Source: a virus
Reading direction: 5' to 3' (one strand)
Virus record (IMG/VR): IMGVR_UViG_3300042307_001412
Location: 27,134-91,133 of that record
DNA length: 64,000 nt
A model generated the notes under the pieces. It saw only the letters and a list, made by a program, of their open reading frames with translations, was not told the DNA's origin and did no database searches. The position numbers were made by a program, and so were the translations under genes. Shown piece by piece: positions 1 through 64,000 of the stretch (its first letter is position 1; each line of letters starts with the position of its first letter).

Positions 1-95
1 CTGGTTGGTTCCGCATTTGGGTCACTGGCGAGATTATAGAAAGGTTGTAGGTATCTGTCGTGCCACTCTTGCGCTGTTATCTTGTCTGTTTCCAT
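1..95 (-). CDS. Hypothetical protein, 3' end outside the window
   Basis: Only the first 31 codons are visible; the frame (METDKITAQEWHDRY...) stays open to the left edge. It is included because it begins with ATG 7 nt after the -10 element (TATGAT) of a conserved early promoter and has no Shine-Dalgarno sequence, so the mRNA is probably leaderless. Function unknown. Confidence 0.7.
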   Translation of the reverse strand, partial: METDKITAQEWHDRYLQPFYNLASDPNAEPT

Positions 96-102
96 AAGTA
101 CC

Positions 103-132
103 ATCATAGGGAACCCGATATCAGATTTACAA
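103..132 (-). promoter_or_regulatory. Early promoter P1 (TTGTAAATCTGATATC class)
   Basis: -35 TTGTAA, 18-bp spacer starting ATCTGATATC, -10 TATGAT. It drives the partial leftmost gene, probably as a leaderless transcript. Confidence 0.8.
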
Positions 133-234
133 ACCACCTCTTCCGCCACCGTCAAGATAATAAGGGTGGGTAGGTAGTCGTTTTTTTGCAGAGCGATTTA
201 TTTATTTTTTGCGATTTTTTTTATTTTTCTGGAT

Positions 235-274
235 AGCCCCGCAGCACATTCTGGGCCGTACTGAGGCCGGGGCT
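235..274. repeat. Inverted AGCCCCG/CGGGGCT pair
   Basis: AGCCCCGC and GCCGGGGCT arms between two transcription units. No T-run follows on either strand, so it is not a standard intrinsic terminator. Confidence 0.6.
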
Positions 275-290
275 CCTGGTGGAAAATAGC

Positions 291-512
291 TCACTCCCTC
301 ACCAATGGAGTTGCCCATCGGTCTTCGCTGTCGTAAAAACATGTATTGCAGACGAGACTATCTATGTCGTCATCCCAGACTGGCTCACTCCCGAAGGAAC
401 GCACGGACATCTCCATTCCGCATGAGTCGCAATTACCACCGTCACCACGAATATGCACCGCTCCATGCACTAGTGGTAGTGCGTTTATTTTTGCGATATA
501 TGCCTCGCTCAT
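291..512 (-). CDS. Small zinc-ribbon-like protein
   Basis: A 73-residue protein with CxxC at about residues 29-32 (CDSCG) and CxxC at about 55-58 (CNTCF), consistent with a single zinc ribbon. I chose the ATG at 512 over a GTG at 527 because GGGAG sits 8 nt upstream. Its start lies just past the TGA (518-520) of the preceding gene, so it is the last gene of a three-gene operon and probably translationally coupled. Target unknown. Confidence 0.75.
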   Translation of the reverse strand: MSEAYIAKINALPLVHGAVHIRGDGGNCDSCGMEMSVRSFGSEPVWDDDIDSLVCNTCFYDSEDRWATPLVRE

Positions 513-517
513 GTCGT

Positions 518-787
518 TCACTCCCACGCCCTATTGAGCAGTATGCCTGCGAACGGATTGGGATATCGCACTTCGTCATTGAGCCAACGCTCGCTATCGG
601 AGTGTTGAGTCTCGCAGTCACGGAATGTCTTAGTAGCGAACGCCTTACCGTCCTTCATGAGGCGAACTAGCAACTTGCCAGTGCCGTCTTCCCATAGGTC
701 CAGTTGGTAGGTAGCGTCAATGCCGCCGAACGGGTCAGTTTGTTCACCGAATACGGAGAGTTTGTGAGTCATTACTGCAGTGCTCAT
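518..787 (-). CDS. Hypothetical early protein
   Basis: An 89-residue protein (MSTAVMTHKLSVFGEQ...) with no recognised domain. The start at 787 overlaps the TAA of the upstream gene (TAATG) and has a strong GAAAGAGGTGG ribosome site. It is the middle gene of the 291-1077 operon. The N-terminal half looks like a small beta-rich fold (alternating hydrophobics in YQLDLWEDGTGKLLVRL), but I cannot assign a function. Confidence 0.75.
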   Translation of the reverse strand: MSTAVMTHKLSVFGEQTDPFGGIDATYQLDLWEDGTGKLLVRLMKDGKAFATKTFRDCETQHSDSERWLNDEVRYPNPFAGILLNRAWE

Positions 788-1077
788 TACTTGCCACCTC
801 TTTCGGAGTAGCAAGCAACGGCTTCGGTCAGTGTGGTGCAGTAGTCACCGCTATAACGCTCCCAGCCACTAGGGCGAGCCACAACGGTCCATACGGCGAA
901 CTTGTGGAATGGGTTGCTTGGGTTATAGCAGACGGTAATCCACGAGGCGTATGAGTCGTCAATTTCACGGTCATTCTTTTTCGTAAGTGCCAAAACAATT
1001 ATGTCATTGGCAATTACTTCACCAAGTTTTAGTTCAGCGAATGTCAGGTCCACTGAATTGTCGGTTAGTAGGTACAA
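787..1077 (-). CDS. Hypothetical early protein with TTG start
   Basis: A 96-residue protein. The open frame extends to an ATG at 1197, but that longer version would translate straight through the conserved promoter at 1107-1136, so it cannot be the real start. The best start is TTG at 1077, six bases after the ribosome site GAAAGGA. First gene of a three-gene operon. A possible SH3-like barrel lies around residues 1-40 (YLLTDNSVDLTFAELKLGEV). Function unknown. Confidence 0.7.
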   Translation of the reverse strand: MYLLTDNSVDLTFAELKLGEVIANDIIVLALTKKNDREIDDSYASWITVCYNPSNPFHKFAVWTVVARPSGWERYSGDYCTTLTEAVACYSERGGK

Positions 1078-1106
1078 GGTATTTCCTTTCGTAGTAGTTG
1101 AGATAG

Positions 1107-1136
1107 ACACTACACGAGCCGATATCAGATTTACAA
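1107..1136 (-). promoter_or_regulatory. Early promoter P2
   Basis: TTGTAA, 18-bp spacer beginning ATCTGATATC, -10 TAGTGT. Drives the operon 787-1077, 518-787, 291-512. Confidence 0.85.
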
Positions 1137-1146
1137 AATTGTTAGG

Positions 1147-1185
1147 AGCCCCGCTGGGTAGGTAGTCAGGCATCGAGGCGGGGCT
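1147..1185. repeat. Inverted AGCCCCGC/GCGGGGCT pair
   Basis: Perfect 8-bp arms just upstream of promoter P2, separate from the terminator at 1201-1236. Confidence 0.65.
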
Positions 1186-1200
1186 TTTCACGCGCATAAG

Positions 1201-1236
1201 GAAGCCCTGCCCACCAGTTACGGCAGGCAGGGCTTC
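1201..1236 (-). terminator. Terminator hairpin
   Basis: 11-bp stem GAAGCCCTGCC with its complement, downstream of gene 1268-1705. The T-tract is weak. Confidence 0.6.
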
Positions 1237-1267
1237 GGTTGTTCGTAGGGGTGAAAGGGGTAAAGCC

Positions 1268-1705
1268 CTAGAACAAGCCCATTATTGCGTCAGCGAGTGC
1301 GCCACGAGCATTACCGTCATCGGTAATCGTTTCGTCAGGTGTGTCCGAGAAGCGCATAACGCTAGCCCAACCGTCTTTGCCAGCAAACACCATTAGGCGT
1401 ACACGCCTGCGCTGTGGGTGCTGTGAAGGTGCTACCTCGTTTTCAGGGTCATCGCTTTCGGTGATAGGTGAAGCCCAACCACAAGTGACGAGGGCAACAT
1501 AATCGCTCACCTTCGCTACTGCTCGGCTGTCATCGCTGTCAAGTAGGTCGTACACATCGCCGTGTTCGCCTGCCAAGACCATAGCCACGCCTTCATCGGT
1601 TTCGTTGATAGCAAAGAACAATGCCGTTTTCAGGTCAAAGCCCCCCTCTAATTGCTCGGAGATAAGCCTCTCGGCAAACTCCGCTTTATCCAGTACATCG
1701 CTCAT
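1268..1705 (-). CDS. Hypothetical early protein
   Basis: A 145-residue acidic protein (MSDVLDKAEFAERLISEQ...). The longer open frame reaching 1864 crosses promoter P3, so the ATG at 1705 with GAAAGGAA upstream is taken as the start. The N-terminus looks helical. The middle (ATRVRLMVFAGKDGWASVMRF-like pattern) suggests a beta sheet. It is a single-gene unit with its own promoter and terminator. No family recognised. Confidence 0.75.
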   Translation of the reverse strand: MSDVLDKAEFAERLISEQLEGGFDLKTALFFAINETDEGVAMVLAGEHGDVYDLLDSDDSRAVAKVSDYVALVTCGWASPITESDDPENEVAPSQHPQRRRVRLMVFAGKDGWASVMRFSDTPDETITDDGNARGALADAIMGLF

Positions 1706-1748
1706 CGGTAGTTCCTTTCGGTAGTAGTTGATTAGATAAGCACTACTC

Positions 1749-1778
1749 ACCTTAGCCAGCCCGATATCAGATTTACAA
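1749..1778 (-). promoter_or_regulatory. Early promoter P3
   Basis: TTGTAA, 18-bp spacer with ATCTGATATC, -10 TAAGGT. Drives 1268-1705. Confidence 0.85.
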
Positions 1779-1799
1779 AACACGGGTAGCCGATATGAG

Positions 1800-1858
1800 A
1801 GCCCCGCTGGGCTAATCTCTTTGGGTGAACGAACTAGAGCAAGCAAGAAGCCGGGGCT
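1800..1858. repeat. Inverted AGCCCCGC/CGGGGCT pair
   Basis: Arms at 1800-1807 and 1852-1858, between promoter P3 and the terminator at 1984-2017. Confidence 0.55.
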
Positions 1859-1995
1859 TATCAAAAAGAATTGCCGAGTTCGATATCGAGTTGTACAACC
1901 TTTGGATACAGATAAGAGCCGTAGAGGAAAGTAACGCCGAGTTCACTGCCGACAATTTGCGCAAAAGTTTCAGGGTAATAACAAAAGAGGGCTAG
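1825..1995 (+). CDS. Possible small plus-strand protein
   Basis: A 56-codon frame from GTG to TAG with natural-looking composition (VNELEQARSRGLSKRIAEFD...), probably alpha-helical. Against it: no ribosome site, no promoter on this strand, and the opposite strand is also open here (without a start codon). It would be the only rightward gene in the first 10.9 kb and would run into the 1984-2017 terminator. Treat as tentative. Confidence 0.35.
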   Translation: MNELEQARSRGLSKRIAEFDIELYNLWIQIRAVEESNAEFTADNLRKSFRVITKEG

Positions 1996-2017
1996 AGATT
2001 TCTCTCTAACCCTCTTT
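1984..2017 (-). terminator. Intrinsic terminator
   Basis: Stem AAAGAGGG/CCCTCTTT plus inner TAGAGA/TCTCTA, then TTTTGTT on the minus strand, after gene 2034-2432. Confidence 0.75.
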
Positions 2018-2033
2018 CGGTAGGTGGATAGGA

Positions 2034-2432
2034 CTAGACCGCTTCGGCGGTTTCGGTTACTGCGCCTTTAGCAAGGTCACGGACAACGATACGAGTGTAA
2101 GCCGATGGCTTCACACACGCAGTTTCCACTTCCTCACTGATATCGCCAGCCTTACGAGCCTTATCAAACTCCTTGACCTCAACGGCAGTCTTGGTGACTG
2201 CGCTGAAAATCTTGGCATTGACAAGTTCCGAAAGTGTTGCGACATCAAAGTTGCGACGAATTGCCTCAACAAGTTGTACGCACTTGTCGTTCACTTCCCA
2301 AGAGTTCACGCCTGCTTCGGCGTACGCTTCTGAAAGCAATTCCTTCGCAACTGCGACGGCTTTCTCGGCAGAGGCGAGAGCCTCAACGGCACTCACATAC
2401 TGACGAGCAACGGCAGAAAGTTGCTTGGACAT
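2034..2432 (-). CDS. Hypothetical early protein, alpha-helical
   Basis: A 132-residue protein (MSKQLSAVARQYVSAVEAL...) rich in Ala, Val, Glu and Lys. Heptad-like spacing over residues 1-45 suggests a helical bundle or coiled coil. The start at 2432 lies downstream of promoter P4; the longer frame to 2600 crosses that promoter and is rejected. Single-gene unit with a strong terminator. Function unknown. Confidence 0.75.
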   Translation of the reverse strand: MSKQLSAVARQYVSAVEALASAEKAVAVAKELLSEAYAEAGVNSWEVNDKCVQLVEAIRRNFDVATLSELVNAKIFSAVTKTAVEVKEFDKARKAGDISEEVETACVKPSAYTRIVVRDLAKGAVTETAEAV

Positions 2433-2472
2433 ATTTTGTTCACCCCCTTCGGTGTCTGTAGTAGGTAGTACC

Positions 2473-2502
2473 ACTATATACCACCCGATATCAGATTTAC
2501 AA
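2473..2502 (-). promoter_or_regulatory. Early promoter P4
   Basis: TTGTAA, 18-bp spacer, -10 TATAGT (near consensus). Drives 2034-2432. Confidence 0.85.
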
Positions 2503-2522
2503 AATCGCTTGACGAAGTACAG

Positions 2523-2561
2523 AGCCCCGTCTTTGCCTTTGTTTGGTTGGTTTGCGGGGCT
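2523..2561. repeat. Inverted AGCCCCG/GCGGGGCT pair
   Basis: Arms at 2523-2529 and 2554-2561, between a terminator and promoter P4. Confidence 0.6.
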
Positions 2562-2580
2562 TTTGGGCGCACGAAAAAAA

Positions 2581-2606
2581 AGAGGGGCAGGTTTCCCCAC
2601 CCCTCT
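2581..2606 (-). terminator. Intrinsic terminator
   Basis: AGAGGGG/CCCCTCT stem followed on the minus strand by eight T, after gene 2631-3053. Confidence 0.8.
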
Positions 2607-2630
2607 CTCCTTTTCGGTAGCCAGTTGTGA

Positions 2631-3053
2631 CTAGAGGTACTCCGACACCGACTTGAGAGTAGATGCGCTCACATACTCTTGGTCAGTCATCTTGAGGACA
2701 CGGATTGCCTGCTTGATTTCGTCAGTCTCGCGCTCGTACCTGTGTTCAGGGTATGTATCAACCTGTGTAGGTTCGGTTGGGAGTGCTGACTTTGGCAACT
2801 CCATAGTGACGCTGAACTCCACCGTCTTGCTCTTGGAGTTGCTGGAATACCAACGCTGACGGCTTGCGTCAGTTATCACGCCCTTGCTCTTGACGAGTTT
2901 GAGGATAGCCAAGTTGTAGGCTTCCTTTTCCTTCTCAAAACGGGCTTCCTCTTTTTCTTGATTGGCGAAACGCTGTTGGCGCTCTACCAATGCTTTCTCT
3001 AGTGATGAGATGAGAGTACCCACCTTCACCTTGACGGATATTGACTTACTCAT
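2631..3053 (-). CDS. Hypothetical early protein with coiled-coil N-terminus
   Basis: A 140-residue protein. Residues 12-55 (ISSLEKALVERQQRFANQEK...) form a charged amphipathic helix typical of a coiled coil; the C-terminal half is mixed. Single-gene unit with promoter P5 upstream and an intrinsic terminator downstream. The ATG at 3053 is about 40 nt below the -10 element. No family recognised; a structural or antagonist role is possible but not shown. Confidence 0.8.
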   Translation of the reverse strand: MSKSISVKVKVGTLISSLEKALVERQQRFANQEKEEARFEKEKEAYNLAILKLVKSKGVITDASRQRWYSSNSKSKTVEFSVTMELPKSALPTEPTQVDTYPEHRYERETDEIKQAIRVLKMTDQEYVSASTLKSVSEYL

Positions 3054-3093
3054 TATGCCCTGCCTTTCGTAGTAGTTGATTGGGGCAGTAACG

Positions 3094-3123
3094 ACATTAC
3101 AACACCCGATATCAGATTTACAA
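3094..3123 (-). promoter_or_regulatory. Early promoter P5
   Basis: TTGTAA, 18-bp spacer, -10 TAATGT. Drives 2631-3053. Confidence 0.85.
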
Positions 3124-3211
3124 AGTGCTTTCCGCCACCGTCATCTAAACACCGATACTTGACAAGCCCTCTCACACCTGCTAGCGCACCAACTTTTTTC
3201 GGCTGGTTGGG

Positions 3212-3225
3212 CGAACATATGTTCG
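3212..3225. promoter_or_regulatory. SOS-box-like palindrome
   Basis: CGAACATATGTTCG is a perfect 14-bp palindrome matching the actinobacterial LexA pattern CGAAC-N4-GTTCG. It lies about 90 bp upstream of promoter P5. Confidence 0.5.
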
Positions 3226-3228
3226 GTG

Positions 3229-3260
3229 AGCCCCGGTGGGTCAGCCCGCACGGCGGGGCT
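3229..3260. repeat. Inverted AGCCCCG/GCGGGGCT pair
   Basis: Arms at 3229-3236 and 3253-3260, adjacent to the SOS-box-like palindrome. Confidence 0.6.
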
Positions 3261-3274
3261 TATTCATAAAAAAT

Positions 3275-3299
3275 GGCAGAGAGCTCGAAGCCCCCTGCC
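3275..3299 (-). terminator. Intrinsic terminator
   Basis: GGCAG...CTGCC hairpin followed by six T on the minus strand, after gene 3316-3720. Confidence 0.7.
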
Positions 3300-3315
3300 T
3301 AATTTTTATCGAGTG

Positions 3316-3720
3316 TCAGTCTCTCCACTCCGTGACCACTGGCGTCAAGTCCATGCTCTCTCTGCTGTTGTTTATCATGGTGCCCAACTCCAAGTCATGT
3401 GAAGCCTCTAGAGCCATGTTGGCAAAGTGTTCTGTCATGAAGTCGCTCGGAACGTCAGTGTCATAGCCTTCATCGTCAGCGATACCGACCAGCACAGCGT
3501 CACCAGCGAGAACCCTGCGGAACAACAAAGACGTGATGTTGTTTGTCGGCAGGTCAATGAGCAAGCCTTCGTCATGTACGTAGGCAGTAACGCCCATTTC
3601 CCAATCGTTCACACAGTCAAACCAGCCACCAACTAATTCGTGAATGACGGTATGCGCACCGTCACGTGGAATGTCAATAGCGGTTACTTCACCGCTTGTT
3701 TTCACGAGTACTGCTTTCAT
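3316..3720 (-). CDS. DUF3846-like protein
   Basis: A 134-residue protein whose order of features matches DUF3846, a domain common in actinophage early regions: an N-terminal strand (MKAVLVKTSG), the core HTVIHELVGGWFDCV at about residues 24-38, YVHDEGLLIDLPTNN at about 48-62 and LAGDAVLVGIADDEG near 71-86. The biochemical role of the family is unknown. Single-gene unit under promoter P6; ribosome site AAAGAGGG. Confidence 0.8.
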   Translation of the reverse strand: MKAVLVKTSGEVTAIDIPRDGAHTVIHELVGGWFDCVNDWEMGVTAYVHDEGLLIDLPTNNITSLLFRRVLAGDAVLVGIADDEGYDTDVPSDFMTEHFANMALEASHDLELGTMINNSRESMDLTPVVTEWRD

Positions 3721-3749
3721 TTTTTCCCTCTTTCGTAGTAGTTGATTAG

Positions 3750-3779
3750 AGATTACAGGAATAGATATCAGATTTACAA
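3750..3779 (-). promoter_or_regulatory. Early promoter P6
   Basis: TTGTAA, 18-bp spacer, -10 TAATCT. Drives 3316-3720. Confidence 0.8.
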
Positions 3780-3789
3780 AACAATTTGA

Positions 3790-3954
3790 TTAGTGAACTA
3801 AATTACTTTCGGGAACGATTGCGAGTGGGTCAAACTTTCCTGAACCACTTACACGAACCAAGTAACGCAGGTGATTGTCGTAACCAACAACCACTCCACT
3901 GATGATGTTCCCGTGATTGTCACGGTACGCCACCTGCGAACCCTCGTCTTTCAT
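3790..3954 (-). CDS. Small beta-rich hypothetical protein
   Basis: A 54-residue protein (MKDEGSQVAYRDNHGNIISG...) with an SH3/Tudor-like alternation of strands (QVAYRDNHGNIISGVVVGYDNHLRYLVRV shape). The start at 3954 follows the ribosome site GAAAGGGG below promoter P7; the longer frame to 4164 crosses the promoter and is rejected. Possibly a small binding module; function unknown. Confidence 0.7.
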   Translation of the reverse strand: MKDEGSQVAYRDNHGNIISGVVVGYDNHLRYLVRVSGSGKFDPLAIVPESNLVH

Positions 3955-3980
3955 AAGCACCCCTTTCGTTGAGTAGTAGT

Positions 3981-4010
3981 ACCTTACAGGAACCGATATC
4001 AGATTTACAA
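3981..4010 (-). promoter_or_regulatory. Early promoter P7
   Basis: TTGTAA, 18-bp spacer, -10 TAAGGT. Drives 3790-3954. Confidence 0.85.
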
Positions 4011-4018
4011 AAATACAT

Positions 4019-4056
4019 AGCCCCGCTAGCTTTGCGACAGGTTGTACAGCGGGGCT
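4019..4056. repeat. Inverted AGCCCCGC/GCGGGGCT pair
   Basis: Perfect 8-bp arms directly upstream of promoter P7. Confidence 0.65.
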
Positions 4057-4136
4057 TTCATAGCGGCAAATAGATTGCGCTGCGCACCCATTACTAGAAG
4101 TGGGTTCTGTTGCCAAGCCCCACTCGGCTCCGTTTG

Positions 4137-4373
4137 TTAGACAGTGATGGTTCCACCTTCCCAAATGCCTCGGGTGCGGTGTCCTACCAGTGGATACTCA
4201 TAGTTGAGGTATCCAAGTGGGTAGTCCGCAGCGAAGCGATTTGTTGCGATGACGGTCGCCATGTCAATGCCACAGCGCTCCAAGTCACGCACAAAGGACA
4301 GAATCAGGTGTGTGTAAACCACACGCTGACGAATCATCTGTCCATCGTGGAACTGAAGAATGCTCTTTTTCAT
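4137..4373 (-). CDS. Hypothetical early protein
   Basis: A 78-residue protein (MKKSILQFHDGQMIRQRVVY...). The ATG at 4373 is preferred to a GTG at 4379 because the GTG overlaps the ribosome site GAAAGGGGG. His- and Arg-rich with several aromatic residues. No family recognised. Single-gene unit under promoter P8. Confidence 0.75.
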   Translation of the reverse strand: MKKSILQFHDGQMIRQRVVYTHLILSFVRDLERCGIDMATVIATNRFAADYPLGYLNYEYPLVGHRTRGIWEGGTITV

Positions 4374-4425
4374 ATTCACCCCCTTTCAAAGAAGTGTGGT
4401 TCGAGCGGTTCTCGAACGCAGTAGC

Positions 4426-4455
4426 ACCTTAGTAAACCCGATATCAGATTTACAA
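4426..4455 (-). promoter_or_regulatory. Early promoter P8
   Basis: TTGTAA, 18-bp spacer, -10 TAAGGT. Drives 4137-4373. Confidence 0.85.
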
Positions 4456-4490
4456 AACAGCAAGGGCGCAAATAAGCCCCGGCACAACTC

Positions 4491-4661
4491 CTACCGCATG
4501 CTCCCTGAATACATTCTGTCCTGAAGGTCTGCGAAGTGATAATCGCACAATGAAACGGTAATAACGCCACTCTCATACTGGCGCACAGTGCCACCGCACA
4601 TATCTGCGCTATCGGCATTGGTGTCGTATTCTCGGCATTGTTGGTGTGTTTGGTTATTCAT
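4491..4661 (-). CDS. Small Cys-containing protein, probably leaderless
   Basis: A 56-residue protein (MNNQTHQQCREYDTNADSAD...) with three Cys (CREY, MCGG, SLCDYH) and a nearby His, a possible zinc knuckle. It was found by reading the minus strand between promoter P9 and the single AGCCCCG at 4475-4481. ATG follows the -10 TAAGGT by 9 nt with no ribosome site, so the transcript is nearly leaderless. Function unknown. Confidence 0.65.
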   Translation of the reverse strand: MNNQTHQQCREYDTNADSADMCGGTVRQYESGVITVSLCDYHFADLQDRMYSGSMR

Positions 4662-4670
4662 AGTGATATG

Positions 4671-4700
4671 ACCTTATCAAACTAGATATCAGATTTCCAA
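4671..4700 (-). promoter_or_regulatory. Early promoter P9 (variant -35 TTGGAA)
   Basis: TTGGAAATCTGATATC differs from the consensus block by one base; 18-bp spacer and -10 TAAGGT are kept. Drives 4491-4661. Confidence 0.8.
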
Positions 4701-4711
4701 ATTGAACAATA

Positions 4712-4756
4712 AGCCCCGGCATTAGGAGAAAGCAATACCTCTAATGAGGCGGGGCT
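4712..4756. repeat. Inverted AGCCCCG/GCGGGGCT pair
   Basis: Arms at 4712-4719 and 4749-4756, upstream of promoter P9. Confidence 0.6.
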
Positions 4757-4819
4757 CCTGGCCAAATAAGTGACGCAGGTTTCCCCACGCCACCTAATCG
4801 GTTGAACTTGCTTCGCTGA

Positions 4820-5122
4820 TTATTCCTCGTAGCGAAGGTCGTAATCCTCAATGTCGTCACACCATGCGCCAAGGTGGTGAGATTCAATGATTGCCCATGC
4901 AGGCGCACTCGTCTTACCCTTCCACGACACACCTTCAGGCAATTCAATGAGTTCATCCCCACTGAAGTCTGCGTTGTAACTGTCAATTGCTTGAATGCAC
5001 ACTGGCACCATTGACAATGGCACTGGCGGGTAGTGATTACTCCGCAGGTGGATTGCTAGGGCTGTATCCAGTGATAGGCCCATGTCGTTGTCGGCTAGTT
5101 CGCTTGCTAACTGATTACCCAT
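4820..5122 (-). CDS. Hypothetical acidic early protein
   Basis: A 100-residue acidic protein (MGNQLASELADNDMGLSLDT...). The C-terminus is very rich in Asp, Glu and Tyr (WCDDIEDYDLRYEE). It is the only early gene whose 5' untranslated region carries a large stem-loop (5155-5227), so its expression may be controlled at the RNA level. Ribosome site GAAGGGGGC precedes the ATG. No family recognised; a DNA-mimic or antagonist role would fit the acidity but is speculation. Confidence 0.75.
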   Translation of the reverse strand: MGNQLASELADNDMGLSLDTALAIHLRSNHYPPVPLSMVPVCIQAIDSYNADFSGDELIELPEGVSWKGKTSAPAWAIIESHHLGAWCDDIEDYDLRYEE

Positions 5123-5154
5123 TATTTGCCCCCTTCAGGACTAGTAGTAGTGAA

Positions 5155-5227
5155 GTTGGTGGGAGCCTGTCGGGGGACATTTCCATCCCCCGATTAGCGT
5201 TATAGGACACTCTTCAGTCCCACCAAC
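5155..5227 (-). promoter_or_regulatory. Structured 5' leader, possible cis-regulatory RNA
   Basis: On the minus strand the leader of gene 4820-5122 forms an outer 10-bp stem (GTTGGTGGGA with TCCCACCAAC) enclosing an 8-bp hairpin (TCGGGGGA/TCCCCCGA, 5170-5193). It lies between promoter P10 and the ribosome site. No known riboswitch class is recognised. Confidence 0.55.
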
Positions 5228-5234
5228 AGTAAAC

Positions 5235-5264
5235 ACTTTACGGTATGCGATATCAAATTTACAA
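5235..5264 (-). promoter_or_regulatory. Early promoter P10
   Basis: TTGTAAATTTGATATC (one change), 18-bp spacer, -10 TAAAGT. Drives 4820-5122. Confidence 0.8.
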
Positions 5265-5305
5265 TTCACGACTGGCCACCCCTGCGCCTTCAGGAGCGTG
5301 GTTTG

Positions 5306-5348
5306 AGCCCCGCATACCAACTGTCTTGGGTGTTGGAGTGGCGGGGCT
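5306..5348. repeat. Inverted AGCCCCGC/GCGGGGCT pair
   Basis: Perfect 8-bp arms between the terminator at 5361-5390 and promoter P10. Confidence 0.65.
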
Positions 5349-5360
5349 ATAAAGCCAAAA

Positions 5361-5390
5361 AAGTCGAGCAACCTACTGGCTGCCCGACTT
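5361..5390 (-). terminator. Intrinsic terminator
   Basis: Hairpin AGTCGGGCAGCC...GGTTGCTCGACT followed by six T on the minus strand, after gene 5412-5651. Confidence 0.8.
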
Positions 5391-5411
5391 CTCGGAGGGT
5401 TTTACTGGCGC

Positions 5412-5651
5412 TTACTGGCGCTGGAGTTTGTACAACTCGTAAATCCAGCCAGTGCCACCGCCGTAGTGATACTTCTCACCAACAGTGTTCTTCATTTCGT
5501 ACAGCGCGTCATCCAACATGTAGATGGCTCCCTCTCCTTCTTCGCTCTCGAGATTCCTGAGCATTTCAGTCATCTCATCGAGCAAGGTCCTAAGTTCTTG
5601 GGCGATTTCCCCAACACTCTTTACCTTTTCTTCTTCCAGTATTTCGTCTAT
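5412..5651 (-). CDS. Hypothetical coiled-coil protein with apparent AUA start
   Basis: A 79-codon frame (IDEILEEEKVKSVGEIAQEL...) with strong helical, acidic composition. No ATG, GTG or TTG lies at the expected place. The ribosome site AAAGGGGAAAG is followed at normal spacing by ATA, exactly where its duplicate cassette (6008-6256) has ATG. Either AUA is used or the start was lost by one substitution. The next in-frame alternatives remove the first quarter. A parS-like site lies in its leader. Confidence 0.6.
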   Translation of the reverse strand: MDEILEEEKVKSVGEIAQELRTLLDEMTEMLRNLESEEGEGAIYMLDDALYEMKNTVGEKYHYGGGTGWIYELYKLQRQ

Positions 5652-5671
5652 GTCTTTCCCCTTTGTTCGAA

Positions 5672-5687
5672 TGTTCCACGTGGAACA
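5672..5687. promoter_or_regulatory. parS-like site 1
   Basis: TGTTCCACGTGGAACA, the centre of a 20-bp perfect palindrome (5670-5689), matches the bacterial ParB recognition pattern TGTTNCACGTGNAACA. It lies between promoter P11 and the ribosome site of 5412-5651. Confidence 0.65.
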
Positions 5688-5703
5688 TTTCCTTACAAGA
5701 CCA

Positions 5704-5733
5704 ACTCTAGTACACCTGATATCAGATTTACAA
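5704..5733 (-). promoter_or_regulatory. Early promoter P11
   Basis: TTGTAA, 18-bp spacer, -10 TAGAGT. The 25 bp at its downstream side are repeated exactly at 6306-6330. Confidence 0.85.
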
Positions 5734-5744
5734 CTTCACTTTTT

Positions 5745-5790
5745 AGCCCCGTCTTGGGGCGAACATATGTTTGCAGCCGTAGGCGGGGCT
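5745..5790. repeat. Inverted AGCCCCG/GCGGGGCT pair
   Basis: Arms at 5745-5751 and 5783-5790; the SOS-box-like palindrome at 5760-5773 lies between them. Confidence 0.6.
5760..5773. promoter_or_regulatory. SOS-box-like palindrome (one mismatch)
   Basis: CGAACATATGTTTG, about 25 bp upstream of the -35 of promoter P11. Confidence 0.4.
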
Positions 5791-5802
5791 ATAAAACTAA
5801 AA

Positions 5803-5831
5803 TGTCGGGCAACCGATTTGGCTACCCGACA
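5803..5831 (-). terminator. Intrinsic terminator
   Basis: TGTCGGG(T)AGCC hairpin with its complement followed by TTTTAGTTTT on the minus strand, after gene 5835-6011. Confidence 0.8.
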
Positions 5832-5834
5832 CTT

Positions 5835-6011
5835 TCAGTCGATTTGGATTTTGTCAAACACTTCGGCTCGAGCATTGAGCATCGCCCAATGAAAAGCGTC
5901 CATGAAAATCTGCTGCTTCTCTGCCGACCTGAACTCTCGCTCGGCGTGGGCTCGAGCCTCGGCGGTCTTAACCGCCAAGAGCCCGACCCACCACTCGACC
6001 TTCTCGTTCAC
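5835..6011 (-). CDS. Small helical protein, translationally coupled
   Basis: A 58-residue protein (VNEKVEWWVGLLAVKTAEAR...) with a long amphipathic Ala/Glu/Arg-rich helix. The GTG at 6011 overlaps the stop of gene 6008-6256 (GGTGA), so it is translated by coupling. A terminator follows immediately. No family recognised. Confidence 0.7.
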   Translation of the reverse strand: MNEKVEWWVGLLAVKTAEARAHAEREFRSAEKQQIFMDAFHWAMLNARAEVFDKIQID

Positions 6012-6256
6012 CAGTTAGCCGAGTTAAACGGCTCTTTGTTTGGTTCTTTGAGCGCTCGCTCCCAGCCGTCGGCACTGCCGTACCAGTAACTTCCCTTGTA
6101 ATCACTGACGATGTAGCCGAGTTTCCCTAGCACTGCTTCCTCGATTGTCTCGTCCTCGGGTTGGCTGTCGAGTATCTCGAGTAGTTCGAGTACCGCTTCC
6201 CTGATTTCATCAAGAGCCTTCGCTCCTGCTTTCCGCACCTCTACTTGACCTTCCAT
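6008..6256 (-). CDS. Hypothetical early protein
   Basis: An 82-residue protein (MEGQVEVRKAGAKALDEIRE...): an acidic helical N-terminal half and a Tyr/Trp-rich C-terminal half. Its leader (parS-like site, ribosome site AAAGGGGAAAG) is a diverged duplicate of the leader of gene 5412-5651. The C-terminal halves share the pattern Y-x-G-x-x-x-G-W, suggesting the two genes are paralogues. Function unknown. Confidence 0.75.
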   Translation of the reverse strand: MEGQVEVRKAGAKALDEIREAVLELLEILDSQPEDETIEEAVLGKLGYIVSDYKGSYWYGSADGWERALKEPNKEPFNSANW

Positions 6257-6277
6257 TACTTTCCCCTTTTCTCGGAA

Positions 6278-6293
6278 TGTTCCACGTGGAACA
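6278..6293. promoter_or_regulatory. parS-like site 2
   Basis: Second exact copy of TGTTCCACGTGGAACA, embedded in a 22-bp perfect palindrome (6275-6296), 606 bp from site 1 and again in the leader of a minus-strand gene. Confidence 0.65.
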
Positions 6294-6315
6294 TTCGGTT
6301 TTTCTTACAAGACCA

Positions 6316-6344
6316 ACTCTAGTACACCCGAAAGAGAATTGCAA
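6316..6344 (-). promoter_or_regulatory. Early promoter P12, conserved block lost
   Basis: TTGCAA, 17-bp spacer, -10 TAGAGT. The ATCTGATATC block is replaced by unrelated sequence, although the -10 side is identical to P11. It may therefore escape whatever recognises the block. Confidence 0.6.
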
Positions 6345-6355
6345 CTTTTATTTAT

Positions 6356-6441
6356 AGCCCCGCAGAAGTTTTTTTCATTTAACATACAGATGACATACAG
6401 GTAACATACAAATTTTCGTCAGCAGAAGGGCAGGCGGGGCT
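6356..6441. repeat. Inverted AGCCCCGC/GCGGGGCT pair around iterons
   Basis: The widest-spaced pair; a T-rich tract and three 11-bp direct repeats (6381-6413) lie between the arms. Confidence 0.6.
6381..6413. repeat. Three tandem 11-bp iteron-like repeats
   Basis: AACATACAGAT, GACATACAGGT, AACATACAAAT follow one another without gaps (consensus RACATACARRT). Helically phased direct repeats next to a T-rich tract resemble replication iterons or a tandem operator. Confidence 0.6.
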
Positions 6442-6458
6442 GTTTTGAGAAAAAAATA

Positions 6459-6517
6459 AGCCACACCAAAACTCAACGCAGGTTGAAAGGGGTAAAACGC
6501 GGAGTAATGGTGTGGCT
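6459..6517 (-). terminator. Long hairpin terminator
   Basis: AGCCACACCA/TGGTGTGGCT arms with a large loop, flanked by A-rich and T-rich tracts, after gene 6549-6803. Confidence 0.6.
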
Positions 6518-6548
6518 ATTTATTAGTAGGTATTGCTACCCACTAAAC

Positions 6549-6803
6549 CTAGTTTGACATTTCGTGAGTTTGCTCGTCAAACCTTCCAACTAAGTGAGGC
6601 TGTAATACCTCGTTGTATCCGTCTGCAATACTGCAAGCCTGCGAGTGAGAAACACAGGGCATTGAGTATTGTAGGAAGTCGCTACTGTCTCCAGTAGGTG
6701 ACTGAATATGAAGCATTACTGCCCAAGTAGTAGAAACCCCATAAACCTGCATTGGGTCGTGGACTACTTGTGCGCTAACGATAGAACCTTTACCTGATTT
6801 CAT
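6549..6803 (-). CDS. Hypothetical early protein
   Basis: An 84-residue protein (MKSGKGSIVSAQVVHDPMQV...). Start ATG at 6803 overlaps the TAA of the upstream gene (TAATG), so the pair is coupled under promoter P13. It contains two Cys (MPCVS, QACS) and alternating hydrophobics suggesting a small beta sheet. No family recognised. Confidence 0.75.
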   Translation of the reverse strand: MKSGKGSIVSAQVVHDPMQVYGVSTTWAVMLHIQSPTGDSSDFLQYSMPCVSHSQACSIADGYNEVLQPHLVGRFDEQTHEMSN

Positions 6804-7051
6804 TACTTGCCTACCTTTCCAGTAGTGAGTGTTTGCTCTAGGACTAGCCACGAGTGACCAGAACTTGTGTTTGCGTGGATTTGGAAACTGTAAGTGTTGT
6901 AGTCGCCTACACTCTCCCAGTATTCCGAAGCCTCGTCAGTTGCCAACCAAGCCTCACACTCTTTACGAGTGTCTGCCTCAAAGGCTGGCGTGTCGCTATC
7001 TGGGAGACAGCCTGCGCTTGCCCACCAAACCTGATAAACGGTATGTTTCAT
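6803..7051 (-). CDS. Hypothetical early protein
   Basis: An 82-residue protein (MKHTVYQVWWASAGCLPDSD...). The N-terminal strand followed by a Cys/Asp loop and the helix ADTRKECEAWLATDE resemble the small alpha/beta proteins common in actinophage early regions. First gene of the P13 pair; ribosome site GGGGAAA. No function assigned. Confidence 0.75.
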   Translation of the reverse strand: MKHTVYQVWWASAGCLPDSDTPAFEADTRKECEAWLATDEASEYWESVGDYNTYSFQIHANTSSGHSWLVLEQTLTTGKVGK

Positions 7052-7100
7052 AATTTCCCCTTTCCGAGAAACTTACGGGGATACTTTCCCCGTTGAGATA

Positions 7101-7130
7101 ACAGTACAGGACTAGATATCAGATTTACAA
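7101..7130 (-). promoter_or_regulatory. Early promoter P13
   Basis: TTGTAA, 18-bp spacer, -10 TACTGT. Drives 6803-7051 and 6549-6803. Confidence 0.85.
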
Positions 7131-7132
7131 AA

Positions 7133-7228
7133 TTACTTATTGCGCTTTATTACTGCGTAGATATAGGTAAAGATAACGCCACTAAGAAACCCAATAATTA
7201 GCCCTTGTGTGTACATAACTGCTTGCAC
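7133..7228 (-). CDS. Single-pass membrane microprotein
   Basis: 31 residues (VQAVMYTQGLIIGFLSGVIF...) with one transmembrane helix and a basic C-terminus (KRNK), so N-out/C-in topology is likely. GTG start with ribosome site GGAAAG. It has its own canonical promoter at 7258-7286, unlike its neighbours, and its stop lies 5 nt before the -35 of P13. Small membrane proteins of this kind can act in lysis or superinfection exclusion; neither is shown. Confidence 0.65.
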   Translation of the reverse strand: MQAVMYTQGLIIGFLSGVIFTYIYAVIKRNK

Positions 7229-7257
7229 GATTTTTTCTTTCCGTTGTAGGTGATACT

Positions 7258-7286
7258 AAATTACAGGCTTGTAGTGATTATGTCAA
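7258..7286 (-). promoter_or_regulatory. Canonical sigma70-type promoter
   Basis: TTGACA, 17-bp spacer, TAATTT. A consensus -35 without the conserved early block; drives 7133-7228. Confidence 0.7.
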
Positions 7287-7298
7287 GGATTTCGATAT

Positions 7299-7339
7299 AG
7301 CCCCGCATATCGGGCTGAGCCCGTCTAATAGCCGGGGCT
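7299..7339. repeat. Inverted AGCCCCGC/CGGGGCT pair
   Basis: Arms at 7299-7306 and 7333-7339; an inner GGGCTGAGCCC hairpin may also form. Confidence 0.55.
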
Positions 7340-7383
7340 CCGGGAAAAATTTCAGCCGGGTGAACAGGCTGAAACTGGTGGGC

Positions 7384-7638
7384 TCACCAAGTCGAAAGGT
7401 CGACGCCCCCGTGTGGGAAGTTCTCGGCGAAGCCTGTCGTCCAAATCGAGTTGCCTGTTGGGCACCTGTAAGTGTCGTGCTCCCCGAGCTTGTCCAGTAT
7501 GTCCACGATGACTTCGTCACCAGCGACTGTCACCAGTATCACATGGCCCTCGTAGACCTTGTATGAGCTGTCGCCAGCGTTGATGTATGTACCAATGCGC
7601 AGCTTCTCTGCGTCTACGAGCTGTGGCGTGTAGTTCAT
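7384..7638 (-). CDS. Small beta-barrel-like hypothetical protein
   Basis: An 84-residue protein (MNYTPQLVDAEKLRIGTYIN...) with strands typical of an SH3-like or OB-like barrel (SYKVYEGHVILVTVAGDEVIV shape). The ATG at 7638 overlaps the TGA of 7635-7760 (ATGA), so the two are coupled. Function unknown. Confidence 0.75.
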   Translation of the reverse strand: MNYTPQLVDAEKLRIGTYINAGDSSYKVYEGHVILVTVAGDEVIVDILDKLGEHDTYRCPTGNSIWTTGFAENFPHGGVDLSTW

Positions 7639-7760
7639 TCCCAATCCAACCCGTCTGTGAAGGCCTCGTTCTCTGCGTACCACGCAAGGTCGTCCTCTTG
7701 TACGAGGTGCCCGTCCAGTGTGTACTCCCCGTCATCCCACGGGTTGAATTCTGCTTTCAT
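7635..7760 (-). CDS. Acidic microprotein
   Basis: 41 residues (MKAEFNPWDDGEYTLDGHLV...) with 13 Asp/Glu and four aromatic residues. Ribosome site AAAGGGG, promoter P14 upstream, ATGA overlap with the next gene. Composition is typical of small phage inhibitors, but no target is implied by the sequence. Confidence 0.7.
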   Translation of the reverse strand: MKAEFNPWDDGEYTLDGHLVQEDDLAWYAENEAFTDGLDWE

Positions 7761-7799
7761 TTTGTGCCCCTTTCAGTTGGCCTTGCTTCCGTGCTCCAA

Positions 7800-7829
7800 A
7801 CATTACAACACGCGATATCAGATTTACAA
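7800..7829 (-). promoter_or_regulatory. Early promoter P14
   Basis: TTGTAA, 18-bp spacer, -10 TAATGT. Drives 7635-7760 and 7384-7638. Confidence 0.85.
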
Positions 7830-7853
7830 AACGGGCGAACAGGCCAGCCCGGG

Positions 7854-7867
7854 CGAACATGTGTTCG
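7854..7867. promoter_or_regulatory. SOS-box-like palindrome
   Basis: CGAACATGTGTTCG, one central mismatch, about 25 bp upstream of the -35 of P14. Confidence 0.5.
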
Positions 7868-7924
7868 TGCGCGACCCGGAGTCCCGGCTATCAGGCGCGA
7901 GCGCCGGGGCTCATGGAAAATTTT

Positions 7925-7962
7925 GGGGGTGTAACAAGGTTTTTATTCCCTGTCACACCCCC
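7925..7962 (-). terminator. Terminator hairpin
   Basis: GGGGGTGTGACA...TGTTACACCCCC hairpin followed by AAAATTTT, after gene 7969-8286. Confidence 0.65.
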
Positions 7963-7968
7963 TCGGGT

Positions 7969-8286
7969 TTAGAACTCGTAGGAGTAGTAGTACCTGCGAC
8001 CGCTCAGGTGAAGCACAGCCCAACTATCCAACGAATCACCAATCTGAACCCACCTTCCGTTTTTGCGGAGTGTAAAGCAAGCGGTTGGGTTGTTTGGGTT
8101 TGGTGTAATTTCCCAGTCGTTGCTGTAAGGCTTCGCACCTTCGGCTGGCTTGACATCGTCTTGCTGAACGATAATCTTCTTGCCGTTTTCACTGACGAAA
8201 ACAATCGTTACTGAGTGAGTGTCCACTCCGTTGCTTACGTGTGCGCCGTTTCCGACTACTGGCTTTATTCTTTCCTTGGTTTCCAT
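7969..8286 (-). CDS. Hypothetical early protein
   Basis: A 105-residue protein (METKERIKPVVGNGAHVSNG...) dominated by predicted strands (VTIVFVSENGKKIIVQQDDV) and ending in a Tyr-rich tail (RRYYYSYEF). Single-gene unit: promoter P15 and ribosome site GAAAGGGG upstream, hairpin terminator downstream. No family recognised. Confidence 0.8.
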   Translation of the reverse strand: METKERIKPVVGNGAHVSNGVDTHSVTIVFVSENGKKIIVQQDDVKPAEGAKPYSNDWEITPNPNNPTACFTLRKNGRWVQIGDSLDSWAVLHLSGRRYYYSYEF

Positions 8287-8321
8287 TGTGTCCCCTTTCG
8301 TGGAACTCGTTTACAAAATAA

Positions 8322-8351
8322 ACTTTACAGTACGCGATATCAGATTTACAA
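8322..8351 (-). promoter_or_regulatory. Early promoter P15
   Basis: TTGTAA, 18-bp spacer, -10 TAAAGT. Drives 7969-8286. Confidence 0.85.
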
Positions 8352-8370
8352 AAATTGGAATTTTTTACAT

Positions 8371-8408
8371 AGCCCCGCTGCCGGATTTTTTATTACTATG
8401 CCGGGGCT
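8371..8408. repeat. Inverted AGCCCCGC/CGGGGCT pair
   Basis: Arms at 8371-8378 and 8402-8408 between a terminator and P15. Confidence 0.6.
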
Positions 8409-8420
8409 AGCTAAGAAAAA

Positions 8421-8446
8421 AGAGCAGGCGCTTTCGCACCCACTCT
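8421..8446 (-). terminator. Intrinsic terminator
   Basis: AGAGTGGGTGC-GAAA-GCGCCTGCTCT hairpin with a GAAA tetraloop, then six T, after gene 8454-8645. Confidence 0.8.
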
Positions 8447-8453
8447 CTCTCCG

Positions 8454-8645
8454 TTATCGGGTTGCGGACTGCACTCGGTCAGCGAGGTTCTTGATGGCGA
8501 TTTGCAGACTAATCGTTACCATGTAGAGGTAATGATTTTCAATTTTGTCCTTTTTGTAAATCTCTAGGATTTCTTCCCGTGTCTTGATGAGTGACAGGAT
8601 TTCGTCTGCGCATTCTGTAAGACTGAGTGTGTTGTCTGTTTCCAT
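8454..8645 (-). CDS. Small helical hypothetical protein
   Basis: A 63-residue protein (METDNTLSLTECADEILSLI...) predicted entirely helical with Leu/Ile heptads, so probably a coiled-coil dimer. Promoter P16, ribosome site GAAAGGGG, tetraloop terminator. No family recognised. Confidence 0.8.
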   Translation of the reverse strand: METDNTLSLTECADEILSLIKTREEILEIYKKDKIENHYLYMVTISLQIAIKNLADRVQSATR

Positions 8646-8684
8646 TTCGTGCCCCTTTCGTAAGGCTTGTTGTTGTTACTGATT

Positions 8685-8714
8685 ACATTACAGCAAGCGA
8701 TATCAGATTTACAA
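8685..8714 (-). promoter_or_regulatory. Early promoter P16
   Basis: TTGTAA, 18-bp spacer, -10 TAATGT. Drives 8454-8645. An SOS-box-like palindrome starts 4 bp upstream of the -35. Confidence 0.85.
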
Positions 8715-8717
8715 AAG

Positions 8718-8731
8718 CGAACATGTGTTTG
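8718..8731. promoter_or_regulatory. SOS-box-like palindrome (imperfect)
   Basis: CGAACATGTGTTTG immediately upstream of P16, the closest box-promoter pairing in the window. Confidence 0.4.
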
Positions 8732-8734
8732 CCC

Positions 8735-8775
8735 AGCCCCGCTGCACCTTCGTGTAAAGAATTTATGCCGGGGCT
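8735..8775. repeat. Inverted AGCCCCGC/CGGGGCT pair
   Basis: Arms at 8735-8742 and 8769-8775 next to the SOS-box-like palindrome. Confidence 0.6.
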
Positions 8776-8823
8776 TTCAGCAATGAATATCGTTGACTGA
8801 ATAATTCATAAAGTGAAAACGCA

Positions 8824-8856
8824 ACCGGGGAGACTCGGTGGTGAAGTCTCCCCGGT
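8824..8856 (-). terminator. Strong hairpin terminator
   Basis: 12-bp stem ACCGGGGAGACT/AGTCTCCCCGGT after gene 8863-9150; T-tract weak. Confidence 0.65.
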
Positions 8857-8862
8857 CAGGAT

Positions 8863-9150
8863 TTAGTAGACGACTACCGAGGCCTTCGTCCACTTGGTGA
8901 ATGAGTGAGTGCTAGGCACTCCGTCAATGGTGAGCACTAGGAACTTTCCTGCGTTGCTCCACTTTTTATTCTCAGGTGCAATCTTTGAAATTGTTCCCGT
9001 TGCGTATCCCCACGCCTGTCGCTCACGGCGTGTGGTGTTCTTTCCGAACAGGCGAGCTTCAGTCTCGCCAGTCACCGTGTTGGTGATATAGCCAACCAGT
9101 ATTTGGTCGCCGACTTCTAGGTCGCTTACTTTTACCCTTGTTGTTTCCAT
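8863..9150 (-). CDS. Hypothetical beta-barrel protein
   Basis: A 95-residue protein (METTRVKVSDLEVGDQILVG...). The VKVSDLEVGDQILVGYI opening followed by a glycine-rich strand pattern resembles SH3-like or Hint-like small barrels found in many actinophage proteins. Single-gene unit under P17. The domain guess is from pattern only. Confidence 0.8.
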   Translation of the reverse strand: METTRVKVSDLEVGDQILVGYITNTVTGETEARLFGKNTTRRERQAWGYATGTISKIAPENKKWSNAGKFLVLTIDGVPSTHSFTKWTKASVVVY

Positions 9151-9178
9151 TGCTATCCCCTTTCAGTTGGATAAATAA

Positions 9179-9208
9179 ATCGTACAACAAGCGATATCAG
9201 ATTTACAA
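9179..9208 (-). promoter_or_regulatory. Early promoter P17
   Basis: TTGTAA, 18-bp spacer, -10 TACGAT. Drives 8863-9150. Its TTGTAA also supplies the TAA stop of the upstream gene 9203-9376. Confidence 0.85.
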
Positions 9209-9376
9209 AATACCCTCGAGCCCCGCAGTCGCGGTTACAGACGCGCTCTCTGCTGTCATCAAGTGAAGTCGTATGTCAAGAAGCAAGTCCTGCATTTCGC
9301 TTGAGGCTACGAGTTCACGGCTAGAGATATTGACTAGCGCCTTATCAAGAAGTGTGATTATTTCTTTTTCGTTCAT
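9203..9376 (-). CDS. Small helical protein ending inside promoter P17
   Basis: 57 residues (MNEKEIITLLDKALVNISSR...). It ends in ...TAGLEGIL-stop, where the stop TAA is part of the -35 element of P17. A single AGCCCCG/CGGGGCT-type octamer is translated as TAGL. ATG at 9376 overlaps the TGA of 9373-9555 (ATGA). Last gene of the five-gene operon 9203-10413. Confidence 0.7.
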   Translation of the reverse strand: MNEKEIITLLDKALVNISSRELVASSEMQDLLLDIRLHLMTAESASVTATAGLEGIL

Positions 9377-9555
9377 TGTGGGCAGTCCTCGTATGGGTTG
9401 GGGTTTCCTTCATTGTCCTCGCAAGAACAGAAGCCGAATAATTCTACTTGAGTTTCGTGAGTGAGTTCAGTCAAGTCCTCGTATGACGGGGAGCCCCGTA
9501 GTTCCTCTATCACTAAACTCCAAAAATCCACAAAAAGTTTCTCTTGTGAGTTCAC
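9373..9555 (-). CDS. Small acidic Cys-containing protein
   Basis: 60 residues (MNSQEKLFVDFWSLVIEELR...) ending in a Cys/Asp/Asn-rich tail (CSCEDNEGNPNPYEDCPQ), possibly metal-binding. GTG start at 9555 with ribosome site GAGGGG; it overlaps the stop of 9552-9749. Fourth gene of the P18 operon. Function unknown. Confidence 0.7.
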   Translation of the reverse strand: MNSQEKLFVDFWSLVIEELRGSPSYEDLTELTHETQVELFGFCSCEDNEGNPNPYEDCPQ

Positions 9556-9749
9556 TTCTTGCCCCTCATCTCCAAGCCGATTAGTACTACGGCAACTCCG
9601 ACTAACACTTGACTTACTCCTACCCACTGAAGGATAGAGGCGAGTTCGTTACCCGTGAGAGAGGCGTAGGCGTTCTCTTTCTGCCAGAACCAAGCACCGA
9701 TTAGTGCGCTTACTGAACCAAGTCCAATAATCCAGTCGGGCTTATTCAT
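9552..9749 (-). CDS. Two-helix membrane protein
   Basis: 65 residues (MNKPDWIIGLGSVSALIGAW...) with two transmembrane helices at about 6-20 and 38-59, separated by a short loop and ending in basic residues (EMRGKK). Holin-like in size and topology. Its neighbours (a lipoprotein and another membrane protein) suggest an envelope operon, but early position and lack of an adjacent endolysin argue against a classical holin. ATG overlaps the upstream stop. Confidence 0.7.
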   Translation of the reverse strand: MNKPDWIIGLGSVSALIGAWFWQKENAYASLTGNELASILQWVGVSQVLVGVAVVLIGLEMRGKK

Positions 9750-10225
9750 TACGCACTCCTCATTGGGCATACTTCCCAAAAAGCACGATAGAAATCACTT
9801 GCCGCGTCATTCACATCGGTTATGTAATTGTTCACCGATAGGTCACGCCTTTCTGATTCCCAATAAGCGTTGTAAGCGTCTAGATATTCATCTATGACAT
9901 TTACAAAAACACTTTGCTCAAAAGACACGGTTGGTATGTCAAGTGTTCTCACATACGAGCGAAGGTCTCGTAAGGCACTCACCTTCGCCTCATATTCAGA
10001 CCGACTTGGTATTCCTCCGTTGTCTGTTGCGTTTTCCCACGACGCTTCTACATCGTCTGCGAGTAGTGAGATTTTTTCAGCAACAACCTTATTGCAGTCT
10101 TTGCCATAACTAATTGTTGTAGTTGTCGCAATGGTTGTTTCCACTGCTACGGGCTCACTGTTGCCACAAGACGAAATACTCATTACGAGTATCGCCCCTA
10201 GTAATACTGTCTTTACTGCTTTCAT
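9749..10225 (-). CDS. Lipoprotein with Thr-rich linker
   Basis: 158 residues. Residues 1-20 (MKAVKTVLLGAILVMSISSC) form a lipoprotein signal peptide with Cys20 as the lipidation site. A short linker containing ATTTTI follows, then a helical domain of about 110 residues with a Cys pair (KDCNK near the start, EVCPM near the end) that may form a disulfide. Likely displayed on the host membrane, as in phage superinfection-exclusion lipoproteins; that role is inference. Third gene from the end of the P18 operon. Confidence 0.75.
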   Translation of the reverse strand: MKAVKTVLLGAILVMSISSCGNSEPVAVETTIATTTTISYGKDCNKVVAEKISLLADDVEASWENATDNGGIPSRSEYEAKVSALRDLRSYVRTLDIPTVSFEQSVFVNVIDEYLDAYNAYWESERRDLSVNNYITDVNDAASDFYRAFWEVCPMRSA

Positions 10226-10413
10226 TACTTCGCCCCCTTGACTTTGATAATGAGCGAGCAAACTCCATAAACCATTCCGAACCATAACGCTCCACCAATC
10301 GCCATATCCAAAAAGACATATGGTGATGTTGTGTTTATGCTCCCAGCCGAAGCCGCTAACGCTCCGACTACTGCTCCAATGTTTGACGCTTTCTTTCGTG
10401 TTTCGTGTTTCAT
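10225..10413 (-). CDS. Membrane protein with two hydrophobic helices
   Basis: 62 residues (MKHETRKKASNIGAVVGALA...) with a basic N-terminus and hydrophobic segments at about 11-25 and 34-56. First gene of the P18 operon, coupled by ATGA overlap to the lipoprotein gene. Ribosome site GAAAGGGG. Function unknown. Confidence 0.75.
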   Translation of the reverse strand: MKHETRKKASNIGAVVGALAASAGSINTTSPYVFLDMAIGGALWFGMVYGVCSLIIKVKGAK

Positions 10414-10452
10414 TACTTATCCCCTTTCTAAGGGCTTGTTGTTGTTAGTAAT

Positions 10453-10482
10453 AACTTAGGGCAACGGATATCAGATTTACAA
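10453..10482 (-). promoter_or_regulatory. Early promoter P18
   Basis: TTGTAA, 18-bp spacer, -10 TAAGTT. Drives the five-gene envelope operon 10225-10413 through 9203-9376. Confidence 0.85.
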
Positions 10483-10506
10483 ATCCACTTATAGCCCCGG
10501 TGGATG

Positions 10507-10839
10507 TTATGCGCACTCTTCCATAACTTGACCACCATCAGTTATGCGCAACTCACAAGTGTTGTGTGTTGGTAGGTAAATTGTGTCGCCGATAGCGAGG
10601 TTTGTTCCGTACAACTTCACGAGCCTGTCCACTACTTCCATAGTGTTGCCCTCGCAGTTTGTTCGGGCTATCCAGTAAAGCGTGTCGCCCTCTTTGATAG
10701 TGACTGGTGTTCCGTCACAAAAGAACTCGCTGTCTTTTGTATTCAGTCTGTCCAAGTATCCAAATGCGAATACTGACGCAAGTGTTATTGCGATAGTGAT
10801 AAGCACTGTCTTTGCTGTTCGGTAGGTTTGTTCGTTCAT
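10507..10839 (-). CDS. Membrane-anchored LysM protein
   Basis: 110 residues. One transmembrane anchor at about 10-28, then a LysM-like domain at about 42-92 with the hallmarks GDTLYWIA, GNTMEVVDRLVKLYG and IGDTIYLP. LysM domains bind N-acetylglucosamine in peptidoglycan. No catalytic domain is attached. A shorter relative lies at 17326-17598. Likely located at the outer face of the cell membrane. Driven by P19. Confidence 0.8.
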   Translation of the reverse strand: MNEQTYRTAKTVLITIAITLASVFAFGYLDRLNTKDSEFFCDGTPVTIKEGDTLYWIARTNCEGNTMEVVDRLVKLYGTNLAIGDTIYLPTHNTCELRITDGGQVMEECA

Positions 10840-10865
10840 TGCTCTCCCTTTCAGTAGGTAACTAA

Positions 10866-10895
10866 ATCATATCCGAGCCGATATCAGAATTACAG
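10866..10895 (-). promoter_or_regulatory. Early promoter P19
   Basis: CTGTAATTCTGATATC variant, 18-bp spacer, -10 TATGAT. Drives 10507-10839; divergent from P20. Confidence 0.75.
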
Positions 10896-10931
10896 GATAC
10901 CCGTGCGGGGCTATTTCGAGCCTTTATGGAT

Positions 10932-10961
10932 TTGTAAATCTGATATTGGGGACTATATGCT
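10932..10961 (+). promoter_or_regulatory. Early promoter P20 (rightward)
   Basis: TTGTAAATCTGATATT, 18-bp spacer, -10 TATGCT. The block is inverted relative to P1-P19, showing that it is oriented with the promoter. Drives the rightward operon from 10991. Confidence 0.85.
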
Positions 10962-10990
10962 TTACTTATCCACGAGAAAAGGGGAAAGAA

Positions 10991-11107
10991 ATGAAAGTAT
11001 CATCACACACAAAAGCCAAGTGCCAAGAGTGCGAGCGAGTATTTGACTTGCTTGACGAGGAACAGGCAAATGAGTTTTTTCACGGTCACGATTGCGAGGG
11101 ACAATGA
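10991..11107 (+). CDS. Zinc-finger microprotein
   Basis: 38 residues (MKVSSHTKAKCQECERVFDL...) with C-x2-C near residue 11 and a H-G-H-x-C end, matching a single C2H/C zinc finger. Ribosome site GGGGAAAG; first gene of the P20 operon. Its TGA overlaps the next ATG. Possibly DNA- or RNA-binding; target unknown. Confidence 0.7.
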   Translation: MKVSSHTKAKCQECERVFDLLDEEQANEFFHGHDCEGQ

Positions 11108-11271
11108 GCAAGAACATTATCTGCCCTACTTGTAGTGGCTTTATTCCTAACGGGCACACGCCAGGTTTATATCCAGGTGCTATCTCACGGAAAGACAACA
11201 AAACAGAAATTTGTTCGCAATGCGGTGAAGACGAGGCAATGGAAGATTTCTTCCGTATGATGAAGAAATGA
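11104..11271 (+). CDS. Zinc-ribbon microprotein
   Basis: 55 residues (MSKNIICPTCSGFIPNGHTP...) with CPTC at about 7-10 and CSQC at about 36-39, a standard zinc ribbon. ATGA overlaps on both sides couple it to its neighbours in the P20 operon. Confidence 0.75.
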   Translation: MSKNIICPTCSGFIPNGHTPGLYPGAISRKDNKTEICSQCGEDEAMEDFFRMMKK

Positions 11272-11642
11272 GCGACACACCGAAAAAGCCATTCAATGAT
11301 GTATTTGTTGGAAAAGAATACGAAGATTGGAAAGCAATTGGCGAACAGCGAGGCTGGGAGAGCGGGGCTAAAGCGCCCACTCGGCAAGAAATACAGGAAG
11401 CACTTGAGGCAGGTGACGAAACTACCTTGCTTATGGACGGGTTTGACGAAGCCTTTATCGGTTGGTCACGCCGTATCAACGAACCACTACTTGCCGTCTA
11501 CGACTATGACGCAATAATCAAGGTTTGTGTTGAGCGAGACGGTATGGATTTTGAGGAAGCCGTTGAGTATGTGGACTACAATGTCATAGGTGCTTGGGTT
11601 GGCGAACAGACACCAATAATCGTTATGCCGTTTATCCACTAA
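11268..11642 (+). CDS. Conserved phage hypothetical protein
   Basis: 124 residues. The core GFDEAFIGWSRRINEPLLAVYDYD and the following ERDGMDFEEAVEYVDYNVIGAWVG are a widely conserved phage and bacterial motif of unknown function that I recognise from many phage genomes. The N-terminal part is variable. Third gene of the P20 operon, directly before a whiB-like gene. Confidence 0.8.
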   Translation: MSDTPKKPFNDVFVGKEYEDWKAIGEQRGWESGAKAPTRQEIQEALEAGDETTLLMDGFDEAFIGWSRRINEPLLAVYDYDAIIKVCVERDGMDFEEAVEYVDYNVIGAWVGEQTPIIVMPFIH

Positions 11643-11659
11643 TTTACTATCGGAGAAAA

Positions 11660-11977
11660 ATGACAGCAGTAGCAGTAAGAGTGAGCGCACCACCGAGTGG
11701 CGATTTGCCTTGTACTGGCAGGCAGGATTTGTTTTATGGCAAGTACGCCGAAAGACCTGAAGCACGATTGCGCCGTGAAGAAAAAGCCAAAAAAGTTTGC
11801 GCTACTTGTTCACAGGCGACTATTTGCCGTGATTACGCCCGTAGTAATGGCGAAGTGTTTGGTATTTGGGGCGGAGAAACAGAAATGGAAAGATACAGCG
11901 CAGGATTTATGTTGTCAGTACCACCTCACTTGTCACGGAGAGTTGTTACTATGAAAGAAAGATATGGGAACTTATAA
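11660..11977 (+). CDS. WhiB-like Fe-S transcription regulator
   Basis: 105 residues. WhiB hallmarks in order: a first Cys in DLPCTGRQDLFYG, then the C-x2-C-x5-C cluster (KKVCATCSQATICRDYA) and the turn GIWGGE at about residue 75. The four Cys should bind a [4Fe-4S] cluster. WhiB proteins act with sigma70 in actinobacteria, and phage copies can repress host whiB2. The ATG at 11660 with CGGAGA upstream is preferred to the longer frame. One of two WhiB genes here. Confidence 0.9.
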   Translation: MTAVAVRVSAPPSGDLPCTGRQDLFYGKYAERPEARLRREEKAKKVCATCSQATICRDYARSNGEVFGIWGGETEMERYSAGFMLSVPPHLSRRVVTMKERYGNL

Positions 11978-12188
11978 CGATTTCCTCGCCACGATTTCTA
12001 TTTACTACGAGCGACAACTTGTAGCAGGTGGAGACTTGCGATACGGGCAAATGTATATGAACCACCTTTGGGAGATAAAGCCCCGCATAGCAGAGAAACT
12101 AAATGGTTCGTTGCTTGACCCGTTTCATAGGGATAATTGCCCACCTAAAGTCCACGAGTTTGTAGAAAGACTTTGGTCTAGCGAATAG
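11964..12188 (+). CDS. Hypothetical protein after WhiB
   Basis: 74 residues (MGTYNDFLATISIYYERQLV...), mostly helical, with a conserved-looking GGDLRYGQMYMNHLWEI segment of the kind found in small proteins of other actinophages. Start overlaps the end of the WhiB gene by 14 nt. Last clear gene of the P20 operon before a minus-strand microgene. Confidence 0.75.
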   Translation: MGTYNDFLATISIYYERQLVAGGDLRYGQMYMNHLWEIKPRIAEKLNGSLLDPFHRDNCPPKVHEFVERLWSSE

Positions 12189-12276
12189 GACAGCAAGACG
12201 AACGGCGAGGTTTCTGAATAACCCGTGAAGGCTTTGGTTCAGCCTCTTTTTTCTTCTTTTTTTCTTCGTCTGCCAT
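12178..12276 (-). CDS. Possible basic microprotein
   Basis: 32 residues (MADEEKKKKKEAEPKPSRVI...) ending RRSSCCPIR. Lys/Arg-rich with a CC pair near the C-terminus. A weak AAGGTG ribosome site lies 12 nt upstream. It converges with the rightward operon. Support is moderate because of its length. Confidence 0.45.
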   Translation of the reverse strand: MADEEKKKKKEAEPKPSRVIQKPRRSSCCPIR

Positions 12277-12327
12277 ACAACAAGAATACACCTTGCGTTT
12301 CGAGCTGAGCCCCGCTAACATCTCGGT

Positions 12328-12525
12328 ATGAGTATGCCCCCGCTTTATACCTGTATTGTTTGCCAAAATGGAATTGACCCAAGCGCAGCGAGTTCTCTTA
12401 GGTTGGCAACCGTTTGGCTAAAGAGTAGCGGTAAGACAGTTCACGCCGTTGAGACCGAACTGTATCGCTATCGTCACAGTTTTTGTAGTCTTGACCCGAA
12501 CTTCCAGCAGGACAGTTTGTTCTAG
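12328..12525 (+). CDS. Small Cys-containing hypothetical protein
   Basis: 65 residues (MSMPPLYTCIVCQNGIDPSA...) with a C-x2-C pair at residues 9-12 and another Cys near 53 (HSFCSL), possibly a zinc site. No strong ribosome site. Overlaps the end of the convergent gene 12522-12713 by 4 nt. Confidence 0.55.
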   Translation: MSMPPLYTCIVCQNGIDPSAASSLRLATVWLKSSGKTVHAVETELYRYRHSFCSLDPNFQQDSLF

Positions 12526-12713
12526 CCAAGCCTCATTGCGCCAATTGTTGGGTTCATTTCTCCAAGCGTCTTGCCAGCCGTATTGTTCGTGACGGCAACC
12601 CGAGCGTCAAGGTTGTTGAGTGCCACCTGAACTGCGTCAAGTTTCTTGTTTATTTCCTCAACCGAATTCATTACCGACTTCATTGCTTGTTCTAACGAGG
12701 CTTCTATTTCCAT
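12522..12713 (-). CDS. Coiled-coil hypothetical protein
   Basis: 63 residues from MEIEASLEQAMKSVMNSVEE, a long amphipathic helix. A GTG at 12764 would add a hydrophobic leader (SHWLIILAMLGVM), making a membrane-anchored coiled coil, but would overlap the helicase start on the other strand. The start is therefore uncertain. Confidence 0.55.
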   Translation of the reverse strand: MEIEASLEQAMKSVMNSVEEINKKLDAVQVALNNLDARVAVTNNTAGKTLGEMNPTIGAMRLG

Positions 12714-12743
12714 AACGCCAAGCATAGCAAGTATGATGAGCCA

Positions 12744-14666
12744 GTGAGACTTTATCTTGACCACGATTTACTAGCCCTTGACTTCCCGTATGACCCAGCA
12801 CAAGTTGCCGAAGTCAAGTCAATAGCCGGGGCTAGCTGGGACAAGGTGGACAAACTGTGGAAAGCACCCGTAGCCTCAATTGACGAGGTGCGAGCCTTTG
12901 CGATAAAGCACGATTTTGAGATAACAGACGAAGTACTTAGGTTCACTGCCCCAAAGAGAGCGTCACGAAAAGGTGTGTATCTCAAAGGTGACTGGACTTA
13001 TATCCAATTCCCCTATGACAAGGTTGTACTCAAAGCAGTAAAGCAAATAGCAGGGGTAACTTGGGATAACAAAGAGATGGCGTGGAGAGCGCCACTTACC
13101 TCAACAGCCGAAGCAATAGCGTGGGCTAACTCATTTGGAGTACTTGTGTCGCCCGAAGTACACGGAGTATCTGCCTCAATGACTAAGAAGTTAGATGAAC
13201 TAAAGGAAGCCTCACGCTCAACCGACGCTGATATAGAAGTGCCTTCACTACAAGGAACGCTACTGCCTTACCAAAGAGCAGGCGTGGAGTATGCGTCTAA
13301 AGCCCGTAGAAGTTTTATCGCAGACGAAATGGGACTTGGAAAGACGATACAAGCGATAGCGACACTGGAATATTCGTCAAAAGATAGCGAAGTGTACCCA
13401 GCAGTAATCGTCTGCCCCCCTTCACTTGTACTGAACTGGAAGTCGGAGTGGAATAGGTGGTTGCCTGATAGACGAGTTGCCGTTGTAACCAACCGTAGAG
13501 AGATACCAGAGCCCCGTTCATATGATGTGCTCGTTGTCGGATACTCAAATATTTCTCACTGGGAAAAGCAACTACTTGCGCATAACTCTTATGTGTTTGA
13601 CGAGAGCCACTACGCCAAAAGCCCAACGGCACAGCGAACTAAGTCGGCTATAAAAATGGCAAAGAGTGCCCCTAAACACGGGATAGTCCTATGTCTTACT
13701 GGAACACCCGTAACCAATAGACCAGCGGAGTACGCCAGCCAATTAGACATAATCGGAAAACTAAAAGAGTTTGGTGGCTTGTGGGGATTTTATAGACGGT
13801 ATTGTTCAGCCTTCCAAGACAGGTTTGGTCAATGGAATATCAGCGGTCACTCGCACCTTGACGAACTCAACGACAGGCTTCGTGGTACTTGCTATATCAG
13901 ACGAACCAAGTCGCAAGTGCTTACTGAACTGCCACCCGTGATACACAGCACCCTTGTAGTAGAGGGGACTGATGCGGGGCTCAAGGAGTATCGGAAGGCA
14001 GAAAAAGACATAATAAAGTACATAACCGATAGAGCAAAAGAGATAGCGATAGAACTCGGGGAAAGCCCGTACTCGGCTTCGGTTATTGCGAGAATAAAAG
14101 CAGAAAGCAACGAACATCTAGTAAAACTCTCGGTACTTAGACGGCTCGCTGCGAAAGCCAAAATGCCAATGGTTGAGGAGTGGGTACAGTCCCGCATTGA
14201 CGACGGAAAGAAAGTGGTAATCGCAGCGCACCATAGAGACGTGGTAGATGAACTCGCACGAAAGTTCGGCAACCTTCGTATTCAGGGTGGTATGTCGGTT
14301 GAGGAAGTGGAAGCACAAAAAGCACGATTTCAGAACGAACCCGTAGAGACTGCGCCAGTTATTGTGTTATCTATTCAGGCAGCGAAAACTGGTCACACGC
14401 TTACAGCCTCGCAAGACATACTCTTTGTAGAACTGCCATACACGCCAGCAGACCTAGACCAAACTTACTCACGCCTTCACCGAATTGGGCAGACAGGAAG
14501 CGTTACGACTACTTATATGCTCGTTGACGGGACTATTGACGAGGAAATCTATGCGCTCATAGAAAAGAAGCGCAAGGTAGTGAACGCTTCAGTTGAGGGT
14601 GGAGAGTTCGCTGAAGGTGGCAACGCTACGCAGTTGGTACTTGACTTACTCAACCGATATCGATAA
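12744..14666 (+). CDS. SNF2-family helicase with HARP-like repeats
   Basis: 640 residues. Residues 1-140 hold two similar modules (LDFPYDPAQVAEVKSIAGASWD... and IQFPYDKVVLKAVKQIAGVTWD...) resembling the HARP repeats of SMARCAL1/HepA-related enzymes. The ATPase follows: Walker A DEMGLGKT near 194, DESH near 285, TGTP near 318 and the C-terminal SNF2 motif RLHRIGQ near 577. SMARCAL1-type enzymes anneal or remodel forked DNA, so a role in replication or recombination is likely. GTG start with GATGAG upstream. Confidence 0.9.
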   Translation: MRLYLDHDLLALDFPYDPAQVAEVKSIAGASWDKVDKLWKAPVASIDEVRAFAIKHDFEITDEVLRFTAPKRASRKGVYLKGDWTYIQFPYDKVVLKAVKQIAGVTWDNKEMAWRAPLTSTAEAIAWANSFGVLVSPEVHGVSASMTKKLDELKEASRSTDADIEVPSLQGTLLPYQRAGVEYASKARRSFIADEMGLGKTIQAIATLEYSSKDSEVYPAVIVCPPSLVLNWKSEWNRWLPDRRVAVVTNRREIPEPRSYDVLVVGYSNISHWEKQLLAHNSYVFDESHYAKSPTAQRTKSAIKMAKSAPKHGIVLCLTGTPVTNRPAEYASQLDIIGKLKEFGGLWGFYRRYCSAFQDRFGQWNISGHSHLDELNDRLRGTCYIRRTKSQVLTELPPVIHSTLVVEGTDAGLKEYRKAEKDIIKYITDRAKEIAIELGESPYSASVIARIKAESNEHLVKLSVLRRLAAKAKMPMVEEWVQSRIDDGKKVVIAAHHRDVVDELARKFGNLRIQGGMSVEEVEAQKARFQNEPVETAPVIVLSIQAAKTGHTLTASQDILFVELPYTPADLDQTYSRLHRIGQTGSVTTTYMLVDGTIDEEIYALIEKKRKVVNASVEGGEFAEGGNATQLVLDLLNRYR

Positions 14667-14686
14667 GCCCCGCACTCGCTTCCGTT

Positions 14687-14716
14687 CTGTAAATCTGATA
14701 TCGGGCTTACTAGGCT
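14687..14716 (+). promoter_or_regulatory. Early promoter P21 (rightward)
   Basis: CTGTAAATCTGATATC, 18-bp spacer, -10 TAGGCT. Drives 14763-14939. Confidence 0.8.
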
Positions 14717-14762
14717 TACGTTGCCGTAAGGCAAACGAGCCCAATGAAAGGGGGTGAGCAAA

Positions 14763-14939
14763 ATGGAACAGTGGCAAGAGGAGGGTTTCGCTTCAGAGGA
14801 GGAATTCTTTGAGTTACAGCGAAGCCTTTGCGAGGAGGAACAGCGGGCGGAATTCATTATGAGTTACGTCGCTGGTGGTGGCTTGTCAAGCGAGGCGCAA
14901 ATCGCTTGGTTTCACCACAACCACTCGTGGGGCGAGTAA
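14763..14939 (+). CDS. Small acidic hypothetical protein
   Basis: 58 residues (MEQWQEEGFASEEEFFELQR...), strongly acidic and helical, ending in FHHNHSWGE. The ATG at 14763 is chosen over a GTG at 14754 because AAAGGGGGTG is the ribosome site. Single-gene unit under P21; a hairpin with AGGC/GCCT ends follows at about 14947-14985. Function unknown. Confidence 0.7.
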   Translation: MEQWQEEGFASEEEFFELQRSLCEEEQRAEFIMSYVAGGGLSSEAQIAWFHHNHSWGE

Positions 14940-15000
14940 CCCACAGAGGCAGGGGCTGGGGCTGGCAACCCTTGTCCCTCGCCTGCGCGTGTGGCGGGGC

Positions 15001-15423
15001 TTACTCGGTTTCTTTGGTTGGAACTCTGCCCATAAGTTCGTCAGCAATTAGTTTTGCGTACTTTCTGCGCAGTTTCCATACTTTTTGGTTCATTTCAGCC
15101 ATTGCGTCAGTGTTTCGTGCTTTCTTTATGCTGTCGCTGTCAAACACGCCGTACTTTCTGAACAAGATGTCGTCAATATCGTTGTTTTCTATCATTATGT
15201 CGGTAATCCAATGGCCCCGCTTGTCAATGCTAAGCAACAGTTCGCAAAGACCCTCAAATCCAAACTCGTTATAGACACGATTAGTCACTAAGTCACAAAA
15301 ATGCGCACGATACATAGTCTCGGCTTCGGCAGTGTGCGTCATAAACTCACTCAGCCATACGGCGAGTTCTTCTTTTGACGGAATATCACCGTCTTCACTG
15401 TCAAACTCAAAGTCGTCTTCCAT
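15001..15423 (-). CDS. Hypothetical protein
   Basis: 140 residues: an acidic N-terminus (MEDDFEFDSEDGDIPSKEEL) followed by a helical domain with a basic C-terminal helix (KVWKLRRKYAKLIADELMGR). No family recognised. A weak promoter-like TTGACA with TGATTA 17 bp downstream lies at 15455-15483, just after the DUF932 gene. Confidence 0.75.
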   Translation of the reverse strand: MEDDFEFDSEDGDIPSKEELAVWLSEFMTHTAEAETMYRAHFCDLVTNRVYNEFGFEGLCELLLSIDKRGHWITDIMIENNDIDDILFRKYGVFDSDSIKKARNTDAMAEMNQKVWKLRRKYAKLIADELMGRVPTKETE

Positions 15424-15479
15424 TAGCCTGCCTTCCGTTGCGCCGGGGCTCTAGTAATCAATGATACTTGTGGCAACTG

Positions 15480-16505
15480 TCAAGCCAAAGACAGAATAAC
15501 TTCTTGCGCTAACACTTTCTTTTGTGTCACCCACGAGTTGTTGTTCATTGAGGCAAGCGCCCGTTCATCTGCTTTTGCGTCACGATAATGGTCAAGGTAT
15601 TCAGCAATAGCGTTGTAAGCACTCCACCCGTTATACCCGTAGCCACCTGCGTTGCGTTCGTTGTCATACACGCCACGAACTAATGCCACTACCCCGTCAC
15701 GGTTTTTCTTTTGTCTCTCCGTACCGTTCATTTCGTTCGGGAATACCTTGTCAAGTATCGTTGCGAGTTGCGCACTTCGTGGTGGAACGTTGATAGCAAG
15801 CAAGCGATTAGCCGTAAGTTGGAATGACTTCGCCCACTCCGTTGATATTTCTAGGACTTTTTGCGCTTCCTCAATAGCATTATCAGCGTTACGAGTGTGT
15901 CGTGCCGTGAATACCCGACGAGCCGACGACTGCCCTGCGATTACCGTGTTTTTACACACCGCACGAATTGAGGTATTGGCAAAGGTGATAGCCGTCTTAC
16001 CGTCGTGTCCGTTGCGAACTAGCAAGTAACGGTCTATCTTGTCGTTGATACCCGTAGGGTCTATGACGAGTTGCCCCAAGTCAAGCGAACTAAAGAACTC
16101 TCTACCTTCGTCAAGTACGCCACAAGTATCTACTACTGCGTCGCCCTTAGAAGCCCCGACTATTGCGAGGGCATACTCCAAGCACTCACGGTTTTGCTGT
16201 ACGACATAGCGAGTGCCAACCGTAGCAAGTCCGTCAAAAGTGCCGTCGGGGTTCACTCTCACGGTTGCCCGACTGTCCTCAATAACGACTGGCGTATTAT
16301 CAGGATTTCTGATTAGGTTGCCCTCTGCGTCTACGACTGCGACTTTAGTAGTGACGACATCAAAGTCTGCTTGCGCCGCCTGAAGCATTGCCTCTGCTGT
16401 TTGTAGCCCCTTCATAGGCACTCCAAGCCTATGCCACGGGACTTCACGGTCTGCGTAAGCCATTTTCGCTACGCCCTTAGTGTCTACTTCTAGCATATGC
16501 GCCAT
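15480..16505 (-). CDS. DUF932 phage/plasmid-like protein
   Basis: 341 residues matching the DUF932 (TIGR03299) family throughout: PWHRLGVPM near residue 25, RVNPDGTFDGLATVGTRYVV near 84-103, the central AITFANTSIRAVCKNTV near 172-188 and the C-terminal GYGYNGWSAYNAIAEYLDH near 297. The family is frequent on phages and plasmids; its function is unknown, and a link to recombination or anti-restriction has been suggested for some members. Its leader holds the TAGATTTATCTA palindrome at 16536-16550. Confidence 0.88.
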   Translation of the reverse strand: MAHMLEVDTKGVAKMAYADREVPWHRLGVPMKGLQTAEAMLQAAQADFDVVTTKVAVVDAEGNLIRNPDNTPVVIEDSRATVRVNPDGTFDGLATVGTRYVVQQNRECLEYALAIVGASKGDAVVDTCGVLDEGREFFSSLDLGQLVIDPTGINDKIDRYLLVRNGHDGKTAITFANTSIRAVCKNTVIAGQSSARRVFTARHTRNADNAIEEAQKVLEISTEWAKSFQLTANRLLAINVPPRSAQLATILDKVFPNEMNGTERQKKNRDGVVALVRGVYDNERNAGGYGYNGWSAYNAIAEYLDHYRDAKADERALASMNNNSWVTQKKVLAQEVILSLA

Positions 16506-16535
16506 AACTTCGTGCCTCTCGCTGTTACTTCTAGT

Positions 16536-16550
16536 TAGATTTATCTAAAG
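16536..16550. promoter_or_regulatory. Possible operator TAGATTTATCTAAAG
   Basis: This palindrome-centred 15-mer upstream of the DUF932 gene recurs exactly at 20130-20144 and shares GATAAATYTA with two further sites upstream of the MerR-like gene. Confidence 0.4.
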
Positions 16551-16554
16551 GCAA

Positions 16555-16587
16555 GCATACACTCGCCCCCTGCCTCACAGTGTATGC
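16555..16587 (-). terminator. Hairpin upstream of the DUF932 gene
   Basis: GCATACACT/AGTGTATGC 9-bp stem. Lies between the terminator of 16655-16879 and the DUF932 gene; may be a terminator or an operator. Confidence 0.45.
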
Positions 16588-16610
16588 CGGGGCTATCTCG
16601 ACATAACAAA

Positions 16611-16641
16611 AAGGGGGGCAGGCTGTGACACCTACCCCCTT
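16611..16641 (-). terminator. Intrinsic terminator
   Basis: AAGGGGGTAGGTGTCACAGC... stem with its complement followed by TTTTTGTT on the minus strand, after gene 16655-16879. Confidence 0.75.
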
Positions 16642-16654
16642 CGCTTTCGTTTTG

Positions 16655-16879
16655 TTAGTTGTATTCGTTGGTTAGCCAGTCATCACTTGACTTAGTGACT
16701 GGCGTAGCGAACTGACCAAATAACTGGCGAGCATATGGTGCGACAATTTCAGCGCCTCGCTTGACGGTCTGAAACTGCGTCACCTTTCTACCTGCCTTGT
16801 ATCCAACGGCACTACCTAAGCCGAACGATACGACTGCTGTCATTGTTAGTAGTACGAGTACTGCGATTATTTCTATCAC
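16655..16879 (-). CDS. Membrane-anchored hypothetical protein
   Basis: 74 residues with an N-terminal transmembrane helix (about 3-27, IIAVLVLLTMTAVVSFGLGS) followed by a basic cytoplasmic segment (YKAGRKVTQFQTVKR). GTG start six bases after AAGGGG. Driven by a consensus promoter at 16916-16944. Function unknown. Confidence 0.75.
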   Translation of the reverse strand: MIEIIAVLVLLTMTAVVSFGLGSAVGYKAGRKVTQFQTVKRGAEIVAPYARQLFGQFATPVTKSSDDWLTNEYN

Positions 16880-16915
16880 TTGCTTCCCCTTTGTTAGTAG
16901 TAACTTACCTACCTA

Positions 16916-16944
16916 AGTATAGGGATAGTCATAGTACTTGTCAA
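16916..16944 (-). promoter_or_regulatory. Consensus sigma70-type promoter
   Basis: TTGACA, 17-bp spacer, TATACT. Two TACGGGT direct repeats lie immediately upstream (16946-16963). Drives 16655-16879. Confidence 0.8.
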
Positions 16945-16945
16945 G

Positions 16946-16963
16946 TCACCCGTACGACACCCG
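16946..16963 (-). repeat. Paired TACGGGT repeats
   Basis: TACGGGTGTCGTACGGGT on the minus strand, an 11-bp repeat period ending just before the -35 of the promoter at 16916-16944: a candidate activator site. Confidence 0.5.
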
Positions 16964-17050
16964 TAGGCACTTGCGAACTTCACAGAAATACGACTTGTGC
17001 CGTGTTTGTGTGGTTGTATAGGTGGCGTGGTGGCTATAAGCCCCGGCTTT

Positions 17051-17329
17051 TCACTGCCTCTTGTCGTCTACGAACTCTGCGTATGCTTTCAGTGCTTCAT
17101 CAGGTGCGCCGTCTACTAGATATTGGTGCATAACGCCTGCGAGGTCACGCCACTTGCCGTCACTTAGTACCTTCTCGGTAATCGTGTAGCCTTCGTGTTC
17201 GGTTGCCCAACTTATTGAGTGGGGCTGTGCCTTGTGTAGATAAGCAACGGCTTCGTAGTAAGTGCCGAAACTCTCAAGCACTGCGCCGTCTCTCGCTACT
17301 TCGTAACTAATCTGCGCTTCTGTGTTCAC
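17051..17329 (-). CDS. Hypothetical protein
   Basis: 92 residues (MNTEAQISYEVARDGAVLES...). Strand-helix-strand order with EVARDGAVLESFGTYYEAVAYLHKA recalls small phage proteins that modify or mimic substrate loops, but no family is certain. GTG start overlaps the TGA of the LysM-like gene upstream (GTGA). Confidence 0.75.
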   Translation of the reverse strand: MNTEAQISYEVARDGAVLESFGTYYEAVAYLHKAQPHSISWATEHEGYTITEKVLSDGKWRDLAGVMHQYLVDGAPDEALKAYAEFVDDKRQ

Positions 17330-17598
17330 TTGTCAAACCTCACTTCTTGAGACACTCGGATTACTTGTCCGTACTTCGCCACTAGGTCATCAGTCGCTTT
17401 CAGTGTGTTGCCGTGACACCACTTGACTGCTAAGCCACTTAGGGTATCGCCTTCCTGAACGATTACTCGGTCAATATCGCAACGATAATTTTCGTCGCCT
17501 CGCATTGAGATAATCATTGCGATAATCGTCACGAGGAATACGAGTGGGAGTGTAATCAGGTCACGCTTGCTTGGTCGGTTTGTGTAGTGGTTGTTCAT
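17326..17598 (-). CDS. Membrane-anchored LysM-like protein
   Basis: 90 residues: basic N-terminus, transmembrane helix at about 16-31, then a LysM-like domain (VIVQEGDTLSGLAVKWCHGN, DLVAKYGQVIRVSQEVRF). It parallels gene 10507-10839 in architecture (anchor, Cys, EGDTL, GNT, YG), so the two are probably ancient paralogues. Likely binds peptidoglycan from the outer membrane face. Canonical promoter at 17627-17655. Confidence 0.75.
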   Translation of the reverse strand: MNNHYTNRPSKRDLITLPLVFLVTIIAMIISMRGDENYRCDIDRVIVQEGDTLSGLAVKWCHGNTLKATDDLVAKYGQVIRVSQEVRFDK

Positions 17599-17626
17599 TG
17601 TCTGCCCCTTTCAGTAGGTACTAATT

Positions 17627-17655
17627 ACACTAGGGTAGTTTGTGACAAAGGTCAA
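17627..17655 (-). promoter_or_regulatory. Sigma70-type promoter
   Basis: TTGACC, 17-bp spacer, TAGTGT. Drives 17326-17598 and 17051-17329. Confidence 0.7.
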
Positions 17656-17687
17656 GGATTTCCGAGCCTTATGGGCATTGGGTTATA

Positions 17688-17706
17688 CCCGTAGGGCTAC
17701 CCGTAG
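17688..17706 (-). repeat. Paired TACGGGT repeats
   Basis: Two TACGGGT copies with a 12-bp period, upstream of the promoter at 17627-17655. Confidence 0.5.
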
Positions 17707-17807
17707 GCACTGCGCCAACCTCATAGGGATTAGTAGGTGGCAGGGTGAGTGTGTTGCCACTACCTATGCCGGGGCTTCGAGCTTGCTGTTCGGTAATGGC
17801 AGGTGGA

Positions 17808-18590
17808 TTACTTAGTGACGGTGCGCTTCTTTGGTGACTTCTTAGTGACTTGCTTCTTTGGGGCGGTGCGCTTGCTCACTGTCACTGATTTGTTTGGCGT
17901 GGGTAGCACTGTCACGGTAATCGCTCTAGCACTCTCAACCACTAGCACTGTCGTTGTTGTCGTTGTCGTAGGTGCTTCGGTAATCACTGGCTCACTCTCA
18001 ACCACTGTCACTGGCTCACTGTCTGCTACTGCTTCGGCTGTCTCGGATACAGGGACTGTCGTAGTCGTGGGTGCGATAGTCGTTGTCGTAGTCGTAGGGG
18101 CGAGGGTAGTCGTAGTCGTAGTCGTGGTCGTAGGTGCTTCGCTCACGGCTTCATTACAACTAACTGAACAGTCGCCATTGGTGACTACTGGATTACTACT
18201 AGCACCAACCAACTGATAGACGGCACTACGAGCGAGGGCGGTATCTATTCCGTCACGCCATAGGGCGAGCATAAAGTTAGGGCGATAGCCGTTGCCACCT
18301 GAACCGTGACCAATACCAACTCCGACATATTCGCACACTGCGAACCATTGGTGCGCTTTCGCTATCGCCTTACCTAGTGCGCTATGACCACCATTGGAAT
18401 AGGTAACTAATCTCTCAAATGCTTCAGTGCCTATCTCGGTGTCAATAATCGTTATGACTGTCGGTTGCTGTGACGAGGGTGCTTCTCTCGGCTCACTACA
18501 CTCACTTGCTCTCGCTTCGGTGATAGTGACAAGGGGTAGCGATAGCGATAGGGCTAGGGCTAATGCGATAAAGGTTCGTGCTTGCTTCAT
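17808..18590 (-). CDS. Secreted Thr-rich protein
   Basis: 260 residues. Signal peptide at 1-28 (MKQARTFIALALALSLSLPL..., cleavage after EARA likely), then a domain of about 110 residues resembling a small transglycosylase or resuscitation-factor fold (GKAIAKAHQWFAVCEYVGVG, GYRPNFMLALWRDGIDTA). Next come three poly-Thr tracts with Pro/Ala/Glu and a Lys/Arg-rich C-terminus (KKQVTKKSPKKRTVTK). Poly-Thr linkers typify exported proteins of some actinobacteria. Likely binds or modifies the cell wall. ATG at 18590. Confidence 0.75.
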   Translation of the reverse strand: MKQARTFIALALALSLSLPLVTITEARASECSEPREAPSSQQPTVITIIDTEIGTEAFERLVTYSNGGHSALGKAIAKAHQWFAVCEYVGVGIGHGSGGNGYRPNFMLALWRDGIDTALARSAVYQLVGASSNPVVTNGDCSVSCNEAVSEAPTTTTTTTTTLAPTTTTTTIAPTTTTVPVSETAEAVADSEPVTVVESEPVITEAPTTTTTTTVLVVESARAITVTVLPTPNKSVTVSKRTAPKKQVTKKSPKKRTVTK

Positions 18591-18609
18591 AGTAACTCTC
18601 TCTCGGTAT

Positions 18610-18628
18610 GGGCTACCCGTAAGGCTAC
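18610..18628 (-). repeat. Paired TACGGGT repeats
   Basis: TACGGGTAGCCTTACGGGT on the minus strand, 12-bp period, 20 nt before the ATG of 17808-18590 with no obvious promoter between, so it lies in the leader. Confidence 0.5.
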
Positions 18629-18648
18629 CCGTAGGCATTGGAATTTTT

Positions 18649-19005
18649 TCACTTTTTTTCGCTTATCCACTCACCACCACTGGCGAACACTGTCTCTCCC
18701 TCATTGGTGAAACTCCAAGCGTAATCGCAACAAGGCTTTTGCTCATAGGGGCTAGGGTGTGCGCCTTTCTCTAGCGACTTCGCTAGTAGTGGGAATGTCT
18801 CTAGTAACTTGACGATACAAGCGTGGCAGATATTCCACGACTTAGGTTCACTATCAGACATTAGAAACTCAAGGTTGTCGGTGAAACCACCATAGAAACC
18901 AAATGCTTCATAGGGTAAGCACCAACCACTGTCTAGTGTTGTTGCTGTCGGGTGACTTACGAGCTTGACTTCATCACAAGCGTCACACTTCACTGCGTTG
19001 CTCAT
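18649..19005 (-). CDS. Cys-rich hypothetical protein
   Basis: 118 residues with CDACDE at 8-13, ICHACI at about 59-64 and CCDYAW at about 92-97, a pattern suggesting a structural zinc site. Overlaps the upstream gene by ATGA, so it belongs to the P22 operon. Function unknown. Confidence 0.75.
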   Translation of the reverse strand: MSNAVKCDACDEVKLVSHPTATTLDSGWCLPYEAFGFYGGFTDNLEFLMSDSEPKSWNICHACIVKLLETFPLLAKSLEKGAHPSPYEQKPCCDYAWSFTNEGETVFASGGEWISEKK

Positions 19006-19295
19006 AGTGCGTACTCTCCACGCTTACGGCGATAGTGCGATACAAAGTCATCACTGTCGTAGTCACAAGGCGTCCACACTATGTCGGCTTCGCTAAAGGT
19101 ATCGTCAAGGTGTAAGCGAACTACTACATAGTCAAATGCGTCATAGGCGTTGTATGCGATAAACCTCATACAGCCTACGAGGGTAGAACGGTGTTCGTAG
19201 TGACTAGGTAAGTCATAGCGACACATACTCCAAGCGTCACCATAAGAGGGACACTCAACCACTGCGTACCTGCGTCTATCTTTCTCAATAGTCAT
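19002..19295 (-). CDS. Hypothetical protein, probably leaderless
   Basis: 97 residues (MTIEKDRRRYAVVECPSYGD...), rich in Tyr and Asp. The ATG follows the -10 TACGCT of promoter P22 by 6 nt and has no ribosome site, so translation is probably leaderless. First gene of the operon 19002-19295, 18649-19005, 17808-18590. No family recognised. Confidence 0.75.
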   Translation of the reverse strand: MTIEKDRRRYAVVECPSYGDAWSMCRYDLPSHYEHRSTLVGCMRFIAYNAYDAFDYVVVRLHLDDTFSEADIVWTPCDYDSDDFVSHYRRKRGEYAL

Positions 19296-19301
19296 AGTGT
19301 A

Positions 19302-19331
19302 AGCGTAGGGTAGGTGATATCAGAATTACTA
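19302..19331 (-). promoter_or_regulatory. Early promoter P22 (variant)
   Basis: TAGTAATTCTGATATC, 18-bp spacer, -10 TACGCT. Confidence 0.7.
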
Positions 19332-19335
19332 AATG

Positions 19336-19421
19336 GGGTAAGCAAGTAGGTAAGAGTAAGCAACGAGGTAAGCGAGTAGGTAGGTAAGCGAGTAAGTAAG
19401 TAGGTAGGTAAGTAGGTAGGT
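19336..19421. repeat. TAGG/TAAG tetranucleotide tract
   Basis: About 85 bp composed largely of GTAGG, GTAAG and GCGAG units in a near 4-bp period, with no open frame. It is the longest low-complexity DNA in the window, bounded by promoter P22 and paired CGGGT repeats. Confidence 0.6.
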
Positions 19422-19451
19422 GTTACCCGTATGCTACCCGTGTGCCTTGCG

Positions 19452-19538
19452 TTAGTCATACTCTCTCAACTTCAGTGCGAAATAGATAAGGGCGATACTT
19501 GCTAGGCAGAATAACTCAAGCACTGTCTCACCACTCAT
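19452..19538 (-). CDS. Membrane microprotein
   Basis: 28 residues (MSGETVLELFCLASIALIYF...) with a single transmembrane helix at about 6-23. ATG overlaps the TAA of the upstream gene (TAATG). Last gene of the P23 operon. Confidence 0.6.
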   Translation of the reverse strand: MSGETVLELFCLASIALIYFALKLREYD

Positions 19539-19738
19539 TAGTCATTGCCTTGCGTATCGTTGCTATCCACTGCGTAGTCACTGCTGTCAAGCGTGAACTT
19601 AGGCATAACGAATAGCGTGTTGCCTATGCTGTATGCGTTACGGCTTGCGTTGTAAATTGCGTCAGGGAATAAGCGAACTAAGTCAATTGCTTTCAGTGGC
19701 GTATCGCTTAGGTGAACTATGTTGCGTATTCGTGCCAT
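19538..19738 (-). CDS. Small hypothetical protein
   Basis: 66 residues (MARIRNIVHLSDTPLKAIDL...). A longer frame to 19795 would overlap the upstream gene by 44 nt, so the ATG at 19738 is preferred although its ribosome site is weak. Central gene of the P23 operon. No family recognised. Confidence 0.65.
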   Translation of the reverse strand: MARIRNIVHLSDTPLKAIDLVRLFPDAIYNASRNAYSIGNTLFVMPKFTLDSSDYAVDSNDTQGND

Positions 19739-19751
19739 TGTCGTTGTCGCT

Positions 19752-19976
19752 TTACTTCGTACTAGCGACTGCGTGTGCGTAATAAATATCGTCACACCAC
19801 TCTGCCAACTTCACTAAGTCGGCGACTAACGAACCTTGCGAGTTGAGCAACCCACGCAACCCATCAGGCAATGTTTGTGAATTGCTGTCACCACTGCGTG
19901 TTGTGTTGTGTATCGCCGTGATTAGGTCGCTAGCAATTTTTGCTATGTCACCAAAGTCGTTTGCGTTGTATACCAT
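19752..19976 (-). CDS. Small helical hypothetical protein
   Basis: 74 residues (MVYNANDFGDIAKIASDLIT...) with two amphipathic helices. The start at 19976 follows AAGGGGG; the longer frame crosses promoter P23. First gene of the P23 operon. Confidence 0.7.
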   Translation of the reverse strand: MVYNANDFGDIAKIASDLITAIHNTTRSGDSNSQTLPDGLRGLLNSQGSLVADLVKLAEWCDDIYYAHAVASTK

Positions 19977-20004
19977 AATGCCCCCTTGTGTAGTAGTTAC
20001 GGTA

Positions 20005-20034
20005 AGCATAGCGTATGCGATATCAGATTTACAA
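20005..20034 (-). promoter_or_regulatory. Early promoter P23
   Basis: TTGTAA, 18-bp spacer, -10 TATGCT. The last member of the family; none is found from here to 64 kb. Confidence 0.85.
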
Positions 20035-20065
20035 AACGCCTTCCAGAGTGGTAGGCGGGGCTCTT

Positions 20066-20079
20066 CGAACACCTGTTCG
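20066..20079. promoter_or_regulatory. SOS-box-like palindrome
   Basis: CGAACACCTGTTCG, flanked by T and C as in the LexA consensus, about 30 bp upstream of the -35 of P23. Confidence 0.5.
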
Positions 20080-20134
20080 CCCTTGGTGGGCACCCGTATT
20101 CCAAATTTTTCACTTCACCGTATTTCAACTAGAT

Positions 20135-20767
20135 TTATCTAAAGCGGCTCTTAGAGGTCTTCTTCTTGCCTTTTGCTGCCTGGTAGGCCTCCATGTCGTC
20201 TATCGGCGTCACAAGCTCTCCTATGTTCGTCCAGTCCGCCTTCTCGCCTAAGTGCATGACCGCTGTCTTGACTTCCCAGCGCATCTCAGCATCGAATGCA
20301 ATGTCTAATAGTTTGATATGCAGCTTGTTGAGGTCGTATATGGTCATCGGTGATGAGTCGCCATACCTGAAGTGTTCTCTGAGTGCTGCAGATAGCTCTG
20401 CGTAGTTTCCGTCAACATGAATGATGTCTTCAGGCTTTGTGATGTTTGTAGCTATGTAGCCATATGGCTCTTCCATCAAATTGAGAAACGTCCGCATGAG
20501 TTCTCTCATTTTTTGAGTCCCAAAACCGGCTTCTTCTAACTGTCCAAGGAGTAGAACAATGAAGCATCCTTCATAGGTGAAGCTTCTGTCATAGCCTGAG
20601 ACACCTGTCTGTATGTAGGCGGGGGGGATAAACCCTTCTTTAATCCAGTTATCGAAAGTCTTGTACTGAGTTTCGGTGTAAAAGGAGAGCTCTTGCAGTG
20701 TGAGTGTAAGAGTTTGTTTCTTTTGTAGATGGAGAGCTTTGATTCTCTCTGTGTCCATAAGTGCCAT
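20135..20767 (-). CDS. MerR-like DNA-binding regulator
   Basis: 210 residues. An N-terminal winged-helix segment (TLTLQELSFYTETQYKTFDN then WIKEGFIPPAYI, about 20-52) matches the MerR-type helix-turn-helix and wing. The rest is a helical domain of unknown fold with a Lys-rich tail. Its stop codon lies in a TAGATTTATCTA palindrome, and two inverted GGATAAATTTAA sites lie upstream (20815-20826, 20905-20916), consistent with self-regulation. It is a candidate master regulator at the junction between the early cassettes and the rest, but the link is inference. Confidence 0.65.
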   Translation of the reverse strand: MALMDTERIKALHLQKKQTLTLTLQELSFYTETQYKTFDNWIKEGFIPPAYIQTGVSGYDRSFTYEGCFIVLLLGQLEEAGFGTQKMRELMRTFLNLMEEPYGYIATNITKPEDIIHVDGNYAELSAALREHFRYGDSSPMTIYDLNKLHIKLLDIAFDAEMRWEVKTAVMHLGEKADWTNIGELVTPIDDMEAYQAAKGKKKTSKSRFR

Positions 20768-20814
20768 TGTGTTGTTCCTCTAGGTGTAAATATAACAGAA
20801 GACGTGGCAAACCA

Positions 20815-20916
20815 GGATAAATTTAACTGAAAGTTGGCGCGCCGTTTTTCTCAGTTTCGTTATGCGTGGTAGCTACAAAATATATAACAGCTTGCTATTG
20901 CTGTTTAAATTTATCC
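20815..20916. promoter_or_regulatory. Inverted GGATAAATTTAA operator-like pair
   Basis: Two perfect 12-bp inverted copies (20815-20826 and 20905-20916) about 80 bp apart, upstream of the MerR-like gene. The proximal copy overlaps the expected -35 region of a TATATT -10 element near 20790. Between them lie a GGCGCGCC octamer and AACAGC/GCTGTT arms. Confidence 0.5.
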
Positions 20917-20942
20917 AATAGAGGGCCAAAAATAAAAAAATC

Positions 20943-20978
20943 GCGGGGAAACCCGTCGCCTAGATTACAAGTCCCCGC
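20943..20978 (-). terminator. Intrinsic terminator
   Basis: GCGGGGA...TCCCCGC hairpin followed by TTTTTTTATTTTT on the minus strand. The stop codon of 20965-21354 lies within the loop. Confidence 0.8.
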
Positions 20979-21354
20979 CGTTTCGTTTTAATTTATCCAG
21001 AACTCTGAACTCAGCAAGCGATTTTGACTTGTATCCATTTGCTGTCATTCTGGCGTTCATGGCGTCGTGTTCTTGTTTCTTTCTTGTTTGTCCTGTGAGC
21101 TGGAGAACGTGCTGTCCATAGAGCGTGATTCTGTATTTCTCTTGTCCTTTTGACCCTGTCTCTTCCAGACAGCCGCTTCTTGCCAGATGCTTGAAAGACT
21201 CCTCAACATGATTGATGTAGTCCTTCCTGTTGAGTTGGAAGCTCCGGTAATCAGCACGAGTGAACCAGCCTTTTTTCATCTTTGCATAACACATGACAAC
21301 ATAGGCCTGGCTGCCCTGTTTGATTGGCTTTCTATTTGGGATTTGATTTGTCAT
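20965..21354 (-). CDS. Winged-helix-like hypothetical protein
   Basis: 129 residues. A helical domain (SQAYVVMCYAKMKKGWFTRA through SFKHLARSGCLEETGSKGQE) followed by a beta hairpin (KYRITLYGQHVLQL) has the order of a winged-helix DNA-binding domain. Basic C-terminus. Two bases after the upstream gene 21357-21668, so co-transcribed. The function is a guess from pattern. Confidence 0.7.
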   Translation of the reverse strand: MTNQIPNRKPIKQGSQAYVVMCYAKMKKGWFTRADYRSFQLNRKDYINHVEESFKHLARSGCLEETGSKGQEKYRITLYGQHVLQLTGQTRKKQEHDAMNARMTANGYKSKSLAEFRVLDKLKRNGGDL

Positions 21355-21356
21355 AT

Positions 21357-21668
21357 TTAGTCTTTTTTGGTTCCTTGCCAGCTCAGTGAGTTGATGATTC
21401 TCGACTCCTCATGCAGTGCCATTGCGTACTCCCCAATGACGGTGCCCGTAGAATCGTCCACAATCGCATTGTGGAGCCTTGTAGCGAGCCCTTTCCATAG
21501 TTCTATTAGTTCTGCCGCATTTGTGGCGTCATCATGCATTACGCACTTGCTCACAGGGTTTCGTATCTTCTCCAAAAACTCTGGGTAATCAACTTTTGCC
21601 TTTGGTTTTACCTTTTTTGCCATTCCGATTGACTTTCCGGTGGCTGTAACTACTTTTGGTTCCGTCAT
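21357..21668 (-). CDS. Hypothetical basic protein
   Basis: 103 residues: a Lys-rich N-terminus (KSIGMAKKVKPKAKVDYPEF) and a helical body (NAAELIELWKGLATRLHNAI). Pairs with 20965-21354. No family recognised. Confidence 0.75.
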   Translation of the reverse strand: MTEPKVVTATGKSIGMAKKVKPKAKVDYPEFLEKIRNPVSKCVMHDDATNAAELIELWKGLATRLHNAIVDDSTGTVIGEYAMALHEESRIINSLSWQGTKKD

Positions 21669-21715
21669 GGACCAGAGCGTATCTATTTTTTGGTTTTTAA
21701 CAACCTAAATTTGAA

Positions 21716-22561
21716 TTAATCATACTTTGAGCCAGATTTCCGGTGCGCCCATAGGCCGTGGAAAAAGCGTTGTTCAGGCCTGAATCCGCCAAGTACGGCG
21801 TGTGCCATGAGGAACAGGTCAACAACGATTACATCGCCCTCATTCCACTCGTGAACCTGTCGAATATCCTCGTTGTTGTGTATTTGTTTTGTAAAGAACA
21901 ATGACAACTCAAGAAATCGTGCATCTTCGTAATCTGAAGGCCGCCTTCCATCAAAGCTGTGCAAGTAATAGGTCTCTCTATCGTATTTAAAAAGGGCGCT
22001 GAGTCTTAGGGCGTTTCTGCCAGACGGTTCGTACATCTCAACGGCATCATGGAGTGCCGGAATCTGTTGGCGCCCTGGCTCATCGAGCGCCCAACCGTAA
22101 AACGCTGCCACTTTGCATTTTTTGAGAAAATCGGCATCTTCTTCACTGAGCATGTCGTATACATCAGAGATGTTCACAAACAAGGTATTCCCAACACCGG
22201 TTTCGCACTTGAACTTCTCCATATTCCAAGTCGCCCCGACTGCAGGGTTGTGGTGACCCATATGCTCAAGGTGCCAGGACAAAAGTATTTCATCTTTTTT
22301 AATGTTGTGCCTGTTGTGCATATTCATTGAGTGTGAGTGGTTTTCTTCATATGACCAAATTTGCTCACCAAATTCTGACGAGTTTGGATACCAGCCCATT
22401 CTGTCGCCGAATATCTTTGTTAAAAGCAGCTGTTCGGAGCGAGAGATACTAGTGCCACGAAAAACAATCAGTGCGTTCCTCTTGAAAGCATCTACGTAGC
22501 CATCAATGTTCTGAATGATTGACTCAAATGAATCAACAATGACTGGTTCAACAATTTTCAT
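21716..22561 (-). CDS. TauD/TfdA-like 2-oxoglutarate/Fe(II) oxygenase
   Basis: 281 residues. The iron-binding H-x-E is visible as WHLEHMGH (His97, Glu99), the distal ligand as His254 in LMAHAVLGG, and the 2-oxoglutarate-binding Arg as Arg265 in PEQRFFHGLW. This matches the TauD/clavaminate-synthase group, which hydroxylates small molecules using oxygen and 2-oxoglutarate. It lies 30 bp downstream of two SGNH-hydrolase genes and near a carbamoyltransferase, so it may create the hydroxyl that is then carbamoylated. Substrate unknown. Confidence 0.85.
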   Translation of the reverse strand: MKIVEPVIVDSFESIIQNIDGYVDAFKRNALIVFRGTSISRSEQLLLTKIFGDRMGWYPNSSEFGEQIWSYEENHSHSMNMHNRHNIKKDEILLSWHLEHMGHHNPAVGATWNMEKFKCETGVGNTLFVNISDVYDMLSEEDADFLKKCKVAAFYGWALDEPGRQQIPALHDAVEMYEPSGRNALRLSALFKYDRETYYLHSFDGRRPSDYEDARFLELSLFFTKQIHNNEDIRQVHEWNEGDVIVVDLFLMAHAVLGGFRPEQRFFHGLWAHRKSGSKYD

Positions 22562-22590
22562 ACTCGCAATAATCCTATTCCTTCTGTCAG

Positions 22591-23571
22591 CTACAACGAT
22601 TCAACCAAATTCTTAGCCCAGTGCCAATGAGCATGTGAGCCAAAGTGACCCATGGGTCTGTTGTCCTCAAAATGAAGGGTTGACTTCTTTAATCTATCCA
22701 GTTCGACCTCTTCGATAATCAGGTCAAACTTTCTATGCTTCTTGGGTACCAAATATCTGTCATAACCATAATTGAAGCATCCATTAGACCTGTTTTTTAG
22801 GTCAACACAGCACTCCCCCGACCACATGTTATGTGAGTAATTTCCAAGGATTTCATTTGTCTCATAATCGACATAGGGGTTATACAGCTGAAGATAGTTC
22901 ACTGTGTATTTGTTCTTTACGTAAGATTTAAAGTTCTCTAAAAATTTGTACTCTAAATACTCACTTGTGTCTGTCCACATTTGCCAGCGCAGCACAATGT
23001 CGTTCGCCGCACACATTGCCTCCAACTCGCTCAGCGCTACTACCGACTGTGTCGATGCTTGTTCATTCGTGTAGGAGTTGTCGGTCATTCCCACATGGGT
23101 ATGGCCATCGACTATCTCACCAGATTCCGTCGTATGTTGGTATCTGGTAATTTCTGGGAAATTGCAGAGAACTATTTCAGGGGCACCGTAGGTTCGGATG
23201 TATGTGGCCAGCATCCTTACCTGAAGGGCAATTGACGAACCAGGTTTTCCGAGGTTCACCACGTCGTCAATTCCAGTTAATTCTCCAACCACCGAAGGCC
23301 ATATGAAGTTTTCCGGGACACCAACACCGAGAGTGTGCGAACATCCAAGGGCTATAATCCCCGTATCTTCATGAAAATCTTTTGACCTAAAATTGTTTAT
23401 GTTAAAAGAGTAACTAAGAAGTTCCGGAGAAGCATATTCGCTCTTTAGGTTTGATGTATACGATGTATACGGAGAATAGCATTTCTCAAAAGATACGTGT
23501 TTGAACCCGGCACTCTCCCATGTCATTAACGGCTGTGGCGGTTCATGTTCTGCTTTGCTATTTATCATCAT
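22591..23571 (-). CDS. SGNH/GDSL hydrolase-like protein (copy A)
   Basis: 326 residues. Block I is GCSHTLGVG (nucleophile Ser) near residue 84, block II the glycine of NLGKPGSSIALQ near 115, block III the Asn of VLCNFPEI near 140; a His-rich C-terminus (HFGSHAHWHWA) provides the catalytic His. SGNH enzymes remove or transfer acyl groups. The ATG overlaps the TGA of copy B (ATGATGA). Copies A and B share most of their length, so this is a tandem duplication. Confidence 0.8.
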   Translation of the reverse strand: MMINSKAEHEPPQPLMTWESAGFKHVSFEKCYSPYTSYTSNLKSEYASPELLSYSFNINNFRSKDFHEDTGIIALGCSHTLGVGVPENFIWPSVVGELTGIDDVVNLGKPGSSIALQVRMLATYIRTYGAPEIVLCNFPEITRYQHTTESGEIVDGHTHVGMTDNSYTNEQASTQSVVALSELEAMCAANDIVLRWQMWTDTSEYLEYKFLENFKSYVKNKYTVNYLQLYNPYVDYETNEILGNYSHNMWSGECCVDLKNRSNGCFNYGYDRYLVPKKHRKFDLIIEEVELDRLKKSTLHFEDNRPMGHFGSHAHWHWAKNLVESL

Positions 23572-24593
23572 AGTGAGTCGACTAGGTTTTTTGCCCAATG
23601 AAAATGGGCATGCGAGCCAAAATGAGCCACTGGTATAGTGCCCCTAGTATTCAAGGTCGATTTTTTTAATTTCTCTAGTTCATTTTTTTCAATAATTAAG
23701 TCGTGTTTTTGGTATTTTTTAGGGACCGAATACCTATCGTAACCATAATTGAAGCATCCGTTTGACCTCTTTCTCAAGTCACTACAGCACTCTTCTGGCC
23801 ATGAATCATGCGAGTAATCTCCGCAAATTTCATTTGTCTCGTAGTCAGTATACAAGTTGTGCATATGGAGATAATTTGCGGTGTACTTATTCTTTACGTA
23901 GGAGGTAAAGTTATTCAACAATTTATCTTCAAAATTTTCACCTGTGCCCGCCCACATTTGCCAGCGGAGTAAAATCCCGTTTGCATTACAGATTGCTTCT
24001 AAATCTCCAAGCGCCAATATGGATTGTGTCGATGCTTGCTCATTCGTATAAGAATTATCTGCCATACCCATGTAGGTGTTACCATCAACTATTTCTCCAG
24101 ATTCGGTTATATGTTGATACCTGACAATTTCTGGGAAATTGCAAAGAACCATTTTGGGAGCACCATAGGTTCTGACGTAAGTGGCCAACATTCTTACCTG
24201 AAGGGCAATTGACGAACCAGGTTTTCCGAGGTTCACCACGTCGTCAATTCCAGTTAGTTCTTTAACAAACGATGGCCATATGAGGTTTTCTGGAACACCG
24301 ACTCCGAATGTGTGCGAACACCCAAGTGTCACCGTGTTTGTGTTTTCATGGAAGTCTTTTGACCTAAAATTATGTATATTAAAAGAGTAACTAAGCAGTT
24401 CTGGCGACGCATATTCAGACTGGAAGTTTAACGTATAAGAGGTGCGCGGTGAGTCACGCTCCTCAAATGAAATATGCTTGAAACCGATGGTGTCCCATTT
24501 CGGTGAAGAAAATGGAGCGTTTTTGTCAAAATGCGATGGTTTCAATGGCGCACTAGACACCAAATTTTTTTTGTACTCCTGCCATGGGCTCAT
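23568..24593 (-). CDS. SGNH/GDSL hydrolase-like protein (copy B)
   Basis: 341 residues, paralogous to copy A: GCSHTFGVG, NLGKPGSSIALQ, LCNFPEI and the C-terminal HFGSHAHFHWA are all kept. A 64-bp stretch (24193-24256) is identical to copy A (23216-23279), pointing to gene conversion. Both copies lack a signal peptide, so they act inside the cell or in the virion. They may edit or transfer acyl/carbamoyl groups made by the neighbouring carbamoyltransferase; this is inference. Confidence 0.8.
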   Translation of the reverse strand: MSPWQEYKKNLVSSAPLKPSHFDKNAPFSSPKWDTIGFKHISFEERDSPRTSYTLNFQSEYASPELLSYSFNIHNFRSKDFHENTNTVTLGCSHTFGVGVPENLIWPSFVKELTGIDDVVNLGKPGSSIALQVRMLATYVRTYGAPKMVLCNFPEIVRYQHITESGEIVDGNTYMGMADNSYTNEQASTQSILALGDLEAICNANGILLRWQMWAGTGENFEDKLLNNFTSYVKNKYTANYLHMHNLYTDYETNEICGDYSHDSWPEECCSDLRKRSNGCFNYGYDRYSVPKKYQKHDLIIEKNELEKLKKSTLNTRGTIPVAHFGSHAHFHWAKNLVDSL

Positions 24594-24691
24594 GATGCTC
24601 TTTAGTATGTGAATCTGGATTTTTTTCCAAATGCACGTCTCCAGAGAATCCGGATTATTTTACGGAATTTTCTAACTTTCATACCGCTATC

Positions 24692-26125
24692 CTACATGCA
24701 GATATTTATAGTGGAATGTAACGAATTCCACTTTTTGATGTCTTCCACATCGTTTAGTAACGGCTGACCCTTTATATTTAGGCTTGTATTGAGAAGAACT
24801 GGAATGCCTGAGTATTTCTTCCATTTTTTTAGCAGCTCGTATAAACCAGGATGCTGTTCCTTGTTGACGGTTTGAACCCGTGATGTTCCGTCCTTATGGA
24901 CAACCGATGGGATTAGCTCTGGTTTCTTGCATTTAAATGCGTACTGCATATACGGGCTTGGCTGACTCATTTCAAACCACTCCGATGCATGTTCCTCCAT
25001 AATCACGGGGGCAAACGGGCGAAACAGTTCCCTTTCTTTTACGGTATTAACCAAGTCTTTGCACGAAGGGTCTCTTGGGTCGGCAAGAATGCTCCTGTTT
25101 CCTAGCGCACGTGGGCCATACTCGGCTCTTCCATTTGCGACTGCCGCAATCTTGTTGTTCACAAGCTGACTGAATATTGAATCAACCGGGTATTCTCCGG
25201 GGACTGTTTCCCCAAGATAGGGGCTCTTCCAATCAAGGTGTTTGCCGTATATTGCGGCCGCCGCACCAAGACTGCTTCCGGCATCACCTGGATTTGGCAT
25301 TATCCATACCTGATTGTAGATATCGAATAATTTCGTATTTGCCGAGCAGTTGAGTGCGCACCCACCCATGAATACCAAATTCTCTTTGCCTGTTTTTTTC
25401 TTTGCGAAGACCATGAATTCAATTAGTCTTTTTTCGTAGACGGCCTGAACGGCTGCTGCGATATGAAATTTATTCTGCTCTGTAGGAACTACAGAGAATC
25501 CCCCAACCCCGTAATGGAATATTTCTGTCTGCTCTTCGATTGTTGGGAATAACTCATTGATTTCAGAGAAGTAAATCTCGGGGTCCCCATATGCGGCCAT
25601 TCCCATCATTATGTACTCTTCTTCATTGGGTTTTAGTCCTATGTATTCAGTAAAGGCCGAGTAGAACAGGCCGAAGCTAAATGGGTAATTTCTGGAGTAA
25701 ACCTTTTTAATTGTTTTTCCATTCCCCGACCAGATACTGGTTGTTTCAAATTCCCCAATGGCATCAAGAACGACAATCACGGCATCTTCAAACGGGCTTG
25801 TGTAATACCCGGCACAAGCATGGGAGTAATGGTGTTTAAAGTTGGTAATTTTCGAGTCGGGGAAGTATTTTTTTACAGCAGAATAAGAAGAACCGTAGCC
25901 ACCAAACAGATTCATTCGCAATTTCTTTAGCCGTGGCTTTTCGTAGTATCCGATTGCGTCTGGCTTGCCGTACTTAAACGCCTCTTTTACTATCTCGTCG
26001 TTTAAGTGCCAATCATTTTTTATTTTGCTATATCTCTCAGAGTGTGAAGCAAAAAGAATCTCACCATTCTCGATAACGGAAATTGATGCATCGTGAGAGC
26101 AGGCGTTCACGCCAAATATAATCAC
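24692..26125 (-). CDS. NodU/CmcH-family O-carbamoyltransferase
   Basis: 477 residues. Family landmarks: GVNACSHDASISV at 4-16, KHHYSHACAGYY near 96-107, MGGCALNCSAN near 253-263, EYGPRALGNRS near 333-343 and FRPFAPVI near 368. These enzymes make carbamoyl-adenylate from carbamoyl phosphate and ATP and transfer the carbamoyl group to a hydroxyl (as in tobramycin, cephamycin and Nod factors). The C-terminus ends soon after LLNTSLNIKGQPLL, shorter than typical 530-600-residue members. ATGA overlap with 26122-26532. Confidence 0.9.
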   Translation of the reverse strand: MIIFGVNACSHDASISVIENGEILFASHSERYSKIKNDWHLNDEIVKEAFKYGKPDAIGYYEKPRLKKLRMNLFGGYGSSYSAVKKYFPDSKITNFKHHYSHACAGYYTSPFEDAVIVVLDAIGEFETTSIWSGNGKTIKKVYSRNYPFSFGLFYSAFTEYIGLKPNEEEYIMMGMAAYGDPEIYFSEINELFPTIEEQTEIFHYGVGGFSVVPTEQNKFHIAAAVQAVYEKRLIEFMVFAKKKTGKENLVFMGGCALNCSANTKLFDIYNQVWIMPNPGDAGSSLGAAAAIYGKHLDWKSPYLGETVPGEYPVDSIFSQLVNNKIAAVANGRAEYGPRALGNRSILADPRDPSCKDLVNTVKERELFRPFAPVIMEEHASEWFEMSQPSPYMQYAFKCKKPELIPSVVHKDGTSRVQTVNKEQHPGLYELLKKWKKYSGIPVLLNTSLNIKGQPLLNDVEDIKKWNSLHSTINICM

Positions 26126-26532
26126 TGGTTATCAGTATTTATTCCGACGACCGAGTACTTTCCGTGGCGCAGTGTCTCTGCGGCATACTCTGGGTTGAGG
26201 GTTTTTCGCCATCCGCCGATTGATTTCATGAGGACTCCAGGTCCACCGGTGGCACTGCACGTTTTAGATGCAATATCTTCGTATTTGGAGATGATATTAC
26301 CGATTTGTATCAGGGTGTGCTTGTCATCCATGTTTGATGGCTTTATGTAGAAGCGAAGGCCGCCAAACTTTTCCTTGACTTGGTAAATCTGGTAGTTCGG
26401 GTCCACTCTGGTCAGTTCTTTGTCGCAATCCAGGACAAGCTGATACCAGCCTTCATCGACGTCTATCGATTTCCAGTATTCAGGAACTATCTTCTTCTTG
26501 AGCTCCTCTATCTGTAGTTGCAGCTCATTCAT
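26122..26532 (-). CDS. Conserved phage hypothetical protein
   Basis: 136 residues. The central YQIYQVKEKFGGLRFYIKP and the following Cys-containing ASKTCSATGGPGVLMKS are a pattern I recognise from many phage and bacterial hypothetical proteins; the SG/AC end resembles a degenerate zinc-binding tail. Function unknown. First gene of the likely 26532-to-20965 transcription unit; ribosome site AAGGAG. Confidence 0.75.
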   Translation of the reverse strand: MNELQLQIEELKKKIVPEYWKSIDVDEGWYQLVLDCDKELTRVDPNYQIYQVKEKFGGLRFYIKPSNMDDKHTLIQIGNIISKYEDIASKTCSATGGPGVLMKSIGGWRKTLNPEYAAETLRHGKYSVVGINTDNQ

Positions 26533-26559
26533 TTCTTCTCCTTTTTTGATTTATCCTAG

Positions 26560-26632
<73 letters not shown>

Positions 26633-26637
26633 TTTTC

Positions 26638-26853
26638 TTATCTGATTGCCTGCCACCAAGCATCTTCTTCGTCAGCGGAATAATTATTTTTTATTCTCTC
26701 GCGGACCCTGTCATACAACCCATCCTTGATGTCCTCGTAGACTTCTGTTGCAATCTGCACATCACCAAGGTCCATGGCGAGCATCTCTGCTGTTTGTTGC
26801 CAGTCAGTAGCAATCTTTTTCCAGTTCTTTATCTCTGCAACCATGTCTTGCAT
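26638..26853 (-). CDS. Helical hypothetical protein
   Basis: 71 residues (MQDMVAEIKNWKKIATDWQQ...), fully helical. I use the ATG at 26853 rather than the GTG six bases upstream because AAAGGG is then correctly spaced. It lies between two tRNA genes, as small phage genes often do. Function unknown. Confidence 0.7.
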   Translation of the reverse strand: MQDMVAEIKNWKKIATDWQQTAEMLAMDLGDVQIATEVYEDIKDGLYDRVRERIKNNYSADEEDAWWQAIR

Positions 26854-26866
26854 ATACACCCTTTCG

Positions 26867-26941
26867 TGCCCCTGGTTGGAATTGAACCAACGTGGACCAT
26901 TACGGTTTCTACACCTTATAAGAGTGAGCCGATACAGGGGC
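26867..26941 (-). tRNA. Atypical tRNA-like gene, anticodon unassigned
   Basis: A perfect 7-bp acceptor (GCCCCTG/CAGGGGC), T8-A9 and a perfect T-arm (GTTGG-TTCAATT-CCAAC) give the right 75-nt length. The D arm does not form a standard stem, and the anticodon arm fits best as a mismatched TAAGG/CCGTA stem with an 8-nt loop containing GTA. It may be a decayed tRNA or an unusual one (possibly Tyr). Confidence 0.5.
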
Positions 26942-27031
26942 GAGCATTACTCTGCCAACCTTTGTATTCGACCAGTTAGAAACATTAGTAACGAAAGCCC
27001 ACCCCTACCATCTGTTTATGCAATTTTAATT

Positions 27032-27184
27032 TCATTTTGCATCTTCTTCCGGTGTTTGCTTGTCTTCGGTTTCTTCTAAATCTTCGTATGTTTCGTAAAC
27101 TTCAATAAGCGCATCGGTTCCATTTGTCATCCCAGGTTTTTCGAGGCTAATAAACCTGCGTACAAATTTACGCTTCTCATCCAC
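27032..27184 (-). CDS. Small acidic hypothetical protein
   Basis: 50 residues (VDEKRKFVRRFISLEKPGMT...) with an acidic tail (EDLEETEDKQTPEEDAK). The GTG at 27184 overlaps the TGA of gene 27177-27449, so it is translationally coupled. No family recognised. Confidence 0.7.
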   Translation of the reverse strand: MDEKRKFVRRFISLEKPGMTNGTDALIEVYETYEDLEETEDKQTPEEDAK

Positions 27185-27449
27185 GTCGTCGTGCTCTGTG
27201 GTTCGTTACGGCGGAGGCGTATTTTTCTGCATAACTTTGGTCTGTATATTCCATTCTTACAACATCATAAAGCTCATCTGCTAGGTCGCGCTCTTTTTGG
27301 TAATCGTTTCTCCAGTTGTCCCTGTCTAGGCGAAGCAAGACATTGTGGTCGCGCAGCGCTTTTATTTCATTTATAACTGTCTGCGCAAATGGACTTGGGC
27401 TCTTTCTGAGCTCTTCAATGATGTCTATTTGGTCTTCTTCTGCTGACAC
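27177..27449 (-). CDS. Coiled-coil hypothetical protein
   Basis: 90 residues (MSAEEDQIDIIEELRKSPSP...). Residues 28-75 form a charged coiled coil (IKALRDHNVLLRLDRDNWRN...). Many phages have similar small proteins downstream of nucleases. It follows 27454-27912 by 4 nt. Function unknown. Confidence 0.75.
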   Translation of the reverse strand: MSAEEDQIDIIEELRKSPSPFAQTVINEIKALRDHNVLLRLDRDNWRNDYQKERDLADELYDVVRMEYTDQSYAEKYASAVTNHRARRRG

Positions 27450-27453
27450 TTTT

Positions 27454-27912
27454 CTATCCTTGTTCGTCGTATCTCTGGTTAATCATCATGTCTTGGACAT
27501 CTTCAGGCATAAGAAGAAAACCTTTTGCCGGATTGTCCGCGCCACCAAGATTTATCTTATTAGAGCTGTTGAACCTTTCCGGGAATGCTCGTAGGTATCT
27601 TTTTAGCCTCGCTACAGAGACAACAATAAATGCTCCCTCAGGTGAAAAGATATAAACCCACCATTTAGCGGTAGTTATGTTTATGCCGCTTTTGTTCCAG
27701 ACCTGAACGCCGTTAACGTCCTTGTATCCGCGTGGGTTTTGGTCTGTTTCAACAACCATCCTCCCATTGCGATACCTGTCGCTCTTCACTTCAAACGAAC
27801 CGTCTGAAAGGTCGTCGAGGAATATTGACACAAGGGATTCACCTTGTTGCCCGTAGGCCAGGTCTTTTTTAAAATCAAATTTTCGTGCTGGAATATCAAA
27901 CTCTGCGGCCAT
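27454..27912 (-). CDS. PD-(D/E)XK nuclease-like protein
   Basis: 152 residues. The core YGQQGESLVSIFLDDLSDGS then FEVKSDRYRNGRMVVET fits the PD-(D/E)XK fold: a helix with Glu25, then E-V-K as the (D/E)-x-K motif near residue 40. The pattern resembles Holliday-junction or restriction-like phage nucleases. Likely cuts or processes DNA during replication, recombination or host takeover; the substrate cannot be told. Confidence 0.7.
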   Translation of the reverse strand: MAAEFDIPARKFDFKKDLAYGQQGESLVSIFLDDLSDGSFEVKSDRYRNGRMVVETDQNPRGYKDVNGVQVWNKSGINITTAKWWVYIFSPEGAFIVVSVARLKRYLRAFPERFNSSNKINLGGADNPAKGFLLMPEDVQDMMINQRYDEQG

Positions 27913-27949
27913 TAACCAATCATGCCAGCATTAAAACTTAATTGCAACC

Positions 27950-28663
27950 CTAGTTTTTGTATACTCGCCAGTTTCCTAGCTTGCCCTGAGAGTTGTCCAT
28001 AATCCATTTTGCAAATTTTACGTTGCAGTTAACGTCTTTGAGACCGCTCATTCGATTTTCTACGGCATCTTCTCCGCAGACATCAGCAACTCGCGACCTC
28101 CAGGAAGAATTAATCTGAAGTAAGCCAGTGTCGTATGACTTATCCTTGTTCAGAGCGTAGGTCATGTTGCCATTGGCATCCCATCTAGCGTTTTGAGCAG
28201 CTGGATTGCATCCACTTTCACGCCATGCAATATACGAAAACACCTCAACCGGCTCAAGCCCCACCTGTTTGAATAGCGGCTCCCACATCGGACAGCGCTT
28301 TGACTGGTCCGCTGGGATGTTGTATACGGCGCTCATTGGCGGAGTTGGAACGTTGCTTACGGGAAGATTGAGTGATTGGAGCTTCTCTATATGCTCTCGG
28401 CGAGTTATCGGACCGTAAGTTCCATCTATTCGCACTGTGCCTATCGCCTGTTGTAGGCTTTTGACTCTTTCACTCTTCTCTCCGAATGAGTAATTGTCCA
28501 ATAAAACATGCCTATTTTTGGCCTCTTCCATTCTGTCTGGAGAAACAACAGAGACAGCTGGTTGAGGCGCCAGCATGGCTACCTCCGCCTTTGTCCCACC
28601 CGGGATTGAAATCCCTAGGGCTCCAAAAAGTATAGAAATAGACCATCCTGTGATTTGCTTCAA
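27950..28663 (-). CDS. Secreted lytic transglycosylase with peptidoglycan-binding domain
   Basis: 237 residues. Signal peptide at about 1-26; a PG_binding_1-like module at about 58-95 (GEKSERVKSLQQAIGTVRID...GTYGPITR). A C-terminal SLT/lysozyme-like domain follows (FSYIAWRESGCNPAAQN with catalytic Glu near 155, and SYDTGLLQINSSWRSR near 183). It cleaves peptidoglycan glycan strands. The signal peptide means export by the host, so it may be an exported endolysin or cell-wall remodelling enzyme. No holin is adjacent. Confidence 0.85.
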   Translation of the reverse strand: MKQITGWSISILFGALGISIPGGTKAEVAMLAPQPAVSVVSPDRMEEAKNRHVLLDNYSFGEKSERVKSLQQAIGTVRIDGTYGPITRREHIEKLQSLNLPVSNVPTPPMSAVYNIPADQSKRCPMWEPLFKQVGLEPVEVFSYIAWRESGCNPAAQNARWDANGNMTYALNKDKSYDTGLLQINSSWRSRVADVCGEDAVENRMSGLKDVNCNVKFAKWIMDNSQGKLGNWRVYKN

Positions 28664-28801
28664 TGTTGTTCTCCTGAACTCGGCGGATAGGGCAACAAGC
28701 TTTAGTAAATAGCTTGCCTATGTCAGTATCGGGTACTTCAATATTACCAAATTATTGCGCAATAGCAACTTCAACGATAGCTTAACTCTTGACGAGTGGC
28801 C

Positions 28802-29071
28802 CTAATCCCCAATAACCGTACGGTCTTGAAGGCTTGTCATAAATTTCTCAAAATCTTTCAGATTTACTGAGGTTTTGAATGAATTTTCGGACTCAACATC
28901 ATGAATATCGAGATTCATTGATTGAACAAGAACGCTGGCAATGTCGCCGCAGTTATTTGATGCATCATCAATTTCTTCTTCGCTCATATCTTCATCTATA
29001 TAAAAGTACAAAAGCACCCCTGCAATATGCTCAACGAGATTTAGGCGGGCTTCATCATTTGTTGCTGTCAT
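28802..29071 (-). CDS. Hypothetical acidic protein
   Basis: 89 residues from MTATNDEARLNLVEHIAGVL. A longer frame to 29170 overlaps the divergent ssb gene. Acidic and helical (YIDEDMSEEEIDDASNNCGD). It shares a 17-bp palindrome (29083-29099) with ssb in the divergent intergenic region. Confidence 0.65.
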   Translation of the reverse strand: MTATNDEARLNLVEHIAGVLLYFYIDEDMSEEEIDDASNNCGDIASVLVQSMNLDIHDVESENSFKTSVNLKDFEKFMTSLQDRTVIGD

Positions 29072-29082
29072 GTGTTGCATCC

Positions 29083-29099
29083 TATCACCCGTGGTGATA
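29083..29099. promoter_or_regulatory. Operator-like palindrome
   Basis: TATCACCCGTGGTGATA: perfect 7-bp arms around CGT between divergent genes 28802-29071 and ssb. Candidate repressor site. Confidence 0.45.
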
Positions 29100-29154
29100 A
29101 AGTTGCACTCGCCGAAGTCATCCGACCTCGGCATACGTAAACCAAGGAGAAGAA

Positions 29155-29631
29155 ATGAACCCGGCACCAACGGTGATTATCGGTAACGTTACGGCGGAAC
29201 CAGAACTCACCTTCACATCAAACGGACAGGCACGCCTGTCATTTTCAGTAGCCGCAAACTATGTTTGGTACGACCAGGCAGGCGAAAAGCAGGAAAAGGT
29301 TTCCTTTTTCAACATCGTCGCATGGCGCTACACAGCCGAGAATGCTGCAAAGACACTGGAAAAGGGAATTGGTGTAATCGTAACAGGACGCCTTGAACAG
29401 CGTTCATGGGACGACAAAGAGACAGGTCAAAAGCGTTCAACAGTCGAAGTTATTGCAGACGAAATTGCAATTAACACTCGCAGTGTTGAAACTGTTGTCC
29501 GTCGCACCAAGCAGGACGGTGGTCAAGCGCAGGGCGGTTCATCCGCTCCGGCACAGCGCCGCTCAAAGCCAGCAGCATCAAACCGCCAGCCAGTAGGCGT
29601 CGGCGTAGATGGTGAATCAGAACCATTCTGA
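29155..29631 (+). CDS. ssb: Single-stranded DNA-binding protein
   Basis: 158 residues. OB-fold signatures: VIIGNVTAEPELTFTSNGQA at 7-26, FFNIVAWRYTAENAAKTLEK near 57-76, VIVTGRLEQRSW near 80-91. A Gln/Gly/Pro-rich linker follows, ending in ESEPF, a shortened version of the acidic DDIPF tip that binds partner proteins. Binds single-stranded DNA during phage replication. Start from the ribosome site AAGGAGA. Confidence 0.95.
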   Translation: MNPAPTVIIGNVTAEPELTFTSNGQARLSFSVAANYVWYDQAGEKQEKVSFFNIVAWRYTAENAAKTLEKGIGVIVTGRLEQRSWDDKETGQKRSTVEVIADEIAINTRSVETVVRRTKQDGGQAQGGSSAPAQRRSKPAASNRQPVGVGVDGESEPF

Positions 29632-29651
29632 TTCCTGCTATTTAAATAAAC

Positions 29652-29699
29652 AAAACCCTCGTTAATTTCGTGCAGAGACGCGAAGACGAGGGTTTTTTT
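29652..29699 (+). terminator. Intrinsic terminator after ssb
   Basis: AACCCTCGT...ACGAGGGTT stem followed by seven T. Confidence 0.85.
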
Positions 29700-29883
29700 A
29701 TGCTCTTTTTAAGCCATGCAATATTTTCGTAAGTTCATCGCCGTCAAACGGAATGGCATAAGCATCGACATAGTTCTTAGCATCCAAAAGCATGTCTATG
29801 ACCTCCGCCACTGGGACTGAAGACCTAGGGTCTTTGACTAATTGCTTTGAAAGCCGCTGTAAGTGAGTATCTATGGAATCCAT
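29698..29883 (-). CDS. Small helical hypothetical protein
   Basis: 61 residues (MDSIDTHLQRLSKQLVKDPR...), helical. Convergent with ssb and sharing its terminator region. Divergent from 29994-30203. Function unknown. Confidence 0.7.
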   Translation of the reverse strand: MDSIDTHLQRLSKQLVKDPRSSVPVAEVIDMLLDAKNYVDAYAIPFDGDELTKILHGLKRA

Positions 29884-29920
29884 GGGTTAAGTATAAACAT
29901 AAAAAATATCTGCTTTGGGG

Positions 29921-29949
29921 TTGCCAATGTATTTTTTAGTTATTAATAT
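29921..29949 (+). promoter_or_regulatory. Sigma70-type promoter
   Basis: TTGCCA, 17-bp spacer, TAATAT. Drives 29994-30203. Confidence 0.6.
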
Positions 29950-29993
29950 CTAAGTCAACCTACAAATAGACGGACATAAAGGAGTTATTACTA

Positions 29994-30203
29994 ATGTCTG
30001 AATACAATAAACTAAAGAACAGCGGACTTGGTCGCGGTCGACCGAAACTCAAAGAGGAAGAGCGTGTTCTGCGCAAGCAGATGAATTCTGTTCGCCAGGA
30101 AGCCCGCAGGCGTGCTCATCTCGTTCTTCAGCATCGCCATCAAGTTGAGTATGACGAGATTTTCCAAGAAGAACTTAAATCCCTTTTCAAAAAGGGACGC
30201 TAG
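29994..30203 (+). CDS. Basic hypothetical protein
   Basis: 69 residues (MSEYNKLKNSGLGRGRPKLK...) with an AT-hook-like GRGRPK core at about residues 13-18 and a highly basic helix after it (EERVLRKQMNSVRQEARRRA). Probably binds DNA in the minor groove. Ribosome site AAAGGAG. Confidence 0.75.
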   Translation: MSEYNKLKNSGLGRGRPKLKEEERVLRKQMNSVRQEARRRAHLVLQHRHQVEYDEIFQEELKSLFKKGR

Positions 30204-30325
30204 TCAGATTCTTGTTCCCTGGTGGCTTCATATGCCTCCAGGGACTTTGCATCATGAACTAATTCTCCAGTTTTAAATCTAAGAACAAGGGGCGGAGGTT
30301 CTTCAGGGGTAGTCAATGTTCCCAC
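30200..30325 (-). CDS. Small hypothetical protein
   Basis: 41 residues (VGTLTTPEEPPPLVLRFKTG...) from GTG at 30325, or 38 from TTG at 30316. It overlaps the end of 30303-30500 and, by 4 nt, the convergent gene 29994-30203. The PPPLVLRFKTGELVHDAKSL pattern suggests a small strand-helix domain. Confidence 0.6.
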   Translation of the reverse strand: MGTLTTPEEPPPLVLRFKTGELVHDAKSLEAYEATREQESD

Positions 30326-30500
30326 TTTTCATTGAGCCTCTACCCTTTTTTGAGGGCTTCATGACTTTTGACTTTGATTTTCCATACTGAGATTCTAGCC
30401 ATTCGTCGAAGTCTTCTACTTCTCCGGGCTTAGAAATAACGTATTTTTCGTATTGCTTTATTAAGCCAATAAGCTCATCGTCTTCTTCATCAAATCGTGG
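30303..30500 (-). CDS. Acidic/basic hypothetical protein
   Basis: 65 residues (MPRFDEEDDELIGLIKQYEK...) with an acidic N-terminal half and a basic C-terminal tail (KSKSKVMKPSKKGRGSMKSG). The ATG at 30500, 5 nt after the upstream stop and preceded by GAAGGT, is preferred to the ATG at 30641 that lies inside that gene. Confidence 0.7.
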   Translation of the reverse strand, partial: PRFDEEDDELIGLIKQYEKYVISKPGEVEDFDEWLESQYGKSKSKVMKPSKKGRGSMKSGNIDYP

Positions 30501-30505
30501 CATTT

Positions 30506-31015
30506 CTATCTGGACCTTCGCGCTCTTCTTCCAGCTTTTGCCGCTCTCATCGTATTTGGAACGAATTGTTTTCCTTTTTTGCTTCCGGCAATCTTTTTCC
30601 TGTTTGTTGCATTTTTTTGTGCTGGTGTTAGTTTTTCCCATGCCGCTGCAGGAAGATATCTACGCATTCCGTCTGGTCGGTTTGCTGGCTTACCATCGCT
30701 GGTAGTCCATTTTTCTTTCGTCCACTTCTTTAGAGACCTCTGAGTCTTGCTTAATCCGCCGCGATAACCGCCACCAGCTTTTCTGTACTGCACAGCAAGC
30801 AATTGAGCTTTTCTGGCAGACCACTGGCCAGGTTTGCCGCCATCAGAGCCGGCAAGAATGCGAGATTTAATTCTTTCTCGTAGCTCCGGTTTTGTGTATG
30901 AGTTTTTTGCTGATTTTTCCATTAACTCGGAATCAACACCAGCTAAAAATTCGCCAACAGCCTGCTCAACCCACTCCGGGCCGTAATCTTCTGATTTATC
31001 TTGTCTGCTGGCCAT
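30506..31015 (-). CDS. DUF5872-like basic phage protein
   Basis: 169 residues, very basic. The segment LKKWTKEKWTTSDGKPANRP followed by RYLPAAAWEKLTPAQKNATN is the signature of a small domain (DUF5872-like) common in phage proteins. N-terminal part: RERIKSRILAGSDGGKPGQW. It may bind nucleic acid; role unknown. Confidence 0.7.
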   Translation of the reverse strand: MASRQDKSEDYGPEWVEQAVGEFLAGVDSELMEKSAKNSYTKPELRERIKSRILAGSDGGKPGQWSARKAQLLAVQYRKAGGGYRGGLSKTQRSLKKWTKEKWTTSDGKPANRPDGMRRYLPAAAWEKLTPAQKNATNRKKIAGSKKGKQFVPNTMRAAKAGRRARRSR

Positions 31016-31069
31016 TTGTTTCTCCGCTTAAAATAATACGCGATATAGAAGCGGATTCGTGTTAAGTGT

Positions 31070-31369
31070 TTATTGCAGTCTTTGACCGCATTTTAAGCAG
31101 GTAACAGACCATGGGTAGCGCCTGACCGAAGGGTGCTCACATTCAAGTAGCGTCTTTGCCTTCGCATTTAGCACGTCTCGTATCCACGCCGACATGGTTT
31201 TACCATCGACGGCCGCAGCCTGCCTCCAGCGCTCCCTGACCTCGTCCGTGGTTCTGATTAGGACCGATGTGTTGGTTGGTCCTTCGTCTTCTTTTTCTAG
31301 TGGTCTTACCGACAAATCTGTCGAATCAGCGACGGCCTTCATTGCAGCTTCAAGGTTGCTGTCACTCAT
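31070..31369 (-). CDS. Ribbon-helix-helix-like protein with zinc knuckle
   Basis: 99 residues. VLIRTTDEVRERWRQAAAVD and then GKTMSAWIRDVLNAKA (about 36-72) match the ribbon-helix-helix pattern of small repressors. A C-terminal zinc motif follows (CEHP...CLKCGQ). Likely a DNA-binding regulator. It overlaps the terminase-small-like gene by 8 nt. Confidence 0.75.
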   Translation of the reverse strand: MSDSNLEAAMKAVADSTDLSVRPLEKEDEGPTNTSVLIRTTDEVRERWRQAAAVDGKTMSAWIRDVLNAKAKTLLECEHPSVRRYPWSVTCLKCGQRLQ

Positions 31370-32003
31370 CTGTTTCCTCTTCGTTTGGTTCTTCTTCTAC
31401 GGATACTATCTCAGCATCAACGATGTCTGCTTCACCCAACATTTGTCTCACAGCGCTTTCTGGGAGAACTCCAGACATCCCCATTAGTTGAAGAAGTTGC
31501 CTTGCTTCTGATTCTGGGTCAAATGTATTTCCAATTTGCTTGAGCTGTTCAGAGCCAGCAAGTGTTGCCTTTATCGTTTCGCTCGTCTTATTCCCAACAT
31601 CCATCTGAACGCTGATGTTGGTTTGGTCCATGCCTAGAAGTTTTGTGCGCCTATCCATGATGGAAAGAACCTGCTGTATCGCCTTCAAGTCCGGCTCAAC
31701 GGCAACTTCTGTTCCATCATCCATCACCTGTCTTCTGTGTTGGGTTAATGGCCAAATTGCCTGCTGAAGACTGTCCAGTCTTTCAAGTTCAAGCCGAAGA
31801 ACTTCCGGGTAAGCCATCAAGGTCTCGCGGTTCATTTTCTCTAACTGACGAGAAATTGCTTTAGACACAGCGCTCGTTGTCATTCCAAAACGTCTTGCTA
31901 TTTCGGATGTCGAAGTGCCAGCTTGGCGAAGCTTAAATATTCGCATGTCTCTTTCACCAAGAAACTCACGCGTAGCAATTTTATTGCTTTTGTCTTCGCT
32001 CAT
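31362..32003 (-). CDS. Terminase small subunit-like HTH protein
   Basis: 213 residues. An N-terminal HTH (KLRQAGTSTSEIARRFGMTT, about 25-44), then an oligomerisation-like helical region ending in DLKAIQQVLSIMDRRTKLLG near 110-129, a combination typical of TerS proteins that recognise phage DNA for packaging. The acidic C-terminus may contact the large subunit. No terminase large subunit lies nearby, so a regulatory HTH protein remains possible. Confidence 0.6.
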   Translation of the reverse strand: MSEDKSNKIATREFLGERDMRIFKLRQAGTSTSEIARRFGMTTSAVSKAISRQLEKMNRETLMAYPEVLRLELERLDSLQQAIWPLTQHRRQVMDDGTEVAVEPDLKAIQQVLSIMDRRTKLLGMDQTNISVQMDVGNKTSETIKATLAGSEQLKQIGNTFDPESEARQLLQLMGMSGVLPESAVRQMLGEADIVDAEIVSVEEEPNEEETDE

Positions 32004-32020
32004 TACCCTATCTTAGTGAC

Positions 32021-33847
32021 TTATTTGTCAACTTTCATGAACTCAATCACTTCGAACGGGAATACCTTGCCTCGTTTGATTTTCAAAGGCCACTGACGTT
32101 GGTCGCGAGCTCCTCTGAAGTGCCGAACGTCGTAAACGTATGGCTCGTTGGCTGTCGGGTCCGGTTGAAGAGAAATACCAAACTCCGGCCAGCGCGACCA
32201 AACAGCAGAACCAAAAGGACGCAATTCTCTTGTATTAAGAGTTGTTCCAAGTGGTGCGTGGTGCTCGAGCCAAAGAGCGCATCCATAAACTGTTCTAATT
32301 GTGTCTAGGTACTTGGCAACCTCAACAGCAATGGCCTCTGAGGTTCGTCCGCCTGGGTCGACGAATGCCTTATACAAAGGACCCATCACCAAAATGTCTG
32401 GCTTGACTCGCTCAATCGCTTCTTCAAGAATCAATCTGTCTTCTGGCTTCAATAGGTCCATTCCAGACGGTTTGGTTAAAACCTCTCCATAAACCCTGGC
32501 GACATGTCCGCGACGCATTGCTTGCGTAAGGATTGCAGAAGATGCTCTTCGAATAATTCGCTCAGGGTTTTCAAGGTCAACGGTCAAAGTTACGACGGGC
32601 TTCATCTGCCCGTACGTGAAAGGGTGAATACCAGCAGCAGCACAAAGCGCAACTTGCCGCGCGAGCATAGTCTTGCCAACGCCTTCGGCAGCAACAACGA
32701 TTACTCTTTCGCCACGTTCAAGAAGACCAGGAATAACCCAGTCGTAAGATTCATCAACCTGCTCCGCAATAAAGTCGTTCCATTGAACCAGTCTGCCTGG
32801 GTCCGTGATTTGCTTCGATGTAGTTGCAGAAAGAATCATCGACATTTTTGAAACCATTTGACCAGGACTTAAGTCCTCCCTACCAAATAGTTCTTGAATC
32901 TTTACGAGCGCCGAATCAAAAACAGATTCTTTCTTTTCTTCGATTGGCTCGCTATCTTCTTGAAATTCATTTTCGACATTTTCAACATGCTCTGATTCAT
33001 TTTCTTCAGATGGCGAAAATGCGACAAGTGTCTCAAATGTCCCACCTGAAGATAGGTGGTCAGTAATGTCTTTTACATCTGGGCAAACCCATGCCTGCGC
33101 ATCGCACCCTGCATCTGTTAAGACTTTCAGCAGTTTTGAAGCATGCTCTCTTCCAGGGGCATCGTTATCTGCGACGATGTCTACAACTGCGCCTTTAAGC
33201 GCTTCTGTGTGGATGTCGAGCCAGTGTCCAGCTCCACCGGGCATTGTTGTTGCAACATACCCCAACGCAATAAGTGTGTCTGCGTCTTTCTCTCCCTCAA
33301 CTACCCAAATTGGCGTTCCAGAATCTTTTGCAGCAAGAACAGCTGGAAGATTGTAGAGAATTTTTGGAACTTCTGAAAGCGAATATGACCATCCGCCATT
33401 CTCAACCGGTTTTCTCTGTCGAAAAGTCTTAACACCATCCTGATTTGTATATCGAACTTTTTGAAACAGCAATTCACCAGATTCGTCGATGTAGTCATAA
33501 GAGCAAACAAATTTAAGCTCCTCTTTAATGATGGGCTTTGGCGCCTGCGTTGACGTTTGTTGTTTTTCTTTTTTAACAATTGGCTTTTCGTAAATTGTGC
33601 TCGTGCCGTTTTGGGGCATTATGTCGGAAATCGCTAAACCAACCGAAGCACATATCTCTGCGACATCGCACCCATTGCCTCTATGGCAATGAACCAAAAC
33701 GCGACCATCTGTTCCCTCACTTACAGAAAGAGATGGGTTGTTATCGTCATTCCTGCAAGGGCAGCGTGCCATAAAGTTCCCGCCACTTTGCCTGACCCCA
33801 TCAAGTCTGTCAAGGAAGTTCTGGACGATTGGTCCGGGCGTTGTCAC
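32021..33847 (-). CDS. DNA primase-helicase (TOPRIM plus RecA-like ATPase)
   Basis: 608 residues. A CHC2-like zinc finger at about 28-60 (CPCRNDDNNPSLSV...HCHRGNGC); a TOPRIM domain at about 175-250 (VVEGEKDADTLIALG, VDIVADNDAPGRE); a RepA/DnaB-type ATPase at about 370-600 with Walker A AAEGVGKTML near 385. It combines priming-associated and unwinding functions at the phage fork. The start overlaps the end of the WhiB gene 33844-34236 (ATGA). Confidence 0.88.
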   Translation of the reverse strand: MTTPGPIVQNFLDRLDGVRQSGGNFMARCPCRNDDNNPSLSVSEGTDGRVLVHCHRGNGCDVAEICASVGLAISDIMPQNGTSTIYEKPIVKKEKQQTSTQAPKPIIKEELKFVCSYDYIDESGELLFQKVRYTNQDGVKTFRQRKPVENGGWSYSLSEVPKILYNLPAVLAAKDSGTPIWVVEGEKDADTLIALGYVATTMPGGAGHWLDIHTEALKGAVVDIVADNDAPGREHASKLLKVLTDAGCDAQAWVCPDVKDITDHLSSGGTFETLVAFSPSEENESEHVENVENEFQEDSEPIEEKKESVFDSALVKIQELFGREDLSPGQMVSKMSMILSATTSKQITDPGRLVQWNDFIAEQVDESYDWVIPGLLERGERVIVVAAEGVGKTMLARQVALCAAAGIHPFTYGQMKPVVTLTVDLENPERIIRRASSAILTQAMRRGHVARVYGEVLTKPSGMDLLKPEDRLILEEAIERVKPDILVMGPLYKAFVDPGGRTSEAIAVEVAKYLDTIRTVYGCALWLEHHAPLGTTLNTRELRPFGSAVWSRWPEFGISLQPDPTANEPYVYDVRHFRGARDQRQWPLKIKRGKVFPFEVIEFMKVDK

Positions 33848-34236
33848 TGTGCTTCCCGCAGGGCTTTCTTTATTGCCGCATCCTTAAGGCGATAGTTGCC
33901 CTTATATGCAAACCCATTGGCGTTTCGCCTTCCGATTCCAGGAAGGAAAATTCTTGCTTCTCGAGATAGGAGAATCCCTTTGTCACTTCTCATCATTGCG
34001 CGTTCAGCTTCTGTTTTCCCTCCCCAAATACCAATTGGTTCATGACGAAGTGAATACTCAAGACAGTGCTCCATTGATGGGCATGAGTTGCAAAGCTCAA
34101 TTGCTTCTTTTGTATCTGCCCTAAATTTAAGCCACTGTTCCCTTGGCAAACCTTTTTCGATTACTGGGAACCACTTGTCAACATCGTGTCCTTTGCAGTT
34201 TCCCTCTGCTGGCGGCGCATCGTAGTTTGGCAACAA
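33844..34236 (-). CDS. WhiB-like Fe-S transcription regulator (second copy)
   Basis: 130 residues. Cys in GNCKGHDVDKWFP, then the cluster LCNSCPSMEHCLEYSLRH (C-x2-C-x5-C) and GIWGGKTEAERAMM. The C-terminal tail is long and basic (GYKGNYRLKDAAIKKALREA-like), unlike the first copy. The four Cys should hold a [4Fe-4S] cluster. Located directly upstream of the primase-helicase, so it may time replication genes. Confidence 0.9.
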   Translation of the reverse strand: MLPNYDAPPAEGNCKGHDVDKWFPVIEKGLPREQWLKFRADTKEAIELCNSCPSMEHCLEYSLRHEPIGIWGGKTEAERAMMRSDKGILLSREARIFLPGIGRRNANGFAYKGNYRLKDAAIKKALREAQ

Positions 34237-34245
34237 TTCAACTCC

Positions 34246-34668
34246 TTACGTCGGATTAGGTTTGGTTATCCTAGCGACGTCGGATGAAGAAAGAAATACC
34301 AGAGCGTGTTTTACTACAAGATTTCCGGAGATGTCTGTTGCGACAATATCTATTGCTTCTAATGGTATTTTAAACTTTGAAGCAATTGCAGCTTTCATTT
34401 TGCTTATATCAATTTCTTCTTCAACAAATTTTACATTGTCATCAATGTCTGTTGGAATGGCTCCGGCGGTAAGAGCTTTCATTTCGCCATCTTTTTCCAC
34501 AGCACGAAGACACCATGCACAAGCTAATTTTGGCGTCGAAGCAGCGCGCGCACGTGTTTCAGTGTGCCCACAAGAAAGCAAGTGTCGGTATTCGACTTTT
34601 CCCCAAGCACCCTCACGGGTAATTTGAACCACATCTTGGCGTGGCGCTTTGCGATGTTCAGTTGTCAC
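34246..34668 (-). CDS. Hypothetical protein with zinc-like motif
   Basis: 140 residues. YRHLLSCGHTETRARAAST then KLACAWC (about 28-54) looks like a small zinc finger. The C-terminal half is a strand-rich domain (ISGNLVVKHALVFLSSSDVA). Nine bases upstream of the WhiB gene in the same operon. No family recognised. Confidence 0.7.
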   Translation of the reverse strand: MTTEHRKAPRQDVVQITREGAWGKVEYRHLLSCGHTETRARAASTPKLACAWCLRAVEKDGEMKALTAGAIPTDIDDNVKFVEEEIDISKMKAAIASKFKIPLEAIDIVATDISGNLVVKHALVFLSSSDVARITKPNPT

Positions 34669-34695
34669 AGCCCACCATTATGGTGGAAGAGGAAG

Positions 34696-34959
34696 TTATT
34701 TTGCGATACCCTTAAACAACTTTCGCAACCACTTCTTCAAGCCGCGAGCATCAACTGATACTTGCGCTGGAATGCTGTCGATAAGTTGTTCAATTTTGTC
34801 TGCATGCTCAGCCACTTGCTTTGCTGCTACTGCTTCTACGAAGTCTTCTGCTTTTGCAAAAGTGCTTTTTGGAGCAGCCTTCTTTGCAGGAGCCTTCTTT
34901 GCGGCAGCCTTCTTTGCAGGGGCCTTTTTTGCTGTTGTCTTTTTCTTTGATGTTGCCAT
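34696..34959 (-). CDS. Histone H1-like Lys/Ala-rich protein
   Basis: 87 residues. An N-terminal H1-like tail of repeated AKKAPAKKA units (about 4-31), then a helical domain (SIPAQVSVDARGLKKWLRKL). Similar tails occur in actinobacterial HU and in phage nucleoid-associated proteins; it probably binds and compacts DNA or displaces host nucleoid proteins. The ATG at 34959 is preferred to a frame extending into the divergent gene. Confidence 0.75.
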   Translation of the reverse strand: MATSKKKTTAKKAPAKKAAAKKAPAKKAAPKSTFAKAEDFVEAVAAKQVAEHADKIEQLIDSIPAQVSVDARGLKKWLRKLFKGIAK

Positions 34960-35040
34960 GACCTTGACTTTATCAAACCATTTACCACCGTGGCGGAACC
35001 ACCTCCCCTGTAGAAGCGCGGTCCGACCTAGGCTGTTGCC

Positions 35041-35688
35041 GTGGAAGGCTCTTATGACAATGATTATAGTAAAATAGCTCTTGCTATAACTGCCGCCCAA
35101 CTAGCAAAGTCGACCAGCGTAAAAGAATTCGGAATCGGCGAAGACCTGGCTATCAATTTTTTTGGCTGGGATGAAGAGCGACTAGCCATTGTCTGCCAGA
35201 TAAGGCAGGATTTGATGAAGATTGACCCAGAAGAGCGTTTAGCACGCTGTACGGAGCTCTGTGCGGTTCTCAGGCGATACTGGGGGGTGTCTTCGATAAC
35301 AATGGTGGCCGAGGGTTACTGTTCTGCAGATATGGCCGAGACAGAGGGTTTATCGCTAGCAGATGCATTTCTGGACGCATCAAAACCAGTGAAAGAGTGC
35401 ATTACGGTAACAAACGTCACTTTAGACCAGAAGGCCGTAGAGGATGGCGGTTTTGTGACTACAATTCTTGCCGTTCCTTATGCATACGAGCTGGGACGGA
35501 CACTGAAGTGGTTTGACACCCTCATCTACACCAATGGTGGAGGCAAGAATTTTAGGAATTCAAAGTATCCACAGTCAATGAGGCGAGCCTTGAAAAACAA
35601 GGTTGTTGACGACCTCCCGGACGAGGCATACGAGGAGCTGGTAAGCCTGATTAATTCAAATGGATTTCATATACAAGAATTTTATTAA
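35041..35688 (+). CDS. Hypothetical protein
   Basis: 215 residues (MEGSYDNDYSKIALAITAAQ...), GTG start. A helical N-terminal half and a C-terminal half with strands (ECITVTNVTLDQ, FVTTILAVPYAYELG). It resembles long hypothetical proteins found near WhiB genes in actinophages. No domain recognised. Overlaps nothing; followed 16 nt later by the next gene. Confidence 0.75.
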   Translation: MEGSYDNDYSKIALAITAAQLAKSTSVKEFGIGEDLAINFFGWDEERLAIVCQIRQDLMKIDPEERLARCTELCAVLRRYWGVSSITMVAEGYCSADMAETEGLSLADAFLDASKPVKECITVTNVTLDQKAVEDGGFVTTILAVPYAYELGRTLKWFDTLIYTNGGGKNFRNSKYPQSMRRALKNKVVDDLPDEAYEELVSLINSNGFHIQEFY

Positions 35689-35703
35689 AGTATAATAATT
35701 CAA

Positions 35704-36042
35704 ATGCCATTTTATGACAACTCATACGACGACTTGTATGGTCGTTCGCGCAATCTATTCGACAACGTCACAATTCTGCCAGCTGATAGGACTCCGTGCC
35801 TCGTGTGTGGGCATCCAACTGGGGACTGTGCTGGGGATAACTCATCCCATACGAGGATAGCTGGGTTCGGAATGATTGAATCACTTAAAGTTGTTCAAAC
35901 TTTTTTGGTAGAAGAAGACATACACGAAGAGAGACAAATAACACCTTCGATAAAAACAAAAGTTCTGTTGCACAAGAAGGGTAAACAGATACCATATGCC
36001 GAAGCCGAGCGACTTGGGTTAATAAAAAAATGGACAAACTAA
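35704..36042 (+). CDS. Small Cys-motif phage protein
   Basis: 112 residues. RTPCLVCGHPTGDCAG (about 29-44) is a zinc-binding motif I recognise from many actinophage proteins. The C-terminal half (VKTKVLLHKKGKQIPYAEAERLGL pattern) is a short strand-helix tail seen in the same family. Function unknown; possibly virion-associated. Confidence 0.75.
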   Translation: MPFYDNSYDDLYGRSRNLFDNVTILPADRTPCLVCGHPTGDCAGDNSSHTRIAGFGMIESLKVVQTFLVEEDIHEERQITPSIKTKVLLHKKGKQIPYAEAERLGLIKKWTN

Positions 36043-36134
36043 GAGCAAAGTTACTACGACTTTAGACCCTTTCAGTATTCTCGGCTAAGTTAAAATCGAT
36101 ACCTACTCAAATCACTATCACAACAGGACAAATC

Positions 36135-38060
36135 ATGACTTCGCTTGACCAATCATTCGTGGATTCGTATTCTCTAAAACAAGCTCCTTGGGGCTTCAAC
36201 GGTATGGGGGAAATTGTATTTCTTCGTACTTACAGCCGCAAGAAAGAAGATGGAAACAACGAAACTTGGCCAGAAACCCTTCAGCGCGTAATCAATGGAG
36301 CAATGGAAGTTGGAGTTGAGTACACAAAAGAAGAAGCAGAGGCACTGTTTGACCACTGCTTTAATCTTCGTTGCTCATTCTCTGGTCGTTCGCTTTGGCA
36401 GCTTGGAACGCCTCTTGTTCAGAAGTTCAATGCAACATCACTTAACAACTGCTACTTCACCAACATCGAAAAGATTGAAGACTTTGAATTGTTGTTCGAA
36501 TACTTGATGCTTGGTGGTGGCGTTGGCTTCTCCGTTGAGCGCTCAAAGATTCACGACTTGCCAAAGGTTAAAGCAGGAGTCACAATCACGCACGAACGTT
36601 CCAACGATGCAGACATCATTGTCCCTGACTCACGTCAAGGTTGGAAGCGTCTCTTGCATGCAGTGTTGAAGTCATATTTCGACACGGGTAAGTCTTTCTC
36701 ATACTCAACAGTTCTTATCCGTGAATACGGTGCGCCATTGAAGACATTTGGTGGCACTGCATCTGGCCCAGGAGCACTGATTGATGGTATTGCCGACATT
36801 TGCAAAGTGATGCAGAATCGTGAGGGCAAGAAGCTCCGTTCAATTGATGTCCTAGACATCTGTAACATCATTGGCCGCATTGTGGTTTCAGGCTCATCAC
36901 GTCGTTCAGCACAGATTGCGATGGGTGACCCGGACGACGTTCTTTTCCTCCGTGCAAAAAATTGGGCATCTGGGAATATTCCTGCGTGGAGAGCGAACTC
37001 CAACAACTCCATATACGCCGACCACTACGACGAAATCATGTCGGAACTGTGGAAGGGGTACGACGGAACCGGCGAGCCTTACGGCTTGTTGAATCGTCGA
37101 CTTGCTCGTAAGTTCGGAAGACTTGGTGAAGCAAAGCCTGACAACTCAATTGAGGGCTTTAACCCTTGTGCTGAAATCGCACTTGCTGATGGAGAGTCGT
37201 GCAACTTGGCAACAATATTCCTGCCAAACGTTGAGTCCCTTGAGCAATTTAAAGAAATCTCAAGCTTGCTCTACAAGACACAAAAGCAAATCACTCGCAT
37301 GGCTTATCCATACGAAAAGACAACAAACATCGTGAGCAAGAATGCACGACTTGGTCAGTCTGTTACTGGAATCCTCCAGTGTTCAGAGGAACAAGTTTCG
37401 TGGTTGTCCCCTGCTTACGAGTATTTGCAGGAATTTGATAAGCAATACTCCGCAGAGCGTGGATGGCCAGCATCAGTTCGTTTGACGACCGTTCAGCCAT
37501 CAGGAACGCTTTCATTACTTCCTGGAGTGACTCCTGGAATTCACCCTGCATTTGCTCCTTTCTATGTGAGACGTGTTCGCTTTGGTTCTTCAGACCCACT
37601 CGTTGAGGCTTGTCGCAAGCGTGGATACAAGATTCAGTGGGATATTGGAATCGACGGCAGAGAAGACCACACTCGCTATGTTGTGGACTTCCCATGCATG
37701 TCACCAGAGGGTTCGACACTTGCTGCGGCAATGACTGCTGTGCAACAGCTTGAATGGGTAAAGAAGATGCAAACTGAATGGGCAGATAACGCCGTGTCGG
37801 TTACTGTCTACTACCGCAAGGAAGAGCTTGGAGAAATCCAGGAATGGCTTTCAAAGAACTACGACAAGAGCGTTAAGTCAGTTTCGTTCCTGCTCCACGT
37901 AGACCACAACTTCTCTCTTCCTCCATATGAAGAAATCACCAAGGAGGAGTACAACAAGATGCTCGCCAAGGTTGACTTCTCTGCGCCATTGCAAGATGTA
38001 ACTTTTATGGGTGATTTGGACCTCGACAATTGCGCAACAGGTGCTTGCCCGATAAAGTAG
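36135..38060 (+). CDS. nrdJ: Adenosylcobalamin-dependent ribonucleotide reductase (class II)
   Basis: 641 residues, a class II monomeric reductase. Motifs: LNNCYFTNI (first redox Cys near 99), GGGVGFSVERS near 130, GFNPCAEIALADGESCNLAT near 342-361 with the radical-site Cys and Glu, PSGTLSLLPGVTPGI near 454, and the C-terminal shuttle Cys pair in NCATGACPIK. It makes deoxynucleotides anaerobically or aerobically using host B12. Phage copies raise dNTP supply. Two HNH genes follow directly. Confidence 0.93.
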   Translation: MTSLDQSFVDSYSLKQAPWGFNGMGEIVFLRTYSRKKEDGNNETWPETLQRVINGAMEVGVEYTKEEAEALFDHCFNLRCSFSGRSLWQLGTPLVQKFNATSLNNCYFTNIEKIEDFELLFEYLMLGGGVGFSVERSKIHDLPKVKAGVTITHERSNDADIIVPDSRQGWKRLLHAVLKSYFDTGKSFSYSTVLIREYGAPLKTFGGTASGPGALIDGIADICKVMQNREGKKLRSIDVLDICNIIGRIVVSGSSRRSAQIAMGDPDDVLFLRAKNWASGNIPAWRANSNNSIYADHYDEIMSELWKGYDGTGEPYGLLNRRLARKFGRLGEAKPDNSIEGFNPCAEIALADGESCNLATIFLPNVESLEQFKEISSLLYKTQKQITRMAYPYEKTTNIVSKNARLGQSVTGILQCSEEQVSWLSPAYEYLQEFDKQYSAERGWPASVRLTTVQPSGTLSLLPGVTPGIHPAFAPFYVRRVRFGSSDPLVEACRKRGYKIQWDIGIDGREDHTRYVVDFPCMSPEGSTLAAAMTAVQQLEWVKKMQTEWADNAVSVTVYYRKEELGEIQEWLSKNYDKSVKSVSFLLHVDHNFSLPPYEEITKEEYNKMLAKVDFSAPLQDVTFMGDLDLDNCATGACPIK

Positions 38061-38064
38061 AGGC

Positions 38065-38697
38065 ATGGCAGGAAGAAAACCAATACCAGAAGAAGAACGT
38101 TTTTGGGAAAAAGTGGACAAGTCTGGACCAAATCCAAATTATCCAGATTGCTGGGAATGGACTGCGCATAAGGTAAAAAAATACGGTCATTTTGTATGCA
38201 AGCAAGATGGAGTCAATAAAAAACTTGGCGCCCACGTATACAGCTGGCAAAAAGCAAATGGTAAGCGGGTGCCGAAAGGGCTTGAAGTCTGCCATACCTG
38301 CAATAACCCACCATGCGTTCGCCCTGACCACCTAGAGGCCGAGACTCGTTCCCATAATCAGCGTTATTCTGTTACGAACGGCAACAACACGCAGAGAAAA
38401 AAAACACACTGCCCATATGGACATCCATACGATGAAGCGAACACAATCAAAAAAATAAGCAAACATACCGGTCTTGATACACGAGATTGCAGGACTTGTC
38501 AAAAGAGATGGAAGAAAGAACGCGTTGCACGCAGACAGAAGGAAAAGGGAATAGAACCCAAAAAACCAAATCACTGCAGAAAGGGTCACGACTTCAGCGT
38601 TTACGGGGAGAAGTGGTACGTAAAAAAAAGCGGACGCCCATACCGAACGTGCGTAGAGTGTATGCGGATTAGAGAGAGAAAGAGGAGAAATGGCTAA
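38065..38697 (+). CDS. HNH homing-type endonuclease (copy 1)
   Basis: 210 residues. HNH_3-like core: GAHVYSWQKANGKRVPKGLE then VCHTCNNPPCVRPDHLEAET (catalytic His pair, about 71-99), with two zinc-ribbon-like CxxC arms (HCPYGH...CRTCQ and HCRKGH...CVECM). Free-standing HNH genes next to a reductase gene are a classic homing-endonuclease position. It overlaps the next gene by 8 nt. Confidence 0.9.
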   Translation: MAGRKPIPEEERFWEKVDKSGPNPNYPDCWEWTAHKVKKYGHFVCKQDGVNKKLGAHVYSWQKANGKRVPKGLEVCHTCNNPPCVRPDHLEAETRSHNQRYSVTNGNNTQRKKTHCPYGHPYDEANTIKKISKHTGLDTRDCRTCQKRWKKERVARRQKEKGIEPKKPNHCRKGHDFSVYGEKWYVKKSGRPYRTCVECMRIRERKRRNG

Positions 38698-39148
38698 GCA
38701 CATGCCACATATTGAAAGATTTTTCCAGAAAGTTGATAAGTCTGGTAATGAAAAGTTTCCGGATTGTTGGATTTGGACTGGTGCGCCAACAAGCAGGAAT
38801 TATGGTTCTTTTTCCTTCTACACCAAGAAGCCCGCGATTGGGGCGCATGTATCAAGCTATCTTTTCCACAAGGGCGATGTCCCAAAAGGAATGCTTGTGT
38901 GTCATCATTGCGACAACCCACCGTGTGTTAATCCAGAGCATTTATTCCTTGATACAAACTCCGGGAACATGAGAGACATGATGAAAAAAGGTAGACATGG
39001 CTGGACGAACAGGGAGAGAACCCACTGTAGGCGTGGTCATGAATTCGAAGTTTTTGGAGTGATAAAGCGCACAAAAAAAGATGGGACAAGCTACCGTACA
39101 TGCAAAGAATGCATAAAAATAAATAGAAAGAACAACAAGAATAAGTAA
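38690..39148 (+). CDS. HNH homing-type endonuclease (copy 2)
   Basis: 152 residues, related to copy 1 but shorter: one HNH core (VCHHCDNPPCVNPEHLFLDT, about 66-85) and one zinc arm (HCRRGHEF...CKECI). It ends four bases before the tRNA cluster. Probably duplicated from copy 1 or acquired separately; homing target unknown. Confidence 0.9.
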   Translation: MAKHMPHIERFFQKVDKSGNEKFPDCWIWTGAPTSRNYGSFSFYTKKPAIGAHVSSYLFHKGDVPKGMLVCHHCDNPPCVNPEHLFLDTNSGNMRDMMKKGRHGWTNRERTHCRRGHEFEVFGVIKRTKKDGTSYRTCKECIKINRKNNKNK

Positions 39149-39152
39149 ATAT

Positions 39153-39225
39153 GCGTCGGTGGCCAAATGGATAAGGCAACAGACTTCTAATCTGTAGACT
39201 GTAGGTTCGAGTCCTACCCGACGCG
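39153..39225 (+). tRNA. tRNA-Arg(TCT)
   Basis: Acceptor GCGTCGG/CCGACGC, anticodon loop CTTCTAA (TCT), T-arm GTAGG-TTCGAGT-CCTAC. First of five plus-strand tRNAs; no encoded CCA. Confidence 0.92.
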
Positions 39226-39230
39226 CACAG

Positions 39231-39306
39231 TGGCAAGTAGCTCAGTTGGCAGAGCAAGGGACTGTTAATCCCTGGGTCGTAGGTTCGAGCCCTACCTTGC
39301 CAGCCA
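39231..39306 (+). tRNA. tRNA-Asn(GTT)
   Basis: Acceptor TGGCAAG/CTTGCCA, loop CTGTTAA (GTT), T-arm GTAGG-TTCGAGC-CCTAC, encoded CCA. Confidence 0.93.
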
Positions 39307-39324
39307 CTATACTGACGATGGCCT

Positions 39325-39381
39325 CTTGCTAGAGGGCGTCATTAATATTTCTGTCGGTGCGCAGTTAGAGCGTCTAGCAAG
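39325..39381. repeat. Inverted repeat in the tRNA spacer
   Basis: CTTGCTAGA (39325-39333) and TCTAGCAAG (39373-39381) are perfect 9-bp arms around 39 nt, between tRNA-Asn and tRNA-Ser. It has an acceptor-like stem but no T-arm, so it may be a decayed tRNA or a processing hairpin. Confidence 0.45.
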
Positions 39382-39389
39382 CACTATTT

Positions 39390-39479
39390 GGAGCGATGGC
39401 AGAGAGGCTTATTGCACCTGTCTTGAAAACAGGAGTCCGTTTGCGCGGACCGGGGGTTCAAATCCCTCTCGCTCCTCCA
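39390..39479 (+). tRNA. tRNA-Ser(TGA)
   Basis: Class II tRNA: acceptor GGAGCGA/TCGCTCC, loop CTTGAAA (TGA), long variable arm, T-loop TTCAAAT, encoded CCA. Confidence 0.92.
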
Positions 39480-39498
39480 CTTATGTTACGCTTTTACG

Positions 39499-39574
39499 CA
39501 CGCAGTAGCATCAGGGGTAGAGCACCCGTGGAATCTAACGGGAGGTCTCTGGGTTCAATTCCCAGACTGCGTGT
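39499..39574 (+). tRNA. Atypical tRNA, anticodon loop of eight bases
   Basis: Acceptor CACGCAG/CTGCGTG, T-arm CTGGG-TTCAATT-CCCAG, D-arm GC(A)TC/GAGC with one extra base. The anticodon stem CCCGT/ACGGG closes an 8-nt loop (GGAATCTA) that has no T at position 33, so the identity cannot be assigned. Confidence 0.7.
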
Positions 39575-39578
39575 CTAA

Positions 39579-39650
39579 GCCCGTTTAGCTCAGTGGTAGA
39601 GCTCTTCACTTGTAATGAAGCGGTCCTCGGTTCAATCCCGAGAGCGGGCT
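39579..39650 (+). tRNA. tRNA-Thr(TGT)
   Basis: Acceptor GCCCGTT/AGCGGGC, loop CTTGTAA (TGT), T-arm CTCGG-TTCAATC-CCGAG. No encoded CCA. Confidence 0.93.
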
Positions 39651-39675
39651 CTAACTGGGGTAGAATTTAGCCCCT

Positions 39676-40476
39676 ATGGGCATAACGATTTACAGAAACC
39701 AGAGAATTGGCGTAATACCGCCAACCCCAGCTACCTCTGTTATTGAAGACTCGGTCACCCCTGAGAGCGTAAAGGCACTAATTGAGTACGGCTCCATGCT
39801 GGGTCATCCTGTTTCGTACGCCCAGGAACAAAATGGAAGATTAATCCAAAATCTTGTTCCAGTTCATAAGACTGAATACCAGCAGATATCAACATCATCG
39901 AAAGTTGAGCTGGAGATGCATACCGAGTCATCATTCCATCCATACAGGCCTTCATACGTCCTTCTTCTTTGCTTGCGCGGTGATGATGCGGTGGCAACCA
40001 CTTACGCTGATGATTTCGACATCGTTCCAAGATTAAGTCAAGAGGCAATTTCTGTGCTTCAAAAAGAATGGTTTACAACTCAGATTGACCAGAGTTTTAG
40101 GTCAGATGGACAGCCAGATATCGATGTTAGGACGGCGATACTTGAAGAAACAAATAGGGACGCTAATCCAGGATGGAAGATAACTTACGACTCTTGGTTC
40201 ATGAAAGCCGTTGGAGATGGGACTGAAGAATCTCGCATGCAGGCTCAAAGAGCACTCAAGGAAATGCGTGATGCGGTTAATGATTCAACAAAAGAGGTTG
40301 TCTTGAAGACCGGTGACTTACTTGTTATAAATAACGATTGCACCGTCCATGGACGAAAGCCATTTCAACCACGATATGACGGAACGGATAGATGGGTTCA
40401 GAGGATGCTTGTGGTGCGTGAAATGCCACCGCCAGAGCACGTTAATGGCCATATGATTACCACCGAGTTCAACTAA
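39676..40476 (+). CDS. AsnO/VioC-like 2-oxoglutarate/Fe(II) oxygenase
   Basis: 266 residues. MHTESSFHPYRPSYVLLLCL (His82, Glu84) is the signature of the clavaminate-synthase/AsnO/VioC group, which hydroxylates free amino acids such as Asn and Arg at the beta carbon. The distal His225 (CTVHGRKPF) and an Arg in RWVQRM near 239-243 complete the site. It stands downstream of the tRNA cluster. A free amino acid or an amino-acid-like substrate is likely. Confidence 0.88.
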   Translation: MGITIYRNQRIGVIPPTPATSVIEDSVTPESVKALIEYGSMLGHPVSYAQEQNGRLIQNLVPVHKTEYQQISTSSKVELEMHTESSFHPYRPSYVLLLCLRGDDAVATTYADDFDIVPRLSQEAISVLQKEWFTTQIDQSFRSDGQPDIDVRTAILEETNRDANPGWKITYDSWFMKAVGDGTEESRMQAQRALKEMRDAVNDSTKEVVLKTGDLLVINNDCTVHGRKPFQPRYDGTDRWVQRMLVVREMPPPEHVNGHMITTEFN

Positions 40477-40775
40477 TGATGGATTTTGACGTGATGTTCG
40501 AACCAAGATACGACCTTTATCAGGTCGCAATTTTTCAATCCAGATATAGCGGGATATATGAAGGTGGGGAATGGTTCGCAATTGCTAATTTTAAGAGTTT
40601 TGACGAAACTGGAATTTCGGAATATGTATTCGGCGATGATTGTGATGCCGTAGATTTTTGGATGTCTGAAAAATCAGAAATGATTGGAGTTGGGAGTACG
40701 CCAGATGCTGCTGTAGCGAATCTCTATGAGCGGTACGAGAAAAAGGGTGGACCTACTCAAACATCTCAGAGTTGA
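40476..40775 (+). CDS. Hypothetical acidic protein
   Basis: 99 residues (MMDFDVMFEPRYDLYQVAIF...), rich in aromatic and acidic residues. The ATG overlaps the end of the oxygenase gene (TAATG), so the two are coupled and may act together. No family recognised. Confidence 0.7.
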   Translation: MMDFDVMFEPRYDLYQVAIFQSRYSGIYEGGEWFAIANFKSFDETGISEYVFGDDCDAVDFWMSEKSEMIGVGSTPDAAVANLYERYEKKGGPTQTSQS

Positions 40776-40899
40776 TAAAGCTCATTTTATTCCATAGTTT
40801 TTTTACCAATGGAATTGAAGTTACAGCAACAAATAGAGCAATAGCAACAGTAAGTATCAATGAGTTCTTTTTACCAATTTTTAGCTTATTTACATTCAT
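40753..40899 (-). CDS. Membrane microprotein
   Basis: 48 residues (MNVNKLKIGKKNSLILTVAI...) with a basic N-terminus and one transmembrane helix at about 13-31. Convergent overlap of 23 nt with 40476-40775. Divergent from 40966-41121. Confidence 0.65.
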   Translation of the reverse strand: MNVNKLKIGKKNSLILTVAIALFVAVTSIPLVKKLWNKMSFINSEMFE

Positions 40900-40965
40900 G
40901 ATTGGTCCCATCTATTCTAGAGATACTATCTATAGGTTCATCTTATAACAAGATTGCACGCCATA

Positions 40966-41121
40966 ATGTACGTTATGTTCTACATCGTCTTAATTTTAAC
41001 AGCAACAGCAGTAGTGTCCATTCATAGATTCGTTATGAACTCGGTTGAGTCATACGATGGCTACGGTGCAGGTTCGTTCCGTGAATGGAAAGAATTCGAG
41101 AGGCAGAAGCTAGGCTTCTAG
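40966..41121 (+). CDS. Membrane-anchored small protein
   Basis: 51 residues (MYVMFYIVLILTATAVVSIH...) with an N-terminal transmembrane helix and a cytoplasmic charged tail (SFREWKEFERQKLGF). Divergent from 40753-40899 with about 65 bp between. Function unknown. Confidence 0.65.
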   Translation: MYVMFYIVLILTATAVVSIHRFVMNSVESYDGYGAGSFREWKEFERQKLGF

Positions 41122-41122
41122 G

Positions 41123-41731
41123 CTACTTAACGTATATTCCTATACGTTCTAACTCGGTCCCCTCGTCGCTGATAAACCTATAACCCTCTGGCTTTGGGTC
41201 TGGCTCGTCTTTCCATACTGGAATCATCGAATCATTGCCATAGGCAAAGTCCGAATTTTCTCTTAGGTGAATTTCGATTAGTTTGCCACCAATAAACTCG
41301 CAGTTGATTGTCCTGTACTGAAGCGGGATTAACCCTATGAACTGTGGCAGAGGGTGCCATTTATCTGTTTTTTCCCATTTAGTGAATCTTTGATAGGGGC
41401 GCTCTAAATGCTTTGTCCCAACTGTTTTAAGGATTGGCTGATACCCCTTGTAGTCAATGCTTAGGTGTTCTCCCTCGAAAACCTCACACCAGAACTCGCC
41501 TGGGTGCAGAAGTTCTGTTGTGTCTTCTTCTATGTATATTTTTCTTGCTTTTTCTCCCATGCCCTCGATATTCATTACTGGTTTCACGAAGTACTCACCC
41601 GGCTTCGGAACGGGGGTTCCACGTGGTCCACAGATATGTCCGGAGAGCCTGGAAACAATTAACTTGTCAAATAACCAGAGGTGTTTTGGGTCGCAGTTAA
41701 GCCATGCTTTTGCTTCTAGTGATTGCTCCAC
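41123..41731 (-). CDS. Conserved phage-like hypothetical protein
   Basis: 202 residues. YFVKPVMNIEGMGEKARKIY (about 47-66) resembles the glycine-rich loop of ATP-grasp-type enzymes, but the rest does not show a clear ATP-grasp order, so I leave it unassigned. Two bases after the ferredoxin gene upstream; the operon is SNase, ferredoxin, this gene. Confidence 0.6.
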   Translation of the reverse strand: MEQSLEAKAWLNCDPKHLWLFDKLIVSRLSGHICGPRGTPVPKPGEYFVKPVMNIEGMGEKARKIYIEEDTTELLHPGEFWCEVFEGEHLSIDYKGYQPILKTVGTKHLERPYQRFTKWEKTDKWHPLPQFIGLIPLQYRTINCEFIGGKLIEIHLRENSDFAYGNDSMIPVWKDEPDPKPEGYRFISDEGTELERIGIYVK

Positions 41732-41733
41732 AT

Positions 41734-41979
41734 TTACGGCTCAATGAAGATGCACTCGCCAGGGCACTCTTCGGCGGCTTCTACTACGTCAGATAGTCTT
41801 TCGTCTGCGAAAGATGCCATTCCTTGTGCGCCCTCTGGATTCCCCACAGCGGCCGCATAAATCTTGTCCCCTTCGCGCACATACGCAAGACCGTCTGGCA
41901 TCATGTGAAAAACATCTGGGGCTATCTCTGCACATAGTCCGTCTCCAGTGCATAAGTCTTGGTCAATCCACACTCTCAT
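41734..41979 (-). CDS. 3Fe-4S ferredoxin
   Basis: 81 residues. MRVWIDQDLCTGDGLCAEIA (Cys10, Cys16: C-x5-C) and EECPGECIFIEP at the end (C-P) match single-cluster [3Fe-4S] ferredoxins of actinobacteria, which donate electrons to cytochromes P450 and related oxygenases. No reductase or P450 is encoded in the window. The phage copy could feed a host or phage oxygenase. Confidence 0.85.
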   Translation of the reverse strand: MRVWIDQDLCTGDGLCAEIAPDVFHMMPDGLAYVREGDKIYAAAVGNPEGAQGMASFADERLSDVVEAAEECPGECIFIEP

Positions 41980-42374
41980 TACTTAAATTCGGTCCAGGTT
42001 TTATCGCCGACGCCGAAATATTCTCTTGCGTAACCAGACTGAATGATGTCCTTGTTGAGACATGCTGTCGTTGGGTCGTCTATCTTGTCTGAGCTGTAGA
42101 TTCGTGCAAGAACACGCCCATATTTGTCATTCTTGTCTGGAATGGTGTTAACAAATACCCATTTATGGCTTGTCAACCAGTCCTTGGTGAACGACTTAGC
42201 CTTAAGACCCATCTCTTTTTCTGCAAGGTCTTTGGTTCTTGATTCAGGAGTATTTACTCCATACAAGCGAACACGAATTTTGTGATGGATGCTAAAACCA
42301 AGGTCTATCATCAAATCAATCGTGTCACCATCAACGACGTTGAGGACTGTAGCCCCATACCAAAATCGCTGCAT
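41979..42374 (-). CDS. Staphylococcal-nuclease-like protein
   Basis: 131 residues. VVDGDTIDLMIDLGFSIHHK near 13-32, RLYGVNTPESRTKD near 36-49 and DKYGRVLARIYSSD near 83-96 are the three SNase motifs, with catalytic Arg/Glu residues present. It cleaves DNA or RNA. ATGA overlaps on both sides place it in an operon with the Arg/Asp-repeat protein and ferredoxin. No signal peptide is seen. Confidence 0.88.
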   Translation of the reverse strand: MQRFWYGATVLNVVDGDTIDLMIDLGFSIHHKIRVRLYGVNTPESRTKDLAEKEMGLKAKSFTKDWLTSHKWVFVNTIPDKNDKYGRVLARIYSSDKIDDPTTACLNKDIIQSGYAREYFGVGDKTWTEFK

Positions 42375-44329
42375 CAGAAATTTCTTATGTTGCGATTTTG
42401 GCCAGATGTTCTTTTGTACTGATTGCCCGGCAATCGAGGACGGTCTATTGTTGGTCCTTGGCTGCCGCGTGATTCACCAATTCTTGGACGGTCTATGGTT
42501 GGTTTGCCAACAGGGCGAATATCGTCCCGTCTACGGTTACCCGGTTTAATCTTGTTTGGATTGGAGCGGTCGATGTTGTCAGGACGACGTTTATCATTTG
42601 CTCCTGTTCTTTTGTCAGGACCATACAGCTGGAGTGTTCCATCACGCTGTTCTTTGATGTATTCCCTGTCTTTTGGGTCCTTTCCGTCGTATTGCTGCAA
42701 CTGTCCATCAGCGTCTTCCAGAATGTATCCCGGCTTATACTCGGACCGACTGGCTCTATCAGCCGAATCTGGTTTTCTATTTGGGGCTGAACGGTCTGTT
42801 CTGTCGGCGCCTCTGCGGTCATCTGCGCTCGTTGGTCTGCGCGAATCCGTCTGACCACGACGTGTTGCAGCATCTCTTGTTCCTTGAGCTTCTTGACGGC
42901 CGACACGAACTGGTTGGTCTCCTGCTACTCGGTTTCCAGTTCCTCTGTCAACGCTGTCTGGGCGTCTCCTATCGTCGGCGCTTGTAGGGCGGCGTGAGTC
43001 TGTTTGACCGCGGCGAGTTGCGGCGTCTCTTGTTCCCTGTGCTTCTTGACGACCCACACGAACCGGCTGGTCACCAGCAACTCTGTTGCCAGTTCCCTTG
43101 TCAATCGAGTCAGGACGACGTCTATCATCGGCGCTTGTTGGTCTACGTGAGTCGGTTTGACCGCGACGTGTAGCAGCGTCAGAAACTCCAGTTGTTTTTC
43201 CACGATTCGCCTGAACTCGCTCTGCCGAATCGATTCGACGAGCTGGCGGAGAATTATCGATTCTGTCCGCTGGTTTTCTATCTGCAGCAGATGAGCGCTG
43301 TGCCTGACCGGTAAGTCTGTCACTTTGCGCTTGATTTCTTCTATCTCTTGCTGCATCCGTGTTTGCTCTACCGATTTGTGCTTGCGCTTCAGCCCCAGCT
43401 CGCACCGTCTGCTTGTCAAAAGCAGCTCTTGCTCTAGCTCTTGCGTCTCTTTCTTTCTTTGAACGGTCTGCTACGTCCCTGTTCGGCTTGATGCCTTGAG
43501 ATGCAAGCTGTCCACGTACAAATTTTCTACGTCGCTTTTCATAGTCAGTGTTGCTTTGACGCTTGTACGGAACTCGCTGTTCATCTGGCGTGCCATCAAA
43601 AATCATTCCGTCGCCGTCAGCATCAACCATGTCGAGCGAACCCTGGGCTGTTGCGCCAATTGTTCCACCGCGCTGCTGACCTATGGTCTGTCCTTGAAGT
43701 TGCTTTTCTTCTACTGATTCAGAATCATCTTTTTTCTTTGTGTTCTGGTATCTCTCAAGAAGTCTCTTGCCCTTAGCGGCGAGCTTCGCTGCATCTTCTG
43801 CATTCTTTGGAACTCTTTCACCCCAAGCTGCAGCAGAAAGAGCCAAACGTGTTGCTCTACCTTTTTCATCGACCATTGGGCCTGATGGATTCGTAAAAAA
43901 TCTTGTTAGGAATGAACCCTTGCGACGCATCTTCTCTGGCGTATCAGCAGCACCCTTCACTCCAGGCTTTAGGTTTGAGCCTTCTGTTCTGTTGAAGTGC
44001 GCTCTCCCAGCTGCTGTCAAACCACCCTTTGGGTCTTTTAGTTTTTGCTTTGCTGATTTCTCATCTACCGGAACGCAGTTTGGAACCATCTTTCCGGCCT
44101 TGCTTCTCTTCATCCCGATTTGCTTATAACCGTCCCAGCACGGACTGTCTGATGCTTTTGTTTCGTTGTCCTCGAAAGAGTCAAAATCATCCGAGTAATT
44201 ATCAAACACTTTTGACGAGAAGTACTCGTCGTATATAGGCATTAATTCTTCGTCATCTACTTCTGATACCACTTCAACCTTGAGATTGAGCAATTCTTCG
44301 AAAAGTTGGTCGTCATCTATTTCGTTCAT
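42374..44329 (-). CDS. Large disordered Arg/Asp-repeat virion-associated protein
   Basis: 651 residues. Residues 1-55 acidic; then CWDGYKQIGMKRSKAGKMVP, a DUF6321-like domain (KDPKGGLTAAGRAHFNRTEG) and DADGDGMIFDGTPDEQ, motifs shared by other actinophage virion proteins. The C-terminal half is low complexity with three repeats of about 50 residues (RRGQTDSRRPTSADDRRRPD..., GNRVAGDQPVRVGRQEA), spanning about 42790-43190. Likely a flexible internal or scaffold-like virion protein. ATG at 44329 after GGGAG. Confidence 0.7.
   Translation of the reverse strand: MNEIDDDQLFEELLNLKVEVVSEVDDEELMPIYDEYFSSKVFDNYSDDFDSFEDNETKASDSPCWDGYKQIGMKRSKAGKMVPNCVPVDEKSAKQKLKDPKGGLTAAGRAHFNRTEGSNLKPGVKGAADTPEKMRRKGSFLTRFFTNPSGPMVDEKGRATRLALSAAAWGERVPKNAEDAAKLAAKGKRLLERYQNTKKKDDSESVEEKQLQGQTIGQQRGGTIGATAQGSLDMVDADGDGMIFDGTPDEQRVPYKRQSNTDYEKRRRKFVRGQLASQGIKPNRDVADRSKKERDARARARAAFDKQTVRAGAEAQAQIGRANTDAARDRRNQAQSDRLTGQAQRSSAADRKPADRIDNSPPARRIDSAERVQANRGKTTGVSDAATRRGQTDSRRPTSADDRRRPDSIDKGTGNRVAGDQPVRVGRQEAQGTRDAATRRGQTDSRRPTSADDRRRPDSVDRGTGNRVAGDQPVRVGRQEAQGTRDAATRRGQTDSRRPTSADDRRGADRTDRSAPNRKPDSADRASRSEYKPGYILEDADGQLQQYDGKDPKDREYIKEQRDGTLQLYGPDKRTGANDKRRPDNIDRSNPNKIKPGNRRRDDIRPVGKPTIDRPRIGESRGSQGPTIDRPRLPGNQYKRTSGQNRNIRNF
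42790..43190 (-). repeat. Tandem coding repeats of about 150 bp
   Basis: Two and a half near-identical copies within the Arg/Asp-repeat gene, encoding DAATRRGQTDSRRPTSADDR and GNRVAGDQPVRVGRQEAQG. Confidence 0.7.
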
Positions 44330-44380
44330 TTCACAATTCTCCCATATTTTTATTGGTTTGAAGGACAATAAATGATAACA

Positions 44381-44914
44381 CTAGCCAGCGTCAACAATCA
44401 TGTGAATCCTATGAGTGGAGCCATTGTTGTCGACTCTGTGAACCCTGTTGGTGTTGTCTATCACCCAAATCTCCCCTGGTTTTAAATTCTTAGAAATACC
44501 ACCAACCGTGAATGTGCAGGAGCTATTTGTGACAATAGGTATGTGTATTCTGTGAGTGTTTCTGGTGACCACCCCCTGGTCTTTATGCGGCTTAATAATC
44601 CCTCCAGGGTTCATCCTTGTCAACATCGAGGACGTTTCTGAAACTTGACCAATGGATTCTCCTGCAATTTTGCATATTTCCATTATGTCCGAACTGAATT
44701 GTTCGTAATGTTGGTGCTTTTCTGGACTGTACTCATTGGACTTTGGAGAATACTTCAACGGGATTGTCTCGGTGTGATAACTGGCTATCCCCCCTGTGTT
44801 TTTTCTACCCTTATATTCACTCCAATCTAGGTCATTGAAGGATAAAACCTTATTCAGTAGATTCTGAAAGTCTGGGAAAATTCCCACATATCTAAATGCT
44901 TCATTTTCTTTCAT
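44381..44914 (-). CDS. Asp/Asn beta-hydroxylase-like 2-oxoglutarate oxygenase
   Basis: 177 residues. NPGGIIKPHKDQG (His110, Asp112) and GEIWVIDNTNRVHRVDN (His159), with Arg169 in THRIHMIVD, match the aspartyl/asparaginyl hydroxylase fold that hydroxylates Asp or Asn side chains in proteins. It is encoded just downstream of the major capsid gene and its terminator, suggesting a virion or host-protein target. Third oxygenase of the window. Confidence 0.85.
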   Translation of the reverse strand: MKENEAFRYVGIFPDFQNLLNKVLSFNDLDWSEYKGRKNTGGIASYHTETIPLKYSPKSNEYSPEKHQHYEQFSSDIMEICKIAGESIGQVSETSSMLTRMNPGGIIKPHKDQGVVTRNTHRIHIPIVTNSSCTFTVGGISKNLKPGEIWVIDNTNRVHRVDNNGSTHRIHMIVDAG

Positions 44915-44930
44915 GAAATCATCCTATATA

Positions 44931-44978
44931 AAGCAAAAACCTCACGCCCCCATTGCTGGAAACGTGAGGTTTGCTTTT
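44931..44978 (-). terminator. Intrinsic terminator after the capsid gene
   Basis: AAGCAAACCTCACG stem with its complement (two-base bulge) and a T-rich tail on the minus strand. Confidence 0.75.
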
Positions 44979-44990
44979 ACTTGGTTTGAA

Positions 44991-46367
44991 TTACGCTTCT
45001 GGAGCTCCGTCGAAGTCAATCGAAACGAACGCTTCTGGACGCTTAACAGCGAGAGCAAGTCTCTGTTCTGCAAGAATCACGATTGCGTTGCGCACGAAGA
45101 AGTCTGAGTGCTGTTCCGAAATTCGGATTGAAGCCTGCTCGCGGTCGTACAGCTGTGCAGCAGTACCGAAGGCGCCGACGAGGCCGGTTCCTTCTGTCAT
45201 TGCTGGAGTGTCGATAACTGGCATTCTCCAAACGCGTGGCTCGCCACCCATTGCAACCGAAACTGCGATGAGGTATTGACCCTGCTCGTCCTTCGTCAAC
45301 TCGATGTCTTCCCAGTCGTTCGGGTGCAATACAACGCCCGATGGCTCGTAGTAAGCCAAGAACGAGAGTGTTGCGGCACGACGGATTGCATCAGCCTTGG
45401 TGTCTGCTACTGGAAGTGTTGCACCATCTGACCAGGCGTATGTCTGGATGTTTGGTGTGTTCAAAACGCCCAAGAGGTTCTCGCCAGCGCCGTCGCCATT
45501 GAGGATTTGGTTGTCTTCCAACAAACGAAGGCCGTACATCAATTCGTTGTCGATGATTGAACGCAGCTGTGGCTCATCGGCAAGGACGTTGCGGTGTGCA
45601 GCTTCCCAGTGTGCCAATGTGCGAACAGGAGCCTGCTCACCAACGAATGAGAATGATGACTGTGGCTTCAACGCGAATGCGTTGTTTCCACCGTTACGCT
45701 CTGCGATTGTTGATGCCGAGTTAACACCAGCAGCGTAGCCGTAACCCTCCTGGATAGGAGTGGTGAAACCGAGCTGACGGAAGTACTCAATAACAGCAGC
45801 AGTTGTTGTGCGAACTGGGAACAAGTCACGAACACGCTTTGTGCGCATTGGCTGTGTAATCATCGCATCGCGCTGTACTGAACCAAACGAGCCAAGACGG
45901 CTGTTTGTTACGTCAGTGCCAGGAAGTGCTGAGTAAACGTCCTTCACATTGTATGAACCAGATGTGAACGAAGCCTTTACCTGCCATGGTGCAACCATGT
46001 TTGCGCCGTTACGGCCGTTTGCGAGTGTCTTGAATTCAGCTGAGTCCAAGAACATTTCGCCGATTGACTTGATTTCACGGCTTGAAAGCTGTGCAACTTC
46101 TGCACTTGCTGCAGCGAATGAACCTGCAACACTTTCTGCTGGCTGTGAAGCCCAAGAATCAACGCTGTTCATTGTCTGCATACCGTCAATGAGGCTCTTG
46201 ATTTCCTTGATGTCTGACATGTTCTTGTCGAACGCTGTCTTCTGCTCAGGGGTGACGACAACTGTGCCGTCTTCTACACGGAATGAATCCGCAATGGCCT
46301 TATTATCGGCCATCTTTCCACGAAGTGCACCTTGCAGTTCGTTTAATCTTGCATTGTCTTGCGACAT
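44991..46367 (-). CDS. Major capsid protein, HK97 fold
   Basis: 458 residues. N-terminal delta-domain coiled coil at about 1-100, then the capsid domain with typical segments: VRDLFPVRTTTAAVIEYFRQ near 175, ELMYGLRLLEDNQILNGDGA near 284, GVVLHPNDWEDIELTKDEQG near 350, and a C-terminal strand-rich end (RRPEAFVSIDF). No separate prohead protease gene is adjacent. Ribosome site TAGGAG. A promoter-like TGTAAATCT with TATAAC lies upstream at about 46440-46475. Confidence 0.93.
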   Translation of the reverse strand: MSQDNARLNELQGALRGKMADNKAIADSFRVEDGTVVVTPEQKTAFDKNMSDIKEIKSLIDGMQTMNSVDSWASQPAESVAGSFAAASAEVAQLSSREIKSIGEMFLDSAEFKTLANGRNGANMVAPWQVKASFTSGSYNVKDVYSALPGTDVTNSRLGSFGSVQRDAMITQPMRTKRVRDLFPVRTTTAAVIEYFRQLGFTTPIQEGYGYAAGVNSASTIAERNGGNNAFALKPQSSFSFVGEQAPVRTLAHWEAAHRNVLADEPQLRSIIDNELMYGLRLLEDNQILNGDGAGENLLGVLNTPNIQTYAWSDGATLPVADTKADAIRRAATLSFLAYYEPSGVVLHPNDWEDIELTKDEQGQYLIAVSVAMGGEPRVWRMPVIDTPAMTEGTGLVGAFGTAAQLYDREQASIRISEQHSDFFVRNAIVILAEQRLALAVKRPEAFVSIDFDGAPEA

Positions 46368-46519
46368 GTTTTGCTCCTATTGGAATTGATTGAGGGTTGG
46401 GTTGTTAACTTTTATTGTGGCTTAGGTAAGCACCCAGCCCTAGTTATATAAAGTAACAGAGATTTACACCTTTTAGTGGAACTACTTTATTTGCAAACAA
46501 AAGTGTGTAAATGATTAAA

Positions 46520-47239
46520 TTAATCTTCTGTTAGTTCTTCTTGGATTGATTTTTTTCTTTTTAGTTTTCCTAGCTCTTCTCGTAAAACTGTTCTGATTAC
46601 ATTTCTTTCTTGCGCAGCTCTTCCTCTTCGCCCAAGCGAAGTTGTGCCGGCTAAACGGGCGTAATCACTCATGTTTGTGCATGGCATCCAAACTGCCCTG
46701 CCAGTTTTGGATATTCTTCTGCTTATCCCAATACACCCCATTTGACGCGAACGAGCACGAGCTGATTCTGGGTCAGTAAAAACATCTGGGTCGTTGTCTC
46801 TAACGTATTGAGGTCCAGTCATTGCCGCTTTTGCCATGCTCGCACCAAACATGTTCATTGTTGGGCCGCCAGAAACAGTTGAGCCGCTTGATACGGATGA
46901 GCCAACGGCTTGGGGTGGGGCGAACTGATTTGGGCCAGAAGTTATTCCTGGAGCAGAGCCGTTAATCCCCTGTATTGGCCGTTCATTAAGTTTTTCCCAA
47001 CCATCTCTTTTTTTCTTGCGTTTCTTACGACCTACTTCTTCTCTTTCTAAACGCCCTTCGAACGATGACTTCTCTTTCCATTTAGAAGTTTCGGCTCTAT
47101 TGGAAATTCGCTCCAAGGAATCCATTGAAGCACAAGGCATCCAATTCCCGTCTTCGTCTTTGTGTGCTCCTCTGCATCCAATCATTTCTGCAACACGAAG
47201 AGCTTCCATCTTCTTGACTAATTCTTTTTGCTTAGCCAT
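46520..47239 (-). CDS. Virion-associated protein with two Cys modules
   Basis: 239 residues with two copies of the module GC-x-G...WMPC-x2-M (residues about 20-42 and 176-203), a motif seen in many actinophage structural proteins; between them lies a disordered Pro/Gly/Ser-rich linker. C-terminus basic. Upstream of the capsid gene. Function unknown, possibly capsid decoration. Confidence 0.7.
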   Translation of the reverse strand: MAKQKELVKKMEALRVAEMIGCRGAHKDEDGNWMPCASMDSLERISNRAETSKWKEKSSFEGRLEREEVGRKKRKKKRDGWEKLNERPIQGINGSAPGITSGPNQFAPPQAVGSSVSSGSTVSGGPTMNMFGASMAKAAMTGPQYVRDNDPDVFTDPESARARSRQMGCIGISRRISKTGRAVWMPCTNMSDYARLAGTTSLGRRGRAAQERNVIRTVLREELGKLKRKKSIQEELTED

Positions 47240-47240
47240 C

Positions 47241-47966
47241 TTAGAATCGCTTCAGTCTTTGCTCTATAGCTTTGCTTATTCTTGTGCCATGGCTTAATTC
47301 TTGGTTTTCAGATATTGATTTAACTCTTCTCAGCGAGCGGTTGCTCGTGCAGCCAATTTCTGACTTCTCGTCAATAAATCGAGATATCTTTCTTGACATG
47401 CCAAATCCTGCTGTTTCTTGAATTTTCATAGATTCAAAGGATTGTTTGTATTCTGAGCGTTGGTCGATAAATTTTCCAGATTTAGTATCGATTGAGACTT
47501 TTTTACTTTTTGCCTCTTTTATCAAAGAAATCTTTTTAATTTTATTTTTGAAAGATTTTGCTCTGTAGTCGAACTTTGAGAATTCTGATGAATTTTTATC
47601 CACTTTCTCTGATTTAGTCTCAATTTCTGAATTCTTGTTAATTATGGTTCTACCAACAAAAATAGTTTTTGAAGCAAAAGTCTTCTTAATTACCTTTTCG
47701 GCAAATTCATTCAATTCTATTTTCTTTGACAATGTTTTATCAATAATTGATTTTGCTGCATTATCGCTAACAGACTTGAATGTAGTTGATTCAGTCCATT
47801 CTGGAGCTTTTATATCAGCTTCTGAAGAAACTGTCTTTTGGGCGTGCTCAGCCCAATCCGAACCCATTTCATGGAAACCATAAAAAGACAAAGAATCATC
47901 ACTTTTCACAACTAGTGCAAATGGAGTATCTCTGACTACATCTTTAATTACGAGTATTTCAGGCAT
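47241..47966 (-). CDS. Lys/Ser-rich hypothetical virion protein
   Basis: 241 residues. A short folded N-terminal region (EILVIKDVVRDTPFALVVKS) then a long Lys/Ser/Glu-rich region with repeated FKS/SEK units. A Cys-containing C-terminal segment (SEIGCTSNRSLRRVKS) echoes the Cys modules of its neighbours. AT-rich compared with surrounding genes. ATG overlaps the upstream stop by eight bases. Confidence 0.7.
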   Translation of the reverse strand: MPEILVIKDVVRDTPFALVVKSDDSLSFYGFHEMGSDWAEHAQKTVSSEADIKAPEWTESTTFKSVSDNAAKSIIDKTLSKKIELNEFAEKVIKKTFASKTIFVGRTIINKNSEIETKSEKVDKNSSEFSKFDYRAKSFKNKIKKISLIKEAKSKKVSIDTKSGKFIDQRSEYKQSFESMKIQETAGFGMSRKISRFIDEKSEIGCTSNRSLRRVKSISENQELSHGTRISKAIEQRLKRF

Positions 47967-49989
47967 TTGTTCCACCTTTGAGTACTTCAACAATGCTTCT
48001 CTTGCTGTTAGAAAGTGTTTCTAGTCGGTTTTTGTATAAAGTTTCTACTATCGACAAGTGTGTCTTTTCTCCGGCCGAGAGACCATCTTTTTCGAATCTT
48101 CTACGTAGCTCATTCATCTTAAAAGAGCGTGCCCTCTTGAGTAGGGCTTCAATGTGTTTTCTATACGCAACCTGCTGGTCCTGTTTCAAGTTGTTGTAGT
48201 ACTCGGAGTACCTGGCACCGTTTGAACCCTGGTAAAAACCAGCGATGGTCATTTTTGTTCTCTTGGATATTTGAATCTTGTCAAGGTCAACCAACCCAGA
48301 GGTCACGTTCTGTGCAAGCATCGGCACTGCGCCTTCAGGGGTTGTTAATGGGTAAATTGAAGAACTTGGTCTGTCTCTTTGGTCTGTCAAGAAATCAGAA
48401 ATCATTATCGTAGCAACATCTTCTGGCTTGAGGTCCGAGAACTTTACGTCAGGGCTAAATTTTGCGCCCTTTAGCGCTGTTTCGACATCTTCTCGGATAT
48501 ATCTTCTCTTATCAGACGGCTTGTCAGCAAAGATTACGTCAGGGGATTGTAGGCCAAGATGTTGCTGAACATCTGACGCAAATCTTTCAGCCAAGTGCTG
48601 ATACTTGTCTGGAGATGAGTAAAGAAAGTATTTATCTGCGCCAATCGTTAGAAGAGACTGGTTGTTTGCAAGTTTTCTTTCCTGTATAAGCTTGCTGTTC
48701 GACAATAGTTTTGGCATGATTTCCGCTGAAACCATAGATATCGAGCCACCAGCAGAGATGTGTTCAATTGCAGCTTCAAGTGAGGTTATTTTCTTCCCAG
48801 TTTGAGCATTTGATGACGACTGTCTCGCAACGGCTGCACTTTCTCCTGCAGGAGCTTTTGGCCTTCTTTTTCCGGAGAAAGCCTCTGTGGCCCAACGAAA
48901 TTTACCTTTTACTATCTCGTTTGGATTCTTTAGTCCTATAAAGTTTTCCGAGTATCTAATTCCATCACCCGTTTCGTCTGCAACCATCTTCAGCTTCGAT
49001 GCAGGGTCGGATGTTGACTGCGACTCAATTGCCGTATTGACAGTGCGACCAAGTTTCCTTCTCTCACCAACTGAAAGCTTTCTTGCCTTCTCTAGCGTGA
49101 TTGTGGAGCCACCAGGCAAAACATAGACAAGAGACTTAACGCCAGTATTCGAAAGAAGTCCAAGCTCGTCGTTGCCTATGTCATCTGGAGAAAGAGCTGA
49201 AAGGATGTATGTTGCGCCTTCCATGTCTCTGTTATCCGGGATTGCTCTCAAAACCTTTGCAGGGACTACTGGCTCTAAAACAAAACCGTCTCTTCTAACC
49301 ATTCTTGTAGCCTTGCCGTTATATCCACCAATTTCTGAAACCATTCCTTTTACTTGTTCAGCAGCAGAACGTGGATTATCAAGAGATACTTTTGGAATCT
49401 GTGGCTTGCGTGATTCAATCAGATTTCCAGGCAGGTCGCCACCGGTAAGAGGTTTTCCTGTTACGGGCTCTGGTTTTGCTGGTCCGCGTCCTGCGCGTCG
49501 AAGAGCAGCAACGAGCATCCTTAGTGGTGACGGAATATCAAAAAGTTTTGCTCCGCAAGTTGATAGACGAGAGTCAGTAAATCTTCCACCGTACTGGTAG
49601 CCCTCTGGACATCTGTAGCCACGATTTTGTCCTGGCTTTGAACCACCGACACCACCAGGCTTTCCAGGGGTAAGTGTTCTGTATATAGCAGAACGAACTG
49701 GAGAACGAATTGGGTCTGAGTCTCCGGGTATAGCAAGGCTTCTCAATGTTGAACCAATGCGTGATGCTTTTGTCTGTATCTCTACAGAGTCAAATGCACT
49801 CTTTCTGAGTATTCTGTCCGTGCCATTACGCTTGGATAAAGCCTTGAATGACACTACATTTTCAGAAAGCTTCATTCTTGAGCGCGCAATATTATGCAGA
49901 TTCTTTGCATCAATATCTGCAATTACGATACGCGCGACAACTACGGCACGCTCAGGGCAGCATGGCAATGAGCCATCAATTTCACTCAT
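47959..49989 (-). CDS. Large virion-associated protein
   Basis: 676 residues. N-terminus MSEIDGSLPCCPERAVVVAR; a Cys module RCPEGYQYGGRFTDSRLSTC near 131-150 (also found in the 2,632-residue protein). The C-terminal region (ATIMISDFLTDQRDRPSSSI near 550) weakly recalls kinase-like minor capsid proteins, but I cannot confirm it. Overlaps genes on both sides by eight bases, as in a compact structural operon. Confidence 0.65.
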   Translation of the reverse strand: MSEIDGSLPCCPERAVVVARIVIADIDAKNLHNIARSRMKLSENVVSFKALSKRNGTDRILRKSAFDSVEIQTKASRIGSTLRSLAIPGDSDPIRSPVRSAIYRTLTPGKPGGVGGSKPGQNRGYRCPEGYQYGGRFTDSRLSTCGAKLFDIPSPLRMLVAALRRAGRGPAKPEPVTGKPLTGGDLPGNLIESRKPQIPKVSLDNPRSAAEQVKGMVSEIGGYNGKATRMVRRDGFVLEPVVPAKVLRAIPDNRDMEGATYILSALSPDDIGNDELGLLSNTGVKSLVYVLPGGSTITLEKARKLSVGERRKLGRTVNTAIESQSTSDPASKLKMVADETGDGIRYSENFIGLKNPNEIVKGKFRWATEAFSGKRRPKAPAGESAAVARQSSSNAQTGKKITSLEAAIEHISAGGSISMVSAEIMPKLLSNSKLIQERKLANNQSLLTIGADKYFLYSSPDKYQHLAERFASDVQQHLGLQSPDVIFADKPSDKRRYIREDVETALKGAKFSPDVKFSDLKPEDVATIMISDFLTDQRDRPSSSIYPLTTPEGAVPMLAQNVTSGLVDLDKIQISKRTKMTIAGFYQGSNGARYSEYYNNLKQDQQVAYRKHIEALLKRARSFKMNELRRRFEKDGLSAGEKTHLSIVETLYKNRLETLSNSKRSIVEVLKGGTNA

Positions 49990-50641
49990 AATCCCCACCG
50001 CAGCATTCTGCAGACTTGCGACCAGAAGGGATTTCAAACTTTACGGTTTCGCCTTTTTCGTCTTCACCCTCCATTTCCCAGTTATTGTCATCCCTGAGCA
50101 ATTCTGCAAACTTTGGTTCCATCTCAATGAAGTCACGCAAAACGCTAAAAGCGTGAAGAATGTCTGATTCGGTTACTACGTCATTTGGCTTTTTGTCATT
50201 AGCGCCTTTGAATTCATGGAAGAAAACATCATCTTCGTAGTACGAGTCATTTAATGACTTCTTTGCAGTTCTCTTTGCGGCGCTGCGGAGATGGCTGGCA
50301 AACTCAGTGTTCGTCCAATTTCTCTTCTTGAGCTTTCCGCGGCAATTCTTCATGCCCGGATGATGGCATCCCTCGTTTGGCCAAAGACCAGTTGTTTCAT
50401 GATGTAACCATGCGCAAATATTGTTCAATGGGTATAGCTCTGGGTGGTTTGCAAGAATCACTCGGCAACGACGGAATCCGCCTGGTTTGCGCATGATTGG
50501 TCGCCAGTAGCGTAAAAGTCTTTCTAGGTTTCCACGACGAGGGCCGTATCCACGGAGCAGGTCGCCAGTAACCAGCTCTTGAGGGATTATTCCGCCAAGA
50601 GGGTCGAGTTTCACTTCGTTATTTTCGAATTCAGAACTCAT
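49982..50641 (-). CDS. Conserved phage hypothetical protein
   Basis: 219 residues. DLLRGYGPRRGNLERLLRYW and then RPIMRKPGGFRRCRVILANH (about 27-66) form a distinctive conserved block I recognise from actinophage genomes; a His/Cys cluster (CHHPGMKNCRGKL) follows. Situated between structural genes, so probably virion-related. The second ATG (50641) with GAGG upstream is chosen. Confidence 0.7.
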   Translation of the reverse strand: MSSEFENNEVKLDPLGGIIPQELVTGDLLRGYGPRRGNLERLLRYWRPIMRKPGGFRRCRVILANHPELYPLNNICAWLHHETTGLWPNEGCHHPGMKNCRGKLKKRNWTNTEFASHLRSAAKRTAKKSLNDSYYEDDVFFHEFKGANDKKPNDVVTESDILHAFSVLRDFIEMEPKFAELLRDDNNWEMEGEDEKGETVKFEIPSGRKSAECCGGDYE

Positions 50642-51065
50642 TGCCATCCTCGTGTTTATTTGCGGAATTGTCTACCTTATAATCTACCATTTTAATGAGA
50701 CTCTTATTATTTATAAAGTCAATTGCTCGTGCATTCTTCTTTTCGAGCTTCACTTTTGTTTCACCAACTGTTGACAGTGTTGTTATGCCCTCAAGAACTT
50801 CTTTTTCTATTTCGACATCTTTCTTGATGAACGTCTCATACCACTTGCCCTTTGTTGGATTCTTGGGAGCATCCCATAGAGAACGATGAAACTTGGTGTT
50901 TCTAATCTTGTTTAATCCTTGCGCTTTTGAAGCCCATGAAAAGAAGTGAATCTTTACAGAAGAGCCATCTGGCCTAACGATTGCTCCGTCCTTTTCTCCA
51001 GCCTTTGCGTCCACGTCGTAGTAAACCTTATTGCCGTCGTATGTTCCAACAAGTACAGCTTTCAT
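50631..51065 (-). CDS. Hypothetical structural-operon protein
   Basis: 144 residues: a beta-rich N-terminus (AVLVGTYDGNKVYYDVDAKA) and a helical, Lys-rich C-terminus. Two bases after the 2,632-residue gene upstream; overlaps the next gene. No family recognised. Confidence 0.7.
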   Translation of the reverse strand: MKAVLVGTYDGNKVYYDVDAKAGEKDGAIVRPDGSSVKIHFFSWASKAQGLNKIRNTKFHRSLWDAPKNPTKGKWYETFIKKDVEIEKEVLEGITTLSTVGETKVKLEKKNARAIDFINNKSLIKMVDYKVDNSANKHEDGNEF

Positions 51066-51067
51066 GA

Positions 51068-54000
51068 TTAGTCGACCATCAAATCTAATTGTCCGCTTTT
51101 TCTGATGCTGTCAAGTGTTTTCTTTAGTTCTGCTTCAACTTCTGCATCGATGTTTCTTTTAATTATCTCATCAACCCTGGTTGTTGGACTGGCTGTTTTG
51201 TCGTAAGAGCGAGGGTTCTCGATGTTTATTCCCTGTGGGTGAGCGAACTTAACATAACCAACTCCCATGCCTTCATACTTCTCTTTAATCTTCTTGGCGG
51301 CGCGGTACTCCTTGAGCTTGACCATGCTTGCCGTATTCAGTGGTTTGCCCCCAGATATTGAATAGAAGTAGGCAACCTCTTCTGGCGTGAATCCAAGTTT
51401 CTCAAGTTTTGATGCAAGCGACCTGTCGTTCACCACATCTGAGATATCTTCTGATTCAGCAATCTTGGCCACCTTTGAATACGGGTAGTGAATTCCCTCA
51501 ACTTCATTCTTCTTGAATCCACCAAGAATCTGAGCCTCAAATGGCTCATGGGAACGAGCCGATGAGTCAACTGACCCAACTGGTGCCATCTTTCCATTTT
51601 CATCCATTGACGCATTGACGGAAGAAAAGTTCTTATCCATCTTTGCTCCGAGTAGATGAAGCATTGCTTCAGTGTTCTGTTTCTTTGAAGAAATTCCGTC
51701 AGCATTCATGATTGCGTCGGCAATGTCGTCAGGGTCGTTGGAGTTCATCGCTACTGGTCTGTGCGCCGACTGTAGAGCCTCTCCACGCCCATAGGCGGTG
51801 CGATTAGACACTTCAGGCTTAAGGATTACCTCTATTTCTCCGAGTGCAGTAAGACCGTCGCCAACCACGTCATTATCGCCAATCTCAAAGATTGCATCAC
51901 TTCCGATGTTCCCCTTGCCAGATGCGGCTATCTGCCTCTTCTTCTCTTCGTTGTGTGAACGATGCACAACATATCCGCTTACTGGTTTTGCAGAGTTTGG
52001 GGTTGATTTGCTAATACCAATTCTGCTGTTGTACTCATCTCTAAATGCATCAGATGAGCGGCCAGCTCTTTTCCCAGAACTGAAAGCAGAATCCCCAAAT
52101 GGGTCGTATTCTGTTTTTGCTGGTGTGTAATCGTTCTCATTGTAACCATCAAATGGGTCATCATATTCACTTGATGCTGGTAGTGACTCGGAGCCAAAAC
52201 GACTACGCAGCTCAGCGAGGTCTGGTCCATCACTAATACCATCTTCGCCAATACCATCTTCGGTGTTTTTTTTCTTTTTTAGTTTTTTGAATTTCTTTCC
52301 AACTTTGTCTCTGGCTGAACCGACTATCTCGCCAGCATTTTCCAAAAGTTCAGCCCCCTCACCGCGTATGATGTCACCAAATTCATCAAGCCTCTGCTTG
52401 TTCTCATCTGTAACGACTCGCTCATCAATAAAATCTGAAGCAATAGTCCAAGCGTCTGCAAGCTTGTCCACCACTGGGTCCGGAAGGCCATTTGGTGCGA
52501 CTCTGTCCACGGCGGACATTGCAACATCCATTTGGTTTTGAGTTATCTTCCCTCTTTGAACTGCTTCTTCTAGACCACGCTCGGCAACTTCTCTTCCAGC
52601 TCTTCTGGCAACGTCAACTGCAAGCGCGGTTGCAAAACCAACAGGACCACCAGCCGCAAGAGCGCCAGCCATATTCACGCCGTACTTAACGCGTTCACGA
52701 GTGTCTTCGTCTGCTCCAGAACGCTTCAGAACTGCGTCCAACACTCTTCCTGTTGCGCGACTGCCAGCAATTCCGGCAACTCTCTGTGTTTTACTTGGCT
52801 TGTTCGTGGTTCGACGGCCAGACGAAAATCTATCGCCTACCATGACCCCTGTTGTCCCAGTAAATTTGTCTGATATGCCAACGCTCTTTTGAGCATTTTT
52901 GCTCATTCGCGCTAGTTCTTGTGGCCACAGTTCAAGTGTTGACGGTCTGCCTAACTGCTCTTCTGTTCCGGAAGCATTCATTTCAATATATGCATGTGGC
53001 ATATTTGAATGCATTTGATAATTAAATCCCTCGCCTTTTGCAATTCTTCTCACGGCCGATTCCGCTCCAGTAGATGAGCTGTATTCTCCGGGTTTAAAGA
53101 AATGTTTTGCACCAAGTTCTTTTAGTGCTGTTCTGACCATTTCATTTGAATCACCGTCTTCTGTTGTTTTTACAACCTGAAAACTACCCTTTGGCATCTT
53201 TATTCCGCCACCTGGTTTAGGTGTTAAGACGGTGTCAACTGGGAAAAGAGAATCTACGCTGTCTGGATTATTTTCCAATACATCTCTAAGTCGAACAACT
53301 ATCACATTCGAACCTGGTTTTTGTTGGCGAGCAATATGACCACCAGCCATATGGTTGAGCGCAAAGTGTATAGTGTGTCTTTGGACGGTTACCTTTTCTC
53401 CTGAATCAGAGGTCAATTCATAGGCGCTAAGTGGTTTAAGTATTATGTTCCCGTCAGCGTCCAGTGGTGGGTCGTACTGAGTTTCGTGAACCAAGTACAA
53501 ATCATCCACACCAATCTTGTCCAGACCCTCTTTCCGTTCTTGCAAAAGGTCGTCCTCAGAGAAAGATATTCCTTCAATAGATTTTTCTCTTTCTTCAGCA
53601 ATAAGCTTCAAACCAATTTCAGAAAGCCTGTCGAACTCTTTTGCTGCGTCATCATCACCACGAACAGACGCATAAAGCAATGCGTCAACATTTGTTGACC
53701 TTCCAGGACTTCCTCCTTCACTGAGGTGCGCGGCGCGGGCAGCTACCCACTTCTCAGCAAGTTCCTGTCCTTTATCACTTGTTCTATCCAGACCGGTTAT
53801 GGCGTAAGGATTTATCGGCACATTTTTTATCTCAGTGTCTGACTCCATTTCAAAATCATTAGTCGGACCACCGAATACGACAGACTCCCCTCCAATGTCG
53901 TATACATCAAATGCCTTCCTTTCTTCTCCGAATCGTCCTTCCTTTTTTGCAAATCCTTGAGTTGGAGATTTTTTAAGGTCTCCAGGTTTTAGCGTTCTCT

Positions 54001-57000
54001 CTATTGCCCCAGATGAAAGTTTTTCTGGTTTTTCAGAAATTTCTTTTCCTCTTTTTACTCCAAGCTCATCCTCGTCTTGAAAAGTTTCGGCTCGTTCAAT
54101 TTTTCTGTATATATTTGCTCCAGACGACAGTTTTGGAGCTGTGCGCCTTGTTCTTGGGTTTAATCTTCTCTCAAGTCTGCGACCAATTGGGCCACTTTCA
54201 AGAACGATATCGTCTGTCTCAGTTGGCAAGAATTCGCCATCGTCAGCAAATTTTGTAAGTTGATTCTCTGTCATTCTTACGCGTGGACGCTTGTCTATCC
54301 CTGCGTGAAATTCGACCGCTGCATCTTCGATATCTTTAAGAATTGCTTCTACTGATTTTCTGGCAACAACATCAGCTACTGCCGGGTCTAATGATTCCCT
54401 CGACATGTCGTTCATTACTTCTTTTGGACTCTCGCCAGCCATGACGCGCTTGATATCTTCAAACGTCATATTTGCCCTAGTGGCTCTTACGACTTTTCTT
54501 TCTTCGCGCGTCTGTGGGATGCCAAGAACCTCACTTCCCGTAGTTGGGTCTAATGCTGCACCTGCTGAAGTCTTGTATGGTGCGCGCTTTTTAGTTCCAG
54601 GTACATGGTCAGGGTCGAATTCAGGTGGCTGTGGAAGATTTGCAATTATTTCTCCACGCTTTGCAAGTTCGTCGTCAATAGACTTGAGGGTTGCCCTATC
54701 TGTTCCCTGCCAACCTTTTCTATCATTTGCATAGTCTGGGTTAAGGAGCCGTCTGTAAACATCTGCTCTTCGATTAACCAGCTCATCAACGTCCATGCGG
54801 AATACTGTTGTCAGCCGCGGTCTTCCGGTTATTGGGTCGACCGGGTCTGGTTTGATGTCGGCTTCTGCTGGTTGGACGAGTGGGACCCTCGCGATAGACG
54901 TCTCGTATGGGGACCTTTCTAAAGTTCCAGGAATGTAGGGATAGTCTCGCGGTGGTGTCTTTGGAAGATTTGCGACTATCTCACCACGATAGGCTAATGT
55001 TTTATCCACTTCGGCAATTAGGCCATCATAGTCATATGGGTTGTCATCTCTATTTCTAAAGTCCGGGTCAAGCATTGCTTTGTACAGCCGAGCTCTATAA
55101 TTAAGCAGTTCTTCTACGTTCAAAAGATATATTGAACTTAAATCAAACTCTTTGCCAGTTCTAGCTTTATACATGTCTCTGGCATCTTTAATATCAGCTT
55201 CTGCTGGTTGAACCAGTGGGGTCTTACCAATTTCGGCTATGTAGTCTTCGGACGGTGGCTCACCGAAAGAACCACCAGCGCTTATTACTTGACGTTTAAC
55301 TTCTACGTTCTTATCTTCAATTTCAACTTCACGTTTTGGTCGTGATGGTGTAGAAGAAAGACCATTCTCTCTTCTTTGCGCAACGTACTTATTAGCAACT
55401 CTGTCAATTTTCTTTTTTGTCCCCTTTGCGTGCTGTCCAGCACCAGGACCCTCTTCGCCAATCGAGGAAGAGACTCTGTCCAAGACGTCGACGACATTGT
55501 CCTGTTCTTGGACACGCAGAACGATTGTCCCATCAGGCCTTACGTCGACAACTTTCATTTTTCCTGGAGGAAGAACAAGGGCTCCTTCTTCTCCAAGTTC
55601 AGTCTCGTTTGTCCTGAACAGTCCTTTATCACCTTTTGAAACCTGGACTATTACGCGAGTCTTTTCCTTGCCAGCACGAGTAATTACATCTCCATCAGCA
55701 TCACGTGCCTCACCTGGTTTGTGTGGTGATTCATCTGTAATGATTCGTCCGCTTACAAAACTCTGATTATCAAAGTATTCGCTTACATCCTTGAATCCGC
55801 TATCTGTTACACCAAAATAAATCTCTGCTTCAATTTCTAGGTCATCAGGGATTGAAGACTCGTCCATTGCCTCCATTGCTGGAATAAGAACTTTCTCGAT
55901 TTGGTCTTCGAGTGATGCTGTTTCGCTTTCTGGAGATAGGTCGCCAGCGCTTCTTTGTGCTCTTCTGTAACGTCGATTTATATTCTTTACCGCAGAAACA
56001 TTCCCGTCAGGGTCAACAAGGTTTCCGATGTCAGTGAGTTCTGGGTCGCCTAGTCGCTCTACTGCAATAGCCTGTTCTTCAGTCATTGCTAAAGATTCGT
56101 CTCTTTGAATCTTCTTCGCGTAACTAGCGCCAGCTTTATCTGTCTTGACTTTCTTGGTTTTCTTTAGCGCCTGTTGCCTTGGTGGGTTTACGATTTCATC
56201 TATTCTTGTATCAAGTTCACGTCTTTGCTTTGCCCAAACTTTTGCGTCATCAGAGCCTTCAAGTTTTGACTTAAATATTGCTCTCAACATCTTCTTGTCT
56301 TCAAGCAGGACTGATTTATCGTCGGCGGAGAGTCCTGGCTCCTTCAGGGATATTTCGATATCAGCAAGCTTCTGTACAAACTCATCTTCCGTCATATCTT
56401 CGGCTTGCTGTTGCAGATTCTTTATCTCTTGCTGGCGAGAACGCGCAGCCATTTCTTTTGGTCTAAGGTTCCCTTCTGAGAACATCTTTTCGCGAACTGA
56501 TTCGCGCATCTTTTTAACGTCGCTGCGCCGTCTGTCTTTGTCTTCGCTGCTAAATCTTTCAGCCCATTTCTTTTCTATCAAAGCAATCTTTGCGTTGTTT
56601 TCTTTGATTTTTCTATTTAAATTCTTGAACGCAGGAGAATCCTTGCTTTCGCCAGTTGCCTCGAGATTGTCAAATGCATCGTTGTAGGCTTCCCTGTTAT
56701 ATTCGAGACCGGCAAGGGCGTCGATAAAATCGCCATTTGTTGTAGAAGAATCCTGTGACCATTCTTCAATTAGCGACAGCTCTTTCTTGTGTGCTACTTC
56801 AAGTCGCTCTCGCACTTCTGCAATACTGTTTCCAGATAGTTCTGGGTCTGGACCAAGGTTCTCGTAGTAACGAGCCTCAATTTCTCGAAGACCATCTGCA
56901 TCAGACCTTCTTCTAATGTCAATGTACCTGCCGTCAGATACGTCATCCATCCACTCAAGCGCAGCGTCAATGTCGTCACCGTAGATGAGACCAAGGTCCC

Positions 57001-58966
57001 TGAGAGCCCAAAGTTCTGCAGCAGCCTCTAGAGCCCAATGCTCTGCTCCGTACTCATCATTGAAATACATTTTTGGATACTCTCCAGCGAGAAATCCGAC
57101 TACATCCGTTCTGGATAACGCATTTTTAAGCGACTCAAGGTCAATCCCATCGCCAGCCTTTGCCATAAGACTCATCACCATTCCGCTAGTGAGGTCTCTA
57201 ATATTCTCCACCCTTACAGGCTCGCCCTTGTCGTTGAGGACAGTAATGAAACCGTTGGTTCTAATCTGTCGTTCTGCTTCTCGGTTGAAAGCCTGCATTT
57301 GAATAGTGTGGGCAATCTCGTGCTTCATAATATGTCGCGCAAATGCTCGTTCTTCAACCATTGCCGCAAGCTGCTTTGAATGCCCGTCAACGGTAACCAA
57401 GAAGTCAGTTAAAGCAGTTGCTCTTTCTGAATCGGTTTTACCACCAACAAAATCAATCCTCATTCTTTCGCCTGGAGCAAGACTTGGTATTAATGCTTCC
57501 TGATTATTCATTATCTCGGGAATATCAACATATATAACGCTCATCACGCGTTTGCTGTCTGGCGATGTGTACCCACCAGTAGATGCTTCGTCCATGCGTG
57601 GGTCGTCAGGACTTTTAACTTGAAAATCTATACGTGCAATAGTTCTCATATGTTCTGGGTCAGCAATGAATGAGTCAAGAGCCGATTCAAGTAGAGCTCT
57701 TTCGGTTGTGTACCAGCGCTCTGTGTCTGCTGCAATCAAGCTCTTTTGACGCTCTGGAGTTAGGCCTGAAAAGCCCGGAACGTGCGCAAGTCTTGCTTTT
57801 ACTATCTTGTCAATGTCCTCTGCGGATAGTCTTGTGCTTGTATCTATCGTCCATGCACCGCTGTCTCTCAGCTTCTGGAAAACCTCAAATACGTCGTCGT
57901 TTGTTTTTATCTTTTCATCTGTTCTGATTACCCCAAGCGAGTCCATCAGGCTTGCGATGTTTATGTCCTGCTGAGCAAGCTTGTCTTGAGCGCGAATCAT
58001 TCCATCAACAAATACCCTGCTATTTCTGTCGCTGAGGCTCGCTTCACGCCACTTTTTGATGTTCTTGATTCTTTTGCCGTTTTCATCACGCCATACGGTT
58101 CTACCGATTCCCGGTATTGCTCCGTTATCAAGCCATGATAGAAACTCAAAAAGTTTTTTTGTTGTGTGTTTTACACCAGTTTCTTTGCTGACATCAATCC
58201 CACTTGCCATCCTTTTAGCAAAGTCGAATATCTCTGATGCTGAAATTCCGAAACAGTTTGTTCCTGCATTGTCGGTGAACTGGTTTGCCGCAGGTGTACC
58301 TGGTGGGCATCTAAACTTTCCATTTTCATCAACAATGATTCCAAATGCGCTGGCAGCCCTAGCAATTAGAGACCTTCCTCTTTGCCCAATCGTTCTGCCT
58401 GGAAGCCTTTTTTCACTGTAGCCAGAAGGGTTGACAGTCTTTTCTCCGTTAAGACTAAATGGGTCAAGAGTTTGTTCTGATTCTTCGATTATCTCATCAG
58501 TTTTTTGGTTGACCTTATATTTTCTTATTCGTAGTTTTGGTTTTGCTGCGAGGATTTTTGCATACTCGTCAGCTGAAACAGAACGTGGCTCATCGACCCA
58601 TCCAAAGTTTGGTTTCTTTACTGCAGTATTCCGCAATTTAACTGATGGGAAAAGATTGAGGATTTTGCCTTCTTCCCACTTTTGACCTGGAAGATAGTTG
58701 TACCCGTTTAGACGTTCAACCATTCCAGGCGTTCCGCCTTTATTGGTCCTCTTTTTCCCGTCGGTGTCTTTGTATGTCTCGTTACCTGTTGCGCCATCAA
58801 GCGCCTTTACAGACAGCCCGGCGTTTAGCGTTGGCCTTGTTATTGATTCAGTTACAGCCTTCTTGAACGCAATTGCTGCGTCGTTGAGGTCTCGTCTGCC
58901 AGCGAGCGGTGATACAAGCCTCTCGGATGTGATTGTACGTGTTTTATAGAACGGCTTACCCGTCAT
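51068..58966 (-). CDS. Giant multi-domain virion protein with zinc-protease motif
   Basis: 2,632 residues. A Cys module (RCPPGTPAANQFTDNAGTNC) near 215-240; HEIAH near 549-553 with a downstream Glu-rich helix (EHWALEAAAELWALRD) suggesting a zinc metalloprotease; a long helical region with coiled coils (about 700-1000). Tandem units of about 95 residues starting PLVQPAEADIK near 1255 and 1350 follow, then [LF]SSG motifs near 1614, 1649, 2048 and 2295 and a basic C-terminal domain. Probably a virion-injected or tail-associated polyprotein. ATG at 58966, after AAAGGG. Confidence 0.75.
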   Translation of the reverse strand: MTGKPFYKTRTITSERLVSPLAGRRDLNDAAIAFKKAVTESITRPTLNAGLSVKALDGATGNETYKDTDGKKRTNKGGTPGMVERLNGYNYLPGQKWEEGKILNLFPSVKLRNTAVKKPNFGWVDEPRSVSADEYAKILAAKPKLRIRKYKVNQKTDEIIEESEQTLDPFSLNGEKTVNPSGYSEKRLPGRTIGQRGRSLIARAASAFGIIVDENGKFRCPPGTPAANQFTDNAGTNCFGISASEIFDFAKRMASGIDVSKETGVKHTTKKLFEFLSWLDNGAIPGIGRTVWRDENGKRIKNIKKWREASLSDRNSRVFVDGMIRAQDKLAQQDINIASLMDSLGVIRTDEKIKTNDDVFEVFQKLRDSGAWTIDTSTRLSAEDIDKIVKARLAHVPGFSGLTPERQKSLIAADTERWYTTERALLESALDSFIADPEHMRTIARIDFQVKSPDDPRMDEASTGGYTSPDSKRVMSVIYVDIPEIMNNQEALIPSLAPGERMRIDFVGGKTDSERATALTDFLVTVDGHSKQLAAMVEERAFARHIMKHEIAHTIQMQAFNREAERQIRTNGFITVLNDKGEPVRVENIRDLTSGMVMSLMAKAGDGIDLESLKNALSRTDVVGFLAGEYPKMYFNDEYGAEHWALEAAAELWALRDLGLIYGDDIDAALEWMDDVSDGRYIDIRRRSDADGLREIEARYYENLGPDPELSGNSIAEVRERLEVAHKKELSLIEEWSQDSSTTNGDFIDALAGLEYNREAYNDAFDNLEATGESKDSPAFKNLNRKIKENNAKIALIEKKWAERFSSEDKDRRRSDVKKMRESVREKMFSEGNLRPKEMAARSRQQEIKNLQQQAEDMTEDEFVQKLADIEISLKEPGLSADDKSVLLEDKKMLRAIFKSKLEGSDDAKVWAKQRRELDTRIDEIVNPPRQQALKKTKKVKTDKAGASYAKKIQRDESLAMTEEQAIAVERLGDPELTDIGNLVDPDGNVSAVKNINRRYRRAQRSAGDLSPESETASLEDQIEKVLIPAMEAMDESSIPDDLEIEAEIYFGVTDSGFKDVSEYFDNQSFVSGRIITDESPHKPGEARDADGDVITRAGKEKTRVIVQVSKGDKGLFRTNETELGEEGALVLPPGKMKVVDVRPDGTIVLRVQEQDNVVDVLDRVSSSIGEEGPGAGQHAKGTKKKIDRVANKYVAQRRENGLSSTPSRPKREVEIEDKNVEVKRQVISAGGSFGEPPSEDYIAEIGKTPLVQPAEADIKDARDMYKARTGKEFDLSSIYLLNVEELLNYRARLYKAMLDPDFRNRDDNPYDYDGLIAEVDKTLAYRGEIVANLPKTPPRDYPYIPGTLERSPYETSIARVPLVQPAEADIKPDPVDPITGRPRLTTVFRMDVDELVNRRADVYRRLLNPDYANDRKGWQGTDRATLKSIDDELAKRGEIIANLPQPPEFDPDHVPGTKKRAPYKTSAGAALDPTTGSEVLGIPQTREERKVVRATRANMTFEDIKRVMAGESPKEVMNDMSRESLDPAVADVVARKSVEAILKDIEDAAVEFHAGIDKRPRVRMTENQLTKFADDGEFLPTETDDIVLESGPIGRRLERRLNPRTRRTAPKLSSGANIYRKIERAETFQDEDELGVKRGKEISEKPEKLSSGAIERTLKPGDLKKSPTQGFAKKEGRFGEERKAFDVYDIGGESVVFGGPTNDFEMESDTEIKNVPINPYAITGLDRTSDKGQELAEKWVAARAAHLSEGGSPGRSTNVDALLYASVRGDDDAAKEFDRLSEIGLKLIAEEREKSIEGISFSEDDLLQERKEGLDKIGVDDLYLVHETQYDPPLDADGNIILKPLSAYELTSDSGEKVTVQRHTIHFALNHMAGGHIARQQKPGSNVIVVRLRDVLENNPDSVDSLFPVDTVLTPKPGGGIKMPKGSFQVVKTTEDGDSNEMVRTALKELGAKHFFKPGEYSSSTGAESAVRRIAKGEGFNYQMHSNMPHAYIEMNASGTEEQLGRPSTLELWPQELARMSKNAQKSVGISDKFTGTTGVMVGDRFSSGRRTTNKPSKTQRVAGIAGSRATGRVLDAVLKRSGADEDTRERVKYGVNMAGALAAGGPVGFATALAVDVARRAGREVAERGLEEAVQRGKITQNQMDVAMSAVDRVAPNGLPDPVVDKLADAWTIASDFIDERVVTDENKQRLDEFGDIIRGEGAELLENAGEIVGSARDKVGKKFKKLKKKKNTEDGIGEDGISDGPDLAELRSRFGSESLPASSEYDDPFDGYNENDYTPAKTEYDPFGDSAFSSGKRAGRSSDAFRDEYNSRIGISKSTPNSAKPVSGYVVHRSHNEEKKRQIAASGKGNIGSDAIFEIGDNDVVGDGLTALGEIEVILKPEVSNRTAYGRGEALQSAHRPVAMNSNDPDDIADAIMNADGISSKKQNTEAMLHLLGAKMDKNFSSVNASMDENGKMAPVGSVDSSARSHEPFEAQILGGFKKNEVEGIHYPYSKVAKIAESEDISDVVNDRSLASKLEKLGFTPEEVAYFYSISGGKPLNTASMVKLKEYRAAKKIKEKYEGMGVGYVKFAHPQGINIENPRSYDKTASPTTRVDEIIKRNIDAEVEAELKKTLDSIRKSGQLDLMVD
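57308..57322 (-). other. HEIAH zinc-protease motif
   Basis: Codes for HEIAH within MKHEIAHTIQMQAFN, a zincin-type HExxH in the N-terminal third of the giant protein. Confidence 0.7.
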
Positions 58967-58982
58967 GGCGGGCCGCCCTTTC

Positions 58983-60431
58983 TTAGATTGTGTCAGTTTC
59001 TGCTTCGAGCAGCTGGAATTCAACAAGGGACTTCATGAAATCTCCATCAAGAGTTTCATCTTCCTTCTTGCTCATTCCTTCGCCACCGGCAACCCAGCCT
59101 GCTGGGATTAAGTTTTCTTTGCCGAGTTCGCGAGCGCGCTTGAGAATGTGTCGCTTTGCAGCTTCTTTATCCTTTGCGCGACCAAATGCTTGGATTGCAT
59201 TTCTGAGGTCAGACTCGTTCGAAATTGGGTATGAACCATCTGGAAGCGCGTTTCCTTCTTTGGCCATCGAATCACGCTGTTCTTCTGTGAATGCGCGCTT
59301 CAACGCAATTTCTGCTGCTTCAGCTTCAATCTCTTCTGCTTCTTCTGGTTCGTACTTGTCGTAACCAAGAACTTCGCCATCAAGAGCAACGAATACATCG
59401 TATGACTTTCCGTCAAATCCTTCGATTTCAACAGCGTATGAGTCGATGCCTTCGAAGTTGTCTGGCTCAACAGCAACTACATGACCGTCAATTGACTTGA
59501 CTGCGATTTCAGCTGCATCGGTGAAGCTAATCAAATTGAGTTCATCAATTGCTGTCTTCTGTTCAAACACGCTTTCATCGAGCTTGTGCCAGCCCATAAC
59601 TTCTGCAGAAGTTCCGTCGATGAATACTTCGACTGCCTTGCCATCCTTGCCCTGAACATCAATGACGAACATGTCAGCATCTGGTGAGTAACCTGAATCG
59701 ATTACTTTTCCGTCGAACATTTCTTCAGCCATCCCCTCAACACTCAAGAGGCCTGGCATTCCTTTTTCTGCGATACATCCGCCTGGGCAGTTGTCGCAAA
59801 CAGAAGTTACAGCAGAGTAAGACTTACGCTCAATTGCGCAGATGTAATCATGTTCGCCAAGCTCATCTGACTTCATTCCCATTGTCGCCATGCGGCGCTT
59901 GCGGAATTTTTCCATCATGATATTTTGCTTCTCGGCTTCCGCCATGTCCTCTTCATCCTCGGAGTCCATGTCGTCCTCCATCGAGCCTTTTTCTTCTTCG
60001 GACATTTCTTCTTCGTCGTCCTCTTCGGACTCCATGTCCTCTTCTTCTTCGTCCACCATCTCTTCTTCATCGCCTTTTTTCTTAAACTTCTGCATGGCGG
60101 TATTGACTTTTTCCCCGCCATCCATCATGTCTTCTTCTTCCATGTCATCCTCTTCGGACTCCATGTCTTCTTCCATGCCCATACCCTTCATTGGCTTCTT
60201 CTTTGGCATCATGCCGTACATCTTTTGCATGTCCTCTTCGGTCATGTCTTCATCAGCGATGTCAAGGTCTGTTGCCGGTACCATCTTCATCTCTACTGGC
60301 ATAGCGCCACATTTGCCGCACACCTTTGCTCCTGGAGTGAAACCGCACGCAGATGCATCAGCTCCTTTGGCGCACTTGAGCACAGCCCCTTCGCTGTCAA
60401 TACTCACTGTTGCCTTGTCGTCGTAAGCCAT
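58983..60431 (-). CDS. Acidic scaffold-like protein with DUF6582-like C-terminus
   Basis: 482 residues. N-terminal Cys region (CAKGADASACGFTPGAKVCG), a long Met/Asp/Glu-rich acidic stretch (about 60-160), a central strand-rich domain, and a C-terminal module NALPDGSYPISNESDLRNAI then RHILKRARELGKENLIPAGW that matches a domain often attached to phage prohead proteases. A scaffold or maturation role is likely; no protease catalytic residues are evident. Ribosome site GGAGC. Confidence 0.7.
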   Translation of the reverse strand: MAYDDKATVSIDSEGAVLKCAKGADASACGFTPGAKVCGKCGAMPVEMKMVPATDLDIADEDMTEEDMQKMYGMMPKKKPMKGMGMEEDMESEEDDMEEEDMMDGGEKVNTAMQKFKKKGDEEEMVDEEEEDMESEEDDEEEMSEEEKGSMEDDMDSEDEEDMAEAEKQNIMMEKFRKRRMATMGMKSDELGEHDYICAIERKSYSAVTSVCDNCPGGCIAEKGMPGLLSVEGMAEEMFDGKVIDSGYSPDADMFVIDVQGKDGKAVEVFIDGTSAEVMGWHKLDESVFEQKTAIDELNLISFTDAAEIAVKSIDGHVVAVEPDNFEGIDSYAVEIEGFDGKSYDVFVALDGEVLGYDKYEPEEAEEIEAEAAEIALKRAFTEEQRDSMAKEGNALPDGSYPISNESDLRNAIQAFGRAKDKEAAKRHILKRARELGKENLIPAGWVAGGEGMSKKEDETLDGDFMKSLVEFQLLEAETDTI

Positions 60432-60518
60432 AAAATAGAGCTCCTTGCGCCTAATGGTATGCAGAAGGCTAAATAGCCAACTGTTTATTAAATTATTTGT
60501 TTGTAAAAGTATAACCTA

Positions 60519-60535
60519 CCATAGCGCCGCTATGG
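60519..60535. promoter_or_regulatory. Near-perfect 17-bp palindrome
   Basis: CCATAGCGCCGCTATGG: 8-bp arms around one base, between two structural genes; a TTATACT element follows on the minus strand. Operator or short hairpin terminator. Confidence 0.4.
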
Positions 60536-60568
60536 GAAGTATTAATAAAACGCTTTTCTAATTATCTA

Positions 60569-63500
60569 TTAACGTCTTCTTTGTGAGTTGTCGTGAAGCT
60601 GAAGAAGTTTTGTCCATTGAGTTGGAGACAAGAATCCTTTGGCTTTGAATTGAGAAACAAGGCTTTGAGCAAATCCACTCCATTTGGCATTTTCTGCCCA
60701 GCCCATTATTTCTTTTTGCATTCTTGGGGTTATGTTTTCTGGGGCTCCGTTGTTTTCTCGCCCGGAAGAGAGTTTTGTAACTGCTTCCTGACCAGAATTG
60801 GTTATTCTGCGAGCGGCTCTTCTTCCACTGCTCATAGAACCTCCACCCTTGACTGAGTCAACGGTTTCGCTTAAGTCGTACTTCTTGTTGAGTCTGTCAA
60901 CTATTTCCTGAACTTCTTCATCAGAGTAACGAAGCGCTTTTCCAACACGAGGGCTGAATTTTGGCTGCTTGCCTTGTTCAAAGGTCTTTAGACGGCTGAT
61001 TATCTTTGCCGCACCAAGCACCTCATCGATATCGTCCCACTTAACCTTTTTGCCACTTCTTTCAACGGCGTCAACAACGTTTCTCCAGAGCGAGAATTGG
61101 GGAATTGAGTTGTCAAACTTGGTGCCGTCTTCACCGAATACTTCGCCAGCGCTTGGGATTATGCCTTGATTAACAAGTTGTTCAACTATTCCTGTTGGGA
61201 CGCCTTCTTGTTTCCATTTTTTGAGCTGTATTGGTGTCGGCGTGAACGTCACTCCGTCAACTTCAAACGTCAGGGCTTCAGATAGTTCTGCATCTGACTC
61301 GACGCCAAGTGAATCTGAAAGCGCGGAAACAGAGAATCCGCCCTTGGAAATTTCTTGTGCAACGGTTTGCTCAGTCTCAACCATGTCTGCAGGGGACATG
61401 AGTCCAGCCATGTAGATTCCCTCGTCAAGGAAGTCATCATATTGCTCACGAGTGAGCTGGTTTCCGTCCTTGTCGTACCAGTACGGCTTAGCACCAAAGC
61501 CCCAAATTCCATCAATTATGTCGCTTGTCTGGAAAGGGTTTGAACTGTCAGAGAATGCTCTGTCAATCAAGGCGTAAGCATCAGCTTCGGAAATGCCTGC
61601 TCCTTCTTTGAACATCTTCTCTGCTTCTATCTCGCTTATACCGAGGTAATCTGCAATTTGTTCTTTGCTCAATGGCTTGCCGTTTTCGTCTTTCAGAATT
61701 TGCTGCAGCTTCCTGGCGTCAAGCATCCACTTACCATCTGGAGACCTGTCGTTATTTTCTGAAGTTTTTCCAAACTTTATTTTGACATCAGCTGCCAACT
61801 CTCGGCCAACCTTGTTTCTTTGCAATTCACCAGGCATCCTGAGTCTTCCGGAACTGAATTTTTCAGTGCCGAATTCGTCTTTGCTTGGTCCAGGTCGCTT
61901 CTTGCCCGGAATTGTTGCTGCTCTCTGTCTTACGCCATCAGCAAACGCCTGTCTGTCGGCATCTGACATTGGTCGTCGTTTTGAACCCTGTGTTCTTCTG
62001 TTTCTTCCAGAGCTAAGTCCTGGAGCATCTCCTGGCTCCAGGAAGTCGGCTACATCGCCTTCAACCATGTCGAAGTTAGAGAGGTTGCTAGGTGAGAAAA
62101 TGTCTTCAGGAAGACCGCCCTTGCTCTCTCTGTTTAGTGATACTCCGCTTTCCTCGAAAGACTCACCTATCCCAAAGAGGTCGCTTAGCTCTCTCTCTAG
62201 CCTGTTGATTGCACCGTAGTACATGTCGCTGAGTTTTGCAGCAAAATCTTCCGGCTTTGTTGTGTTGTTGATTGAGTCAACCAAGTCTTCAATTTCATTT
62301 ATTTGACTCTGCAGTGAGGAGCGAATGAACGAATCGTCGATTGCCTCGATATCTTCAAGTACTCCTTGGATTTCCTGAGCATCAAATCTCATCGAATCAA
62401 CGGCATCAGCGGCATCCCCGTCAGCATCGTCTATATGCTTTTGCATTGCTGACTCGAAGTCAACCTTGCCGCCATCTCTCCAGCTGTTTCTGTACGAATT
62501 TTCTAGAAGGCCTATCTTTTCGCGCAAATCATCGGTTTGCTGATTCAGGAGTGCAAGATTCTCTACATGGTCTTCCAGCTGTGATTCGATGTCATATATT
62601 GCTGAATCAAGTCTGTCAATAAATTCCATATCATCATCTGAAATTTGTCCAGTCAAATCATCGATGCTTGGTGTACTTTGCTTTGTGATTTTCTTACCAT
62701 CAAGAGCTGCGCGGATGTATTCATCCCTCGTAGCAACTAAGTCATCGATTGCGTCAATAGCTTTTTTATGGTCTTCTAGAGCAATCCTTCCACGTCCACC
62801 ATTTGGAAGGAAGCCAATTTTCCCATCAAGAGCATCCTGTGTTACTGGATTGTTGAACTGCCCGCTCTTTTCAAACTCGGACTTGATGTCTTCTGGTGAC
62901 CTTCCAGAACTCAGGCGTCCACCGCCAGGAATCCTGCTAGAAACCAAACTTCTCGTTCTTCTTCCAGAAGAGAAAGACGTTCCTTGAGGGACTCCAGGTT
63001 GTGTTGGATTGATTGGGGCAACTGCGCCGTCAATCAAGCCCTCAATCTTGTGGAGACTGAAACTTCTATACTGACCCGATTCCTCATCAAGTCCTATGAA
63101 GTATATTCCTCCGCCCTTCTTGGTCATCATTCCGGTTGGATAAACCATTCGTGGCTTGCCGTTGTAAGTAAATGAGATGACCTCACCGTTTCTGCGTATG
63201 GAATCAAAGTCATACTTTTCAACAGGAACCGCAGGCAAGTTTGCCGCGATGTGCCTTGAGTTTGAGCCAGCCTCATCCGTTCTCTTGAGAGCGTCTGTGA
63301 CTAAGCCAATTTCCTCAGCAGGAGTTTCGTCGTATCTAGAGCGAACCCCGGATGAAAGTCTGCTGTTTTCTTTCATCAATTCAGCCTGGATATCGCTAGC
63401 TTCGTCTGCCCAGTCTTCTGCGCTCCAGTCAAGGCGTGATTCATCTATCTGCGCCATCATCCGGACATATTCCTGTCTGTCTGCGCGCTCTCTTGAAGCT

Positions 63501-64000
63501 CTCTTGTAATTTTCGTACTCTGCGTCTCGGCGTGCTTCCTCTTCTTTGAGCATTTCGGCAATTTTTTCAATGTCGGTTTCTGCTTTAAACTTGCGTTGCC
63601 ATTCTATGCGGCTGTTTTCATAAGAGTCAGCCCATCGTGCTGCATCTTCTGGGGACTTAAAACCCTCCGAGCCAACTCCGGCAATGTCCCAGTCGATTTC
63701 GTCGTCTTCACCGACACCGTCCATGACCATCAATTCAGCAAACCACTCACCGGATTCATCCTGGCTTACATTCCACTGACTCGGGCGCGAGCGTCCACCT
63801 AGGAAGGCGCTTGCCTCAAACCAACTTCTGTCGCCATCGCGATAGCCTCTGCGCATATCGAATTCAGTGAGAACCTCATCACCAAATGCGCCCATTTCAT
63901 CAGCAAGAGTTCTTACTGTCCCCTCAGGATTTAGCACATACTTGCTACGTCTTCCAGACGAGAGAGCAGCAGGTGCTCCGTCATACGTAGCATCCCTGTT
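60569..64000 (-). CDS. Giant virion polyprotein, 5' end outside the window
   Basis: At least 1,143 residues; the frame stays open past the right edge (...ALSSGRRSKYVLNPEG...), so the start lies beyond it. Eight [LFM]SSG motifs, most SSGR, separate its segments. A WYL-like domain lies at about 63030-63220 (EVISFTYNGKPRMVYPTGMM, SGQYRSFSLHKIEGL), long coiled coils in the middle, and an HTH-like helix pair (LSKEQIADYLGISEIEAEKM) near 61600-61660. Probably processed during head maturation. It is the first visible gene of the structural operon. Confidence 0.75.
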   Translation of the reverse strand, partial: NRDATYDGAPAALSSGRRSKYVLNPEGTVRTLADEMGAFGDEVLTEFDMRRGYRDGDRSWFEASAFLGGRSRPSQWNVSQDESGEWFAELMVMDGVGEDDEIDWDIAGVGSEGFKSPEDAARWADSYENSRIEWQRKFKAETDIEKIAEMLKEEEARRDAEYENYKRASRERADRQEYVRMMAQIDESRLDWSAEDWADEASDIQAELMKENSRLSSGVRSRYDETPAEEIGLVTDALKRTDEAGSNSRHIAANLPAVPVEKYDFDSIRRNGEVISFTYNGKPRMVYPTGMMTKKGGGIYFIGLDEESGQYRSFSLHKIEGLIDGAVAPINPTQPGVPQGTSFSSGRRTRSLVSSRIPGGGRLSSGRSPEDIKSEFEKSGQFNNPVTQDALDGKIGFLPNGGRGRIALEDHKKAIDAIDDLVATRDEYIRAALDGKKITKQSTPSIDDLTGQISDDDMEFIDRLDSAIYDIESQLEDHVENLALLNQQTDDLREKIGLLENSYRNSWRDGGKVDFESAMQKHIDDADGDAADAVDSMRFDAQEIQGVLEDIEAIDDSFIRSSLQSQINEIEDLVDSINNTTKPEDFAAKLSDMYYGAINRLERELSDLFGIGESFEESGVSLNRESKGGLPEDIFSPSNLSNFDMVEGDVADFLEPGDAPGLSSGRNRRTQGSKRRPMSDADRQAFADGVRQRAATIPGKKRPGPSKDEFGTEKFSSGRLRMPGELQRNKVGRELAADVKIKFGKTSENNDRSPDGKWMLDARKLQQILKDENGKPLSKEQIADYLGISEIEAEKMFKEGAGISEADAYALIDRAFSDSSNPFQTSDIIDGIWGFGAKPYWYDKDGNQLTREQYDDFLDEGIYMAGLMSPADMVETEQTVAQEISKGGFSVSALSDSLGVESDAELSEALTFEVDGVTFTPTPIQLKKWKQEGVPTGIVEQLVNQGIIPSAGEVFGEDGTKFDNSIPQFSLWRNVVDAVERSGKKVKWDDIDEVLGAAKIISRLKTFEQGKQPKFSPRVGKALRYSDEEVQEIVDRLNKKYDLSETVDSVKGGGSMSSGRRAARRITNSGQEAVTKLSSGRENNGAPENITPRMQKEIMGWAENAKWSGFAQSLVSQFKAKGFLSPTQWTKLLQLHDNSQRRR
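63030..63220 (-). other. WYL-like domain inside the giant protein
   Basis: The order I-R-R-N-G, V-I-S-F-T-Y-N-G-K-P-R, Y-P-T-G, G-I-Y-F-I-G, Y-R-S-F-S-L-H-K-I fits the WYL domain of bacterial regulators, unusual for a virion protein. Confidence 0.55.

Follow-up and report, generated by a model that had tools for sequence, protein, structure and literature searches.

Four consecutive genes of a large, uncultured virus of bacteria encode an O-carbamoyltransferase (CT), two SGNH-fold proteins (SGNH1 and SGNH2) and a TauD-type Fe(II)/2-oxoglutarate (2OG) oxygenase (TauD). We infer that the substrate is a tail-fibre protein or a fibre glycan, which the virus would decorate by hydroxylation, O-carbamoylation and acyl editing, and we give this reading a probability of about 0.45. 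Editing of the virion or of glycans is suggested by the pairing of CT with SGNH genes in other viruses, by oxygenase islands located between tail-fibre genes, and by the occurrence of TauD homologues within these islands.

The window, the stretch of 64,000 nucleotides that was analysed, corresponds to positions 27134–91133 of a 91,133-bp IMG/VR virus record (IMGVR_UViG_3300042307_001412). The sequence of this record is contained in a 172,519-bp parent record, G001, with 100% identity over all sequence compared. The four genes and their two neighbours, all on the minus strand, are listed in the order of transcription:

26122..26532, minus strand: 136-aa gene, function not assigned, just upstream of CT; syntenic anchor in loci L013 and L014
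24692..26125, minus strand: CT, O-carbamoyltransferase of the TobZ/NodU/CmcH type, 477 aa, GTG start; assigned from PF16861/PF02543 and phrog_1601
23568..24593, minus strand: SGNH1, SGNH-fold protein, 341 aa; assigned from family A1 residues, AlphaFold/Foldseek and a profile search against the PDB
22591..23571, minus strand: SGNH2, SGNH-fold protein, tandem duplicate of SGNH1; assigned from its identity to SGNH1
21716..22561, minus strand: TauD, TauD-type Fe(II)/2OG oxygenase, 281 aa; assigned from PF02668, invariant motif residues and a TauD-fold model
21357..21668, minus strand: 103-aa gene, downstream of TauD after a 47-nt gap; from the ORF list, with no Pfam or PHROG family

The initial annotation had described the four genes as consecutive, and all four open reading frames are indeed present in this arrangement. 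The 136-aa gene overlaps the start of CT by 4 nt (GTGA), the ATG of SGNH2 overlaps the stop of SGNH1 by 4 nt (ATGA), and the remaining gaps in the row are of 98 and 29 nt. These overlaps and short gaps suit co-transcription of the row, possibly together with the 103-aa gene. A promoter scan gave no excess over shuffles. The SGNH2 gene was correctly recognized in the earlier reading, but its start is most likely ATG 23571 and not TTG 23598, the end of the ORF call. Elsewhere in the window, a cluster of four tRNAs (Arg, Asn, Ser, Thr) was observed at 39153–39651.

The genes are real and under purifying selection, with dN/dS values of 0.09 for CT and 0.11 for TauD against a diverged copy in locus L018, and of 0.13 between SGNH1 and SGNH2. 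Synonymous divergence from L018 is 0.3–0.5 for CT, for TauD and for the next two genes downstream, and 0.02–0.06 for the SGNH pair. The segment carrying the pair (window 22591–24593) thus appears to have been swapped recently by recombination relative to CT and TauD.

CT matches PF16861 (E = 4e-54), PF02543 (E = 3e-39) and phrog_1601, 'Nol-like carbamoyltransferase' (E = 8e-110), in agreement with the NodU/CmcH assignment made at the outset; its relatives in the PDB are the novobiocin CT, GdmN and TobZ. With CT alone as query, 152 relatives were found in contigs of uncultured viruses, and deduplication of the best 80 of these (at least 61% identical) left 50 distinct loci. CT has the Kae1-like N-domain (HD, HHxxHA, D..GE) and the YrdC-like C-domain motifs of the TobZ/NodU family. 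Nearly all positions of the motifs H11-D12, HHxxHA, D121..GE, GRAEYGPRALGNRS, RPFAP, RVQ and NTSLN are kept in 46–50 of the 50 members. As the catalytic motifs are preserved, ATP- and carbamoyl-phosphate-dependent O-carbamoylation is the expected activity. The closest cellular CT found, from Streptomyces samsunensis (contig L104), is only 43% identical, and a cellular origin of the viral CT was rejected on this ground. It is accompanied by an SGNH-like protein (labelled from its sequence), a P4H-type (prolyl-hydroxylase-type) oxygenase, a radical-SAM-like protein, an aminotransferase and an SDR, in what looks like a natural-product cluster.

SGNH1 and SGNH2 share 72% amino-acid identity over 326 aligned codons. 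Neither matched Pfam, PHROG or NCBIfam. The initial identification of two SGNH proteins was nevertheless borne out, as a 50-sequence profile of the family matches solved GDSL esterases (9otv, E = 1.8e-4; 4rw0, E = 8e-4) and the AlphaFold model of SGNH1 (pLDDT 77, pTM 0.79) is SGNH/GDSL-like. The top natural matches of this model in Foldseek are SGNH/GDSL hydrolases, led by CgnD, with which the match is loose (TMq 0.33–0.38). Among the family A1 residues, G91, S93, R158 and D286 are invariant and G97, G126 and H324 nearly so. The usual aspartate of the C-terminal DxxH motif is absent from the family, and the invariant Asp286, located 38 residues before His324, may replace it. The retention of Ser93 and His324, with the DxxH aspartate missing and an aspartate elsewhere, points to a variant esterase, acyltransferase or peptidase. 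At L128:807–5704 (77807–82704 of G001), a third gene of this SGNH family directly follows that of a 1335-aa protein, in which linkers rich in Thr, a C-terminal membrane helix and an apparent signal peptide were noted.

The assignment of TauD as a 2OG oxygenase was upheld by its match to PF02668 (E = 2.4e-19) and by its model (pLDDT 82), which has the double-stranded β-helix of the TauD fold and matches AAD-1, PlaO1 and TauD in Foldseek with E values around 1e-14. The metal triad H97-x-E99...H254 and the 2OG-binding R265 are invariant in seven homologues. No direct relatives of TauD were found among isolated phages.

An SGNH gene immediately adjoins CT in 29 of the 50 distinct viral CT loci, on the same strand in 28 of them. 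About 3% would be expected by chance, given the 26 SGNH genes and roughly 1.3 genes per kb in a set of ten large CT-bearing records totalling about 1.3 Mb, every one of which contains the SGNH family. As the loci were chosen by CT only, the enrichment in SGNH is not a selection effect. Within seven genes of CT, SGNH genes are found in 32/50 loci, P4H-type 2OG oxygenases also in 32/50, and one or the other in 47/50. CT and SGNH are thus the conserved core of a cassette. A frequent gene order is c6-c3-c3-glycosyltransferase-P4H-SGNH-CT-P4H-M23 peptidase; another, found in several loci, is TerS-TerL-SGNH-CT, which suggests late expression (the TerS, TerL and M23 labels were read from the sequences by eye). 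PF11397 GlcNAc transferases also occur within CT cassettes. In locus L090, CT and SGNH run into nucleotide-sugar and glycosyltransferase genes, with an epimerase at most 1.5 kb after CT, followed by a C-methyltransferase, two GT61 and an NTP-transferase-like gene.

The exact four-gene set, singled out initially as a candidate for a new system, is not conserved in this way, because TauD is separable. The 136-aa gene marks an accessory-gene hotspot beside tRNA-Met. This hotspot, recognizable by the shared 136-aa gene, 152-aa gene, lysozyme-like gene and SSB, recurs in L013 and L014, where TauD is the only one of the four genes present and lies on the opposite strand. In genome G002, a CT-SGNH pair lies in a different part of the genome from the hotspot. 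In the 170-kb relative G011, which may be incomplete, a 60%-identical TauD was found but neither CT nor SGNH. The set was therefore rejected as a single conserved pathway: the solitary TauD of L013 and L014 and the distant CT-SGNH pair of G002 point to a lineage-specific assembly. The link between TauD and CT is confined to a lineage, whereas the theme of oxygenase, CT and SGNH is general.

The oxygenases of this virus are concentrated elsewhere. The parent genome encodes 12 P4H-type oxygenases at 34.5–54.2 kb (L096:14553 to L097:14189), in an island that also encodes a PF04488 glycosyltransferase, c3-family proteins (phrog_7084) and a fatty-acid desaturase, and that is bounded at 33.1 and 54.2 kb by Fn3-domain, adhesin-like tail proteins. 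Two HIPKTSG sulfotransferase-like proteins were also noticed in this island; the one scanned against Pfam gave no match. Equivalent islands lie between tail-fibre genes in G002, G005, G007, G010 and G011, and thus, with G001, in all six genomes inspected. The tail-fibre label rests here on repeat composition, Fn3 domains, homology between loci and position after baseplate-like genes, and not on experiment. An iterated profile search with TauD retrieved homologues only at the accessory hotspot and inside the islands of G002, G005 and G010. The island homologues are 31% identical, with the H-x-E...H...R residues invariant. Their location, the strongest evidence on the site of action of such oxygenases, groups them with fibre genes rather than with nucleotide metabolism. 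Collagen-like GPTGPTGATG repeats are present in fibres of G005, G007 and G010. No clear collagen-like GXY run was found in the fibres of G001, so that a substrate of this kind was rejected for the parent virus.

Modification of DNA had to be tested because the demonstrated phage 5hmC carbamoyltransferase is likewise TobZ-like and has the same pair of domains, PF02543 and PF16861 (MetaGPA, eLife 2021, PMC8670742). The initial annotation, which placed phage DNA carbamoyltransferases among 'other types', does not hold on this point. A hydroxymethyl base, either pre-made or produced by the oxygenase, would be O-carbamoylated as in the 5-carbamoyloxymethylcytosine phages. ThyX is encoded next to or near CT in four of the 50 loci (L037, L043, L060, L094), in line with such a role. 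The MetaGPA enzymes are accompanied by a homologue of thymidylate synthase (PF00303) and by a dCMP deaminase (PMC8670742), whereas the partners here are SGNH and 2OG oxygenases, and PF00303 is absent from all 11 records searched (G000 and ten large related records, including the 172.5-kb parent). ThyX (PF02511) is absent from G001, and Tet_JBP (PF12851) is matched there only below threshold, within P4H-type genes. At the equivalents of TobZ 408, 421 and 423, positions inferred from spacing only, CT has V (49/50), G and R; the family G and R (50/50) are thus kept at two of the sites reported to differ in association with DNA modification, for which the text of the paper does not name the residues of the modified clade. 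The tests with PF00303, PF02511 and PF12851 gave no support for DNA modification in the parent virus, and the absence of the first two with a sub-threshold third makes it very improbable.

No described phage pathway with this set of enzymes was known to the initial annotation. The precedent that was found is indeed not from a phage: in crocagin biosynthesis in Chondromyces crocatus, the 2OG oxygenase CgnC, the esterase/protease CgnD and the carbamoyltransferase CgnI act on one peptide (PMC10070186). The same three enzyme classes are present here, and CgnD is the PDB fold closest to SGNH1. The product of the operon might accordingly be a small molecule or a short RiPP-like peptide, modified and released during infection, and the Streptomyces samsunensis genes that surround the closest bacterial CT would fit this as well. 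CgnD, however, has the DxxH aspartate that the present family lacks, and neither a precursor-peptide gene, CgnB/CgnE nor a methyltransferase was recognized among the ORFs of the operon. No precursor peptide was evident between the four genes and no exporter was noticed, and the genes, scattered across the genome, recur in the company of tail-fibre genes, so that such a product is distinctly unlikely. Still more improbable is an accumulation of unrelated cargo at the hotspot, without joint function. The solitary TauD of L013 and L014 and the recent exchange of the SGNH pair would fit such cargo; the adjacency of CT and SGNH in 29/50 loci, the 4-nt overlap of the SGNH genes and their uniform strand do not.

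Parallels are also seen in isolated phages, where CT and oxygenase genes are neighbours. In cyanophage S-SSM7, a 2OG oxygenase is directly flanked by two CTs, and the three lie several genes past a tail-fibre gene and ahead of heptose genes. Pelagiphage HTVC008M, which like S-SSM7 is T4-like and encodes a Nol-like CT, also has 2OG-Fe(II) oxygenases beside it, and in both phages sugar genes are near. The CTs of isolated phages are at most 42% identical to the present one, and no SGNH of the present family was found in isolated phages with two members as queries. These neighbourhoods bear on the proposal that the cassette alters the host cell-surface polysaccharide during infection, for instance for superinfection exclusion; CT would carbamoylate a cell-wall glycan, and SGNH would acylate or deacylate it. 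The CT of S-SSM7 lies amid heptose and epimerase genes, that of HTVC008M is beside a UDP-glucose dehydrogenase, the L090 cassette joins nucleotide-sugar genes, and the third SGNH gene follows that of the 1335-aa protein with its apparent signal peptide and membrane helix. The oxygenase islands, however, are embedded in tail-fibre arrays and not in a polysaccharide locus, and no flippase or polymerase was noticed; action on the host surface is on the unlikely side. Phage S-SCSM1 resembles the present viruses by its many divergent PF13640-type oxygenases, 24 2OG-Fe(II) oxygenase genes in one genome, which were interpreted as host-metabolism genes (PMC9602691). In contrast, the islands described here lie between tail-fibre or adhesin genes in all six genomes inspected.

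Decoration of fibres would proceed as follows. Hydroxyl groups would be supplied by the 2OG oxygenases, the 12 of the prolyl-hydroxylase type and the TauD-type enzyme. CT, with carbamoyl phosphate and ATP, would O-carbamoylate a hydroxyl group, and SGNH, with its Ser/His hydrolase fold, would attach or take off an acyl or ester group. Both would work on scaffolds of one kind, for which the likeliest candidate is a side chain of a protein, or a glycan made by the phage, that is exposed on tail fibres or adhesins. We infer the order of the reactions, the substrate, and the sharing of molecules by CT and SGNH with the island oxygenases. The hydroxylation and O-carbamoylation of a scaffold, as first proposed, remains sensible, but within the original range of targets (nucleotide, glycan, virion protein, small molecule) the comparative context shifts the emphasis towards tail fibres and glycans. 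Against the decoration of fibres stand the distance of about 75 kb between CT/SGNH/TauD and the island in this virus, the lack of clear collagen-like GXY in the G001 fibres, and the looseness of the CgnD match. In addition, TauD-fold enzymes of known substrate mostly act on small molecules.

To our knowledge, O-carbamoylation of a virion has not been reported. In a wider and rather doubtful scheme, phages, some of them bearing hallmarks of actinobacterial hosts, would hydroxylate their fibres, including collagen-like ones, by batteries of P4H enzymes, and CT, SGNH and GlcNAc transferases would then carbamoylate, acylate or glycosylate the hydroxyls. A pathway of post-translational modification of the virion, if true, would tune host recognition, and virion or glycan editing would tie several orphan phage families to this process.
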